Assembly (NCBI GenBank): GCA_027339055.1
Contig: DAHWRK010000004.1
Coordinates: 1-44,813 of the forward strand
Direction of reading: 5' to 3'
DNA: 44,813 nt
Source: Microcaldota archaeon
GTDB lineage: Archaea > Micrarchaeota > Micrarchaeia > Micrarchaeales > Micrarchaeaceae
The notes beneath the pieces were generated by a model. That model saw only the letters and a program-made list of their open reading frames with translations, had not been told where the DNA came from and did no database searches. This document shows positions 1 through 44,813 of the stretch, in pieces; within the stretch, counting starts at the first letter, position 1; the number at the start of each line of letters is the position of its first letter. A program made the translations under genes and the position numbers.

Positions 1-3000
1 ATTCTACGTATGCATAGCCTGTTACAGGATAGAGGCCTCCGGAGGATGGTGTGGCTGTTGATACGAAGAGGCCCACAGCTTGAGGCGAGCCGCCTATTGA
101 CTCGTAGCCATCCAAAACAAAGGATGACAATGGGAGAGGTGTGTAAATGCCACCCCAATTATTAGAGGGTGCAATGTTGACTCCGTTATCCACAGTTGCA
201 GTTGCGCCAGTAGCAACCCAACCGCTAGGCAGGCTCGTTCCATTAAAGTTCCAATAATTCGTGAACACGCTTGCTCCGTCGTCGTATTCTGCGTAGGTTG
301 AGCTTAGCTGTGGGGCTTCGCCTGTCGTAAGTTTATTGAGCAGCATGTCGCTCCTGTTGGCGATGCCCATGTATACGGTGAGATTGCTGTTCGCGGGTAT
401 GCCATTGTTGAGCTTCAGCCAATAATGGGCATTTGAACTCGTAAAGTTGATGTCGCTGTATACCAGGTTGTCAGTACCTTCCTGTGCGTCGGGGTTGAAG
501 TTGAGCTGCCACCACCCGCTCAACCCTTCGGATGAATTTAATGGAGGTGTTCCGTATTTCCCATTTGAATATATGCTTTTTATGCTGCTTGGCTGAAGCG
601 TTGTGTTGTATATTTGGTAGTTGAGCATAAGCCCTTCGAATGCAGAGCTTGAGCCGCAATTCGTGCTATCGCTTTTGCCGAGTGCGTATGACATGGCATA
701 CGAGCCGCCAGGAACCGAACGCGTTCCGGTGCCAGATCCGGCAAAGTTCCCGTTGATATATCCTGAATATGTAGAACCGTTGTACTCCATCACTATGTTG
801 CTCCACTGGTTATCTGGTATGGCACCAAGATTCACGCACGCGAGATTCCAGATTTTCATGTATACATTTCCATTAACCAGGTCCAGCCAAGAGTCATGCC
901 AGCTATCGCTTTGGTTGAGCTCGTCTAGTATTACGCCGTTGGGCGATGATGGATTCACCCATATGGATATGGTAAAGTGCTGCGCCGCGTTGTTCATCCA
1001 TTCGTATCCGCTTTGCTGCGTTAGGTAAGCCGATTGCGAGCCGTTGAATGCAACTCCTCCTGTGCCGCTCTCCTGCCATGAAGGTATTATAGTCTTGTTT
1101 TGATAGAAGAAGAAAATGTTGCTTAGGTTGCCAGGCACATAATTGGCGTATTTCGTCATATTTATTTTTATGAGCTGCTGGAACGGCGCAGGGGTGTTGC
1201 TCGACTGGTTGTTGTATATCGTTATTGGCACATAGTACGGATATCTGACAACGTACACTTCGGTTTTGTTTAAGGCTAGCGCAGTATAATTCGCGTTGCC
1301 CGGTGTAAAAGCATAAAATGACGTTGTATTGGATATATCTAAGGTATAGGTGCTTATAGAATTGGTTGATGATACATTTATCCCATTTATTGAAAGGTAT
1401 GCGTCAAGCTGGTTGCCAAAGGAATTTACGGAGTATTTGATGCTGTAGTTGTAAATTGTTCCCGTGTTAAATGTTATAGGATTGCTTGCGCTTTCGTTTA
1501 TTTTAGGGGTTGCTTTTAGTATGGTGAGGTTTTGGATCGTGTTCGGCACTTCTGCCCCGGGCTCATAAGCAGTTATATTGTATCTGCCTGCAGCCCACGT
1601 AGAGCTGCTGTTGGAATTCAATGTGTATGATACGCTGCCCGTACCGGAAGCTATTGCGCTTCCATTCCTGAGGAGTTCGACGGTAGTATTTGAAAACAGG
1701 GCGGTTGCTTTTATAATATCATTTGATGATGCATAAACCGTTGTATTATTTTGTATTTTTAATAATGGCGCGCTGTCCTGATTCCAGAAAGTAACAGAAG
1801 GCATCACCCCGTTGGGCGGGTAGGCACGGGTGCGAAGCCATGTTAATGATATAGTTGCTTGAGTGCCTTGAGTATTTGCAAAACCTATTGGAACTGCAGA
1901 TGTTGGAATATCCGCTGTGAGTTCTGAATATGCACCATAGTTTATGTTGAAATATGCAGCTGATGATGATTGCCAGAATATACCCCATATATTTGTGCCT
2001 GTGCCTATGGCAGCAGTATTAGAATAAGCGCCACCCGTTGTTGCTGCAGTTATACCGAAGGCATCTCCAGAAGATATAACGCCTGTATTAATATCAAAAC
2101 ATACAGAAGGCACTCCCTCCGCAGAAGATGCGCCTATGTAGCCAGCACAAGCATTTTCAGCAGATGTAGCAATTGGAATATCTCCATACATTTCTAATAT
2201 GTTGTCAGGACTGGTGTATGAACCTTGGTTGTTTGCATAGCTTGAATAAGGTATGCTAATTCCATTATTTATAGTAACTCCAGAGCATGTCCAGCCAGAA
2301 GGACAACTCGTTCCATTAAAGTTCCAATAATTCGTGAACACGCTTGCTCCGTCGTCGTATTCGGCGTAGGTTTGGGACAGCTGTGGCGCTTCGCCAGTTG
2401 GACCGTTTGCGGAAAGCACATTGCTTGGCATGAAATCCATATATAGGATGCTTGAGCTGTTCGCTAGTATGCCTGATGGCAGCTTGAGCCACACCACAGT
2501 GCTTTTTGAGGAATTTGTTGCATTGCTTTCTATCCATGCGCTTATGGTATTGCCCGTTGCTGCAGGGCCCGTAGAAAATTCGACATTGGACCATCCAGAA
2601 TTGATATAGCTTGAGTATTTTGTGCTGTTGGCTATAACCATCTGCTGGAACGGCGCCGGCGTATTTGACGACTGTGAATTTTTAAGTATTATTGGCACGT
2701 ACGGAATGGTAGATGTAGAGGTAGTAGTAGAAGTAGAAGTTGTTGAAGTGGAAGTAGTAGTCGTGGATGTGCTGGTAGAAGTCGTGCTTGTGCTTGTTGA
2801 TGTGGAATTGGAACTTACAAAAGCAGTGGCAACTATGTTTGGAGTGCTTTCCGCTGCGCTAAGAGTCCCGATTTCGCCCAGTTGCCCGGGTATGCCGTCA
2901 GATGTGTACTGAAGCCATAAAGTGCCGGTAAAGTGCGAATTTATTGAATGTGCCCGTACTGGGCACTTGAAGACCAGAGTATTTACCTGGCCTGAGGAAA

Positions 3001-3334
3001 CCGGCAGATTGGCTGTGCTTATATTTGACGGAACAAAGTCTCCGCTCGAGCATCCCAGGCCCGTTATTATTATGTTTTGCTGGTTGACAGTTCCGAACTT
3101 TACGGCGACATAGCCGCTAGTATTCATTATAGGGGATTCGCATAGGTATCCTGAATTCGGAAGGCACGTAGTCGGTATGCTGGGCCTGAATAGGCCGACA
3201 GCGTACATTGCGCCCAGCACTATGGCAATGAGAAGTATAGCCCAGCCATACGTAAGTATGAATTCGACAGCACTCTGCTGCCTTAATGGCTTCCCTGCAG
3301 AACCTGCAGATGCTTTGACTGTTTTGCTCCTCAT
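1..3334 (-). CDS. Large pilin-leader surface protein with two DUF2341 units and a LamG domain (partial, C-terminus off left edge)
   Basis: The minus-strand frame is open from an ATG at 3334 to the window edge, at least 1,111 codons. The N-terminus has a polar, basic leader ending in RQQ followed by SAVEFILTYGW and a hydrophobic stretch (about residues 21-50). This is the layout of archaeal class III (type IV pilin-like) signal peptides. A Thr/Ser linker follows at about residues 174-211, then a DUF2341 unit (about 214-342), a beta-rich stretch with many Asn-X-Ser/Thr sequons, and a second DUF2341 unit (from about 698) interrupted by a LamG/concanavalin-like domain (about 760-915). It is probably an adhesin or a pilus- or surface-anchored carbohydrate-binding protein. 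It is the last gene of an operon with a ParA-like ATPase 13 nt upstream. Domain calls are by eye from motif patterns; the function is inferred. Confidence 0.82.
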   Translation of the reverse strand, partial: MRSKTVKASAGSAGKPLRQQSAVEFILTYGWAILLIAIVLGAMYAVGLFRPSIPTTCLPNSGYLCESPIMNTSGYVAVKFGTVNQQNIIITGLGCSSGDFVPSNISTANLPVSSGQVNTLVFKCPVRAHSINSHFTGTLWLQYTSDGIPGQLGEIGTLSAAESTPNIVATAFVSSNSTSTSTSTTSTSTSTTTTSTSTTSTSTTTSTSTIPYVPIILKNSQSSNTPAPFQQMVIANSTKYSSYINSGWSNVEFSTGPAATGNTISAWIESNATNSSKSTVVWLKLPSGILANSSSILYMDFMPSNVLSANGPTGEAPQLSQTYAEYDDGASVFTNYWNFNGTSCPSGWTCSGVTINNGISIPYSSYANNQGSYTSPDNILEMYGDIPIATSAENACAGYIGASSAEGVPSVCFDINTGVISSGDAFGITAATTGGAYSNTAAIGTGTNIWGIFWQSSSAAYFNINYGAYSELTADIPTSAVPIGFANTQGTQATISLTWLRTRAYPPNGVMPSVTFWNQDSAPLLKIQNNTTVYASSNDIIKATALFSNTTVELLRNGSAIASGTGSVSYTLNSNSSSTWAAGRYNITAYEPGAEVPNTIQNLTILKATPKINESASNPITFNTGTIYNYSIKYSVNSFGNQLDAYLSINGINVSSTNSISTYTLDISNTTSFYAFTPGNANYTALALNKTEVYVVRYPYYVPITIYNNQSSNTPAPFQQLIKINMTKYANYVPGNLSNIFFFYQNKTIIPSWQESGTGGVAFNGSQSAYLTQQSGYEWMNNAAQHFTISIWVNPSSPNGVILDELNQSDSWHDSWLDLVNGNVYMKIWNLACVNLGAIPDNQWSNIVMEYNGSTYSGYINGNFAGSGTGTRSVPGGSYAMSYALGKSDSTNCGSSSAFEGLMLNYQIYNTTLQPSSIKSIYSNGKYGTPPLNSSEGLSGWWQLNFNPDAQEGTDNLVYSDINFTSSNAHYWLKLNNGIPANSNLTVYMGIANRSDMLLNKLTTGEAPQLSSTYAEYDDGASVFTNYWNFNGTSLPSGWVATGATATVDNGVNIAPSNNWGGIYTPLPLSSFVLDGYESIGGSPQAVGLFVSTATPSSGGLYPVTGYAYVE
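234..299 (-). repeat. Copy 2 of 66-nt direct repeat inside the surface-protein gene
   Basis: This 66-nt stretch matches 2307-2372 with a single visible mismatch (290 versus 2363). In the protein it encodes the end of a DUF2341 unit, around the residues TYAEYDDGASVFTNYWNFNG. Near-identity at DNA level, including third codon positions, points to a recent duplication or gene conversion between the two domain units. Confidence 0.85.
2307..2372 (-). repeat. Copy 1 of 66-nt direct repeat inside the surface-protein gene
   Basis: This is the partner of 234-299, in the same orientation and in frame. Similarity continues at a lower level on the 3' side (coding for the EAPQLS segment) but falls off quickly on the other side, so identity is concentrated in one short conserved block of the DUF2341 unit. 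Confidence 0.85.
2704..2813 (-). repeat. Low-complexity Thr/Ser-coding tract (linker)
   Basis: On the minus strand this is a run of ACN, TCN and AGC codons encoding only Ser and Thr after one Asn. It separates the pilin-like N-terminal part from the first DUF2341 unit. Such tracts form extended, often O-glycosylated stalks in archaeal surface proteins, and they can change length by slippage. The plus-strand Val/Glu-rich reading of the same DNA is an antisense artefact. Confidence 0.85.
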
Positions 3335-3347
3335 TCGACCAAGTGTT

Positions 3348-4094
3348 TCATTTCTGCAATTTTTTGATTTCGGATTTTACCCTGTTGAGTTCCTTGCTGA
3401 AATTTTCGAACTTTTGCGCATAATCTTCGTCAATCATTGCAGCATATACTCTCGCCAGCTTGTTTATCTGGTCATTGAACTTTGGTGCATTTTCGGTCAG
3501 GACATTTGGAATATGATTCAGAAGGCTCTTGCGCAGCGAAAGATCCTCTTCGGCCCTGGCCATTATCGGAATTCCAAACATCTCTTCTATTTCCTTGTCG
3601 CTAAGTGCATACGGCTTTTCAAACCCCATGTTCAACATTATATTGCATTTTGCTCCTGACGATTCGACAAAGTCTTTGGCCATTATGCCGGCGGCACACG
3701 ACTGCTCATCCGGATTTATGATTATCAATCCCGTGTCGAAATGCTTCTTTAGCAGCGACTTTTCGGCCGATTGCGTATCTACTATGACAAAATCGTAGTT
3801 GCCGTTTTTGATTTCGGATTCCAGCTGCAAGGCGCGCTCTGTCGCCATTGTATCGGAGAATTCGGATACGTGTGCCGGGACATATTGAAGCCCTGTTGGT
3901 TTGTAAACCTGGACGCGGGATTCGTCGTCAAGCTTTCCGAGGTGATAGCTCACGCCGGGATTTACTGTGTCCATTTCATAGAGCAATGTCCTGTATCCTG
4001 CAATGCTTAGGGCTACTGCAAGATTGACCGCTACCGTGGTCTTTCCGACTCCCCCCTTTATGGAAGCCACAATTATGCTGTATGTTTTTGTCAT
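3348..4094 (-). CDS. ParA/MinD-family P-loop ATPase
   Basis: This 248-residue SIMIBI-class ATPase has a deviant Walker A box, KGGVGKTT, at residues 13-20 (both lysines present), and a Walker A'/B-type strand ending FVIVDTQSAEK near residue 105. The C-terminal ~40 residues are charged and predicted helical. ParA/MinD proteins dimerise on ATP and position cargo on the nucleoid or membrane; archaeal relatives position archaella, chemoreceptors and pili. Its start codon overlaps the stop of the upstream membrane protein (ATGA at 4091-4094), and the pilin-leader surface protein starts 13 nt downstream. This suggests a role in placing or assembling that surface structure rather than in plasmid partition. 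No ParB partner is adjacent. The family assignment is firm; the job is inferred. Confidence 0.88.
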   Translation of the reverse strand: MTKTYSIIVASIKGGVGKTTVAVNLAVALSIAGYRTLLYEMDTVNPGVSYHLGKLDDESRVQVYKPTGLQYVPAHVSEFSDTMATERALQLESEIKNGNYDFVIVDTQSAEKSLLKKHFDTGLIIINPDEQSCAAGIMAKDFVESSGAKCNIMLNMGFEKPYALSDKEIEEMFGIPIMARAEEDLSLRKSLLNHIPNVLTENAPKFNDQINKLARVYAAMIDEDYAQKFENFSKELNRVKSEIKKLQK

Positions 4095-6112
4095 TTTGAA
4101 GCACCTCCGCGCTTCCCTGAACGCTCCTTTTTGGTAATTTCTACAAGCTCCTTTGCCACTTTCGGATTATATTTGGGCTTGTTTTTATATTTATATGCAG
4201 CGTACGTGGCGATTGCTATAAGTATTATGGCCGTGGCAGCATAGGCAGCATATACGTATATGTTTTTTCCGATCACTGGGATCGGCGGCACCGTGGTTAG
4301 GACAGTAGTTGATGGGACGAGCTTTTCGACGAGCAAGGGCAGCGTGTAGTTGTAGTTTATTCCCGCAGCAGAAGCATACATGTACAGCAGGTATGTTCCT
4401 GGGACCGGGCCAGAAGCCACCTTAAAAGAGTGGAAAACCTGCTGGTTCGGCACCATCACTTGGCTGTATGAGGCGTTTATGGCCTTTAGCCCTGTGGAGC
4501 TCACTAGATAAAGCGAAACCGTGCTCGGCAATACCCCAGTATATATTGCAGAGACGTTGATTAACCCGTAGGAATTGGTAAAGAGCGTAGGGAGTGAAAG
4601 GCTTGTTATCTTGAAAAGCTTTAGGAAGGATATGGAAGAAGGAGAATATAGTATGTTCTGTATGTCGCTGAGAAGCGACTGGCTTTCTGGATTGCTTATT
4701 GAGTAATACATTATTACCTGCTTTGATGCAGGTATGCTGCTGATGTTCCATATTATGTAATAGGAATTGTTGACTACTTCGATCCTGTTCGGCAACCCGT
4801 AGGCGTTTATGTCGTTTGCCGAGTAAACCTCTGCTTCCGGTATTATGGTGAGCATTGTTGTGTTTTTCAGGCTCGTATTTGCGGCACCTGAAACCGTGAC
4901 CGTGCCTAGAGCTGAAGCCGTGTCATTTTGTAGAGCTACGTTATAGCTTATCGATGCCGTTGAATTTGTCTTATTGTAAACGGTGAACGATACGTATTCC
5001 GTCTGCAGGGACGATGTGCCGTTAGCCAAAGTGGCGTTTATCGTTATCGGTACTATGTAGCTGCCCGGCTTGTTTGATTTTCCATTGGCGTATACCTGCA
5101 CCAGTTCGGTCTGGTTCGCTTTGAGCGATAGGGAAGTAGCCGAAACGCCCATCAGGTTGGAATATGAGCTGTTTATGCTTAGCGCGACGGTCTCTGGCTG
5201 TGCTATTATGTCTTTAAGCCCTAGCGACGATACGGCAGAAGTGCCGTAAGGTATTGAAGAGTATATGGGCACCGTGGTTATCTCCACGTAAGGAGGTTTT
5301 ACTATTGGCGTGGTAGTTCTGTTAGATGGTATTTTCGAGCTAGAAGGAGGAGATGGAACGGTGTAGTTCGCCTTTACTACATTCGACAGGAAAGTCCTCC
5401 CATATTCGCTGAAGCCTGCATATGCGTATATTTTGTAGGGACCGGGCGTGTTGGTTACATTGCTTAGTGACAGTATTATGGGAAATGTCTGGTTTGGGGC
5501 TATTGTGCTCAGCACATAGCTTCTGTTGAACGAGGCAGTGCCATTAATTTTTATATAAAGCGTGATTATGTTGGAAGACAAGGAGCCGTTGTTATGCAGG
5601 CGCAGGGAAACCGGAAGCTGCGAGCCATAGCTTACGTTGCCTACCACCATATTGCTGGCTATGACGTCTGGAGGATTGAGAAGTGTTAGCGGTATCGTAG
5701 TTGAATTTTTATAAGAGGATGTCTCTTCAAGAGTTATGTTTGCGGTGTAGTTGCCCTGCTTGAGGCCGTTGAAAGAAGCGGGAAAATCATACAGAGTCTG
5801 CGAATCGGTAAAATTGTAGAACTCCGAGCTGAAGTTCAGTGCTCTGGTGCCGTTAGGGTAGAAAACTGCCATGATGCCCGGCATGCCAGATATCGAGCAG
5901 TTTGCGAGATCCTGAGAGGCAAAGCCCACCGAAATATTTGATAGCAGAGGGTATACAATAGAATGCGTATTGTAGAGTGCGAACTGGCACACGGCATTTA
6001 TCGAGGCGTTGACCCTGACTGTGTTCGCATTTGAATATGATGAATAGGATGCAAAGACCATAAACGAGAGCAGGGCAACAAAAACTATCGCCTTGTATTT
6101 TGTGGTATCCAT
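4091..6112 (-). CDS. Secreted, C-terminally membrane-anchored beta-sandwich protein
   Basis: This 673-residue protein has an N-terminal signal segment (about residues 8-27), a long extracellular part rich in Asn-X-Ser/Thr sequons, and a C-terminal transmembrane helix (about 625-650) followed by a basic cytosolic tail. The extracellular part reads as successive beta-sandwich modules, one resembling CARDB domains (about residues 150-250), with a Pro/Ser-rich linker near 255-275. No catalytic motif was recognised. The ATG at 6112 is preceded by a GGAGAT ribosome binding site. It heads the three-gene operon with the ParA-like ATPase and the giant surface protein. A plausible role is a membrane platform or scaffold whose cytosolic tail lies on the same side as the ATPase. 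It is not assignable to a named family. Confidence 0.8.
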   Translation of the reverse strand: MDTTKYKAIVFVALLSFMVFASYSSYSNANTVRVNASINAVCQFALYNTHSIVYPLLSNISVGFASQDLANCSISGMPGIMAVFYPNGTRALNFSSEFYNFTDSQTLYDFPASFNGLKQGNYTANITLEETSSYKNSTTIPLTLLNPPDVIASNMVVGNVSYGSQLPVSLRLHNNGSLSSNIITLYIKINGTASFNRSYVLSTIAPNQTFPIILSLSNVTNTPGPYKIYAYAGFSEYGRTFLSNVVKANYTVPSPPSSSKIPSNRTTTPIVKPPYVEITTVPIYSSIPYGTSAVSSLGLKDIIAQPETVALSINSSYSNLMGVSATSLSLKANQTELVQVYANGKSNKPGSYIVPITINATLANGTSSLQTEYVSFTVYNKTNSTASISYNVALQNDTASALGTVTVSGAANTSLKNTTMLTIIPEAEVYSANDINAYGLPNRIEVVNNSYYIIWNISSIPASKQVIMYYSISNPESQSLLSDIQNILYSPSSISFLKLFKITSLSLPTLFTNSYGLINVSAIYTGVLPSTVSLYLVSSTGLKAINASYSQVMVPNQQVFHSFKVASGPVPGTYLLYMYASAAGINYNYTLPLLVEKLVPSTTVLTTVPPIPVIGKNIYVYAAYAATAIILIAIATYAAYKYKNKPKYNPKVAKELVEITKKERSGKRGGASK

Positions 6113-6159
6113 GGTATCTCCAGACTTGGCTGCAATAGTCTAATAAGTATATATGCACG

Positions 6160-6171
6160 ATATATTTATTA
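6160..6171 (-). promoter_or_regulatory. Putative TATA box of the surface operon
   Basis: On the minus strand this reads TAATAAATATAT, an archaeal TATA-like element about 50 nt before the ATG at 6112. That spacing gives a short leader carrying the GGAGAT ribosome binding site. A second AT-rich block lies at 6146-6155. Confidence 0.45.
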
Positions 6172-6270
6172 GTATTTTTATCCTCTTTATTCTGGCACCA
6201 CAATACAGATAAGGACTGCCGGACATTTTTGGAGAATATGCAATGGATATTGGGGCAAGCATTAAGAAAG

Positions 6271-6279
6271 TTTATAACA
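6271..6279 (+). promoter_or_regulatory. Putative TATA box of the oligosaccharyltransferase gene
   Basis: TTTATAACA lies about 50 nt before the ATG at 6326 in the divergent 213-nt gap. It would give a leader of about 25 nt. No strong ribosome binding site is visible. The rest of the gap holds no gene. Confidence 0.4.
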
Positions 6280-6325
6280 AAAAGGCTTTATTGGCTTGAT
6301 TTTCAGTAGCTAGTTTGGTCTGTTT

Positions 6326-8701
6326 ATGGATTCAGAGCAGGAAGCACAGGCAGAAATTGCTGAGAAGCAAGGAGTCGGAACAGCACACATTGACGTGCAA
6401 GAGAGCGCCGGCACTTCTGTAAAAAGCGACGCCGATGCAGGCACTGCCAAGGACAGGAAGGCCAAGTTCTCCATAAGCAAATACGGCTATGCTGCAATAG
6501 CGCTTTTCATAGTCATAATAATACTTGACGTATACCTAAGGACTGGGATGCTTAAGTATGCTGGATTCTTCGAGCCAGATGGCTTTTACCATTTTTCAGT
6601 TATAAGGGCAGCAGTAACGCACGATTTTGCCATACCTGAGACGTTGGTTCTTTCAGGATTTCCCACGCATTTCCCGATCACGGAGCCGCTGGGACTCTAT
6701 TTCGTCACCATGTTTCCGTATGCAATACTGAGATATTTCGGCGCAAGCTATTACACGGTAATGAGGCTTGTGCCAATACTCTTCGGTGTCCTGGACGCAA
6801 TAGGCGCATATTATATTGTAAGGTATTTTGCCAAAAGCAGGGTTCTTGCATTCCTGGCAATGTTTTTTGTGGCAATATCAAGCGGCGACATAGCTAGGAC
6901 AGCTGCGCTCGTATACAGGGGAGACGGCTTCATAACCTCTTTCATGATATTGTCGCTGATATTTTTCATAGCAGTTTTCAGGCAAAAAGAACTGAAGAAA
7001 AAGATCTTATTTGCCCTGGTTGCGGCTTTCGTGCTTGGAGTAGGGACTGCAGTTTGGAACGGCGCTCCGTTTACGATAATAGTCTATATGCTTGCAATCA
7101 TTTTCATAACCGTGCTTGGGTATATTACGGCAGATCTTCAGCTGCTTAAGGATTCGCTTTTGGTGACCTTCGCGCTGCTGCTGACATATGCAATGCAGCA
7201 CATGTGGATGGCGCTTACAATAGTAAGAGGAACGCAGGCACTCTCAAGCCTGCACTTCTTCGTATTCTATGGCCCAGTAGTTATGGGCACGCTTCTTGCC
7301 TATTACCTTATACGAGAAAGAAACAGGTTCCCTTCATTTACTATGAATATAGCAGCAAGGGCAAAATTTATTGTTGCGGTAATAGTAGTAGCTTTGATTG
7401 TAATCCTTGTATTCTTCGGAGGATTTCTTTCACAGGTGGCGAGCGGCGGCGGGCTTGTAATAGCAAGCAGCCACTTGGATACCACAATACAGGAGCTGCA
7501 GCCTCCGACGTTTGCATTTCTTTGGGCGAGCTTTGCGTACCAGCTCTTTCTTGCCCCGGTTGGCATAATCCTTTACCTGCTCTTTGCAAACAGGATATAC
7601 CCAGGGCAGAAGTACACGATGCTGCACAGGCTCAAGCTCTCGCCTGAATTCTTGGTAATGCTTGCTTATTTCGTGGCTACCTTTTACCTGCAAATCAATG
7701 CAGTAAGGTTCAATTCAATAGTGGCGGTGCCGATAGCGATATTTGCGGCTTATGGGCTTTACGCCATAGGCAGGCTTTTGGGATTCGACAAAAATGTCTT
7801 GAAGAACGCCAAGAAAGGGATTCAGACTTATGGCAGGCTCGTGTTCGCTGCTGTAGCAATATTCATACTCGTATACATGCTTTATTTGACAAATCTCGAG
7901 TCTTTCACTTCGGTACAGGCTGACGGGATAAACGCCAATTTCCTTTCTGCGCTTACGTGGGTGAAGAATAATACCCCGAGCAACGCAACATTCCTGGCAG
8001 TTTGGCCGGATGGCTCTGTAATAGAAGGCTGGGCAAACAGGACCAGCGCCATGGACAGTGTTGGCGGCCAAAACTCCAAACTGATAGCCGGATTCGCAAG
8101 ATTTATACTCAACACCAGCCCTGACACGCATTACTTATTAAACGAGACACACAGGCCCGAATACCTTCTGGCAAGATATTATTGGCTGCAGGAACTCGGA
8201 GGCATAGCAATAGAGGGCAATTTGAGCAATACAATAGCAGCAACCTACGGCTATGATGCGTTCAGCAGCGTTAACGAAACGAGCAACAGCACTTTCGAAA
8301 GGCTTTTCTTCGTGGCACAGGGAGACAGCAACATGGTGAGTGTCATGCTCCTCAATCTTTCCAACCCGAATGATATTGAAACGGCATTGGGAAGCAATGG
8401 CAGATACACCGTCTTAAAGCACACCATTTTATACAATTCGGTTAATGGAACTTACATAGAGCACAACATGACCGGATCTACTGTGAATTATACGTTCTTT
8501 ATGGAATATTCGGGGCATAATATAACTAGCGCGGCGCTAGTCGGCCAAAACTTTACTGGGAGCAACATGTTCAAGTTCCTTTACGGGTGCTCGAAGACAA
8601 GCTGCAATTACGGCAGCGGCGCGGGAGTAAGCATGAAACTCATTTACCAGAATTCGGACAGCAGGATATTCAAGATAAGCTATGCCAATTCCACTACTTA
8701 G
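6326..8701 (+). CDS. aglB: Oligosaccharyltransferase, Stt3/AglB family
   Basis: This 791-residue polytopic membrane protein should transfer lipid-linked glycans to Asn-X-Ser/Thr on exported proteins. It has a 50-residue charged cytosolic N-tail, a first transmembrane helix near 53-72, and an external-loop acidic motif, FEPDGFYHF (82-90), matching the metal-binding EPD/DxD of Stt3. A second acidic loop, ARTAALVYRGDG, lies near 190. About a dozen helices follow, with a soluble C-terminal domain from about 535. The signature WWDYG motif is not intact: the aligned position, after WVKNNTPSNATFLA, reads VWPDG (about 559-563). That is unusual and may mark a divergent lineage or altered peptide recognition. 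Sequon-rich surface proteins are encoded just upstream on the other strand. The 3' end overlaps the convergent methyltransferase gene by 8 nt. Confidence 0.88.
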   Translation: MDSEQEAQAEIAEKQGVGTAHIDVQESAGTSVKSDADAGTAKDRKAKFSISKYGYAAIALFIVIIILDVYLRTGMLKYAGFFEPDGFYHFSVIRAAVTHDFAIPETLVLSGFPTHFPITEPLGLYFVTMFPYAILRYFGASYYTVMRLVPILFGVLDAIGAYYIVRYFAKSRVLAFLAMFFVAISSGDIARTAALVYRGDGFITSFMILSLIFFIAVFRQKELKKKILFALVAAFVLGVGTAVWNGAPFTIIVYMLAIIFITVLGYITADLQLLKDSLLVTFALLLTYAMQHMWMALTIVRGTQALSSLHFFVFYGPVVMGTLLAYYLIRERNRFPSFTMNIAARAKFIVAVIVVALIVILVFFGGFLSQVASGGGLVIASSHLDTTIQELQPPTFAFLWASFAYQLFLAPVGIILYLLFANRIYPGQKYTMLHRLKLSPEFLVMLAYFVATFYLQINAVRFNSIVAVPIAIFAAYGLYAIGRLLGFDKNVLKNAKKGIQTYGRLVFAAVAIFILVYMLYLTNLESFTSVQADGINANFLSALTWVKNNTPSNATFLAVWPDGSVIEGWANRTSAMDSVGGQNSKLIAGFARFILNTSPDTHYLLNETHRPEYLLARYYWLQELGGIAIEGNLSNTIAATYGYDAFSSVNETSNSTFERLFFVAQGDSNMVSVMLLNLSNPNDIETALGSNGRYTVLKHTILYNSVNGTYIEHNMTGSTVNYTFFMEYSGHNITSAALVGQNFTGSNMFKFLYGCSKTSCNYGSGAGVSMKLIYQNSDSRIFKISYANSTT

Positions 8702-9317
8702 AGGGCTTTTCAAGAATTGCTTTTATGAAGCCTTTTTCTGTAGATACTTTTGCTGGAGCAAGACCTGGAATATTGGAATATGAATTGGCCTCTTTTACGC
8801 TGAGCGAATGGCTTCCGGAAATTCCCAGCCCCTTTTCGGGCTTGAGGAATTCATATATGGCAATTTTGCCGCCTGCGGCAACGTATTTGGCTATGTATCC
8901 CAGAGCCTCGCACTTTACCGCCCAGTGGTGGAATGACAAGGTCGTTATCGCAAGGTCAAATTTATGATCGAATGGTATTTCAGTATTTTTGCCTATTGCG
9001 AATTCCAGATTTTTTATGCCAGCCCGCTTGGCGAGCGAGCCTGCCTGTTTTATCATGTCCTTTGATGGGTCTATCCCGTATATTTTGGCTTTGGGGAACA
9101 TCTGGGCAATTTTCACATCGAGAATGCCCGGGCCGCAGCCTATGTCTAGCACAGACGAGAACTCGTAATTCGCAATGTCGGAAAGTATGAACGAGTAGAA
9201 TGATTTCATGCTTGGAAAAGTTTTCGAGAATACTTTGTAAAGCCTTGAGGTGAAGAAACCGAAGTTCTCGTCTTTTGGCTTTTTTCCTTGCATTATCATT
9301 GCGCCTTCAAAAACCAT
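8694..9317 (-). CDS. Class I SAM-dependent methyltransferase
   Basis: This 207-residue protein has a Rossmann-type SAM-binding motif, VLDIGCGPGILD, near residue 57, followed by an acidic ribose-binding residue in IYGIDPSKDM and a post-I motif region, LAITTLSFHHW. The general type is clear; the substrate cannot be read from sequence. The start is uncertain: the ATG at 9317 lies 22 nt inside the end of cysS, but an ATG at 9299 gives the common ATGA overlap with the cysS stop (9296-9298), and another ATG lies at 9293. The 9299 start is preferred. It is translationally coupled to cysS, and its 3' end overlaps the convergent aglB. Confidence 0.85.
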   Translation of the reverse strand: MVFEGAMIMQGKKPKDENFGFFTSRLYKVFSKTFPSMKSFYSFILSDIANYEFSSVLDIGCGPGILDVKIAQMFPKAKIYGIDPSKDMIKQAGSLAKRAGIKNLEFAIGKNTEIPFDHKFDLAITTLSFHHWAVKCEALGYIAKYVAAGGKIAIYEFLKPEKGLGISGSHSLSVKEANSYSNIPGLAPAKVSTEKGFIKAILEKPSK

Positions 9318-10765
9318 CTGCTGCCCTCCTGCGTGTCTTCGACAATTACCCCGAACTTTTCTTCAAGCTCCTTGCGCAATTCGTCTGCCTTGGCGAAGTC
9401 CTTGGATGCGCGTGCCTGATCGCGAGCCTTAAGGAGCTCTTCAGCCCCGGAAGGAAGGCTCTTTTCCTTTGCATAATTGTCTATGCTTATGCCAAGAACC
9501 GAATCAAAATCCAGGAGTACGTTCAGAACAAGCGATGATGCATCTATCCCTATGCCACCAGTTTCGACGAGGTTGGCAGCCTTTGACACAAGCTCGTGCA
9601 TTGCCGCAAGGGCTTCGGGGGTGTTGAAGTCGTTGCATATTGCGCTGAAGAATTTGACGCGTATATTCTCGGCAAACTTTATAGTTTCCTTGTCCAGCCT
9701 GTCGAATCTGGATGATACCTTTGCCAGCTTCTGGGCTACGGCATATATTGAATTTATCGTATTTTGGGCGTTTTGCAGCGCATCGAAGGTAAAGTTCTGC
9801 TGGCTCCTATAATGCGAGCTAAGGAGGAAATACCTGTAGGCCAGCGGCGAGAAGCCCTTGTGGACTATATCATCCATGGTGTATATGTTTCCCAGCGATT
9901 TCGCCATCTTTTCTCCGTCTACGGTCAGGAAATTTACGTGAAACCAGTAGTTGACGAACGTCGCGCCAGTAGCGGATTCGGATTGGGCTATCTCGTTGGT
10001 GTGATGTATTGGTATGTGGTCTATACCTCCGCAATGTATGTCGAAAGTATTGCCAAGGTATTTCATGCTCATCGCGCTGCATTCTATGTGCCACCCCGGA
10101 AAGCCCCTCCCGAACTTCGAATCCCATACCATCTCCTTTAAGCTTTCTGGGGCGAAGCGCCATACTGCAAAATCCGTTATGTTCTTAAGCCCTTCAGGCC
10201 TGTCGACCCTGGCGCCTGCCTGCTGGCTCTTGTTCAGCTCTTCGAATGTCCTTCCCGAAAGCTTTCCATAGTCTTTCACCTTGGATGTATCCATGTATAC
10301 TCCGCTGCTGGAATCGTTTATTGTGTAGAGATATCCTCCCTTGTCCAATGTGCCTATAAGCGAAAGCATTTCGTTGACGTGGTCGGAAGCCTTTGCCATG
10401 GTTGTCGGCGCCATTATGTTGAGCAGCGATAGGTCTTTTATGAAGGCCTTTGTGTAGAAGTCAGCGATTTCCGACATGCTCTTGTGCTCCTTCGAGGCTT
10501 CTTTTCTTATCTTGTCTTCCCCGGTATCGGCGTCGCTGGCCAGATGCCCGACATCAGTTAGGTTCATCACGTGGTTTACTTCGTAGCCTTCGTGTGCCAG
10601 CGTTCTCCTAAGCATGTCCTCAAACACATAGGCGCGCATGTTGCCTATGTGAGCATAGAAATAAACCGTAGGCCCGCATGCATACATCAACACCTTTGGA
10701 GGATTCAAAGGCTTGAAGTCTTCTATCCTGCGGGACATGGTATTGTACATCTTTATTGAAGGCAA
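9296..10765 (-). CDS. cysS: Cysteinyl-tRNA synthetase
   Basis: This 489-residue class I synthetase charges tRNA-Cys. Visible features are MYACGPTVYFYAHIGN (zinc-ligand Cys30 and the HIGH-type motif at 39-42), WHIECSAM with the second zinc cysteine, HCGGIDHIPIHHTNE, and the KMSKS loop as EKMAKSLGN near 283. The C-terminal helical region contains the common LLKARDQARASKDFAKADEL-type segment. The first start is a TTG at 10765 with GGTG 8 nt upstream. An ATG at 10750 is possible but has no ribosome binding site, so TTG is preferred. The upstream spermidine-synthase-like gene ends 31 nt away, and the methyltransferase downstream overlaps it. Confidence 0.96.
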   Translation of the reverse strand: MPSIKMYNTMSRRIEDFKPLNPPKVLMYACGPTVYFYAHIGNMRAYVFEDMLRRTLAHEGYEVNHVMNLTDVGHLASDADTGEDKIRKEASKEHKSMSEIADFYTKAFIKDLSLLNIMAPTTMAKASDHVNEMLSLIGTLDKGGYLYTINDSSSGVYMDTSKVKDYGKLSGRTFEELNKSQQAGARVDRPEGLKNITDFAVWRFAPESLKEMVWDSKFGRGFPGWHIECSAMSMKYLGNTFDIHCGGIDHIPIHHTNEIAQSESATGATFVNYWFHVNFLTVDGEKMAKSLGNIYTMDDIVHKGFSPLAYRYFLLSSHYRSQQNFTFDALQNAQNTINSIYAVAQKLAKVSSRFDRLDKETIKFAENIRVKFFSAICNDFNTPEALAAMHELVSKAANLVETGGIGIDASSLVLNVLLDFDSVLGISIDNYAKEKSLPSGAEELLKARDQARASKDFAKADELRKELEEKFGVIVEDTQEGSRWFLKAQ

Positions 10766-10796
10766 AACAGCACCGATTTTATTTATTAGGTCAACG

Positions 10797-11459
10797 CTAA
10801 ATTACTTCCTGATTGTCTTCATCCATGTTTGAATACGCCTTGGTTATGTATGCATGCTCCTCCTTGAGCTTGGGCATGCCGCCTATGGCCCTGAGCTTTC
10901 CCGCATCGATGCCCTTTAAGCATATTACAACCCTGTTTCCAGATATCGGAGGCATTGAAAGAGTGTATACTTCGAACATCCTGGAAAGTGATTTGGTGAG
11001 CTTCTTCGAATTCGCTATCCCAAGCGAGGTAAGCGTATAGTTTATTGCGAGAACCCCGTTTCCCGTGAGAGATGAGCTCGCGGCATTTATCATCCTGTCG
11101 GAGAAAAATTCCTCTGGCATGTTGTCGTCGACATATGCATCGAGTATCACAATATTGTACGTATCGCCGTGGGACTCCATGTACTCTATCCCATCGCCCA
11201 GTATTATGTTTGACTTTAGGTTCTTTCCTACGAATATCTTGTACATCGACGCTATGGCCTCGTCAATTTCTATTACATCTATGATCGCGTTAGGGTATAT
11301 GGATTCTATCTGGTACGGTATCGTGCCCCCACCCAGGCCTATTATCAGGATTTTGGGATTTTCGAAAAGAGACGGGAGGGGCAGGAAGTAGTCCCAATAG
11401 CTTCCAGTGAGGATGCGCCCCTCGACTATGCGCGAAAAGACCGTGCTGTTGTATATCAT
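10797..11459 (-). CDS. Spermidine/aminopropyltransferase synthase-like protein with unclear start
   Basis: This protein has the spermidine synthase fold pattern: ILIIGLGGGTIPYQIESIYP (nucleotide-binding glycine loop at about 36-44), then IDVIEIDEAI and a VILDAYVDD motif like the family's catalytic acidic stretch. From the first ATG (11459) it is 220 residues, short for the family (about 280). The same frame stays open upstream to a TAA at 11571-11573 and encodes about 37 more residues that look like the family's N-terminal beta-hairpin (for example ARIRIIKKGPYKE). That stretch has no ATG, GTG or TTG. Either a rare start such as CTG or ATC is used, or there is a frameshift or sequence error, or the protein is truly shortened. 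Substrate specificity is unknown; a homologous methyltransferase-like role is possible. Confidence 0.78.
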   Translation of the reverse strand: MIYNSTVFSRIVEGRILTGSYWDYFLPLPSLFENPKILIIGLGGGTIPYQIESIYPNAIIDVIEIDEAIASMYKIFVGKNLKSNIILGDGIEYMESHGDTYNIVILDAYVDDNMPEEFFSDRMINAASSSLTGNGVLAINYTLTSLGIANSKKLTKSLSRMFEVYTLSMPPISGNRVVICLKGIDAGKLRAIGGMPKLKEEHAYITKAYSNMDEDNQEVI

Positions 11460-11625
11460 CTCCTTGTACGGGCCCTTCTTTATTATTCTTATCCTTGCCC
11501 CGTGGCTGTACTTTTCGGCCAGGACTTTTCCGAAAGCAGATTCGTAGAAGGATTTCAGCAGGTTTGTGATTTAATCACCCGCACCGCACGTTGGATGCGC
11601 GAGAGACTTGGAATGGCAGTAAGAT

Positions 11626-11637
11626 AAATTTATAAGG
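11626..11637 (+). promoter_or_regulatory. TATA box of tRNA-Tyr
   Basis: AAATTTATAAGG lies about 43 nt before the tRNA. Initiation about 25 nt downstream would leave a 5' leader of roughly 15 nt for RNase P to remove. Confidence 0.5.
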
Positions 11638-11674
11638 TAAACTTATTAATATTCTTGCCGAAATAAGTGTTATG

Positions 11675-11768
11675 CCCGTTGTAGCTCAATGGCAGAGCGG
11701 CCGGCTGTAGTTTGATTCTTCGTCAAGAAGATACCGGCAGGTTGAGCGTTCGACTCGCTCCAACGGGA
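11675..11768 (+). tRNA. tRNA-Tyr (GTA) with intron
   Basis: The cloverleaf is complete. The acceptor stem CCCGTTG (11675-11681) pairs with CAACGGG (11761-11767), with discriminator A at 11768. The D stem is GCTC/GAGC, the anticodon stem is GCCGG (11700-11704) with CCGGC (11734-11738), and the T arm is GAGCG TTCGACT CGCTC. The anticodon loop reads C-T-GTA-G, so the anticodon is GTA. The C1-G72 pair is the archaeal tRNA-Tyr identity element. An intron follows position 37. CCA is not encoded. Confidence 0.95.
11711..11732 (+). other. tRNA-Tyr intron (about 22 nt, canonical 37/38 position)
   Basis: Removing 11711-11732 restores a 7-nt anticodon loop (C T G T A G A). The intron can form a 5-bp stem, TCTTC (11717-11721) with GAAGA (11727-11731), as expected for a bulge-helix-bulge substrate of archaeal splicing endonuclease. 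The exact edges could shift by one nucleotide. Confidence 0.8.
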
Positions 11769-11782
11769 AATAAGGTGTAATT

Positions 11783-12250
11783 ATGCAAGGAAAAAGCGCA
11801 ACAGAAAAATTCATGTCCACCTCGGCAGGGCAGCAGAAGCACACGCTTCCGTTCATTTTCATGCTGATAGGAGGCATACTCATACTTTTGGGGGGAATTT
11901 ACGAGCTGAGTGCCGTTAGTTCGGTTTCGGCCAATTCGATAATAGCGAATCTCACTGCCTCGAACCCGGCTCTTGCGCACAACGCGACAGAGATAAAGCT
12001 CATAAATAATTATGTGAGCAGCGGGGCGCTGTACGATGCCATATATGCCGTGGTGGCAGTGGGAATAATATGCGGAATCGTAGTCATGCTTAGCGGAATC
12101 ATGTCATACAACCCCAAGGGGAACAGGCTCAAGATATTCTCGATAGTTGCAATAATATTCTCGCTTATAAGCATACTGGGAGATGGAGGATTCTTGGTAG
12201 GAATGATATTGGGAATAATAGGAGGCATACTTGGACTCATGAAAAAGTAG
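11783..12250 (+). CDS. Small four-helix membrane protein (DUF4064-like)
   Basis: This 155-residue protein has hydrophobic segments at about residues 25-45, 90-113, 120-137 and 139-153, and an external loop with Asn-X-Ser/Thr sequons between the first two. The glycine-rich last helices (GMILGIIGGILGL) resemble DUF4064-type small membrane proteins. The ATG at 11783 is preceded by GGTG (in AAGGTGTAATT). It lies alone between two tRNA genes on the same strand and may be co-transcribed with tRNA-Tyr, 14 nt upstream. The function is unknown. Confidence 0.75.
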   Translation: MQGKSATEKFMSTSAGQQKHTLPFIFMLIGGILILLGGIYELSAVSSVSANSIIANLTASNPALAHNATEIKLINNYVSSGALYDAIYAVVAVGIICGIVVMLSGIMSYNPKGNRLKIFSIVAIIFSLISILGDGGFLVGMILGIIGGILGLMKK

Positions 12251-12262
12251 CAAGACAAGAAG

Positions 12263-12271
12263 TTATTTATA
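12263..12271 (+). promoter_or_regulatory. TATA box of tRNA-Asp
   Basis: TTATTTATA is centred about 32 nt before the tRNA, giving initiation about 6 nt upstream of the mature 5' end. Confidence 0.5.
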
Positions 12272-12298
12272 GCTGATAATGCAGAAATATTCTGCAGA

Positions 12299-12370
12299 GC
12301 CTCGGTGGTGTAGTGGTTAGCATACGACCCTGTCACGGTTGCGACTCGGGTTCGAATCCCGGCCGAGGCG
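12299..12370 (+). tRNA. tRNA-Asp (GTC)
   Basis: The acceptor stem GCCTCGG (12299-12305) pairs with CCGAGGC (12363-12369), and the discriminator G at 12370 is as expected for Asp. The anticodon stem CGACC/GGTTG closes the loop CTGTCAC, giving anticodon GTC. The T arm is CGGG TTCGAAT CCCG-type. There is no intron and no encoded CCA. Confidence 0.96.
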
Positions 12371-12414
12371 TATTCATTAGCAATGCACAAAATCGTTCAT
12401 TACTAATGAGAAGA

Positions 12415-12424
12415 TTTAAATATT
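12415..12424 (+). promoter_or_regulatory. TATA box of the AAA ATPase gene (leaderless)
   Basis: TTTAAATATT is centred about 24 nt before the ATG at 12444. No ribosome binding site is visible, so the mRNA is probably leaderless. Confidence 0.5.
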
Positions 12425-12443
12425 ATGATTACAATAACCAAAT

Positions 12444-13688
12444 ATGATACTCAAGGAAACCCTAAAGGCAGTTGTACTATCGCAGAAGAAAAGTTTTGAT
12501 GAGTTGGAATTAGGAGTAGATCGCGATATAGTTAATAGAATAAGCATGGAACTGCAACATGCGCTGATTATTTCCGGAATAAGAAGATGCGGAAAAAGCA
12601 CATTAATGCATCAACTTTCGAAGAGGATTAAGAATTTCAATTACTTAAACTTTGAAGATACAAGACTTGCAGGTTTTGAATTATCTGATTTCGAAAAACT
12701 TGACGAAATATATAAGGAAGAATTCGGCGAATGTAATTTTTATCTTTTCGATGAGATACAAAATATATCCGGTTGGGAAATATTTGTAAGGTCCAGGCTT
12801 GATAAAAAGAAGAAATTTATAATAACCGGTTCGAATGCATCCCTCTTGAGTAAAGAATTAGGTACAAGGTTGACAGGAAGGCACATAAACATAGAATTAT
12901 TCCCTTTTTCTTTCAAGGAAGCGGCAGCATTCAAGAAATGGAAGGAGGGAGCAAGCGAGTTTGAAGAGTATTTGAAGGAAGGCGGGTTTCCGGAATATCT
13001 TAAGTACAAAAACCAGGAAATATTGCGTGAGCTATTCACAGATGTAATCCAAAGGGACATAGTTGCAAGATATAAAATAAGAGAATCTAAAGCGTTAAAC
13101 GAGATGGCGCTCTATTTATTAACAAATGTCGGGAAAGAATTCTCATTCAATACATTGAAAAGCACATTCGCGCTTGGCTCGGTAAACACGGTGTCGGCAT
13201 TTGTATCTTATCTTGAGGATAGCTACCTGATTTTTACTGTGCCAAAATTTGATTATTCGTTAAAAAAGCAGATGATAAATCCTAAAAAAATCTATGCCAT
13301 AGACAATGGGCTGTGCGTGGCAAACTCCGTGTCTTTTTCCGAAGATAAAGGCAGAATGCTGGAAAATCTGGCATATCTTGTTTTAAGAAGGACCAATAAA
13401 CAGATATTTTATTTCAAATCAGGAAATAATCACGAATGTGACTTCTTGTTAAAGGATGGGGCTAAAATAAAGGCGGCAATACAAGTCTGTTATGAACTAA
13501 ACGAAGACAATAAGGGAAGAGAATTAGGCGGGTTGGCGGAAGCATTGGATCAATTTGGCTTGAAAGAAGGCATAATACTCACATTTAACCAAGAAGACGA
13601 ATTGACGCAAAACGGGAAGAAAATAATAGTGCTGCCGTTATGGAAGTGGGACTATCGCCTGGCGTCGATTGAACGGTTGCACTCCTAG
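12444..13688 (+). CDS. AAA+ ATPase with C-terminal DUF4143 domain
   Basis: This 414-residue protein has Walker A GIRRCGKST (45-53), Walker B YLFDEIQNI (about 97-105), a sensor segment KKFIITGSNASLL, and an arginine-rich segment TRLTGRHINIELFPFSF typical of the AAA_14/DUF4143 family. The C-terminal half (from about 200) matches DUF4143, a domain with a PD-(D/E)XK-like fold; it contains NHECDFLLKDG and AAIQVCYEL, where a canonical nuclease would have D...D/E-X-K-type residues. These proteins are abundant in archaea and small bacteria, spread horizontally and have no settled function. The gene is more AT-rich than its neighbours and sits 74 nt after tRNA-Asp, a common insertion site. Transfer is likely but unproven. 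Confidence 0.88.
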   Translation: MILKETLKAVVLSQKKSFDELELGVDRDIVNRISMELQHALIISGIRRCGKSTLMHQLSKRIKNFNYLNFEDTRLAGFELSDFEKLDEIYKEEFGECNFYLFDEIQNISGWEIFVRSRLDKKKKFIITGSNASLLSKELGTRLTGRHINIELFPFSFKEAAAFKKWKEGASEFEEYLKEGGFPEYLKYKNQEILRELFTDVIQRDIVARYKIRESKALNEMALYLLTNVGKEFSFNTLKSTFALGSVNTVSAFVSYLEDSYLIFTVPKFDYSLKKQMINPKKIYAIDNGLCVANSVSFSEDKGRMLENLAYLVLRRTNKQIFYFKSGNNHECDFLLKDGAKIKAAIQVCYELNEDNKGRELGGLAEALDQFGLKEGIILTFNQEDELTQNGKKIIVLPLWKWDYRLASIERLHS

Positions 13689-13887
13689 CTAGCTAAATTC
13701 TGGCAGTTTTCAGTGCTAATTTTTTATGCGCTGCGTTGTCATTAACGGATATTCTGAAAAAGGGAATTTAGCCTGTTGCGAATTCTGCGGGCAATTCGTC
13801 CACGACTTAAAAGTCTTGGTATACTTGCCCATTCAAAACAATATAGTGGATAGGTCAATTGCAGTGCAAAAAATCCGCTGTAAATTT

Positions 13888-14340
13888 TCATGCGCGCAGC
13901 AATTCCCCATTCGCTTTTATGACTTCGGCTTTAGGATTGTGCAGGAGCTCCTTTAGCCTTTTTTTAATCTTTCTTGAGTTCTGCTTTACCCATTGCTCAT
14001 CGTTCGAGAAGTTGTTTATAAACCAGTATTCGTCTACGAATTTTTCCGGGTCCGAACCATGCTCGATTAGCTTTCTGTGCGACCTGTTCGATATCAAAAC
14101 CAGATAAAAATCGTAAGTATTTATGAACTCGCTAAGCTTTTTCAGGTATCCGGTATCGTTCACCGTGCTGTGGGGCTCGAGTATAACCTGGCGCCCGTTC
14201 AGGAATATTGACGTAATGAAATCTGGATAGTATGCCCTGCCGTTGCTCAATGGATAGCGCGTGTATTCGTAGTATGCTGGTATGCCAAGGTCTAGAAGCG
14301 CAATCTTTACCGCGTCTTCCCTTGGATTCTTAAGTTCCAA
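13888..14340 (-). CDS. Putative PD-(D/E)XK-like nuclease-fold protein
   Basis: This 150-residue protein is not of a family I can name. The pattern around YYPDFITSIFLNGRQVILEPH (Asp40, Glu55 and His57, with the usual Lys replaced by His) matches the beta-hairpin core of PD-(D/E)XK nucleases. A helix precedes it, as does LGIPAYYEYTRY, like the N-terminal helix-strand of that fold. The C-terminal part (from about 65) is helical and charged. It is convergent with the DUF4143 ATPase; the intervening 199 nt (13689-13887) contain no convincing gene. The nuclease call is an inference from fold-level pattern only. Confidence 0.6.
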   Translation of the reverse strand: MELKNPREDAVKIALLDLGIPAYYEYTRYPLSNGRAYYPDFITSIFLNGRQVILEPHSTVNDTGYLKKLSEFINTYDFYLVLISNRSHRKLIEHGSDPEKFVDEYWFINNFSNDEQWVKQNSRKIKKRLKELLHNPKAEVIKANGELLRA

Positions 14341-14360
14341 GGACTGGTTTAGGTATTTTT

Positions 14361-14478
14361 GTTTCCTATGTGGACAGGAACAGGAGCAGGCATTGGATTG
14401 TAAACAAAGATTTCCGAATCCCTTTGTTTCTGGCTCAGCATATTTTCTATCCCTGCGAAAATATTTATGCGTTTTCGC
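14361..14478. other. Cluster of stem-loops in a gene-free divergent stretch
   Basis: The 234 nt between 14340 and 14575 have no coding gene. Three hairpins can be drawn: TTCCT (14363-14367) with AGGAA (14376-14380); AAACAAA (14402-14408) with TTTGTTT (14423-14429), continued by GATT (14409-14412) with AATC (14417-14420) across a 2-nt bulge and closed by TCCG; and GCGAAAA (14455-14461) with TTTTCGC (14472-14478). This may be a small RNA, an untranslated leader, or operators. No C/D box motifs were seen. Confidence 0.3.
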
Positions 14479-14515
14479 TATTCAGTTAGGGCGCTCAAAA
14501 GAGGGGCAGAGGCTC

Positions 14516-14529
14516 AGCTATAAATAGCT
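14516..14529 (+). promoter_or_regulatory. Palindromic TATA element upstream of UPF0147-PolD operon
   Basis: AGCTATAAATAGCT is a perfect inverted repeat (6-bp arms) containing CTATAAATA. Initiation would be near 14547, leaving a leader with the GGTGAT ribosome binding site (14565-14570) before the ATG at 14575. The symmetry could also serve a repressor. Confidence 0.5.
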
Positions 14530-14574
14530 TAAATTGCAATACCACATGTAAATGTACTAATTATCGGTGATAAT

Positions 14575-14841
14575 ATGCCAAAGAAAGAGGAGGTGCTGGA
14601 GCTGATAAAGCAGGCAAATATGCAGATGGACATGCTTATAAGCGATACTAGCGTGCCTAAGAATGTAAGGAGCGCCGTAAGCGAAGCCAAGTCAAAGCTT
14701 AACGAGGAAGGAGAATTCACAGTAAGGGCGTCTTCAGCCATATACAGCCTTGATTCCGTGAGCAACGACATAAACCTGCCGCCGCAGGCAAGGACTGTGA
14801 TATGGGGAGTGCTAAGCATACTTGAATCGATAAAGGATTGA
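14575..14841 (+). CDS. UPF0147 family protein
   Basis: This 88-residue, all-helical, acidic protein matches the archaeal UPF0147 family in length and in the pattern of SVPKNVRSAVSEAK and LPPQARTVIWGVLSILE. The family has no established function. The ATG is preceded by GGTGAT at good spacing. It ends 10 nt before the PolD small subunit gene and is probably co-transcribed with it, which hints at a link to replication or simply shared growth-dependent expression. Confidence 0.88.
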   Translation: MPKKEEVLELIKQANMQMDMLISDTSVPKNVRSAVSEAKSKLNEEGEFTVRASSAIYSLDSVSNDINLPPQARTVIWGVLSILESIKD

Positions 14842-14851
14842 AAGCAATAAC

Positions 14852-16375
14852 ATGGAGAGCGAAAAGGAGGTTATCGCGAGGGGTTCGCTCAAGCAGCTTG
14901 CCTCGGCCCTGTCCAAGGCCGGTATGCTTATAGGGGGAGACATAAAGGAGGAGATGCTGAAGGACATTGACCCTTCGGCATTGGCATACGAGCTTATAGA
15001 GGGCAGGAATTCCGAGGAAACGCTGCACATAGTAAATAGCGAGGAGCTCCAGAAGGCGATAGACAAGATAATGGAGCAGAAGCAGCCGATAAAGATAGAG
15101 GTAAGCAGGTCCGCGGACTTCAAGCCGCTTGCTGCCGAGATAGACGCGCAGTACAAGATAAGAGGCAGAGAAGTAGAGCACACAAACGGCAGCATAAACG
15201 ATTTTGTCATGTATTTCAGGGACAGGCTTGCAAGGATGCGCCAGATAATATCACAGCACAGCAGCTACGGCCAGTTCCTGCAGAGCCTGGAGCACATAAA
15301 CGATTATGCTTCCGGAAGAGAGGTCTACATATTCGGGATAGTAAACAGGAAGATAATAACAAAGAACAACAACCTAATGCTAGAGCTGGAAGACGAAGAG
15401 GGATATGCAAAAGTAATGTTCATGAACGGGAGCTCCAAGGAAGCGCAGGAGCTCTATGTCAACGCGAACTCTATAACCAACGACGAAGTCATTGCGATAA
15501 GGGGCAAGATATCAGGGCCGTTCGTCATAGCCAACATGATAGTGTGGCCCGACGTTCCGATAAGGCAGCAGAAGAAGGTAGAGGAAAACATAAACATAGC
15601 TTTTCTCTCCGACATACACGTGGGCAGCAAGCTTTTCATGGAGAAAAACTTCTCCAAGATGATAAGGTGGCTCAACGGAGATGCTGACCACACCCAGATG
15701 GATATGGTAGGAGGCATAAAATACATAGTGATAAGCGGGGACGACGCCGATGGAATAGGCGTTTATCCGAACCAGGACAGGGACCTTGCAGTCTCTGACA
15801 TGTACACACAGTACAAGATGCTGTTCGATTTTGTCGACGCGATACCTGATTACATACACGTTTTCATAATGCCTGGGAACCACGATGCGGTGCAGAGAGC
15901 AGAGCCACAGCCTCCGCTGCCGCAGGAGCTCATAGGGGATTTCAAGAAGGACAACGTGCACATAGTCTCAAATCCCTCGTACATGACCCTGCACGGGCTA
16001 GAGGTATTGGGCTACCATGGAACTTCATTGGATTCCATAATAAGCGCGATACCTAACAACAGCTATTCGGTGCCGGAGAAGGCAATGGTAGAGCTGCTCA
16101 AGCGCAGGCACCTTTCGCCGATATACGGGGGCAACATAATAGTCCCGTCGAAGACAGACAACCTTGTAATGGATACAATACCTGACATATTGCACATGGG
16201 CCACATACACAAGAACGGGACCACGAAATATCACGGAGTTACAGTAATAAACAGCGGCACGTGGCAGGGAAGGACGGATTTCCAGGTGAGGCAGGGGCAC
16301 ATACCGACCCCGTGCATAATGCCGGTGTTCAAGTCGAAGGATTACAGCGTGACATCTATAGACTTCAACAGGTAG
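14852..16375 (+). CDS. polB: DNA polymerase D small subunit (DP1), 3'-5' exonuclease
   Basis: This 507-residue subunit has a helical N-terminal region, an OB-fold (about 155-225), then a calcineurin-like phosphoesterase domain (about 250-500). All metal-ligand motifs are present: DIHVGS, SGDDADGIGVYPNQ, MPGNHDA, YHGTS and GHIH. It should therefore be an active proofreading exonuclease, unlike the degenerate eukaryotic B subunits. The length is slightly short of Pyrococcus DP1 (about 610) because the N-terminal region is shorter. The large subunit gene begins 4 nt downstream in the same direction, so the two halves of PolD form one operon. Confidence 0.97.
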   Translation: MESEKEVIARGSLKQLASALSKAGMLIGGDIKEEMLKDIDPSALAYELIEGRNSEETLHIVNSEELQKAIDKIMEQKQPIKIEVSRSADFKPLAAEIDAQYKIRGREVEHTNGSINDFVMYFRDRLARMRQIISQHSSYGQFLQSLEHINDYASGREVYIFGIVNRKIITKNNNLMLELEDEEGYAKVMFMNGSSKEAQELYVNANSITNDEVIAIRGKISGPFVIANMIVWPDVPIRQQKKVEENINIAFLSDIHVGSKLFMEKNFSKMIRWLNGDADHTQMDMVGGIKYIVISGDDADGIGVYPNQDRDLAVSDMYTQYKMLFDFVDAIPDYIHVFIMPGNHDAVQRAEPQPPLPQELIGDFKKDNVHIVSNPSYMTLHGLEVLGYHGTSLDSIISAIPNNSYSVPEKAMVELLKRRHLSPIYGGNIIVPSKTDNLVMDTIPDILHMGHIHKNGTTKYHGVTVINSGTWQGRTDFQVRQGHIPTPCIMPVFKSKDYSVTSIDFNR

Positions 16376-16379
16376 TCGA

Positions 16380-19300
16380 ATGGACATACATGAATATTTT
16401 TCGGAGCTCAGCAAAAATTTCGAGAAGGCATTCGGCGTAGCTACCGAAGCCAAAAAAAGGGGCTACGATCCCGAGCCGTTCGTGGAAATACTTCCCGCGC
16501 CGGACCTTGCCACCAGGGTAGAGGGAATAATAGGAATAAAAGGATTGGCAGATCTCATAAAAAAGAACTCTGAGGGAAAATCCAGGCAGGAGCTCGCATT
16601 CGCCATGGTAAAGGAAGTATGCACAAACGAAAGATTCAACGACGACATAGACAAAAGGCTCTCGCTTGCGACAAAGGTAGGGCTTGCGGTCCTTACAGAG
16701 GGCATACTGGTTGCGCCTACGGAAGGGCTCCAGGGAATAGAGCTTCACAGGAATCAGGATGGAACCGATTACGCGGCCATAATATACGCAGGGCCGATAA
16801 GAGGCGCTGGGGGCACCGCGGCTGCGCTCTCGGTGGCTCTAGCAGATTATGGAAGGAAGATACTCGGAATAGGGGCTTACAAGGCAACGAAGGCCGAGAT
16901 GGACAGATATGTGGAGGAGATCCAAATTTACAATTCGAGAGTGGCAAGGCTACAATACCTGCCGCCGGAACAGGACATAAGGACAATATTCGAAAACTGC
17001 CCGGTCTGCCTTGACGGCCTTGCCTCGGAACAGATAGAAATAGGCATACACAGGAACGTAAACAGGCTTGACGCTGCCGGGAAGCCGCAGATGATATCAA
17101 ACAAGATAAGGAGCGGCATATGCCTTGTTTCATGCGAGGGAATAGCGCAGAAGGCAAAAAGCGTGCTCAAGTACACGAAGGGAGCCGGACTCGACTGGTC
17201 CTGGCTCAACCAGATAATAAAGGTAGAAAAATCCCAGCAGACAGAGCAGAAGGAGACCAAAAAGGACGTTGTATTCCTGCAGGAGCTTGTGGCCGGAAGG
17301 CCGATATTTGCATATCCGGAACATCCAGGAGCCTTCAGGCTCAGATACGGGAGGAGCAGATTCACCGGCATAGCTTCGAAGGGTTTCAACCCCGCAACCA
17401 TGTACCTTATGGATGAATTTATAGCCACCGGAACACAGCTCAAAGTGGAAAAGCCGGGAAAAGGCTGCGTGGCAGTGCCTGTTGATACCATAGAAGGGCC
17501 GTTCGTCAAGCTCGATACTGGCGAGGCCTTCAGGATAAAGGATGCGGACGAGGCAAGAAGGCTTGAACCCCATATAAAAAAGATTTTGTCGGTTGGAGAC
17601 ATACTTGTCACATACGGGGATTTCAAGAAAACGAATACGCCGTTGAGCCCGACGAGCTATGTGGAGGAGTACTGGGCGCTTCAGCTCAAAAAGGCAGGAT
17701 GTAATGAGATTCCGGAAGTATCGAATTTTGCCGAAGCGTTAGAAATCTCAAAAAAATACGGCGTGCCGATGCACCCGAAATTCATATACGATTATTCGGA
17801 CATAAGCACCGAGGACATGCTCTTTCTGGTTGAAACTTTCAAGGAGGCCGACTTCGGAAGCGCAAAAACGCTGGATGAAATCCATTCAGTTACAATAAGC
17901 GGCGACAGGCTGGCAAAGGCCCGCGAGCTTTTGGAGAGGGCCTGCATACCCCACATTGACAGGAACGAAAGCATAGATGTGGAGGGCGAAACAGCAAAGT
18001 CGCTCATTGCCAGCTTTGGGCTCGCGAGGAATGGAAATATGGCCCAAAATGAGGAATTGCCCGAAGATGCGCTGCGGGCGCAGAGCTCGCTTGAGATGCT
18101 CAACAAGCTTGCCAGGTTCAAGATAATGAAGCGCTCCACGAAAATCGGCGGAAGGATGGGAAGGCCGGAGAAGGCAAGGGAGAGGCTGATGAAGCCTGCG
18201 CCGCACATATTGTTCCCGATAGGCGAATATGGGGGCAAGGAGAGGAGCATAACCAAGGCATACGTGCTGCAGGGCAAGAAGTTCAATTCGCAGAGCATAA
18301 ACGTCGAGCTTGCAAGGCACCTCTGCACCAAGGGAGGCGAGTACATAAACTCTTTCTACTGCGAGGAGCACAAGTGCAGGGCAGAGATAATGCGCAAATG
18401 CAAGCTTTGCGGGAACTTCAGCACTGGCTTGAAATGCGAGAAATGCGGAGGCCGCATGGAAGGAGGCGAAATGAAGCAGATAAACATAGTGTCAGAGGTC
18501 AACAGGGCCATGAAAAACATTGGCATGACTTCGCTCCCTAAGCTCATGAAAGGAGTTAAGGGGCTTTCTAATGCCGACAAGCTTGCGGAGCCGTTGGAGA
18601 AGGGATTGCTCCGCAGCGTGCACAATATATTCATATTCAAAGATGGAACATCGAGATTCGACGCGACGGATGTGCCGATAACGCATTTCTATCCTGACGA
18701 GATATCAGTAGACGTAGGCACTTTGAAGAAGCTGGGCTATGACAAAGACTATGAGGGGAATCCGCTTGAGCGCGGGGACCAGCTTGTAGAGCTCATGCAC
18801 CAGGACGTAATATTGAACAGGAGGGGCGCAGATTATTTCATCAACGTAACGCAGTTTACGGACGAAATGCTGGTAAGGTTTTACGGTCTGGAAAAATTTT
18901 ACAACGTATCGGAGCAGAAGGGCCTTATAGGGCATTACGTGATAACGCTTTCTCCGCACACTTCCGCAGGGGTGCTGGGCAGGATTATAGGGTTCACTGA
19001 TGCCAGCGTAGGATTTGCGCATCCGTACCTTATTTCAGCAAGGAGGAGAAACTGCGACGGGGACGAAGACACCACTATGATGCTGCTTGATGCGCTGGTG
19101 AATTTTTCAAAGCATTACATGCCCACTACAGTGGGGGGCACCATGGATGCTCCGCTGATACTCACCGTAAACGTAAAGCCGGAGGAGGTTGACGACGAGG
19201 TCCACGCCATGGAAGTGGTGGAAAGCTACGGCATAGATTTTTATGACAAGACATATTCATATCCTGCGCCAGGAGAAGTTAAGGTAGAGATAGTTGGAGA

Positions 19301-19823
19301 CAGGCTTCAGAAGGATTCCATTTATTCGGGGATAAAGTTTACTCACCTTTCCGGAATAAATGCAGTGGCACAGGCCCCTAAAAGAAGTTCATACACTACG
19401 CTCAAGACAATGAACGACAAAATAGAGATGCAGTTCAGCCTGATGGACAAGCTGTACAGCATAGACAAGAGGGACACCGCCAGGAGGCTCATACTAAGCC
19501 ATTTCATACCTGACTTAATGGGCAACCTGCATTCATACTCCAGGCAGGGATTCCGCTGCGTGCAGTGCAATGCCAAATATAGGCGCATACCGATAAAAGG
19601 AGTATGCACCAGATGCGGCGGCAAGCTTTTGCTCACGATATCGAAGGGAGGAATAGAGAAGTATCTGTACACTGCAATAAACCTTGCCGACAGGTATGAG
19701 CTTGAGCCTTACATAAAGCAGAGGATACTTCTTCTCAAGGAAGAAATAGAGGCGGTATTCGGGCAGGTAGGAACCGTGCCGATAAAAGACGACAAGCAGT
19801 TCAACCTGCTTAAATTCATGTAG
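16380..19823 (+). CDS. polC: DNA polymerase D large subunit (DP2)
   Basis: This 1,147-residue catalytic subunit of the archaeal replicative polymerase PolD begins with the conserved EYFSELSKNFEKAF segment. It contains GPIRGAGGTAAA near 140, a zinc finger of CxxHxC...CxxC...CxxC type (about 660-694), and the catalytic double-psi beta-barrel motif RNCDGDEDTTMMLLDALVNF near 890. A second zinc finger, CVQC...CTRC, lies at about 1058-1082. No intein interrupts it, unlike several Pyrococcus homologues. The C-terminus, KQFNLLKFM, resembles a PCNA-interacting peptide (Q-x-x-L-x-x-F-M). It ends 1 nt before the convergent PolX gene. Confidence 0.98.
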   Translation: MDIHEYFSELSKNFEKAFGVATEAKKRGYDPEPFVEILPAPDLATRVEGIIGIKGLADLIKKNSEGKSRQELAFAMVKEVCTNERFNDDIDKRLSLATKVGLAVLTEGILVAPTEGLQGIELHRNQDGTDYAAIIYAGPIRGAGGTAAALSVALADYGRKILGIGAYKATKAEMDRYVEEIQIYNSRVARLQYLPPEQDIRTIFENCPVCLDGLASEQIEIGIHRNVNRLDAAGKPQMISNKIRSGICLVSCEGIAQKAKSVLKYTKGAGLDWSWLNQIIKVEKSQQTEQKETKKDVVFLQELVAGRPIFAYPEHPGAFRLRYGRSRFTGIASKGFNPATMYLMDEFIATGTQLKVEKPGKGCVAVPVDTIEGPFVKLDTGEAFRIKDADEARRLEPHIKKILSVGDILVTYGDFKKTNTPLSPTSYVEEYWALQLKKAGCNEIPEVSNFAEALEISKKYGVPMHPKFIYDYSDISTEDMLFLVETFKEADFGSAKTLDEIHSVTISGDRLAKARELLERACIPHIDRNESIDVEGETAKSLIASFGLARNGNMAQNEELPEDALRAQSSLEMLNKLARFKIMKRSTKIGGRMGRPEKARERLMKPAPHILFPIGEYGGKERSITKAYVLQGKKFNSQSINVELARHLCTKGGEYINSFYCEEHKCRAEIMRKCKLCGNFSTGLKCEKCGGRMEGGEMKQINIVSEVNRAMKNIGMTSLPKLMKGVKGLSNADKLAEPLEKGLLRSVHNIFIFKDGTSRFDATDVPITHFYPDEISVDVGTLKKLGYDKDYEGNPLERGDQLVELMHQDVILNRRGADYFINVTQFTDEMLVRFYGLEKFYNVSEQKGLIGHYVITLSPHTSAGVLGRIIGFTDASVGFAHPYLISARRRNCDGDEDTTMMLLDALVNFSKHYMPTTVGGTMDAPLILTVNVKPEEVDDEVHAMEVVESYGIDFYDKTYSYPAPGEVKVEIVGDRLQKDSIYSGIKFTHLSGINAVAQAPKRSSYTTLKTMNDKIEMQFSLMDKLYSIDKRDTARRLILSHFIPDLMGNLHSYSRQGFRCVQCNAKYRRIPIKGVCTRCGGKLLLTISKGGIEKYLYTAINLADRYELEPYIKQRILLLKEEIEAVFGQVGTVPIKDDKQFNLLKFM

Positions 19824-19824
19824 C

Positions 19825-21558
19825 CTATTTGCGAGCCATCAGCTTGGAGATGCGCCTTGCCGGCATTGTGTTTATGACCTTTTCCTTTGTGAGCCAGCCC
19901 CTCCTTGCCATCCCGACCCCATAGCGCAGATTGTCGAAATGCGATACACTGTGGGCATCGGAATCTATCGAAAACAGCACATTGTAGTCGCGTATGGCGA
20001 ATATCGATGCGTCGTTGAGGTCTAGCCTGCTCGGATACGAGTCTATCTCCATCACAACGCCTTTCTCTTCCGCCTTTTCTGCGATTTTTCTGAGATCTAT
20101 AGCGTACGGCTCCCTTTCGTTGATTATCCTGCCTGTAGGGTGCGCAAGTATGTTCACATATCCGGAATCAATCGCTTTTATGACCCTGGATGTCATCTCG
20201 TTGATGCTCATGTTGAAGCCTGAGTGCACAGCGGCAACCACGCAGTCCATGCTCTTGAGCGCTGCTGCGGAAAGATCCAAAGACCCGTCCTTCAATATGT
20301 CAACTTCCGCTCCTTTGAGCAGCGTGAGCTTTCCATCAAGCTTTTCGTTCAAGGCATCGACCCTTTTGAAGAATTCCGCAAACTTCTTCTCGTCCATTCC
20401 CCTGGCAACTTTAAGGCTTTTCGTATGGTTGGTTATCGCCAGATACTCGAGCCCGTGCGCCATGGCGGCGCTTGCCATTTCTTCCAGAGTGTTTGTCCCG
20501 TCCGTTTCCTTTGTGTGGGAATGCATGTCTCCTTTTAGGTCTTGCAATTTTACCAGCTTAGGCAGCTTATGCTTTTTTGCCAGGGCTATTTCGCCGCGGT
20601 TTTCCCTCATTTCAGGCTCTATCCAATCCATCCCAAGCCTTGAATAGATGTCAGTTTCGTCTATCGCCGAGACCACCTTGTCGTTTTTGTCGAATAGCCC
20701 GTATTCGTTAAGCTTGTAGCCCTTTGATATTGCTATCTTCCTTACTTCTACGTTGTGCTCCTTGCTGCCGGTAAAGTACTGCATTGCCGCTCCGAAGCTT
20801 TCTGGAGCTATCACCCTCAGGTCGCAAGTCGTGCCAATGTCAAGCCATACGGTGGTTTTCGTCGGGTCCTTGACCTCTATGTTTGATACGCCTTTCATTT
20901 TCGCAAACAGGCCCATTACATCTTCGGGGCGCTGCGATATTGCAAGTATGTCTATGTCGCCTATTGTTTCCTTCATGCGCCTCGTTGAGCCGCATATTAT
21001 GGCTTTCTCCACCTTATTCGAAGCCAGAAGTTCTGAAACTATGGATTCAGCTGCAGGCAGCGCGTAGCCAAGCAGCATTCTCCCCTTTGAGCCTTCGAGC
21101 ATCTCTATGCCCTTTTCAAGCAGCTGCTCGCTCCTCTCGCCAAAACCCTCAAGAGCCATGACTTTGTGAGAGGATATGGCATCCTTAAGGCTTTTTATGT
21201 CGGTTACGTTTAGCTTCTGATAAAGAGTAATTGCCCTCTTTGCTCCCATGCCTTCTATCTTCGTAAGATTTTCGAAGTCTATTGGGTATTTTTTCTTTAG
21301 CTCGTCGTACTTCCTGACGTGGCCGGTCTTTATGTATTCTTCTATCTTTCCGGCAAGGCCCTTTCCAATCCCGCTTATCGACATAAGCCCGTCTATGCCT
21401 GAGCGCTCGTAGAGCTTGGATACGTCCTCGTCCATGGAGAGCAGTGCCATGGAGGCGTTCTGGTAGGCGCGCACCTCGAACCTGGCAGTTGGCCTTTTGT
21501 CCACGCTCAGCATGTCAGCGATTTCGTTGAATATTTCTGCGAGCTTTTCGTTTGCCAT
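19825..21558 (-). CDS. polX: Family X DNA polymerase with PHP domain
   Basis: This 577-residue bacterial/archaeal-type PolX has an N-terminal 8-kDa-like region and two helix-hairpin-helix motifs, SISGIGKGLAGKI (about 60-72) and KIEGMGAKRA (about 100-109). The nucleotidyltransferase palm is ICGSTRRMKETIGDIDILA, with the catalytic D-x-D near residue 200. The PHP phosphoesterase domain (about 340-570) has its metal ligands intact: MHSH, ITNH, GAEVD, AAVHS, ILAHP and DSDAHS. It should fill gaps in base-excision repair and trim 3' ends or cut AP sites. PolX is patchily distributed in archaea. A TATA-like box 24 nt before the ATG implies a leaderless mRNA. Confidence 0.96.
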   Translation of the reverse strand: MANEKLAEIFNEIADMLSVDKRPTARFEVRAYQNASMALLSMDEDVSKLYERSGIDGLMSISGIGKGLAGKIEEYIKTGHVRKYDELKKKYPIDFENLTKIEGMGAKRAITLYQKLNVTDIKSLKDAISSHKVMALEGFGERSEQLLEKGIEMLEGSKGRMLLGYALPAAESIVSELLASNKVEKAIICGSTRRMKETIGDIDILAISQRPEDVMGLFAKMKGVSNIEVKDPTKTTVWLDIGTTCDLRVIAPESFGAAMQYFTGSKEHNVEVRKIAISKGYKLNEYGLFDKNDKVVSAIDETDIYSRLGMDWIEPEMRENRGEIALAKKHKLPKLVKLQDLKGDMHSHTKETDGTNTLEEMASAAMAHGLEYLAITNHTKSLKVARGMDEKKFAEFFKRVDALNEKLDGKLTLLKGAEVDILKDGSLDLSAAALKSMDCVVAAVHSGFNMSINEMTSRVIKAIDSGYVNILAHPTGRIINEREPYAIDLRKIAEKAEEKGVVMEIDSYPSRLDLNDASIFAIRDYNVLFSIDSDAHSVSHFDNLRYGVGMARRGWLTKEKVINTMPARRISKLMARK

Positions 21559-21578
21559 AATTATAAAGCTAGGAAAAA

Positions 21579-21586
21579 TTTAAAAT
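21579..21586 (-). promoter_or_regulatory. TATA box of polX (leaderless)
   Basis: ATTTTAAA on the minus strand is centred about 24 nt before the polX ATG at 21558, the usual spacing for a leaderless archaeal transcript. Confidence 0.45.
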
Positions 21587-21648
21587 ATGCAGCGGAAGTA
21601 CCGCAAGGAATTTATCATTTGCCAGAGCCATAACAACAGTGCATTTGA

Positions 21649-22242
21649 ATGGATTCCGAAGCCGAAGGAGGAAGCCCTAATTTTGAGAGGCTAGCTAAGC
21701 TAAACGCGATATACCTGAGAATCATAAACAGGTATCGCGACTACATAGGGGAAGAGGAAAGCCTTTCCGTGGCTGAGCTGCCGAGGCTTGTTACCCCGAA
21801 AAACAGGTCAGTATTGGAAAAAGCCGATGACATAAAGAACGGCTTTGATACGTATTCCTATGAGAGGGACTTCTACGCAGCAAGCGTGATGGCATACGAA
21901 TTTGTAAGGAAGGAGATAGAAGCGATAAACCTTCCAGTGGAGTTTTGGCTTGAGCCTGCCGAAACCATGGAGTTTGGAGCAGGGGAAAAGCTCGACAGGT
22001 ATACGCTGCTGTGCAGCCTTATAATAGCGCTTGGAAATCCCTCTGCAAAAATATTGATAATAGAGAGGAATGACAGGCTCAACCCCATATTGTATTATGA
22101 GCTGGATGGCATATTCCTTATTGACTTCGACAGCGAAATAAGGAAATTTGCCAGCAAGGACGAGATGCTGGCCCACATAGGCATAGGAGAGGATTCTGTT
22201 GCCTACGAATTCAACGACAAGATGTACGTCGACATAACATGA
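21649..22242 (+). CDS. Conserved-looking hypothetical protein
   Basis: This 197-residue soluble, acidic protein is not recognised. The N-terminal half is helical (about 10-100). The C-terminal half alternates strands and helices, with hydrophobic strands AKILIIER, PILYYEL and GIFLIDFDS, and ends in a Tyr/Asp-rich tail. The segment from LNPILYYELDG to FLIDFD looks like a beta-hairpin of the kind found in transglutaminase- or nuclease-like folds, but no catalytic set is convincing. It is divergent from polX with a 90-nt gap and faces the small basic gene at 22254-22388. Coding is supported by length and by the absence of an alternative frame. Confidence 0.68.
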   Translation: MDSEAEGGSPNFERLAKLNAIYLRIINRYRDYIGEEESLSVAELPRLVTPKNRSVLEKADDIKNGFDTYSYERDFYAASVMAYEFVRKEIEAINLPVEFWLEPAETMEFGAGEKLDRYTLLCSLIIALGNPSAKILIIERNDRLNPILYYELDGIFLIDFDSEIRKFASKDEMLAHIGIGEDSVAYEFNDKMYVDIT

Positions 22243-22253
22243 GCATTGGCAGC

Positions 22254-22388
22254 TCAGCCGACTACCTTGCCCTTTCTCCTTACTGCCTTGAGCCTCTTTC
22301 TGTGCTCTTTCTTCAGCCTGCTGAGCTTCTTCTTGTTCCTGTAGTCCTTGCCTAGCTTCCTGTTCGATTTTGTTACTTTCTTCTGCAT
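22254..22388 (-). CDS. 44-residue strongly basic protein
   Basis: A short open frame runs from ATG (22388) to TGA (22254-22256), preceded by GGTG about 8 nt upstream (GGTGCTTTA). The product is almost entirely Lys, Arg and polar residues: it starts MQKKVTKSNRKLGKDY, has RLKKEHRKRLK in the middle, and ends KGKVVG. Composition and size resemble tiny ribosomal or nucleic-acid-binding proteins. It is not one of the short archaeal ribosomal proteins I can recognise (eL39, eL40, eL41). Codon choice matches neighbouring genes. It precedes the Hsp20 gene's 3' end in a compact minus-strand group. Confidence 0.65.
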   Translation of the reverse strand: MQKKVTKSNRKLGKDYRNKKKLSRLKKEHRKRLKAVRRKGKVVG

Positions 22389-22445
22389 TAAAGCACCATT
22401 GACAGCTTTATTTCCCCGTTGGCATATTTATTGCTTTTGCTTGGC

Positions 22446-22988
22446 TTATTTTATGCTGAGCTTGAAATCCTTCATGTAAGCAATCTCAACTATTGGCATA
22501 ACTACTTCAAGCACCCCGTTCTTGAACGTGGCTGATGCCTTTTCCGGGTCAACATTGGCCTCAAGCTGCAGCTTCTTGCTGTATATGGTGCCCTTGTGGC
22601 TTATCTCTATTATGAGCGTTCCCTGAGAGGCTATGACGTTTATCTCCCCCTTTGAAACGTTAGGCATGCTGGCATCTATTACGACCGAATCCTTCTTGTA
22701 TATGGTTTCGACGAATGGCTCGGTTGGCGTTTGTATTTCCGGCGGCATGCCCTGGGGCAGCTTTGGCTCGGGCTTCTGCAGGCGCACGGGCTTCGGTGGC
22801 GGTACGGCCTTTGATGGATTTGCAGAAAGCTTTATGTCTATTCCGAACTCGTTGGCTATGCTTGCCATGTCGTTGTTGTCAAAATTATCCTTCAATGTCT
22901 TTGCAATAAGCTTTATCAGGTTTTCTATATCAGGGACGTTATTTGGGTTTTGGTCTTTATTGTCGCTCTTTTTCTTCTTTCCTGGCAT
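22446..22988 (-). CDS. Small heat-shock protein, Hsp20/alpha-crystallin-like
   Basis: This 180-residue protein has a Lys/Asp/Asn-rich N-terminus, a helical segment (about 20-55), a Pro/Lys-rich linker (about 58-90), then an alpha-crystallin-type beta domain (about 92-175). Key features are DSVVIDASMPNVSKGEINV, then GTLIIEIS, and the hallmark ATFKNGVLEVVMP near 155-167. Hsp20 proteins hold unfolding clients without ATP. The unusual N-terminal region and the lack of a clean I-x-I tail suggest altered oligomerisation. A TATA-like box lies at 23021-23030. Confidence 0.8.
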   Translation of the reverse strand: MPGKKKKSDNKDQNPNNVPDIENLIKLIAKTLKDNFDNNDMASIANEFGIDIKLSANPSKAVPPPKPVRLQKPEPKLPQGMPPEIQTPTEPFVETIYKKDSVVIDASMPNVSKGEINVIASQGTLIIEISHKGTIYSKKLQLEANVDPEKASATFKNGVLEVVMPIVEIAYMKDFKLSIK

Positions 22989-23020
22989 AAAATCGCCACA
23001 CTCTTTACTTTTTGAACCAG

Positions 23021-23030
23021 ATATAAAAAG
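23021..23030 (-). promoter_or_regulatory. TATA box of the Hsp20 gene
   Basis: CTTTTTATAT on the minus strand is about 37 nt before the ATG at 22988, implying a leader of about 10 nt. Confidence 0.4.
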
Positions 23031-23078
23031 CTTTGCGGAGCCCGCATAACTGGTCCTACTTTTATATGTATGCGAGGT

Positions 23079-24128
23079 TCAGAACCACTTGGATATGCCT
23101 TCCTGCCTGGACGAGTCCCTCTTTTTGGCCAGAAGCTCGGCAAACTTGACAATACGGGATTCCGAAAACTCGTAATCGTCGCACATCATGCGCTTTATGC
23201 CTTCTATATCGGGCTTTGACGAGATCATTTTCTCCAGTTCCTGCTTCTCGATACGTTTGACATCGGGATTATTGAACAGCTCTTCAACCTCTCGTATGTC
23301 GGTCTGGAAGGGGGTCTTGAACTTCTGCTCGACTATTGACTCCACGTCGCTTATGCTCTTTGCTTCCATTGCTATTTTGAGCGCTGTCTTCGGGCCTATG
23401 CCCTTTATGCCGTCGTTGAAGTCGTTTCCTAGCATTATGCCTATCCATATGAGCTGCTGCCTTGATATCCCCATTGCTTTGAGCGTTTCAGCCAGTATCA
23501 CGCGCTCTGGCTCGACCTCCACATAAACGTTCTTTTTGGGGAGTTTGCGCCTTCCGGAAAGCGTAAGGTTCCTTATTATTACAGGAGCACCGAAGAGCAG
23601 AGTGTCATAATCCTGGCTTGCAGCAGCGTCCACAAGGCCTTCCTTGCACATGTAGCTGGCTTGGGCCTCGCCCTCACCTGTAGAGGTAAGCTGGGCTATG
23701 CCCATAAGGCCCAGAAGCTCCTTTGCGCTAGATACTATCGCCTTGTCCACTCTGGTGCTTTCCTGTGCGTATGTCCTTGCCGCTTCAAGGGCCCCCTGCG
23801 CTTTTGCCTCGAGCCAAGCGTTGTAGGCGGTGTCCCTCCTCCTTGTCCTTGCCTCTATGGTCTTCATCTTGAGCTTTGAGGGTATGCCATCAAACACATA
23901 TACCGGAGTTATCCCGTTTTGTATCAGGTCTATGCTCCTGTAGAAAAGCCCCGACAAGTGGCTTGTTACCCTGCCCTTTGAATCCTTTAGCGGCGTGCCG
24001 TCCGGCTGCCTTATTATTGAAAGAAACTGGTAGAGCACGTTGTACGCATCTATTGCTACCGTTTTGCCGCTTAGCTCCTTGAGCGATATCTTCTCCCTGA
24101 TTATGAGTTTGCTAAGGTCTACCGCCAT
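23079..24128 (-). CDS. fen: Flap endonuclease 1
   Basis: This structure-specific 5' nuclease processes Okazaki fragments and repair flaps. Counting from the ATG at 24128 (349 residues), it starts MAVDLSKLI, with Asp27 in VAIDAYN, FDGIPSKLK, the acidic STGEGEAQASYM, SQDYDTLLFG, and GNDFNDGIKGIGPKTAL (the last metal ligand plus helix-hairpin-helix). The family normally begins M-G-V, with the glycine near the active site; here it is alanine. A GTG at 24137 is possible, but the ATG fits the family start. The C-terminus, QEGISKWF, is a PIP box for PCNA binding. It follows MBF1 closely and is likely co-transcribed. Confidence 0.97.
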   Translation of the reverse strand: MAVDLSKLIIREKISLKELSGKTVAIDAYNVLYQFLSIIRQPDGTPLKDSKGRVTSHLSGLFYRSIDLIQNGITPVYVFDGIPSKLKMKTIEARTRRRDTAYNAWLEAKAQGALEAARTYAQESTRVDKAIVSSAKELLGLMGIAQLTSTGEGEAQASYMCKEGLVDAAASQDYDTLLFGAPVIIRNLTLSGRRKLPKKNVYVEVEPERVILAETLKAMGISRQQLIWIGIMLGNDFNDGIKGIGPKTALKIAMEAKSISDVESIVEQKFKTPFQTDIREVEELFNNPDVKRIEKQELEKMISSKPDIEGIKRMMCDDYEFSESRIVKFAELLAKKRDSSRQEGISKWF

Positions 24129-24140
24129 CTCAAGCACTTT

Positions 24141-24602
24141 TCATTTGGTAGTATAGTCGCCCAGCGTAACGTTGCCGCGCTGGCCTATCGAATGCGTTTT
24201 GGACTCTGGCTTGTCTGTTGCAGAGATGAGGTTTATGTTTAAGGTTTTCTCAAGCTTCTTTACCAGAGCCATAGGAGGTTCGGTTTTCTCTTCCTCCACC
24301 CTTGACAGAAAAGTTTCTTTCTCGTTTATCATTTCCGCAAGCACCTTTAGGGGCATCTTGAGCCCTTCCCTTGCGTTGCGTATCGCAGGGCCGTAGCCGT
24401 CTATCAAAGCAGGTCCGTTGTCATCCGATTCCGGCTGAGCCCTCTTTGAATAGCTCCCATTGCTGTTGGGCTTGCGCTCGCTAGGTTCCGAGACAATCTT
24501 CTTTCCCTTTGCGCAGCTTGCACATACCCTGAACTCGACTCCTTCTATTGATACGACGTACACAACATTCATTTGCCTGCCGCATAGCTCGCATTCTTCC
24601 AT
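24141..24602 (-). CDS. Archaeal multiprotein bridging factor 1 (zinc ribbon plus helix-turn-helix)
   Basis: The product is 153 residues from the ATG at 24602 (a TTG one codon earlier is less likely). The N-terminal zinc ribbon is CELCG...CASC (about residues 4-36), followed by a polar linker, then a Cro/C1-type HTH (about 75-130) with YGPAIRNAREGLKMPLKVLAEMINEKETFLSRVE, the recognised MBF1 signature. Archaeal MBF1 associates with the ribosome and links stress to translation or transcription, although it does not simply bridge TBP as in eukaryotes. It is the first gene of a unit with fen. GGTG-like sequence lies before the start. Confidence 0.92.
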   Translation of the reverse strand: MEECELCGRQMNVVYVVSIEGVEFRVCASCAKGKKIVSEPSERKPNSNGSYSKRAQPESDDNGPALIDGYGPAIRNAREGLKMPLKVLAEMINEKETFLSRVEEEKTEPPMALVKKLEKTLNINLISATDKPESKTHSIGQRGNVTLGDYTTK

Positions 24603-24644
24603 CAAATCACACCCGGTATATTAATGCCGGCAAGATATATATTC

Positions 24645-24652
24645 TTATATAG
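24645..24652 (-). promoter_or_regulatory. TATA box of the MBF1-fen unit
   Basis: CTATATAA on the minus strand is about 45 nt before the ATG at 24602, followed by further AT-rich sequence. The implied leader is about 20 nt and carries GGGTGTGA. Confidence 0.45.
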
Positions 24653-24697
24653 GGCCGAAGCCGCAAAAAAAGCGTCGTGCTGAAGGAATATAGATAT

Positions 24698-24916
24698 TTA
24701 CTGCTTGAGCTGCTTGACCTCGGGTATTCGGGCAACTTCGTGCTTCTGGCCCCTTTCCTTTGCGTAACGCATGTATTCCTCGAGATCGTCCCTCCTTACC
24801 CTCGTAACCATATTTCCCTCTGTTACAGCAACATAGTCCCCCTCTGCAGGTTTCGACAGCTCTTCCAGGAGCTTTGCCCTGTTGAAATGCCTATAGTACC
24901 AGAACCTTATGCTCAA
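24698..24916 (-). CDS. Small charged hypothetical protein (TTG start)
   Basis: The frame is open from 25054, but its first ~46 codons look non-coding. The likely start is TTG at 24916, preceded by GGTGG (24921-24925) at 4-nt spacing, giving 72 residues beginning LSIRFWYYRHFNRAKLL. Charged helices flank a short strand pair, EGDYVAVTEGNMVTRVRRDD, and the end is Lys/Gln-rich. No family is recognised. It lies between the MBF1 promoter and the divergent M50 protease. Confidence 0.55.
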   Translation of the reverse strand: MSIRFWYYRHFNRAKLLEELSKPAEGDYVAVTEGNMVTRVRRDDLEEYMRYAKERGQKHEVARIPEVKQLKQ

Positions 24917-25078
24917 ATTCCCACCAATGATGTTTTTATGTTGTAGGGCAAAGTTTAGAAATGTTTTGAAGTTTCGGTTGATTGCTGGCCTTGGCAAAAT
25001 ATATGCAAAACCGTTCCAGCGACAGGGATAAACGCTAAATAGCTTTATCGGCAAAGCCTATTGCATTGAGGCGTTTTT

Positions 25079-26590
25079 GTGGTTAAGGGCAGCAAGGCAA
25101 ATAAGAAGGCCCACAAGTCGCGTTTTCTGGCATACAAGAAAACTGCATCGGTGGCAATAGCGATAGCCGCCTTTGCGTTCATATATTATGATTATTACGC
25201 TTATTACCTCGGGTTGGCGCTGCAGGTAATACTTCCATTGGCAGTTCTTGTTGTTTCCGGGCTTGCAATCAAGAAGCTGCTTTCGCTCAAGGGAGGCTAC
25301 GGAATGGTAATGCTTAGCGGCGAGCACGGCATAAAGGAGATAGACTACCTTGCCAAGAGGTACTCGCACTTCTGGGAACTGCTTTCCATGTGGGGAATGG
25401 TGCTTGGATTCGGGCTCCTTTCTTACCCCCTTATACGGGGCAGGGCATCCAAAAAAGTGTATGCAATAGGAATAATAAGCAACATGCTAATAATGGCGTT
25501 CGTTCTTCCGTTCACCTCGTACGCGCTTTTGTTCATAAACATATCGCGCTTCAACCTGATATCAAGCGCTGAATTTTCGACAACGCTGCCAACTTTTCAG
25601 GCACTGATATACAACTTTACGTACCCAGGGGCTTATTACCTTGATTACATACTGAAAGGCATAGTGCTCGTTGCGGGTTTTTCAGGTTATATAATAGCCC
25701 TGCTAGTAGCAAATGCTGGAACCATAGTAGGGGCTTTGATAAAATCCATATCGGTAAATTCCATAGCTCCGCTTCACAATTCTACCCCCGGTGTGGCTCC
25801 CGTTATACCTGGGATAGACTTGCCGCTGTTCAGCGGCATATTGTCGCTTGCGATAATACTGATAATACACGAATTTTCGCACGGCATACTTGCCAGATCG
25901 TTCAAGGTAAAGCTTAAATCGGTCGGAGTGCTGCTCTTCGGAGTGATTCCCGTAGGGGCATTCGTAGAGCCTGACGAAGCCGAGGTGCTGAAGCTCGACA
26001 AGAAAAAGCAGAACAAGATATTTTCTGCAGGAGTATCTTCAAATTTCCTCGCGATGTTAATATTTCTCATACCGATGCTTTTGATGCTCCCGTTCGTGCT
26101 GACGAACATATACGGCCATGGTGTGTTCGTTTATTCCACTACGCCGGGATACCCTGCATACAATGCAATACAGCCTGGCACCGAAATCCTAGCATGGGAC
26201 GGGCAGGCAGTAAGCAACCTTACACAGCTCGGCACCGTGGCACTGCAAGACAGGCCAGGGTCGCTTGTAAGCGTAGCGACAAGCACTGGCAATTATACCT
26301 TCGTGGCCAAATCGTATAACGGGACATCGCGCGGCGTGATTGGAGTCAACCTTTACGAAAAATATTTCCCGATAACGAATACGCCGCTGAAAGGAATAGT
26401 TTATTTCTTCTATTCTCTTTTCGGGATATCGTTCATGCTGAACTTCCTCATAGCCGTAGTCAACCTTCTTCCGGTTCCAGGGTTCGACGGATGGAGGATA
26501 TACGACAACAGCCTGAAAAAGAAATACATAAACGTGCTCACGGCAGTGGTGGTAATTGCCCTGCTGCTTAACATACTGCCTTGGATATAG
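25079..26590 (+). CDS. Site-2-type membrane zinc metalloprotease (M50)
   Basis: This 503-residue polytopic protein carries zinc motif HEFSH (about 264-268) in a membrane helix, followed by the characteristic GILARSF and GVIPVGAFVEPDEAE. A PDZ-like domain follows (about 345-425, with PGTEILAWDG), then the second catalytic motif, NLLPVPGFDGW (about 463), supplying the third zinc ligand. Four to five helices precede HEFSH. Such proteases cut membrane-embedded regulators or signal-peptide remnants. The start is a GTG at 25079 with GAGG at 25069-25072. The gene is convergent with the metallophosphoesterase, with no intervening base. The substrate is unknown. Confidence 0.93.
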   Translation: MVKGSKANKKAHKSRFLAYKKTASVAIAIAAFAFIYYDYYAYYLGLALQVILPLAVLVVSGLAIKKLLSLKGGYGMVMLSGEHGIKEIDYLAKRYSHFWELLSMWGMVLGFGLLSYPLIRGRASKKVYAIGIISNMLIMAFVLPFTSYALLFINISRFNLISSAEFSTTLPTFQALIYNFTYPGAYYLDYILKGIVLVAGFSGYIIALLVANAGTIVGALIKSISVNSIAPLHNSTPGVAPVIPGIDLPLFSGILSLAIILIIHEFSHGILARSFKVKLKSVGVLLFGVIPVGAFVEPDEAEVLKLDKKKQNKIFSAGVSSNFLAMLIFLIPMLLMLPFVLTNIYGHGVFVYSTTPGYPAYNAIQPGTEILAWDGQAVSNLTQLGTVALQDRPGSLVSVATSTGNYTFVAKSYNGTSRGVIGVNLYEKYFPITNTPLKGIVYFFYSLFGISFMLNFLIAVVNLLPVPGFDGWRIYDNSLKKKYINVLTAVVVIALLLNILPWI

Positions 26591-27340
26591 TCATGCAAGC
26601 TTGCGCAGGTCCTTTATCGTCCCGAAATCTATAGTAGATCCGTATCCCACCGCTATGGCATGCATGCTGTCCAGGTTAAGCTTTGAAAATATCGGGGCGA
26701 GCAGCTCAGATTTTGGCACCATGTTTATCTCTGTGCCTCCGGCGAAGAAGTTAAGCGCCGGTATCACGATAATAGGTATATTTTTGTATTTGCCGTAAAG
26801 GAAGCACTTCAGCCTTTCGTGTTTTCCTATGGCATCGATTATGCCTATTGCAGGGTGCTCATGGCCCATTATCATCGCTTTTATCCCCTTTGTCGCTTTT
26901 CCTAGCTCTGGAAGCTCCTCTCCGTGGAAAAACAGGTACTTGCCTATTACTGCCTGCTGCCTGAATACTGAAAGCTTGAACGGCTCCCTGTACCTTTCAA
27001 CAAAATTGTCATGGTTTCCCTTTATGAGCACGGGCTCTATTCCTGCGTTCCTGCAGAACATTATGAAATCGTATAACTCATTGAATTCCTCTTCGTCCAC
27101 CTTGGAGAATTCGTTCTTTATGTCTCCGTCAACTATAAGCTTTTTGGCGTGAGTCTTCTCAATTGCCGCGCCTATAGTTTCGGACATTTTCTTGAAATTC
27201 ACTTTTGGTATAAGCACCCCGCGCTTAGCCATTACGCCTTCGTATCCGAGGTGCATGTCGGCGACAACAATGGCGTTCAGGCTTTTTATAAATAGCAATG
27301 GCATGCCGTCGATGAGCTCTATGTCTTCGCCAAGCATCAT
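26591..27340 (-). CDS. Metallophosphoesterase of the Lhr-associated family
   Basis: This 249-residue calcineurin-like phosphoesterase (COG1407 type) has motif I ADMHLGYE (28-35), IVDGDIKNE (about 70), KGNHDN (about 106), FFHGEE (about 137) and GHEHPAI (about 153). Members are regularly encoded beside archaeal and bacterial Lhr helicases, as here: it starts 4 nt after the lhr stop and is clearly co-transcribed. It is probably a nuclease or phosphatase acting on DNA ends in the same repair step as Lhr. The catalytic residues are complete. MM at the start leaves a one-codon ambiguity. Confidence 0.93.
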   Translation of the reverse strand: MMLGEDIELIDGMPLLFIKSLNAIVVADMHLGYEGVMAKRGVLIPKVNFKKMSETIGAAIEKTHAKKLIVDGDIKNEFSKVDEEEFNELYDFIMFCRNAGIEPVLIKGNHDNFVERYREPFKLSVFRQQAVIGKYLFFHGEELPELGKATKGIKAMIMGHEHPAIGIIDAIGKHERLKCFLYGKYKNIPIIVIPALNFFAGGTEINMVPKSELLAPIFSKLNLDSMHAIAVGYGSTIDFGTIKDLRKLA

Positions 27341-27344
27341 TATA

Positions 27345-29975
27345 TCATTTCGATGCGTTTATCCTCTTTATTACCATCTTATGCAGGTATTTTAAGTATT
27401 CATGCCTTTCCTTCATAAGCACTACGTCTGCATGGCCGAAGGTTATCATAGAGTGGGCGAACGGGCTCGGGATCTGCGTCTTTATAATTTTGTATTTCGT
27501 GTCGCAGGATTTTATGCTTTTGAGCAGCGATTTTGTCCTTGGAAGGTCCATCACCTCCTCAAATATCTCCCTGTAGGTTTCTTTCAAGACGGGGAAATCC
27601 TTGTCTATGCTCTCTACCGCTTTGATTAAAAGAGTAGCGTTTATCTGCTGTTTTCCTACGGGCAGCTTGTAGCCCTTGTAGTTGCGAAGTATCATGAAGC
27701 TTCTGGCTGCGACATGCCTGAACCTGCGCTTCATTATCTCCGTTTTCCTTATGTTGGACTTGAGCAGCGGTTCTGGGTCCCTGCCCATCATGGAAGTTAT
27801 GGCTTCTTCTATATCCGAAGGCTTTAGCATGCCCTCAGTATTTATCAAGAAGCCATTGTCGTTTATCATTATTCCGACGTCAGTCCCAAGCCTCCTGCCT
27901 ATGTGTATGGCTATTATCCGCGAGAGGGTGTCGTTTATGCGCCTGCCGTAAAGCGAATGGAATATTGCAAGATTCTGTCCGCTCTTCGGGTCCTTGGTTA
28001 TTTCTATTAGCATCAGCTTGTCGTTCGGGACCGATCCGGCGAAGAGCAGCTGCTCTACGAAATAGCCATATATGGCCTTGGAAGCATTTGAATCTATCGG
28101 GAGCGAGCCGAGCATTTCTGAAGCCTCCTTCGGCATCTTCGAAGCCAGCTTGAGTGCAGACTTCTTGAAATGCTTTGATATGGCCTCGGAAAAGTTGCGC
28201 CTGAATGCACCTATCTCAATCGCAAGCTCATAGCTCAGTGGAAGCTGCTCTGAGAACCACGGCGGTATGGTTGGAGCTGCCGAAACTGCTGTGGACACGT
28301 AGCACCTCATGCCCTTTGCATACTCAAACCTGTAGAGCCTGCCGCCGAGAGTGAAGATGTCGCCCTGCTTCATCCTGGTAAGAAATTCCTCTTCTATGTT
28401 GCCTATCCACTTTTTTGTTTTTGTGTCAAATACGTTGACAGATACTTCGTCAGGTATTGCGCCAAGGTTGAGCATGTATATTGGGCGTATCATCTTGCCT
28501 CGCTTGCCGAATGCATTTTCCTTTTCGTCGTACCATATTTTTCCGTATACCCTCCTGCTTTCAAGGCCAACATATTCCCCGGAAAGGTATCTTATGGTAG
28601 CTATGAAATCTTCAAAGGGCAGTTTTGAATATGGATATGAGGACTTTATTACCAAATACGCCTCTTTGACGTCCCACTTCTTGGTTATCGACATGCCGAC
28701 TATGTGCTGCGAGAGTATGTCAAGCGCATTCATTGGCACCCTGAATGAATCCAGGTGGCGCTTGAGCGCTGCGTCAAGCATTATGCTGCATTCGACGAGG
28801 TCGTCCCTGTTGAGCACAATTATTTCGCCCTTGGCAATGGATTTGTACTTGTGGCCCGCCCTGCCTATCCTTTGGACCGCGCGCGTTACGCTTTTCGGAG
28901 AGCCGAGCTGCACCACATTGTCTATGCTGCCTATGTCTATGCCGAGCTCAAGGCTTGTCGAGGATACTGCGCATTTCAGCGAGCCGGCCTTAAGCAGCTC
29001 TTCTACCTCTAGCCTGGATTCCCTTGATAGCGAGCCGTGGTGCGCTGCTATATCCTCGTCGTAGCCGAACTTCTTCTTGAGGTTGAATACCACGCGTTCG
29101 GTTCCGCTCCTCGTATTTGTAAATATAAGTGTTGACTTGTTCTTTTTTATTATGTCGTTTATTATCGAATATGTATTCTGCTCTATCTTTTCGTCTGGAG
29201 TGTATATCATGTCCTTTACGGGGCTTATCGCCTCCACTTGGAGCTTCTTTCCCCATGACGCGTCTATTATCACGCAATCCCGCGATGTGCCGTCCTCGTT
29301 GCATCCAACAAGGTATTTTGCTGCCTCGTCGAGTGGATAGAGTGTTGCGCCGAGCCCTATGCGCGTGAAATCGTGGCCTATCATGCTGCGCAATCTTTCC
29401 AGCGACAGCGAAAGATGAACGCCGCGCTTGTTGTTCGCCAGCTCATGTATCTCGTCTATGACTACGTACTCCACCATCTTGAGATTTTCGGCAAATTTCT
29501 CCGATGTTATCAGTATTGCGAGGCTCTCCGGCGTGGTTACCAGTATGTGCGGAGGGTGCTTGAGCTGCTTTTGCCTGTCCTTTTGCGGGGTATCTCCGGT
29601 CCTGACAGCTATCGTAACCTTTGACGACTTTGCGTTCTTCTCGGACAGCTCGTATATCTCCTCCAATGGCTTGCTTAGGTTCTTGTATATGTCGTTGTTG
29701 AGGGCCCTTAGCGGAGAAACATAGATGCAGTATACCCCCTCCTTGAGCTCGTCCACGGATGCCTTGTTGAAAAGGTCGCTCAGTATTGCGACAAATCCGG
29801 ACATCGTTTTTCCGGAGCCAGTCGGAGCGGCAACGAGTATGTTTTTGTGCTCGCTGACAAGCTTGAAAGTAAAGCTCTGCGGCATTGTTAGCTCTTTAAA
29901 GTTGCTTGTGAACCATTCCCTGACGTCCTTGTTGAGCACGCCGAGTGATTCCTTGTCGCTAAAGCCCTTACCCAT
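27345..29975 (-). CDS. lhr: Lhr-type superfamily 2 DNA helicase
   Basis: This protein is 876 residues from the ATG at 29975 (MGKGFSDKES). The frame extends 29 codons further, but that part is hydrophobic, unlike the family, and overlaps the leader. Visible motifs are a Q-like segment MPQSFTFKLV, Walker A APTGSGKTMSGF, DEIH (VVIDEIHELANNKRG), GATLYP in place of SAT, TRSGTERVVF, and QRIGRAGH (motif VI). The winged-helix and Lhr-core regions follow. Lhr helicases translocate 3'-5' and unwind forked DNA and RNA:DNA hybrids. A TATA-like TTATTTATTC about 30 nt before the ATG suggests a leaderless mRNA. Confidence 0.94.
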   Translation of the reverse strand: MGKGFSDKESLGVLNKDVREWFTSNFKELTMPQSFTFKLVSEHKNILVAAPTGSGKTMSGFVAILSDLFNKASVDELKEGVYCIYVSPLRALNNDIYKNLSKPLEEIYELSEKNAKSSKVTIAVRTGDTPQKDRQKQLKHPPHILVTTPESLAILITSEKFAENLKMVEYVVIDEIHELANNKRGVHLSLSLERLRSMIGHDFTRIGLGATLYPLDEAAKYLVGCNEDGTSRDCVIIDASWGKKLQVEAISPVKDMIYTPDEKIEQNTYSIINDIIKKNKSTLIFTNTRSGTERVVFNLKKKFGYDEDIAAHHGSLSRESRLEVEELLKAGSLKCAVSSTSLELGIDIGSIDNVVQLGSPKSVTRAVQRIGRAGHKYKSIAKGEIIVLNRDDLVECSIMLDAALKRHLDSFRVPMNALDILSQHIVGMSITKKWDVKEAYLVIKSSYPYSKLPFEDFIATIRYLSGEYVGLESRRVYGKIWYDEKENAFGKRGKMIRPIYMLNLGAIPDEVSVNVFDTKTKKWIGNIEEEFLTRMKQGDIFTLGGRLYRFEYAKGMRCYVSTAVSAAPTIPPWFSEQLPLSYELAIEIGAFRRNFSEAISKHFKKSALKLASKMPKEASEMLGSLPIDSNASKAIYGYFVEQLLFAGSVPNDKLMLIEITKDPKSGQNLAIFHSLYGRRINDTLSRIIAIHIGRRLGTDVGIMINDNGFLINTEGMLKPSDIEEAITSMMGRDPEPLLKSNIRKTEIMKRRFRHVAARSFMILRNYKGYKLPVGKQQINATLLIKAVESIDKDFPVLKETYREIFEEVMDLPRTKSLLKSIKSCDTKYKIIKTQIPSPFAHSMITFGHADVVLMKERHEYLKYLHKMVIKRINASK

Positions 29976-30028
29976 ATAACTTATCAGAATAAACACCAAA
30001 GCATAAGAATAAATAAGAAGAAACAACG

Positions 30029-30043
30029 GCCGGAAAGCCCGGC
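30029..30043 (-). terminator. Possible hairpin terminator after ferredoxin
   Basis: GCCGG (30029-30033) pairs with CCGGC (30039-30043), and the minus strand continues into a U-rich stretch (GTTGTTTCTTCTTATTT). It lies 26 nt after the ferredoxin stop and just before the lhr promoter. Hairpin terminators are not the norm in archaea, so the U-tract alone may be what acts. Confidence 0.35.
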
Positions 30044-30068
30044 ACGACTGAAAATTAAGCAATGCGCT

Positions 30069-30428
30069 TTACGCATATATCGACTTGTATTCCGTTCCGG
30101 AATCGTCTATTATGTGTATGCACTCCCCTTCGCACTGTATCAGGCACGCCTGGCACAGTATGCACGCATCGCCGTTGACGGCTACGGATATGCCTCCACT
30201 TGTTCCGTCGTTTGCATCGGCGAAGTGATGATGGCCGTCCTCTACCTTGGACCATTTGTCCAAAATCGCCTGATCCGTAGTGCCCTTCCACTGCGCGTTC
30301 TCAGGAGCTGTGTCCTTGTTGGCTTCGTCGATGTTCTTCCTGTCCTTAAGCTCGAATACCGCAACAGGGCATACGTCCTTGCAGTGCTGGCATCCCGTAC
30401 ACAATGGCTTGTCTACATACACTTTCAT
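30069..30428 (-). CDS. Ferredoxin with two [4Fe-4S] clusters and an insertion
   Basis: The product is 119 residues from the ATG at 30428 (GTGAT ribosome binding site upstream; a GTG at 30437 is less likely). The first cluster motif is CTGCQHCKDVCP (about 10-21) and the second is CILCQACLIQC (about 88-98). About 65 residues between them, rich in Asp, Lys and His (DGHHHFAD), are longer than in simple 2[4Fe-4S] ferredoxins and resemble the inserted loops of thermoacidophile ferredoxins, which can bind zinc. It probably serves 2-oxoacid oxidoreductases. It sits where uL30/uL15 would be expected after uS5, as a separate unit with a TATA-like box near 30467-30475. Confidence 0.9.
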   Translation of the reverse strand: MKVYVDKPLCTGCQHCKDVCPVAVFELKDRKNIDEANKDTAPENAQWKGTTDQAILDKWSKVEDGHHHFADANDGTSGGISVAVNGDACILCQACLIQCEGECIHIIDDSGTEYKSIYA

Positions 30429-30510
30429 TCGTATCACTTAGTTAATATTCATATTTCGACAAAAACATTTAAAACGGGCTTGGGCAATTTGTTAACCCTG
30501 TGTAAAAGTT

Positions 30511-31179
30511 TTACTTCGACTTGCTGAAGTCCTCGAGATTCTTCATGCTTATCGTGTGCTGGAACGCGTCCATCACCGCCATGAGAACGTTGTAGGTGGT
30601 CCTCGTCCTTCCCTTTGAGAAGCTCCAGATATCCTTAACACCCGCAAGCTCGAGCATGCGCTTTACGTGCTTGCTCGCCACTATCCCCAAGCCTTTAGGC
30701 GCCGGCTTTAGCAGAACTTCCACGCTGCCGCATTTGCCCCTTGTTATGAACGGAAGGCTGTGCGGCTGCCCGCAGGTGCACTGCCATGAGCCGCAGCCCA
30801 TAACGACAGGCATTATGTTCCTTTTGGCGGCGTTTATCGCAGAGTCTATTGCGGCCTTTACTTCAACATCCTTGGCGGCGCCGACGCCGACGTGGCCATT
30901 GCCGTCGCCGACTATCGCAGTGACCCTGAACTTCTGCTTCCTGTTGTTGCTCGTCATCCTCTGCACGCTCCTTATCTCCACAACCTCGCTGTTTATGTTT
31001 GGAAGAAGCGCGTCCACTATGCCGTTCTCCTCGATGCTCTTGCCCATGCTGAATATCTGCTCCAGGCTCGTTATTGAGCCGGCCTTCACCATCTTTCCGA
31101 GAACCGTGACAGGTTCCCACGCAGCTACGTCGAATTCCCTGCGCCTTTCCTGATTGTTAAAACGTCCTCTTCCTCTCAA
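30511..31179 (-). CDS. rps5: Ribosomal protein uS5
   Basis: This 222-residue small-subunit protein has the S5 double-stranded RNA-binding-like N-domain (FRVTAIVGDGNGHVGVGAAK near 95) and the C-terminal domain ending in ARTTYN-type sequence (KGRTRTTYNVLMAVMDAF). It lines the mRNA entry channel and helps decoding fidelity. It is the last ribosomal gene of the operon here, 4 nt after uL18. The usual next genes uL30 and uL15 are absent. Confidence 0.97.
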   Translation of the reverse strand: MRGRGRFNNQERRREFDVAAWEPVTVLGKMVKAGSITSLEQIFSMGKSIEENGIVDALLPNINSEVVEIRSVQRMTSNNRKQKFRVTAIVGDGNGHVGVGAAKDVEVKAAIDSAINAAKRNIMPVVMGCGSWQCTCGQPHSLPFITRGKCGSVEVLLKPAPKGLGIVASKHVKRMLELAGVKDIWSFSKGRTRTTYNVLMAVMDAFQHTISMKNLEDFSKSK

Positions 31180-31183
31180 AAAA

Positions 31184-31741
31184 TCACTTGTTTATTGCAA
31201 TGGCAATCTTGCCTTTTACATCGGCAAAAACCTTGTCGAGCTCCTTTACGTTGAGCTTGGCCTTTTCGTACTGCGCGAACTCTGAAACGCCCTTGCCCGA
31301 GCCGGTCTTCGCATAATCTGCTATGTGCTTTCCAGACAGCCTTGATTCGTCGGCTTCTATTTCTGATACGAGATCGAGACCGTTGTCCTTGCAGCCCTTG
31401 GCCGCGGAGAATATGACGTTCCCTTTTATCGGCTTGTTAAGCCCTATGTCCAGCACCATAGCGCCCTTTATGCCCTTCTCGTGGGCCTTCTTGGCCAGGA
31501 GCATGCCTGTCAGATACGCAGTAGGTATGTTGGATTTTGGCATCCAACCCAGGGCCTTGAGCTCCGAAGAGACCGCGCTGGCTTTTACCTTGTCGCCGCT
31601 GGGCTCGTACAATATTATCTGCGCCGTTATAGACCTGTTGCTCCTGCGTATTACTACACGGGGCATCCTGCCCTTAAGAATTGCGATCCTTTTCCTGTAA
31701 TTCGTCAGCGACTTCGCGCGCCTTCTCCTTTTTATTTCCAT
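31184..31741 (-). CDS. rpl18: Ribosomal protein uL18
   Basis: This 185-residue large-subunit 5S rRNA-binding protein has a basic N-terminus (KRRRRAKSLTNYRKRIAILKG), then RVVIRRSNRSITAQII, AYLTGMLLAKKA and VLDIGLNKPIKGNVIF, all typical of archaeal uL18. It sits 9 nt after eL19 in the operon, with uS5 4 nt downstream. Confidence 0.97.
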   Translation of the reverse strand: MEIKRRRRAKSLTNYRKRIAILKGRMPRVVIRRSNRSITAQIILYEPSGDKVKASAVSSELKALGWMPKSNIPTAYLTGMLLAKKAHEKGIKGAMVLDIGLNKPIKGNVIFSAAKGCKDNGLDLVSEIEADESRLSGKHIADYAKTGSGKGVSEFAQYEKAKLNVKELDKVFADVKGKIAIAINK

Positions 31742-31750
31742 AAAAATGCC

Positions 31751-32224
31751 TCATATATGCTTGAGCTTTTCAAGCCTTTCGTCGCTTATCCCTACGCCCC
31801 TGCTCTTTATGTGGTTCAGGAGCGTGAGCTTGGTCTGGAATGTGCCTCCCTTCACCAGGGCGTAGAACTCCTTGTACTGCTCGTTGTTTATCGTCTTGTC
31901 GGATTTAAGTGCCGCAAGTATCCTCCTCTGGGACCTCATCCTCTTCATGTGATTGGCCGTAGCGCGCGTTTTCTTAGTTCCCTTCTTCTTTCCAGGGCCG
32001 CGCTTCCTTCCCTCCGACCTCTTCTTCTTTAGCGATTTTCCATACCTGCTGACGTTGTGCTTTTCGGCCATGGCGTATATGCTTCCGCTCTTTATGAGCT
32101 CCTTTACGTCGTCCCTTGTTATGGCCTTCTTGGCATCGTCTATTGCAGACGGCTTTATTCTTATGCTGGTTTCTCCGCGCTTCATTATGTCCGCGGCAAC
32201 CCTCTTTGTAAGTTTTACGCTCAT
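31751..32224 (-). CDS. rpl19e: Ribosomal protein eL19
   Basis: This 157-residue archaeal/eukaryotic large-subunit protein has LTKRVAADIMKRGETSIRI at the N-terminus and a long Lys/Arg/Gly-rich stretch (KKRSEGRKRGPGKKKGTKK), ending in a helical domain. Its ATG overlaps the eL32 stop (ATGA at 32221-32224), so translation is coupled. Confidence 0.97.
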   Translation of the reverse strand: MSVKLTKRVAADIMKRGETSIRIKPSAIDDAKKAITRDDVKELIKSGSIYAMAEKHNVSRYGKSLKKKRSEGRKRGPGKKKGTKKTRATANHMKRMRSQRRILAALKSDKTINNEQYKEFYALVKGGTFQTKLTLLNHIKSRGVGISDERLEKLKHI

Positions 32225-32616
32225 TGGTGAACACCGTTTACTATCCTGACGCCGCTGGATGAAGCAATCTTCGCCATCTCAAGGCGCTTCCTCCTTCCGA
32301 CATCGTGGGATATGACTATGTTGTATGATGCTATTTCCGGATTCCTAAGCGCAGCGTTGAGCTCGTTTATATTGTGCACGAGCATCAGCCTTTTGCCGTC
32401 AGAGCGTACCCCCGAAACGCTGGCCGGGTTCTTGTAGCCGATTGTCGGGGTGGCGCCCATGAAGTCCCTCTTTATCCTTTTCTTGTTGTCCTGGCCGCGC
32501 TGCTTGTGCCATCTGTCCGGGACTCTCTTCCTGTTCTTTGCGCCTACGTTGGGCACGTTGAACTTGGGATGGCCTTTCTTCTTGACCCTTGCCTTCTTCT
32601 CTTTTTTTATCGCCAT
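32221..32616 (-). CDS. rpl32e: Ribosomal protein eL32
   Basis: The product is 131 residues from the ATG at 32616 (MAIKKEKKARVKKKGHPKF). The frame is open 23 codons further into the end of uL6, but that part does not match the family. The core PDRWHKQRGQDNKKRIKRDF and PTIGYKNP is the eL32 signature. It binds 23S rRNA near domains I/II. It lies between uL6 (5 nt) and eL19 (overlap). Confidence 0.96.
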   Translation of the reverse strand: MAIKKEKKARVKKKGHPKFNVPNVGAKNRKRVPDRWHKQRGQDNKKRIKRDFMGATPTIGYKNPASVSGVRSDGKRLMLVHNINELNAALRNPEIASYNIVISHDVGRRKRLEMAKIASSSGVRIVNGVHQ

Positions 32617-32621
32617 GATCT

Positions 32622-33146
32622 TCACTCGATAGCATAGTATATTCCATCCTGGAATACCCTCTCGTCCTTGTGCCTTACCCTGCACGCCTTCCTTACGTTT
32701 GCGGCGGTCTGCGTCACATCTTCAAGCTTTATGCCGTATATGCGAAGCTTCTTTTCCTTCGCTTCGGCCTTTGTCGCGCCGACTATGTCGGCAGCACGCG
32801 CTGCGCGCTCGCCCAGCATGTTCTTTATTATTATCTCTTTGGGCTTTACTTCTATAGTAAGCGGAAAGTGCGCATATACCGCTTCCATGTTGACCTCAAA
32901 GTATTTTACTACGCCTTCGGAGTCGTTCGACAGCTCCTTGGCCAGCGACTGCTCTGCTACCATCGCCTTCTTGGCGAGCTTCTTGTTTGCTGGAGACGGC
33001 TCCACTTTTACCTTTGAGCCGTTTATCTCCACTTTAAGCAGCGCGTCGTTGAACTGCCTCTCGTTGCTCCCAAGCGGGCCTTTTATGATCACTTTGCCAG
33101 CCGAGAGTGTTGCGCTAACGCCCTGTGCCAATGTTATTTCAGCCAT
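32622..33146 (-). CDS. rpl6: Ribosomal protein uL6
   Basis: This 174-residue protein has the duplicated uL6 fold: GVSATLSAGKVIIKGPLGSN at the N-terminus, then HFPLTIEVKPKEIIIKN and a final TQTAANVRKACRVRHKDERVFQDGIY-type segment. It lies near the sarcin-ricin loop and the factor-binding site, and separates uS8 and eL32 in the operon. Confidence 0.97.
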   Translation of the reverse strand: MAEITLAQGVSATLSAGKVIIKGPLGSNERQFNDALLKVEINGSKVKVEPSPANKKLAKKAMVAEQSLAKELSNDSEGVVKYFEVNMEAVYAHFPLTIEVKPKEIIIKNMLGERAARAADIVGATKAEAKEKKLRIYGIKLEDVTQTAANVRKACRVRHKDERVFQDGIYYAIE

Positions 33147-33176
33147 TCAATTACCATGAATCTTTAAACATAATTT

Positions 33177-33572
33177 TCAGTATATGTATGCGAGCAGCCT
33201 TCCTCCTATGTTCTGCTCCCTAGCCTTCCTGTGCGTCATCAAGCCCTTTGACGTAGAAAGCACCAGTATGCCGAAGTCCTTGCTCGGTATGTATCGCTCT
33301 TCGTATTTGCTTATGTCGCTGCTCGACATCGAATAGTGGGGCTTTACTATGCCTATTCCGTTCACCTTGTTCAGCAGCTTAAGCCTCATTTTCTTTGAGT
33401 ACCTGTCGCTGAATTCCTCGTAATCGCCGAGGTAGCCTTCAGCCTTCAGAAGGTCTATAAATGCCTTTATCTGCTTCGTCGAGTACACTACGCACTCGCG
33501 CCTGCCTATGTTTTCGTTCGTCTTTATCTTGTTTATAGTATCAGCGAGTCTGTCAACCATCAAATCAGCCAT
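33177..33572 (-). CDS. rps8: Ribosomal protein uS8
   Basis: This 131-residue 16S rRNA-binding protein starts MADLMVDRLADTINKIK and ends with the conserved VLSTSKGLMTHRKARE and GGRLLAYIY segments. In archaea it can also bind its own operon mRNA. Its start overlaps the uS14 stop by 8 nt (ATGGCTGA). Confidence 0.97.
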   Translation of the reverse strand: MADLMVDRLADTINKIKTNENIGRRECVVYSTKQIKAFIDLLKAEGYLGDYEEFSDRYSKKMRLKLLNKVNGIGIVKPHYSMSSSDISKYEERYIPSKDFGILVLSTSKGLMTHRKAREQNIGGRLLAYIY

Positions 33573-33723
33573 ATTTTTTAAAATTGAGGTCCTTTGCTAC
33601 CTCCCTGAAGCATCTCTTGCATACGTAGAGCCCGTGCTCGCGTATAAGGGCGCGGCTTGCACCGCATACCCTGCATTTTCTTGTTCCTTTTCCCTTGTAT
33701 TTTTCTTCCGGTCTAACTTTCAT
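33565..33723 (-). CDS. rps14: Ribosomal protein uS14 (zinc-binding form)
   Basis: This 52-residue small-subunit protein begins MKVRPEEKYKGKG and ends FKKYG. Two C-x-x-C pairs (Cys17/Cys20 in CRVC and Cys35/Cys38 in CKRC) form the zinc knuckle of the archaeal and eukaryotic type. The start overlaps the uL5 stop (ATGA at 33720-33723), and the end overlaps the uS8 start. This gene is easily missed because of its size. Confidence 0.95.
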   Translation of the reverse strand: MKVRPEEKYKGKGTRKCRVCGASRALIREHGLYVCKRCFREVAKDLNFKKYG

Positions 33724-34271
33724 TGAGCAGCACCCTCTACGGTTACGTTGAATTCCTTTTTCAAGTATGATTTAAGCTCCTCTTTCGGTATGCGCCTGTG
33801 CGCCCTCTTTATGGTGCCGTTTGCATGCTTCTTAAGCTCGGTCCTTAGCCCGGGCCTCTTGAACGATACGTTGACGTTCATCCCAAGCATGCCTATAACC
33901 GGGTCGTACTTTATCCCGTTTATGTCTATGTATTCCTTTATGCCGAAGTTCACCGTGTTGTCCTGTATGCTGCGCTCGGCTACCTTGTTGCCTACGGCCT
34001 CGAACAGCCTCTTCGCGAGCTTTCTTGCAGGCTCGTTCCTGACTGTTACGAATGAGCCTATCTTGGCGCCTTTTGATATTTTGAATGACGGTATCCTTTT
34101 TGTTGATATGGAATCCGCCGGCTTGAAGCCTGATATCTGCTGCAGCAGCCTCTTGGCATTTGACTGCTGCTTGTCGTCGTTTCCCGTGCCTATGTTTATC
34201 ACGAGCTTGTTTATCCTTATGTGCCTCATTGGGTTGTCCTGCTTTCCTGCTCCCGTTTCTTTTGCTGCCAT
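33720..34271 (-). CDS. rpl5: Ribosomal protein uL5
   Basis: The product is 183 residues from the ATG at 34271 (a TTG at 34280 overlapping the eS4 stop is an alternative). It carries MRHIRINKLVINIGTGND and FGIKEYIDINGIKYDP, the 5S rRNA-binding uL5 signatures. It forms the central-protuberance contact with the small subunit. It precedes uS14 with a 4-nt overlap. Confidence 0.96.
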   Translation of the reverse strand: MAAKETGAGKQDNPMRHIRINKLVINIGTGNDDKQQSNAKRLLQQISGFKPADSISTKRIPSFKISKGAKIGSFVTVRNEPARKLAKRLFEAVGNKVAERSIQDNTVNFGIKEYIDINGIKYDPVIGMLGMNVNVSFKRPGLRTELKKHANGTIKRAHRRIPKEELKSYLKKEFNVTVEGAAQ

Positions 34272-34276
34272 CGGAA

Positions 34277-34960
34277 TCAACCTATAACTATGAGGTTCTC
34301 GACTAGGGTGTCGAATTTCTCCCCGTTCTCCTGCTCGACCGTAGCCGCTGCTCCAGTATGCATGGTTCCCTTTGCCATGTTGGCAATCTTGCCTTTGGCT
34401 CCTACGTGTACACCATCAATGACCATGCATTTTGCACCCGCCTTCAGCGGGAAATGCTGCTTCACCTCGTTGGATTCTGAAAGTGCGATTGTGTCGCCGA
34501 CCTTCACGTCCTTGTTTGGCGAAGGTATTATGCTGCCATCGTGAAGCTTGAGCATGAGCTTGTTGCTCTTGTATAGGTACTTGCCCGTGACCTTGGCGTT
34601 CCTTTCCGGCTGGCCCTTCTGTTCTTCAAGCACTGCCTGGCCGTGATTGTTTATGCTTATCGAAAATTTCTTGCCGATGGTGCCTATGCTTATTATGTCG
34701 TTGAGGCCCACCGGATATTTCGGGTCCTTTACCTTTGCGCCGTTGACGGCTATCTGCATGTTTTTTATAGACTTTACGGCCTCTGCAGTACCTGCAAAAA
34801 GCGATGTCTTCTTTATAATTGTCTGCAGAGGAACGGACTTTTCGAAGCTATGCCTGCCGGACCTCTGCTTTGCCGTATACTTGTTGCCTTTCTTTGCAAC
34901 CCCGAAGAACTTTGGTGCATTGAGCGACTTTATGTGCCTATTATTCCCTTTGTTTGCCAT
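34277..34960 (-). CDS. rps4e: Ribosomal protein eS4
   Basis: This 227-residue archaeal/eukaryotic small-subunit protein has HIKSLNAPKFFGVAKK at the N-terminus, an S4-like RNA-binding segment (VPLQTIIKK), and a KOW motif near the C-terminus (MVIDGVHVGAKGKIA). It overlaps the end of uL24 by 20 nt, and the uL5 gene overlaps or abuts its stop. Confidence 0.96.
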   Translation of the reverse strand: MANKGNNRHIKSLNAPKFFGVAKKGNKYTAKQRSGRHSFEKSVPLQTIIKKTSLFAGTAEAVKSIKNMQIAVNGAKVKDPKYPVGLNDIISIGTIGKKFSISINNHGQAVLEEQKGQPERNAKVTGKYLYKSNKLMLKLHDGSIIPSPNKDVKVGDTIALSESNEVKQHFPLKAGAKCMVIDGVHVGAKGKIANMAKGTMHTGAAATVEQENGEKFDTLVENLIVIG

Positions 34961-35372
34961 TTTGAATCACGTCTTTTGCTTCCACGCTGGGCGTTGCGCT
35001 TGTAGTGGGAGCGACTTTTAATTTTTGAGCCCTTTTCTTGTCCGACAGGTTCAGATCGGTTATGTAAACGTTGCTTATGCTTACAAATACTGGCTTCTCC
35101 TTGCCTTTTACGTCCTTCCTGTTCATCGAGTCTATAGAGAGCTTTCCCTTTCTCAGGTCCACGTTGACGACCTTTCCAGTGGTTCCTTTCTTCTTTCCCG
35201 AGACCAGCTTTACGGTGTCGCCCTTCGACACTTGTATCGACCTTTTTGCTATCTTTAGCTTTTGCCTGAGCTCCTTGCTTATATGGGCATGCGCCATGTG
35301 CTGCATCTGGTGCAGCGGCGCGGCATGCCTGAATTTCCTCTGCTTTCTTGGCTTGCTGCTTTTGATCATCAT
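34941..35372 (-). CDS. rpl24: Ribosomal protein uL24
   Basis: This 143-residue protein starts with basic KPRKQRKFRHAAPLHQM. The KOW motif is GDTVKLVSGKKKGTTGKVV (about 51-69), followed by the NVYITDLNLSDKKR end of the core. The ~25-residue tail, rich in Thr/Ser/Ala and ending KQRE, is an extension. It initiates 23S rRNA assembly. The ATG at 35372 overlaps the uL14 stop. Confidence 0.96.
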   Translation of the reverse strand: MMIKSSKPRKQRKFRHAAPLHQMQHMAHAHISKELRQKLKIAKRSIQVSKGDTVKLVSGKKKGTTGKVVNVDLRKGKLSIDSMNRKDVKGKEKPVFVSISNVYITDLNLSDKKRAQKLKVAPTTSATPSVEAKDVIQNGKQRE

Positions 35373-35767
35373 ACCACTCTTGAAGCTATGCCTGCCAGCT
35401 TTATGTACCTTTCAACGACTTCCCTTGCCATGGCCCCCTTTACCTCAGTGGCTATCGGAAGATTGGTGTCGTTTATGAGTATTGCTGCGTTGTCTTCGAA
35501 CCTGATTCTCATGCCGTTGGCGCGCCTTATTGGCTGCCTCTGCCTTATTATGACTGCCCTGACCTTCTTTTTTATGTATTGCGGAGAGCCGCTCTTGACG
35601 CTTGCCAAGACTATGTCCCCTATGCCGTTGCTTGCCATTCTCTTGTGGGCGCCAGACTTTCCTATTTTGTTTATTATCATTAGCGTCTTGGCGCCGCTGT
35701 TATCCGCGCATGTAAGTATGCTGCCCGGAACCAATGTTTTTGATATGTTAGTAGTAATGCCTTTCAT
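35369..35767 (-). CDS. rpl14: Ribosomal protein uL14
   Basis: The product is 132 residues from the ATG at 35767, which has GGTG 8 nt upstream; the upstream GTG at 35776 is less suitable. The family signature GSILTCADNSGAKTLMII and the KKKVRAVIIRQRQPIRR segment are clear. It lies at the subunit interface next to eL19/eL24-type partners. It is the second gene of the cluster after uS17. Confidence 0.96.
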   Translation of the reverse strand: MKGITTNISKTLVPGSILTCADNSGAKTLMIINKIGKSGAHKRMASNGIGDIVLASVKSGSPQYIKKKVRAVIIRQRQPIRRANGMRIRFEDNAAILINDTNLPIATEVKGAMAREVVERYIKLAGIASRVV

Positions 35768-35768
35768 T

Positions 35769-36065
35769 TCAAGCACCTGATTTCTTTACTATCTTAGTGA
35801 CAACGAAGGATTTCGTTTTGCTAAGCCTCCTGCAGCTTTCGACAATTACGGTATCTCCGGCCTTTGCCCCTATGCACTGCGAATTGTAGGCAGGTATGCG
35901 CGATGACTTCCTAAGCGAACGCTCGTATTTCTTCAGGAAGGTCGTATATGGCCTTTCGACTATCACTGTTTTGGCAGCCTTGTCGCTGACTACGACAGCC
36001 TCTATGCTGCTGCCGTGTGTCTTGACGCTGCCGTGTATCGGGCATTTAGGGTCTTCGCATTCCAA
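35769..36065 (-). CDS. rps17: Ribosomal protein uS17
   Basis: This 98-residue OB-fold primary 16S rRNA-binding protein has the archaeal N-terminal CEDPKCPIHG segment, then VVVSDKAAKTVIVERPYTTF, and ends GDTVIVESCRRLSKTKSFVV. It is the first ribosomal gene after a 129-nt gap that contains a TATA-like box. Confidence 0.96.
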   Translation of the reverse strand: MECEDPKCPIHGSVKTHGSSIEAVVVSDKAAKTVIVERPYTTFLKKYERSLRKSSRIPAYNSQCIGAKAGDTVIVESCRRLSKTKSFVVTKIVKKSGA

Positions 36066-36180
36066 TTAATCACTCTGCAAACTTTTAAAGGCACGAATAA
36101 GGGTGCCGCCGTAGCAGTTGGCCCGGGCAAAAAAAGCCAAGAGCCGAAAAGCAATAAAATTGCAGTTAATTATTAGATGT

Positions 36181-36192
36181 ATAATATATAAA
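36181..36192 (-). promoter_or_regulatory. Putative promoter of the uS17-uS5 operon
   Basis: On the minus strand TTTATATATTAT follows directly after the Rpp29 stop, giving initiation near 36157 and a leader of about 90 nt before uS17. A leader that long is unusual in archaea and could carry autoregulation. Another AT-rich element at 36077-36084 is too close to the ATG to be the main TATA box. Confidence 0.45.
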
Positions 36193-36194
36193 AA

Positions 36195-36527
36195 TCATAC
36201 GCTTCGGGCCTTGTAGAACTTAAGACCCTTGCTTATGCGCTCATGGGGCCTGAAATTTATCTCTTTTCCGTCGACAATGAAGCTTCTCCTGCCATATCTG
36301 AACGCGAAAACCGTTCCGACTTTCGGCACCCTCACCGTTTTATCTGATTTTTTAATTACAAGGGTTGACTTTGTTTCGTCTATGACCGTGCCGGATATGC
36401 CTTCCCTGTTTGAATCATCCGAACTTTTGATGCTTACCCTGAGCCCTATCAGCTCCTGTAGCACTATGTTCTTGTTGCTGTATTCAGGTTCCAAGGCTTT
36501 CTCAGGGCTTCTTTTGGGACTCTTCAA
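36195..36527 (-). CDS. rnp1: RNase P protein component 1 (Rpp29/Pop4)
   Basis: This 110-residue protein has an Sm-like barrel: LQELIGLRVSIKSS, then GISGTVIDETKSTLVIKK and VPKVGTVFAFRYG, matching archaeal Rpp29. It binds the RNase P RNA specificity domain with Rpp21. The start is a TTG at 36527 with GGTG 7 nt upstream; no in-frame ATG lies nearby. The gene is usually found between uL29/SUI1 and uS17; here only the uS17 side is kept. Confidence 0.93.
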   Translation of the reverse strand: MKSPKRSPEKALEPEYSNKNIVLQELIGLRVSIKSSDDSNREGISGTVIDETKSTLVIKKSDKTVRVPKVGTVFAFRYGRRSFIVDGKEINFRPHERISKGLKFYKARSV

Positions 36528-36553
36528 GCAAGCACCGCAGGGCTTAATTGGGA

Positions 36554-37174
36554 TTATTCCCTTTTAAACCTGAGCCTGAGCTTGAGGTATTCGATTTCGT
36601 TGCTTTTCCTCAGCTTTTCTATATAGCTCATTAAAGAATCAAATAAGCCATCTTCGTAAGCGCGGGACATGCCCATATAAGAGTCAATCTGTTTCCTTTT
36701 GTCTACATCAAGCGTGCTGTTTGGTATAAGGTCATGCTTCAATTTTGTTGTCATCTGCAGCGTGTAATTGGCGATATAGTCTGCCTTGTATCTGGCCTCT
36801 TTTATCTGTTCAAGCTTTGATGTGGAGTAAACGCGGGAATCCTTTCGCAGACGTTTTAGGTATTTGAGCATATCTTTGTAGTCGTCGCGAAATTCAGAGC
36901 GATTTAGGGCCTTGTACATCAGGCGCAGCGAGCCGATTTCGTATCCCAGCCTGCTGAATTCAAAGTCGCGAAGCTTGATGAAAGCGTTTATGCCTTCTGG
37001 TTCGGATTCGACTTCGGCCATTCCCCTCCTTAGCTTTTTCAGGCCTGCGCCCCTAAGCTCGGATATTGATTCGTTTGTAGCCAAAGCCACGTCTACAAAA
37101 TAGGACAGCAGCTCCTCTGCCTTTTTTATGTCTACAATCTTTGCGCTTGCTGCGTTTTTTCTAGTAAATGCCAT
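36554..37174 (-). CDS. Hypothetical helical protein upstream of Rpp29
   Basis: This 206-residue protein is not recognised. It is strongly helical and charged from about residue 15 to the end, with repeated Leu/Tyr/Arg heptad-like spacing and no membrane segments. The Arg-rich end (LKLRLRFKRE) could bind RNA. A TATA-like CTTAAATA (37197-37204) centred 27 nt before the ATG indicates a leaderless transcript. Rpp29 starts 26 nt after it, so the two form an operon; a link to RNA processing is conceivable but unproven. Confidence 0.7.
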   Translation of the reverse strand: MAFTRKNAASAKIVDIKKAEELLSYFVDVALATNESISELRGAGLKKLRRGMAEVESEPEGINAFIKLRDFEFSRLGYEIGSLRLMYKALNRSEFRDDYKDMLKYLKRLRKDSRVYSTSKLEQIKEARYKADYIANYTLQMTTKLKHDLIPNSTLDVDKRKQIDSYMGMSRAYEDGLFDSLMSYIEKLRKSNEIEYLKLRLRFKRE

Positions 37175-37196
37175 GGTATAATATGCGTGTTTCCAG

Positions 37197-37204
37197 ATAT
37201 TTAA
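37197..37204 (-). promoter_or_regulatory. TATA box of the hypothetical-rnp1 operon (leaderless)
   Basis: TTAAATAT on the minus strand is centred about 27 nt before the ATG at 37174, ideal spacing for an archaeal leaderless start. Confidence 0.5.
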
Positions 37205-37274
37205 GCATTTATAGGATTAGGACAAAGTCGCAAGTTTTATATATTATGGAAAGTAACCGGTGCAGCAGTATTGG

Positions 37275-37829
37275 TCATACCCTATTTATCGAAGATCCTG
37301 AAACCCTGAAGTACTTGATTTTTTGGCCCGGAAGGCCGCTTTTTGCGTGCATTATGTTTTCAATCTTGTCTTCGTAGAACTCTATATCGTCATACTTCTT
37401 AGAAATCTTGCTCAATACCCCAAGCTTCCATTCTTCGTCGTGGCCGAAAAGATATTTCATTGGCCTGAAGATAAGCCGGTCAAACTCGAGGCCGCTGGAT
37501 GCGATAAGAGACCTTATAGTTTTGGAATCCTCCTTTGTCCTGGCAGTCAACAATATCAGCTCTGCATCGCTCTTCTTGAGCTTTCTTATCATAAATGTAT
37601 TGGGCCTGCTTTTCCCGTGGTATTTTTCGAATCCGAGCCTGTAGATTCTGTGCTTTTCTGGCTTCGAGAGGGACCTTATCTCCTCGATTGGCATGCGCCT
37701 GCCGTAGATGGACTTCGAAGCTATAATTGTGCATTCATCTGTGAAAAACAGCGTGTTGTCAAAATCCACCACTGCAGCGCTTCTGCGAGTTGGTTTTTTT
37801 ACCGTGGGAATTTTTTGCTTCAAGCTCAT
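37275..37829 (-). CDS. HAD-superfamily phosphatase-like protein
   Basis: The product is 184 residues from the ATG at 37829. HAD motif I is VVDFDNTLFF (nucleophile Asp and general acid Asp, about 20-29), motif II is ILLTART (about 98-104), motif III is Lys in EWKLGVLSK (about 138), and motif IV is EFYEDKIEN (about 153-160). The overall look resembles the phosphatase half of polynucleotide kinase/phosphatases. All four catalytic motifs are present, so it is probably active; the substrate is unknown. The ATG overlaps the stop of the ParB-like gene (TGATG), implying coupled function. Confidence 0.83.
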   Translation of the reverse strand: MSLKQKIPTVKKPTRRSAAVVDFDNTLFFTDECTIIASKSIYGRRMPIEEIRSLSKPEKHRIYRLGFEKYHGKSRPNTFMIRKLKKSDAELILLTARTKEDSKTIRSLIASSGLEFDRLIFRPMKYLFGHDEEWKLGVLSKISKKYDDIEFYEDKIENIMHAKSGLPGQKIKYFRVSGSSINRV

Positions 37830-38689
37830 CACGAATCTATGCCGAACTGCTTAAGCTCGGAATTTGCTGCTGGAGTATAACCTGGATACCTGTCTTCCGG
37901 TTTGGGCTTTTCTTTTGACATTACCATCATGCCGAATCGCACGGGTATGTTGGTAGGCAGCTCGGTCTGGTTGCTTATTGTTATGGCATTGAATTTTTTG
38001 TTCAGCAGATATGCCAGATATGTCCTGTGGGTGCCGTCTTTAACCGTCCTGACCGTATCGCTTTTTGATATCGTATTTTTTATATCTGCAAGGGCGCTTA
38101 CCATGTCAAATTCGACCGTGCCTTCAACGCCTTTTATCTTTATGGCGTCGCCTTTGGCAATTCTTTCTTCTACTATCTTGATTGGCCCTTCGAGATCCTT
38201 GGACCTGTAGTCTATTACTACTGGCGGCACGAGTATGGAGGCATAGGTTTTCCCGCCAAAATTTGCTTTTATTGCGTAGCTGCAGCCCTCTGAATATGCG
38301 GTTGCACCAACGTTATTAAGAAATATGTCCCTTTTCTCAGATTCGGCAAGCTTGTCTACGCTTATGAATGTCTGTATTCCGTATATGCTGTCTGCATTAT
38401 GCCGCTCTACAGAAAAGTGCGCATCCTTATACACCTGATTTCCGGATTTGTCCCTTGCACGCCTGAGCATGGAGAACAATTCTTCGTTTTCTATTTCGTG
38501 CACTTCGTAGCTTTTGTCATTAGCTCCGGAAAGTCCGGCGAGATCCCTTAGGGCGATTATGTAGTCCGAGTCTTTCAGAAACCCTGCCATTTTCGGCGAG
38601 GTTAAGCTTAATTTTCCAAGAAGCTGGCCAGAATCAATCCTGAATTTTAGGCTTGATTCCTGCACATTAGCGTATTTGTATGCAGGCAC
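37829..38689 (-). CDS. ParB/SerK-fold protein with DGTHR motif
   Basis: This 286-residue protein starts with GTG at 38689 (GGTG ribosome binding site upstream). The C-terminal third contains a ParB/sulfiredoxin-like core: GTVEFDMVSALADIKN, then VRTVKDGTHRTYLAYLLNKKFNAITI (about 213-238). The DG-x-H-R motif binds nucleotide in ParB/Noc CTPases, sulfiredoxin and the archaeal ADP-dependent serine kinase SerK. The N-terminal ~170 residues are not recognised. There is no DNA-binding HTH as in chromosomal ParB. The overlap with a HAD phosphatase suggests a small-molecule or nucleic-acid kinase/phosphatase pair, not chromosome partition. The fold is inferred from the motif. Confidence 0.6.
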   Translation of the reverse strand: MPAYKYANVQESSLKFRIDSGQLLGKLSLTSPKMAGFLKDSDYIIALRDLAGLSGANDKSYEVHEIENEELFSMLRRARDKSGNQVYKDAHFSVERHNADSIYGIQTFISVDKLAESEKRDIFLNNVGATAYSEGCSYAIKANFGGKTYASILVPPVVIDYRSKDLEGPIKIVEERIAKGDAIKIKGVEGTVEFDMVSALADIKNTISKSDTVRTVKDGTHRTYLAYLLNKKFNAITISNQTELPTNIPVRFGMMVMSKEKPKPEDRYPGYTPAANSELKQFGIDS

Positions 38690-38742
38690 ATTGACACCGT
38701 AGCAATTTCCCTAATTTTAATATATATAGTTTTCTGATTTTT

Positions 38743-39063
38743 TCATAAGCCGTTGGAGCTTACAAAATCTGTGATGTAGGGTATTTTGACATCGTTGCCC
38801 ATATATGCCTCTAAGCCGACATAAATGCCGTATAGCCATATGAGAAGCCCGATTATGCCGGCTATATATGGCACAAGGAAGAGCACCGCTTCTACAACGA
38901 TTATTATTACGCCAAGTATTATTGCCTGCTCCGAGTGGAGCTTGAGCTGCTTGTTGCCCTTGGAGAAAAACAGGTATATTATAGCCCCGGATATTATCGT
39001 GAAGACATAAGCCAGAAGGTACAATATCCGGTCGTTTTCCATCTGCTGTTTCGATTTTGACAT
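38743..39063 (-). CDS. Small membrane protein, DUF4870/Tic20-like
   Basis: The product is 106 residues from the ATG at 39063, with GGTG 6 nt upstream. Three hydrophobic segments (about 10-30, 42-65 and 66-85) and the short motif LKLHSEQAIILGV after the first helix match DUF4870-type proteins. The C-terminus is soluble and ends SSNGL. It follows the DUF373 gene by 28 nt and is likely in the same transcript. The function of the family is unknown. Confidence 0.75.
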   Translation of the reverse strand: MSKSKQQMENDRILYLLAYVFTIISGAIIYLFFSKGNKQLKLHSEQAIILGVIIIVVEAVLFLVPYIAGIIGLLIWLYGIYVGLEAYMGNDVKIPYITDFVSSNGL

Positions 39064-39091
39064 TAAATACACCAATTGAACCGCATGCCAT

Positions 39092-40312
39092 TTACCTTAT
39101 TATTATCTTGTCCGAAACGCTCGTTATCCTGTCGATGTCAAACCTGAGCGTTGAGCCGTATTCGGTCTTTACCATCATGTAGCCCCGCTTCGAATCTATG
39201 CTCGTAACCTTGCCTATGTATGCTCCTATGTCGTTTATCACGTTCTTGTCTTTGAGCCTTGCCTTCCTTACGGCATGCTTCTTGAGCATCGCGCTTGAAT
39301 ATGATATTACATATCCCAGTATTATCATCATGACGCTGAAGACCAGGAGCTGGTAGAAGTATATCTGCCCTATGAACCATGCGGATACCAAATATATCAG
39401 GGCCAGCGTCACTAGTGTATAGCCCATGTAGGTTCCCTGGTTTATGGCCCTATACTTGTAGTGCCTGCTCTCTAGGTCTATCATCCTGCCTATCAGGTAT
39501 AGCACAAGGCTCACGGGAAGCAGCAGCAAAAGATTTTCAATGGCGTAGGAAACCTGCGTCAGCGGATCCTTTGTTACCGTAAGCGAATGCGCATAGCCAC
39601 CATATCCCAGCACTATGCTTATTATGAAGAACAATAGCGAAGCCATGTAGAGCGTGAATGTCACCCTGCTGACGCTTGAGCCTAGTCCTTTTACCGAAGA
39701 TATGAAATAATCCTCGAGGCCGAAGCCCTTGATTAGAAGGTACAGCCCTATGAGCGCGACAGGGAACTGCCAGCCCAGGCTGAGGTAATAGCTTATTGCA
39801 AACAGTAGCAAAAGCACGGCAGGTATTCCGAAGACCGCCCTTGCGTAATGCGGCTCCTTGAGCTTCTCTATTATGGTGAAATATGTATTCTCCAGCTGCT
39901 CTGCCTGCTTCATCCTGACCAGGTCTACGCTGTTGACCTTTAGCCTGCTCTTGAGAAGAGGAAGCACGCGCTGGTCGCTTGCGCCGTCGGTAACAAGCAC
40001 GCACGCATCTGGCCTGAACCTTTCCATCAGGAGGTCTATCTGCCTGGAAAGCTCATTGTCGGCCTGGAAGCCTTCGTCCTCGGCGCCGGTTATCGTTGCG
40101 ACCCTCACTGAATACTTTTGGGCCTTGAGCTCGTCGTATTTCTTTACCGCCTCAAACATTGTATTGGCGTCTGTCTCCTGCGGGTCTGCCAGCGCCAGCT
40201 TGGTCGCTGCCCTTATTATCTCGTTTCTCCCTATTACGGGCCCGCTTATCTTTGTCTTCCTGTAGAGGTCGTTGTCTATGTCTACAGCAAGCACAAGGAG
40301 CCTTTCAGCCAT
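39092..40312 (-). CDS. DUF373 family membrane protein
   Basis: This 406-residue protein has an N-terminal soluble domain (about 1-150) with VLAVDIDNDL, AEDEGFQADNEL and the conserved CVLVTDGASDQRVLPLL. Then come about six membrane helices (about 160-345) and a C-terminal KOW/OB-like beta domain (about 360-406, with IGAYIGKVTSIDSKRGYMMV). This matches archaeal DUF373 (COG2237), a broadly conserved archaeal family of unknown function. The AVDIDNDL start and the TDG loop recall nucleotide- or metal-binding folds, but no activity is established. Confidence 0.9.
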   Translation of the reverse strand: MAERLLVLAVDIDNDLYRKTKISGPVIGRNEIIRAATKLALADPQETDANTMFEAVKKYDELKAQKYSVRVATITGAEDEGFQADNELSRQIDLLMERFRPDACVLVTDGASDQRVLPLLKSRLKVNSVDLVRMKQAEQLENTYFTIIEKLKEPHYARAVFGIPAVLLLLFAISYYLSLGWQFPVALIGLYLLIKGFGLEDYFISSVKGLGSSVSRVTFTLYMASLLFFIISIVLGYGGYAHSLTVTKDPLTQVSYAIENLLLLLPVSLVLYLIGRMIDLESRHYKYRAINQGTYMGYTLVTLALIYLVSAWFIGQIYFYQLLVFSVMMIILGYVISYSSAMLKKHAVRKARLKDKNVINDIGAYIGKVTSIDSKRGYMMVKTEYGSTLRFDIDRITSVSDKIIIR

Positions 40313-40378
40313 ATTATCATTAAAAATATGGAGTAAAGCAATTAAAAAACTATATCATTGGCCGCTTGGAATGCCGAA

Positions 40379-41530
40379 TTAGGGAAGCTTTGCAACACCT
40401 TTGAGAAGCAAGTACATGGCAGCATAGTTTGGCAGCACTGCCTTCTTGTTTTCGAAAGGCCCATATTCCATTCCATTCATTGTGAGCTTTTCCTTTGTGT
40501 CTGCCACCACTAGCGTTTCGCCCTTCTCGAAGGCTATGCAATCTTTCATCGGGTCAAACCTCTCGAAAGCAGATACGCTTTCTACGGATTTTGCCACCAG
40601 GCCCGTGCCTCCGTGCAGCGTGTCGGTCATGCCTAGCAGGTGCTGCGGATTCTTGGTGACGTTGCTGTCTATCGAATCGCTCTGTTTTATCGTCATGCTC
40701 TCGGCCACCTTTCTCCAGAACTCATCCTTCTTCGGTATGCTGACCTTGTCCCAGTTCCCGGTTGTTATTCCTAGCACTATGCTTGGCTTGTTCAGATACA
40801 TCTTGCGAGCCATCTGCCTGGCAATGCCAAGAGCCTGCAGCTGCGTTTCGCCGGCGTTAAGAGCCGTTACAAGAGATCTGGCCATCCTGCCTCCCCACCC
40901 GGGGTCGTTCGGCTTCGGACCCTGCAGCCTTGAACTCTTGTCCGCTATGTTGGGAAAAAAGCTTTCCGGCTTCAGCCCTCTGCCGGTCACGTAGTCGCTT
41001 ATCTCGCTCCTGGATGCCTCGTCAAGGGTGAGTACCGACTCCGAGCCTATTATTATGTGGTAGCCCCTGTTGCCGCTGAAGTTTATCTTTATCTCCTTGT
41101 TAGAAAACCCGAAATCTGGAATCAGGAATTCCTCTATGAGCTTGAAGGCTTCGCGCTTGACGTCGTGAAGGCAGTTCGGGCACACCCAGGAAGTTCCGTG
41201 CCGCTTCTGGCACTCTAAGTGCAGATCCGAAGCGTCCAGGTCAAAAACCAGCTCGCTCCCGAGCCAGCCCTTGGTCTCCATTGGCCTGCCGGAAGGATTT
41301 TCATAGAATGCAGGAGATGCAGATATGAAAGCGGGTGAATTTGCGTCTATGTACCTGTTGAGCGACTCGGCGTTGTTGAAGGCCATGTGCCTCTTGGCTA
41401 TTTTCTTGTCGAATGTGCCAAACCCGAACTCTCTTTTCGTCAGATTGCTTATCGCGATAGGGTGCTTCCGGTAAAATTCTCTGAACATCGCCCTTGCCAG
41501 GCTCTGCACGCTTTGATCGATATCAGGCAT
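40379..41530 (-). CDS. priS: DNA primase catalytic small subunit
   Basis: This 383-residue archaeo-eukaryotic primase synthesises RNA or DNA primers for PolD. Catalytic Asp97 and Asp99 lie in ELVFDLDASDL, with zinc ligands Cys107, Cys117 and Cys120 (ECQKRHGTSWVCPNC), the SGNRGYHI motif at 152-159, and the third acidic residue region near DKVSIPKKDE-type sequence later. The length is slightly above the Pyrococcus protein. PriL is not in this window. A TATA-like box at 41551-41560 sits about 25 nt before the ATG. Confidence 0.96.
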   Translation of the reverse strand: MPDIDQSVQSLARAMFREFYRKHPIAISNLTKREFGFGTFDKKIAKRHMAFNNAESLNRYIDANSPAFISASPAFYENPSGRPMETKGWLGSELVFDLDASDLHLECQKRHGTSWVCPNCLHDVKREAFKLIEEFLIPDFGFSNKEIKINFSGNRGYHIIIGSESVLTLDEASRSEISDYVTGRGLKPESFFPNIADKSSRLQGPKPNDPGWGGRMARSLVTALNAGETQLQALGIARQMARKMYLNKPSIVLGITTGNWDKVSIPKKDEFWRKVAESMTIKQSDSIDSNVTKNPQHLLGMTDTLHGGTGLVAKSVESVSAFERFDPMKDCIAFEKGETLVVADTKEKLTMNGMEYGPFENKKAVLPNYAAMYLLLKGVAKLP

Positions 41531-41550
41531 AATATTGATTGCCTTTAGGT

Positions 41551-41560
41551 TTATTTATTG
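41551..41560 (-). promoter_or_regulatory. TATA box of priS (leaderless)
   Basis: CAATAAATAA on the minus strand is centred about 25 nt before the priS ATG at 41530. The remaining divergent gap to 41672 also has plus-strand AT-rich elements (41633-41641 and 41650-41659) for the HAD gene. Confidence 0.45.
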
Positions 41561-41671
41561 CTTGCCTTTGCCGTTATAACGCCGAAATGCGCAGCCAATA
41601 TGCACTTTGACGATAGACGTAGTGGCAGCAGTGCAATTTAAACCTGCATTAAAAATTACTTGCTGACCAAC

Positions 41672-42253
41672 ATGGCTTTTGTTGTAGTAGATTTGGACGG
41701 ATGCCTGGTGGACGATGTCCATGAAACTTTCGGCAAGTTCCTCAGGCGCGAAGATTCTGGCACAGAGCATATGTTCAAGGAACTCATATTCAATGCCCTT
41801 GACAGGATACCTTCTGTAGTCGATTCCGTGGCGATGAGAATGGACGTGGAAAGGGGGCTCAACATGCACGTCGTCAAAGCCCTGAAAACGATTTACGATT
41901 CGGGATTTGATGTAATTGTAAGGACAGCAAACAGGAAGATAGGCGCATCTGGCGCAGAAAGGATAAAATCCGTTCTGGAGCGCTACGGGATAGAAGCCAG
42001 CGTGGAGCTCACTGAGGATAAGCATAAAAGCGCGGAGCGGAACGGCGAAAAGCCTGCGCTTCTGCTCGACGACAAGCCGAATGTAGTGATAAATGCCGCA
42101 AGGAATGGGATAAAATCGATATTGATACGCACTGATTACAACAGAGTAGCGGGACTCTTCATCAATGGAGTAAATAATTTGGTAACCATCGCTGCGCCTG
42201 AGGACATGGACAGCGCATGCGCTAAGGCGCTCAGGAATCGCACTTCCGCATGA
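41672..42253 (+). CDS. HAD-superfamily hydrolase-like protein
   Basis: The product is 193 residues from the ATG at 41672 (the upstream TTG at 41660 is less likely). Motif I is VVVDLDGCLVDD at the very start, motif II is VIVRTANRK (about 88-96), and motif IV is ALLLDDKPNVV (about 134-144). A helical cap-like region lies between I and II. The N-terminal nucleophile is typical of small HAD phosphatases; the substrate is unknown. The YgjP-like protease gene starts 43 nt downstream on the same strand, so the two may be co-transcribed. Confidence 0.82.
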   Translation: MAFVVVDLDGCLVDDVHETFGKFLRREDSGTEHMFKELIFNALDRIPSVVDSVAMRMDVERGLNMHVVKALKTIYDSGFDVIVRTANRKIGASGAERIKSVLERYGIEASVELTEDKHKSAERNGEKPALLLDDKPNVVINAARNGIKSILIRTDYNRVAGLFINGVNNLVTIAAPEDMDSACAKALRNRTSA

Positions 42254-42295
42254 AAAATCGCTCAGGTATAAAAAAGTTAGAATGCAATAAGCATT

Positions 42296-43186
42296 ATGCT
42301 AGGCATCCCATCCCCATCCGAATATGCAAAACGCTTGGAGCCCATAGAATTCTACGGCAAAAGATTGGAAGTTGAGATAGTAGAGGCAAGGCTCAAGAAT
42401 GGCTATGCATCGATAAGGAACGGCAAGGTAATGATAAGGGTGCCGCAGCGGTGCAGCAGGAAACGAAAGCTTATGATTATAGACGAGCTATATGGAAAGA
42501 TATCGAATGCGATAAGAAAAAAGCCAGGCAGCTTTCTAAGGAACAGCCCGCTTGAATTTAGGGATGGGGAGATTATTGCGCCTTTATCTGAAAGGCTTGT
42601 AATATCAGTAAGTGAATCCGGCTCTGTGCACTCGCGAGTAGCGATTAGAAACGGCATTGTTTCGGTAAAGCTTGGAAGAAATAGCAGCAGGAATGTATCG
42701 GATCTAGTTTCGAGGGCGCTGGCAAAGCATTGCAAAAGCTATGTTGATAGCCATGTAAGGGAATGGAATCAAAGGTTCGGCAGCGAGCTTGGAAGGATAA
42801 GCATAAGCAGGGGACTTACGATATGGGGGTCATGCTCGCCCAAAAACAACATATCGATAAACCTAAGGCTTCTTTTCCTTGACAGAAAATTCCTTGATTA
42901 TGTCGTAGTGCACGAGCTTTCGCACACGAAAGTAAGGTCGCACTCAAAAAGGTTCTGGAAAACAGTCGCAAAATACATCCCCGAATACAGGTCATTAAGA
43001 AAAGAGCTTAAGATTGCAGGCGCTAGGATAGACACAGAGTTTAAGGAGAGACCCGACCCCGTAAGTGCAATAGAAAATGAAAAAGAGGCAAAAAAGGGCG
43101 CCGCGGAAACGGCACCTACAGAAGAAAAAAAGAATGAAATTGCGCAGGCGTCAGGCCAGCGCAATATGCTGGATTATTTCAGCTGA
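42296..43186 (+). CDS. YgjP/SprT-like zinc metalloprotease with C-terminal PIP box
   Basis: This 296-residue protein has an N-terminal beta-rich domain (about 1-150) and a DUF45/YgjP-type gluzincin core. That core carries WGSCSPKNNISINLRL (about 179-194), zinc motif HELSH (about 206-210) and the downstream third ligand region RSHSKRFWKTVAKYIPEY. A Lys/Glu/Ala-rich flexible tail (about 250-285) ends in QRNMLDYFS, which fits the PCNA-interacting consensus Q-x-x-M-x-x-Y-F exactly. The protease-linker-PIP layout parallels eukaryotic Spartan (SPRTN), which removes DNA-protein crosslinks at replication forks. The protease family is clear; the PCNA link and crosslink role are inferred. It is convergent with the P1 gene, 5 nt away. 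Confidence 0.88.
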   Translation: MLGIPSPSEYAKRLEPIEFYGKRLEVEIVEARLKNGYASIRNGKVMIRVPQRCSRKRKLMIIDELYGKISNAIRKKPGSFLRNSPLEFRDGEIIAPLSERLVISVSESGSVHSRVAIRNGIVSVKLGRNSSRNVSDLVSRALAKHCKSYVDSHVREWNQRFGSELGRISISRGLTIWGSCSPKNNISINLRLLFLDRKFLDYVVVHELSHTKVRSHSKRFWKTVAKYIPEYRSLRKELKIAGARIDTEFKERPDPVSAIENEKEAKKGAAETAPTEEKKNEIAQASGQRNMLDYFS

Positions 43187-43191
43187 AAAAA

Positions 43192-43494
43192 TCAGCCGAA
43201 AAGTCCCGCGAGTCCGCTTGCCGCTTCCTCTTCCTTCTTTTCCTCCTTGGCCGCTTCCTTCTTCTCCTTTGCAGGAGCCGCTGCCGCAGGAGCTGATGCA
43301 GGTGCTGCCACTTGCATGCTTTGAGCGTTCTTTATTATGTCCTTTATGTTGAGCCCTTTCAGAGATTCGACTACAGCTTTGGCCTTTGCCTCGTCTGGCG
43401 AAAATCCAGCAGCCTTGACTACGTCCATAAGCTCCTTCTCGTTCACTTCCTTTCCAGCTGCGTCAAGCAGCAGTGCCGCATATACATATTCCAT
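43192..43494 (-). CDS. rpl12: Ribosomal stalk protein P1 (L12e)
   Basis: The product is 100 residues from the ATG at 43494 ([17 protein letters not shown]), with GGTG upstream; the GTG at 43503 is part of that ribosome binding site. An N-terminal dimerisation helix domain precedes an Ala-rich hinge and the charged [18 protein letters not shown] tail that recruits elongation factors. It follows uL10 by 50 nt. Confidence 0.96.
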
Positions 43495-43544
43495 ACTTTT
43501 CACCGTTTATCATTAGCGCAAATCTTTTTTACACCATATATTAT

Positions 43545-44378
43545 TTATTCCTTGACGTTGCCGTCGAGAGCCTTGGCATGCAGTGAAGCCATCTCTACGA
43601 GCTTCTCCATTATGCCGGTATCGGGCACCTTGCCTTCTATGCCAAGGGCCATGGCTTCGTTGTACGCATTGGCTATGAAGCGCTCTATAGTGTACCTGTT
43701 GACTATCTTCCCTTCGTAGCTGATCGCAAGCGCGCTCGAGAATGCCCTTGCCATGTCCTTTGACACGCTCTCGGTGTTTATGCTGAAAACGTCCTTTGTG
43801 TACCTGAGCCCGCCGCTGAGCATCAGGCTGGGCTCTATGCTCGCCTTGAATGGCATTATGTCCAAAGTGTGCAGGGCCTTTGCAACCGCAAGGCTTATTA
43901 CTCCGCCCTTCGGCACTATGACCTTGTCCTTAGATATCACTACCTTTCCCTTGTCAATCTTGACATCTATGCCTGCACTCTTGAGCTCTGTGACCGCTTG
44001 GCCGGGCTGCAGGGTGGTTTCCCCGCCCTTTATCTCTATGTCTGCCGGTGCCATCTGGTTTGGCTTGGCCGCCAGCTTTATTGAGCTTGATGTAAACCTG
44101 TTGTAAATCTCGAACGGATTCGAATTGCTTAGCAGTATTGCGGTTGTGCCGTCGAGCATCTTTGCGAGCTCCTTTCCGTTCTTGCTGCCTTCAAGGACCC
44201 TAACAAGCAGCGACTTCTTGCCCGTTATGAACTTTACTTCAGAGCGCATGTTGTTCCTTGACGACTGAAGCAGCCTGTCTGGTATGCCGCTGAGCGGCAC
44301 TATGCCTATGAGCTTGTAGCTGTCAATGAGCTTTATGTGCTCTTCAACGAATTTCTTTTTTTGTTCCAATGTAAGCAT
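43545..44378 (-). CDS. rpl10: Ribosomal protein uL10 (P0), lacking the acidic C-terminal tail
   Basis: This 277-residue stalk base protein has LTLEQKKKFVEEHIKLI, then IGIVPLSGIPDRLLQSSRNNM and GKKSLLVRVLE at the N-terminus, with domain II around MAPADIEIKGGETTLQPG. The C-terminal helical region (RYTIERFIANAYNEAMALGI) binds P1 dimers. Archaeal P0 is usually about 310-340 residues and ends in the same Glu-rich GLF tail as P1; here it ends at LHAKALDGNVKE with a clean stop. GGTG precedes the ATG. Confidence 0.95.
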   Translation of the reverse strand: MLTLEQKKKFVEEHIKLIDSYKLIGIVPLSGIPDRLLQSSRNNMRSEVKFITGKKSLLVRVLEGSKNGKELAKMLDGTTAILLSNSNPFEIYNRFTSSSIKLAAKPNQMAPADIEIKGGETTLQPGQAVTELKSAGIDVKIDKGKVVISKDKVIVPKGGVISLAVAKALHTLDIMPFKASIEPSLMLSGGLRYTKDVFSINTESVSKDMARAFSSALAISYEGKIVNRYTIERFIANAYNEAMALGIEGKVPDTGIMEKLVEMASLHAKALDGNVKE

Positions 44379-44387
44379 TCAAACACC

Positions 44388-44813
44388 TTAAAGGATTTTT
44401 ACAGGAGAGCTCATCGTGAGCTTGACGTAAGCCGACTTTATGTTCTGCTTCCCAAGCTTCTTGGCAAGGGAGTTTATAACCTCGTCTATGTTTGCCGATA
44501 TCTTTTCAAGCGGCATGTCTTCCTTTCCTACCATGCAATGCACTGTTGGCAGGTATTTGCCCTTGCTCCTCAGGTAAACGGACTTGCTGACCGAGTTTAT
44601 CATAGATGCCACATCCGTGCCAATCAATGGCTTCGGCATCTTGTTCTTTGGTCCCAGGAATGAACCCATGCTCCTTGCAACTGAAGTCATCAGGCTTGGC
44701 TGCGCAATCATTTCGTAATTGAGAAGCGAATTGAGCTGGGCCTTGTCGGATGCGACCCCCTGTATCTCGCTTCCGGATATCACGCGTGCCCCGAGCTCCT
44801 TGGCCTTTGCGCT
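44388..44813 (-). CDS. rpl1: Ribosomal protein uL1 (partial, N-terminus off right edge)
   Basis: The frame is open to the window edge. It encodes the C-terminal ~140 residues of uL1: LMTSVARSMGSFLGPKNKMPKP (the family signature) and VHCMVGKEDMPLEKISANIDEVI, with a final strand VKLTMSSPVKIL. It forms the L1 stalk at the E site and in archaea can repress its own mRNA. It is the first visible gene of the uL1-uL10-P1 operon, 9 nt before uL10. Confidence 0.95.
   Translation of the reverse strand, partial: SAKAKELGARVISGSEIQGVASDKAQLNSLLNYEMIAQPSLMTSVARSMGSFLGPKNKMPKPLIGTDVASMINSVSKSVYLRSKGKYLPTVHCMVGKEDMPLEKISANIDEVINSLAKKLGKQNIKSAYVKLTMSSPVKIL

Follow-up and report, generated by a model that had tools for sequence, protein, structure and literature searches.

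The human enzyme SPRTN removes proteins that have become stuck to DNA, Wss1 is a DNA-protein crosslink protease, and YgjP-like proteases (PF01863, the family formerly called DUF45) are common in bacteria and archaea. The published architecture of SPRTN comprises an N-terminal zinc protease, a disordered tail and a PIP box, the last of which is dispensable for crosslink repair in the human enzyme (PMC12279946), and a published grouping unites both Wss1 and Spartan with the minigluzincins (PMC4559962). The PIP box itself is defined as QXXhXXaa (PMC4929162). In archaea, the endonuclease EndoQ of T. kodakarensis carries the PIP box QRSITEFL at its very C-terminus (KD 55 nM), the deletion of which abolishes binding, while QRTLLQYI is the predicted C-terminal PIP motif of P. 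furiosus EndoQ (PMC4858679). Our literature search retrieved no assigned role for the YgjP-like proteases, no paper connecting YgjP-like proteins to PCNA and none on an archaeal Spartan or a PCNA-linked archaeal protease, and the papers naming YgjP do not address its function in their titles and abstracts.

Here, we analysed a DNA stretch of 44,813 nucleotides (the window) from a tiny acid-loving archaeon, which encodes a YgjP-like protein with the following features:

42296..43186, plus strand: YgjP-like (PF01863) metalloprotease gene, 296 aa, with a C-terminal PIP box (open reading frame, Pfam, AlphaFold2)
42410..43012, plus strand: YgjP-like domain, residues 39-239 (Pfam)
42824..42838, plus strand: WGSCS segment, residues 177-181 (homologue alignment)
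42911..42958, plus strand: zinc site HELSHTKVRSHSKRFW, residues 206-221, HExxHxxxxxHxxxFW (homologue alignment)
43025..43156, plus strand: acidic linker, residues 244-287, pI 4.8 (AlphaFold2, sequence comparison)
43157..43180, plus strand: PIP box QRNMLDYF, Q288-F295, one residue ahead of the stop codon (genus conservation)

The open reading frame starts with ATG and ends in GQRNMLDYFS followed by the stop codon. Its product matched the YgjP-like Pfam model with 140.7 bits (cut-off 26) over profile positions 6-205 of 207, whereas the SprT-like (PF10263; 20.4 bits, cut-off 25.6) and WLM (PF08325; 21.8 bits, cut-off 26) models remained below their cut-offs, and an NCBIfam search gave no match. 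The gluzincin HELSH site and YgjP-like WGSCS segment described in the initial annotation were both recovered, the former as residues 206-210 and the latter as residues 177-181. An alignment of 57 homologues revealed WGSCS to be largely invariant across the family and H206, E207, H210, H216 and F220 to be invariant throughout. The AlphaFold2 model derived from 57 homologues reached a mean pLDDT of 87.1 and a pTM of 0.73, with pLDDT values below 50 from residue 272 onward and a short helical turn inside the terminal octamer. Residues 1-243 are strongly basic (pI 10.4). Judged from sequence and model, the zinc site is intact, the domain basic and the linker disordered, and we consider it likely that the YgjP enzyme has protease activity. 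We rejected the idea that basic charge is a special DNA-binding sign of PIP-bearing members: median pI values of Micrarchaeota YgjP proteins with and without a PIP motif are 10.11 and 10.06, and the high pI, being general to the YgjP proteins of the phylum, is no mark of the PIP-bearing ones.

Comparison within the genus covered eight Ca. Micrarchaeum genomes, among them that of the cultivated strain A_DKE, and all of them encode the YgjP protein. The initial annotation had made its reading depend on conservation of the tail in close homologues, and the PIP motif is indeed kept in seven of the eight genomes at protein identities of 49-93%. The tails read QRNMLDYF in four genomes and QRTIFDFR (second aromatic missing), QRHISDFI and QGSLLDYM in the others. 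The four closest genomes share an identical octamer in proteins that are 77-93% identical, with only synonymous and no non-synonymous changes in the octamer codons; in Ca. Micrarchaeum harzensis A_DKE, the protein is 93% identical to that of the window and its tail is unchanged. Between divergent genus members, linkers scored near the level of shuffled sequence (z = -0.6 to 3.0), whereas the octamers scored above shuffles (P 0-0.006). As the octamer is kept while the linkers are near shuffle level, the tail is under selection; the sequences show a PIP motif that is under purifying selection in the genus and recurs in a second clade. The exception is G005, which branches first within the genus and whose YgjP protein (L008) lacks the PIP tail. 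A frameshift was considered as the cause of this absence and rejected: the gene stops directly before the gene for ribosomal protein L12, and no PIP-like motif was seen downstream.

Two neighbouring genes lie upstream of the YgjP gene:

41660..42253, plus strand: HAD-like hydrolase (sequence motifs), separated from the YgjP gene by a 42 bp gap
40379..41530, minus strand: DNA primase small subunit PriS (PF01896), divergent from the HAD-YgjP pair

The HAD-like protein (41660-42253) matched no Pfam family at E 0.001 and was identified by eye; its gene and the YgjP gene are probably co-transcribed. The order primase (divergent), HAD-like, YgjP and ribosomal L12 (convergent) is found in the window and in four inspected loci of the genus, and L12 also adjoins the tail-less YgjP copy of G005 on its downstream side. 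Among the inspected loci, G001 alone carries an S41-peptidase-like open reading frame (by eye; L034:3476-4726, minus strand) between YgjP and L12. The nearby primase gene, kept in this order, counts in favour of the clamp-tethered protease proposed below but is suggestive only.

The terminal peptide, proposed at the outset to fit the PIP-box consensus, bears this out with Q288-F295 (QRNMLDYF): a Q-x-x-h-x-x-a-a motif on a disordered tail, found in seven of eight genus members with variation at position 8. The genus tails QRTIFDFR and QRHISDFI are near-matches to the EndoQ motifs QRSITEFL and QRTLLQYI (PMC4858679). Archaeal EndoQ, FEN1, PolD DP2 and NreA all resemble the YgjP protein in having their PIP box at the very C-terminus; they comprise nucleases, one polymerase and one repair factor, whereas YgjP is a predicted protease. 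The window itself provides two yardsticks for PIP boxes of the genus:

23082..23105, minus strand: FEN1 PIP box QEGISKWF (FEN1, 23079-24137)
19797..19820, plus strand: PolD DP2 PIP-like tail QFNLLKFM (DP2, 16380-19823)

Both tails, which the YgjP octamer resembles, agree with the earlier remark that FEN1 and PolD in the window end in PIP-like peptides. The FEN1 tail QEGISKWF occurs in seven of the eight genus genomes, and DP2 ends in QFNLLKFM, QFNLLKYM or QFNLTQYL. PCNA was found in seven of eight genomes, that of the window included, with gene matches of 70.3 bits to PCNA_N and 57.3 bits to PCNA_C. Taken together, the YgjP tail motif very probably binds the PCNA of the organism. In a DNA-pattern census of PIP-like C-termini across four genomes of the genus, counts only slightly exceeded those of a reversed-pattern control and carried no statistical weight. 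The census surfaced an EndoQ-like PHP protein of G001 (L296:219-1490, minus strand) ending in QQKSMSDFFS directly before the stop, nearly a twin of the YgjP tail; the EndoQ-like identity is our own reading, with NCBIfam TIGR00375 scoring below its cut-off.

On balance, we favour the reading that the YgjP protein is a minigluzincin-like zinc protease whose flexible acidic linker carries a PIP box that tethers it to the sliding clamp. The PIP box would dock the protein on PCNA, much as in FEN1, PolD and EndoQ, the flexible acidic tether would let the basic protease domain sample proteins bound to DNA in the vicinity, and fork-blocking proteins would be cut in their exposed segments by the zinc site. 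The motif, its conservation, the disorder, the active site and the presence of PCNA rest on the evidence gathered here, while we infer binding, catalysis and substrate. More tentatively, docking may bring the enzyme to DNA-bound proteins at or behind replication forks for trimming, with covalent crosslinks as the likeliest targets; as the PIP box of human SPRTN is dispensable for crosslink repair, such a motif alone implies neither that function nor that substrate. Alternatively, a PCNA-docked protease might have another job, processing PCNA-bound clients or clamp complexes, such as by removing a polymerase or a different clamp client, or acting as a PCNA-competing regulator, with no part in crosslink repair. 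The PIP evidence fits such a role equally well, archaea have small PCNA competitors such as TIP (PMC4929162), and SPRTN repairs crosslinks without its PIP box (PMC12279946); however, the invariant catalytic residues speak against a purely competitive role and no specific client is indicated. We regard this alternative as rather unlikely.

Beyond the genus, PF01863 is present in 156 of 295 sampled Micrarchaeota genomes, and the family was also detected in Haloferax volcanii. Our tail survey comprised 150 distinct Micrarchaeota YgjP C-termini (142 from outside the genus), most of which finish a few residues past the domain. Strict PIP motifs were found in 11 of the 150 tails versus 0.2 expected from shuffled tails, and outside the genus in 5 of 142 versus 0.18 expected (0 of 5000 shuffles), while only 1 of 274 control open reading frames had such a motif within its final 25 residues. 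Of these five, four belong to a second, distant clade of Micrarchaeota (f7), namely QQKITRFL (L195), QLTMEEFI (L171), QQKISSFF (L132) and QETLIEFL (L128), and a single outlier in another family ends in QKTLITYL (L020); further candidates come from L211 (QLSLEEFS) and, in degenerate form, from L246 (HKTLEEFE). Within the Micrarchaeota sample, PIP tails are confined to a single genus, part of a second clade and one outlier, and the scope "archaeal" given to the protein in the initial annotation was too wide. The absence of the tail from G005 and from most Micrarchaeota YgjP proteins indicates that clamp docking is dispensable for the core role of the family. On a domain-only tree (a quick tree with many weakly supported forks), the trait changes at least five times, and its history may be one of repeated gain or of an old origin followed by losses, either of which the tree fits. 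The best 80 loci of a scan of named genomes belonged to Micrarchaeota and bacteria only, with no PIP-like tails in the bacterial homologues among them, and a plasmid search for YgjP proteins yielded bacterial ones only among the matches listed. A different C-terminal signature, the tetrapeptide [DE]EPY, is common to YgjP proteins of a distant Micrarchaeota clade (L150, L120, L130, L165, L184, L246 and L211), and in L211 and L246 it directly follows the PIP-like stretch (QLSLEEFSDEPY, HKTLEEFELDEPY).

It is also conceivable that the tail is a functional short motif that serves another partner or acts as a C-terminal stability signal instead of binding PCNA. Position 8 varies within the genus (F, R, I, M), and the [DE]EPY tetrapeptide of other family members indicates that these tails can carry other signals; yet Q1, the hydrophobic residue at position 4 and the aromatic at position 7 are conserved just as in PIP boxes, the DP2 tail of this genus likewise tolerates M or L as its eighth residue, and the motif turns up again in other lineages, which together make this reading improbable. 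A chance PIP lookalike conserved merely through recent ancestry, as the identical tails of the four closest and overall 77-93% identical genomes might suggest, is already disfavoured and very improbable, since the octamer persists where divergent linkers do not rise clearly above shuffles, its changes are synonymous only, and its recurrence in a second clade was matched in 0 of 5000 shuffles.

The proposed PCNA-tethered protease can finally be placed among the known systems. With the YgjP family (PF01863), the protein of the window shares a full-length domain match, WGSCS and HExxHxxxxxHxxxFW; most sampled members end just past the domain, whereas this one adds a linker of ~45 residues and a PIP box. 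Foldseek searches with the AlphaFold2 model returned the archaeal minigluzincins (abylysin, selecase, jannalysin) as nearest neighbours with a probability of 1.00 (4jiu, E 8e-4), followed by Wss1 (5xbv and 5ln5, probability 0.97), while the match to SPRTN (6mdw) was weak (probability 0.21); a profile search agreed. S. pombe Wss1 displays the same HExxHxxxxxH...FW signature and the active sites align, and a minigluzincin-like fold with HExxHxxxxxH is common to both, although the WLM profile score (21.8 bits) is below the 26 required for Wss1/WLM (PF08325). As Wss1 and Spartan are grouped with the minigluzincins, the kinship of YgjP to the crosslink proteases lies at superfamily level. Wss1 uses SHP, VIM and SUMO motifs (PMC4559962), in place of which the YgjP protein of the window has a PIP box.

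With SPRTN, the protein shares the layout of N-terminal zinc protease, disordered tail and PIP box, but here the PIP box forms the extreme C-terminus. The zinc-binding subdomain of SPRTN is absent, the only three cysteines (53, 146 and 180) being isolated without a closely spaced pair; no F.G.G..[LV] match to an SHP box for p97/Cdc48 occurs in the protein; and a C-terminal UBZ zinc finger is lacking, with no cysteine past residue 180 and the chain ending at the PIP box. The two families are nevertheless related, as the G005 homologue scores 28.7 bits on the SprT model, above the cut-off of 25.6. A SprT search of the relatives recovered mostly the YgjP genes themselves and no other convincing SprT-like gene in the genus. 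Of the original designation as an SprT/YgjP-like candidate Spartan, the YgjP-like metalloprotease with a conserved PIP box was retained, while membership in SprT/Spartan was abandoned in view of the SprT score below cut-off, the missing zinc-binding subdomain and SHP box, and a fold nearer to the minigluzincins and Wss1. On the favoured reading, the protein would be a functional analogue of SPRTN and Wss1, not a SPRTN orthologue.

The conserved clamp-docking tail provides a specific hint that one YgjP protease works at the replication fork, and the system is directly testable because the relatives include the cultivated A_DKE and only small proteins would be required. Should the enzyme prove to cleave DNA-bound proteins, archaea would own a clamp-coupled SPRTN analogue from a different protease family. 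In its widest form, which we put forward as a possibility on the unlikely side, Micrarchaeota would, apparently more than once, have joined a clamp-docking peptide to YgjP, making YgjP a prokaryotic family of DNA-protein-crosslink proteases and its PIP-bearing members replication-coupled proteases convergent with SPRTN.
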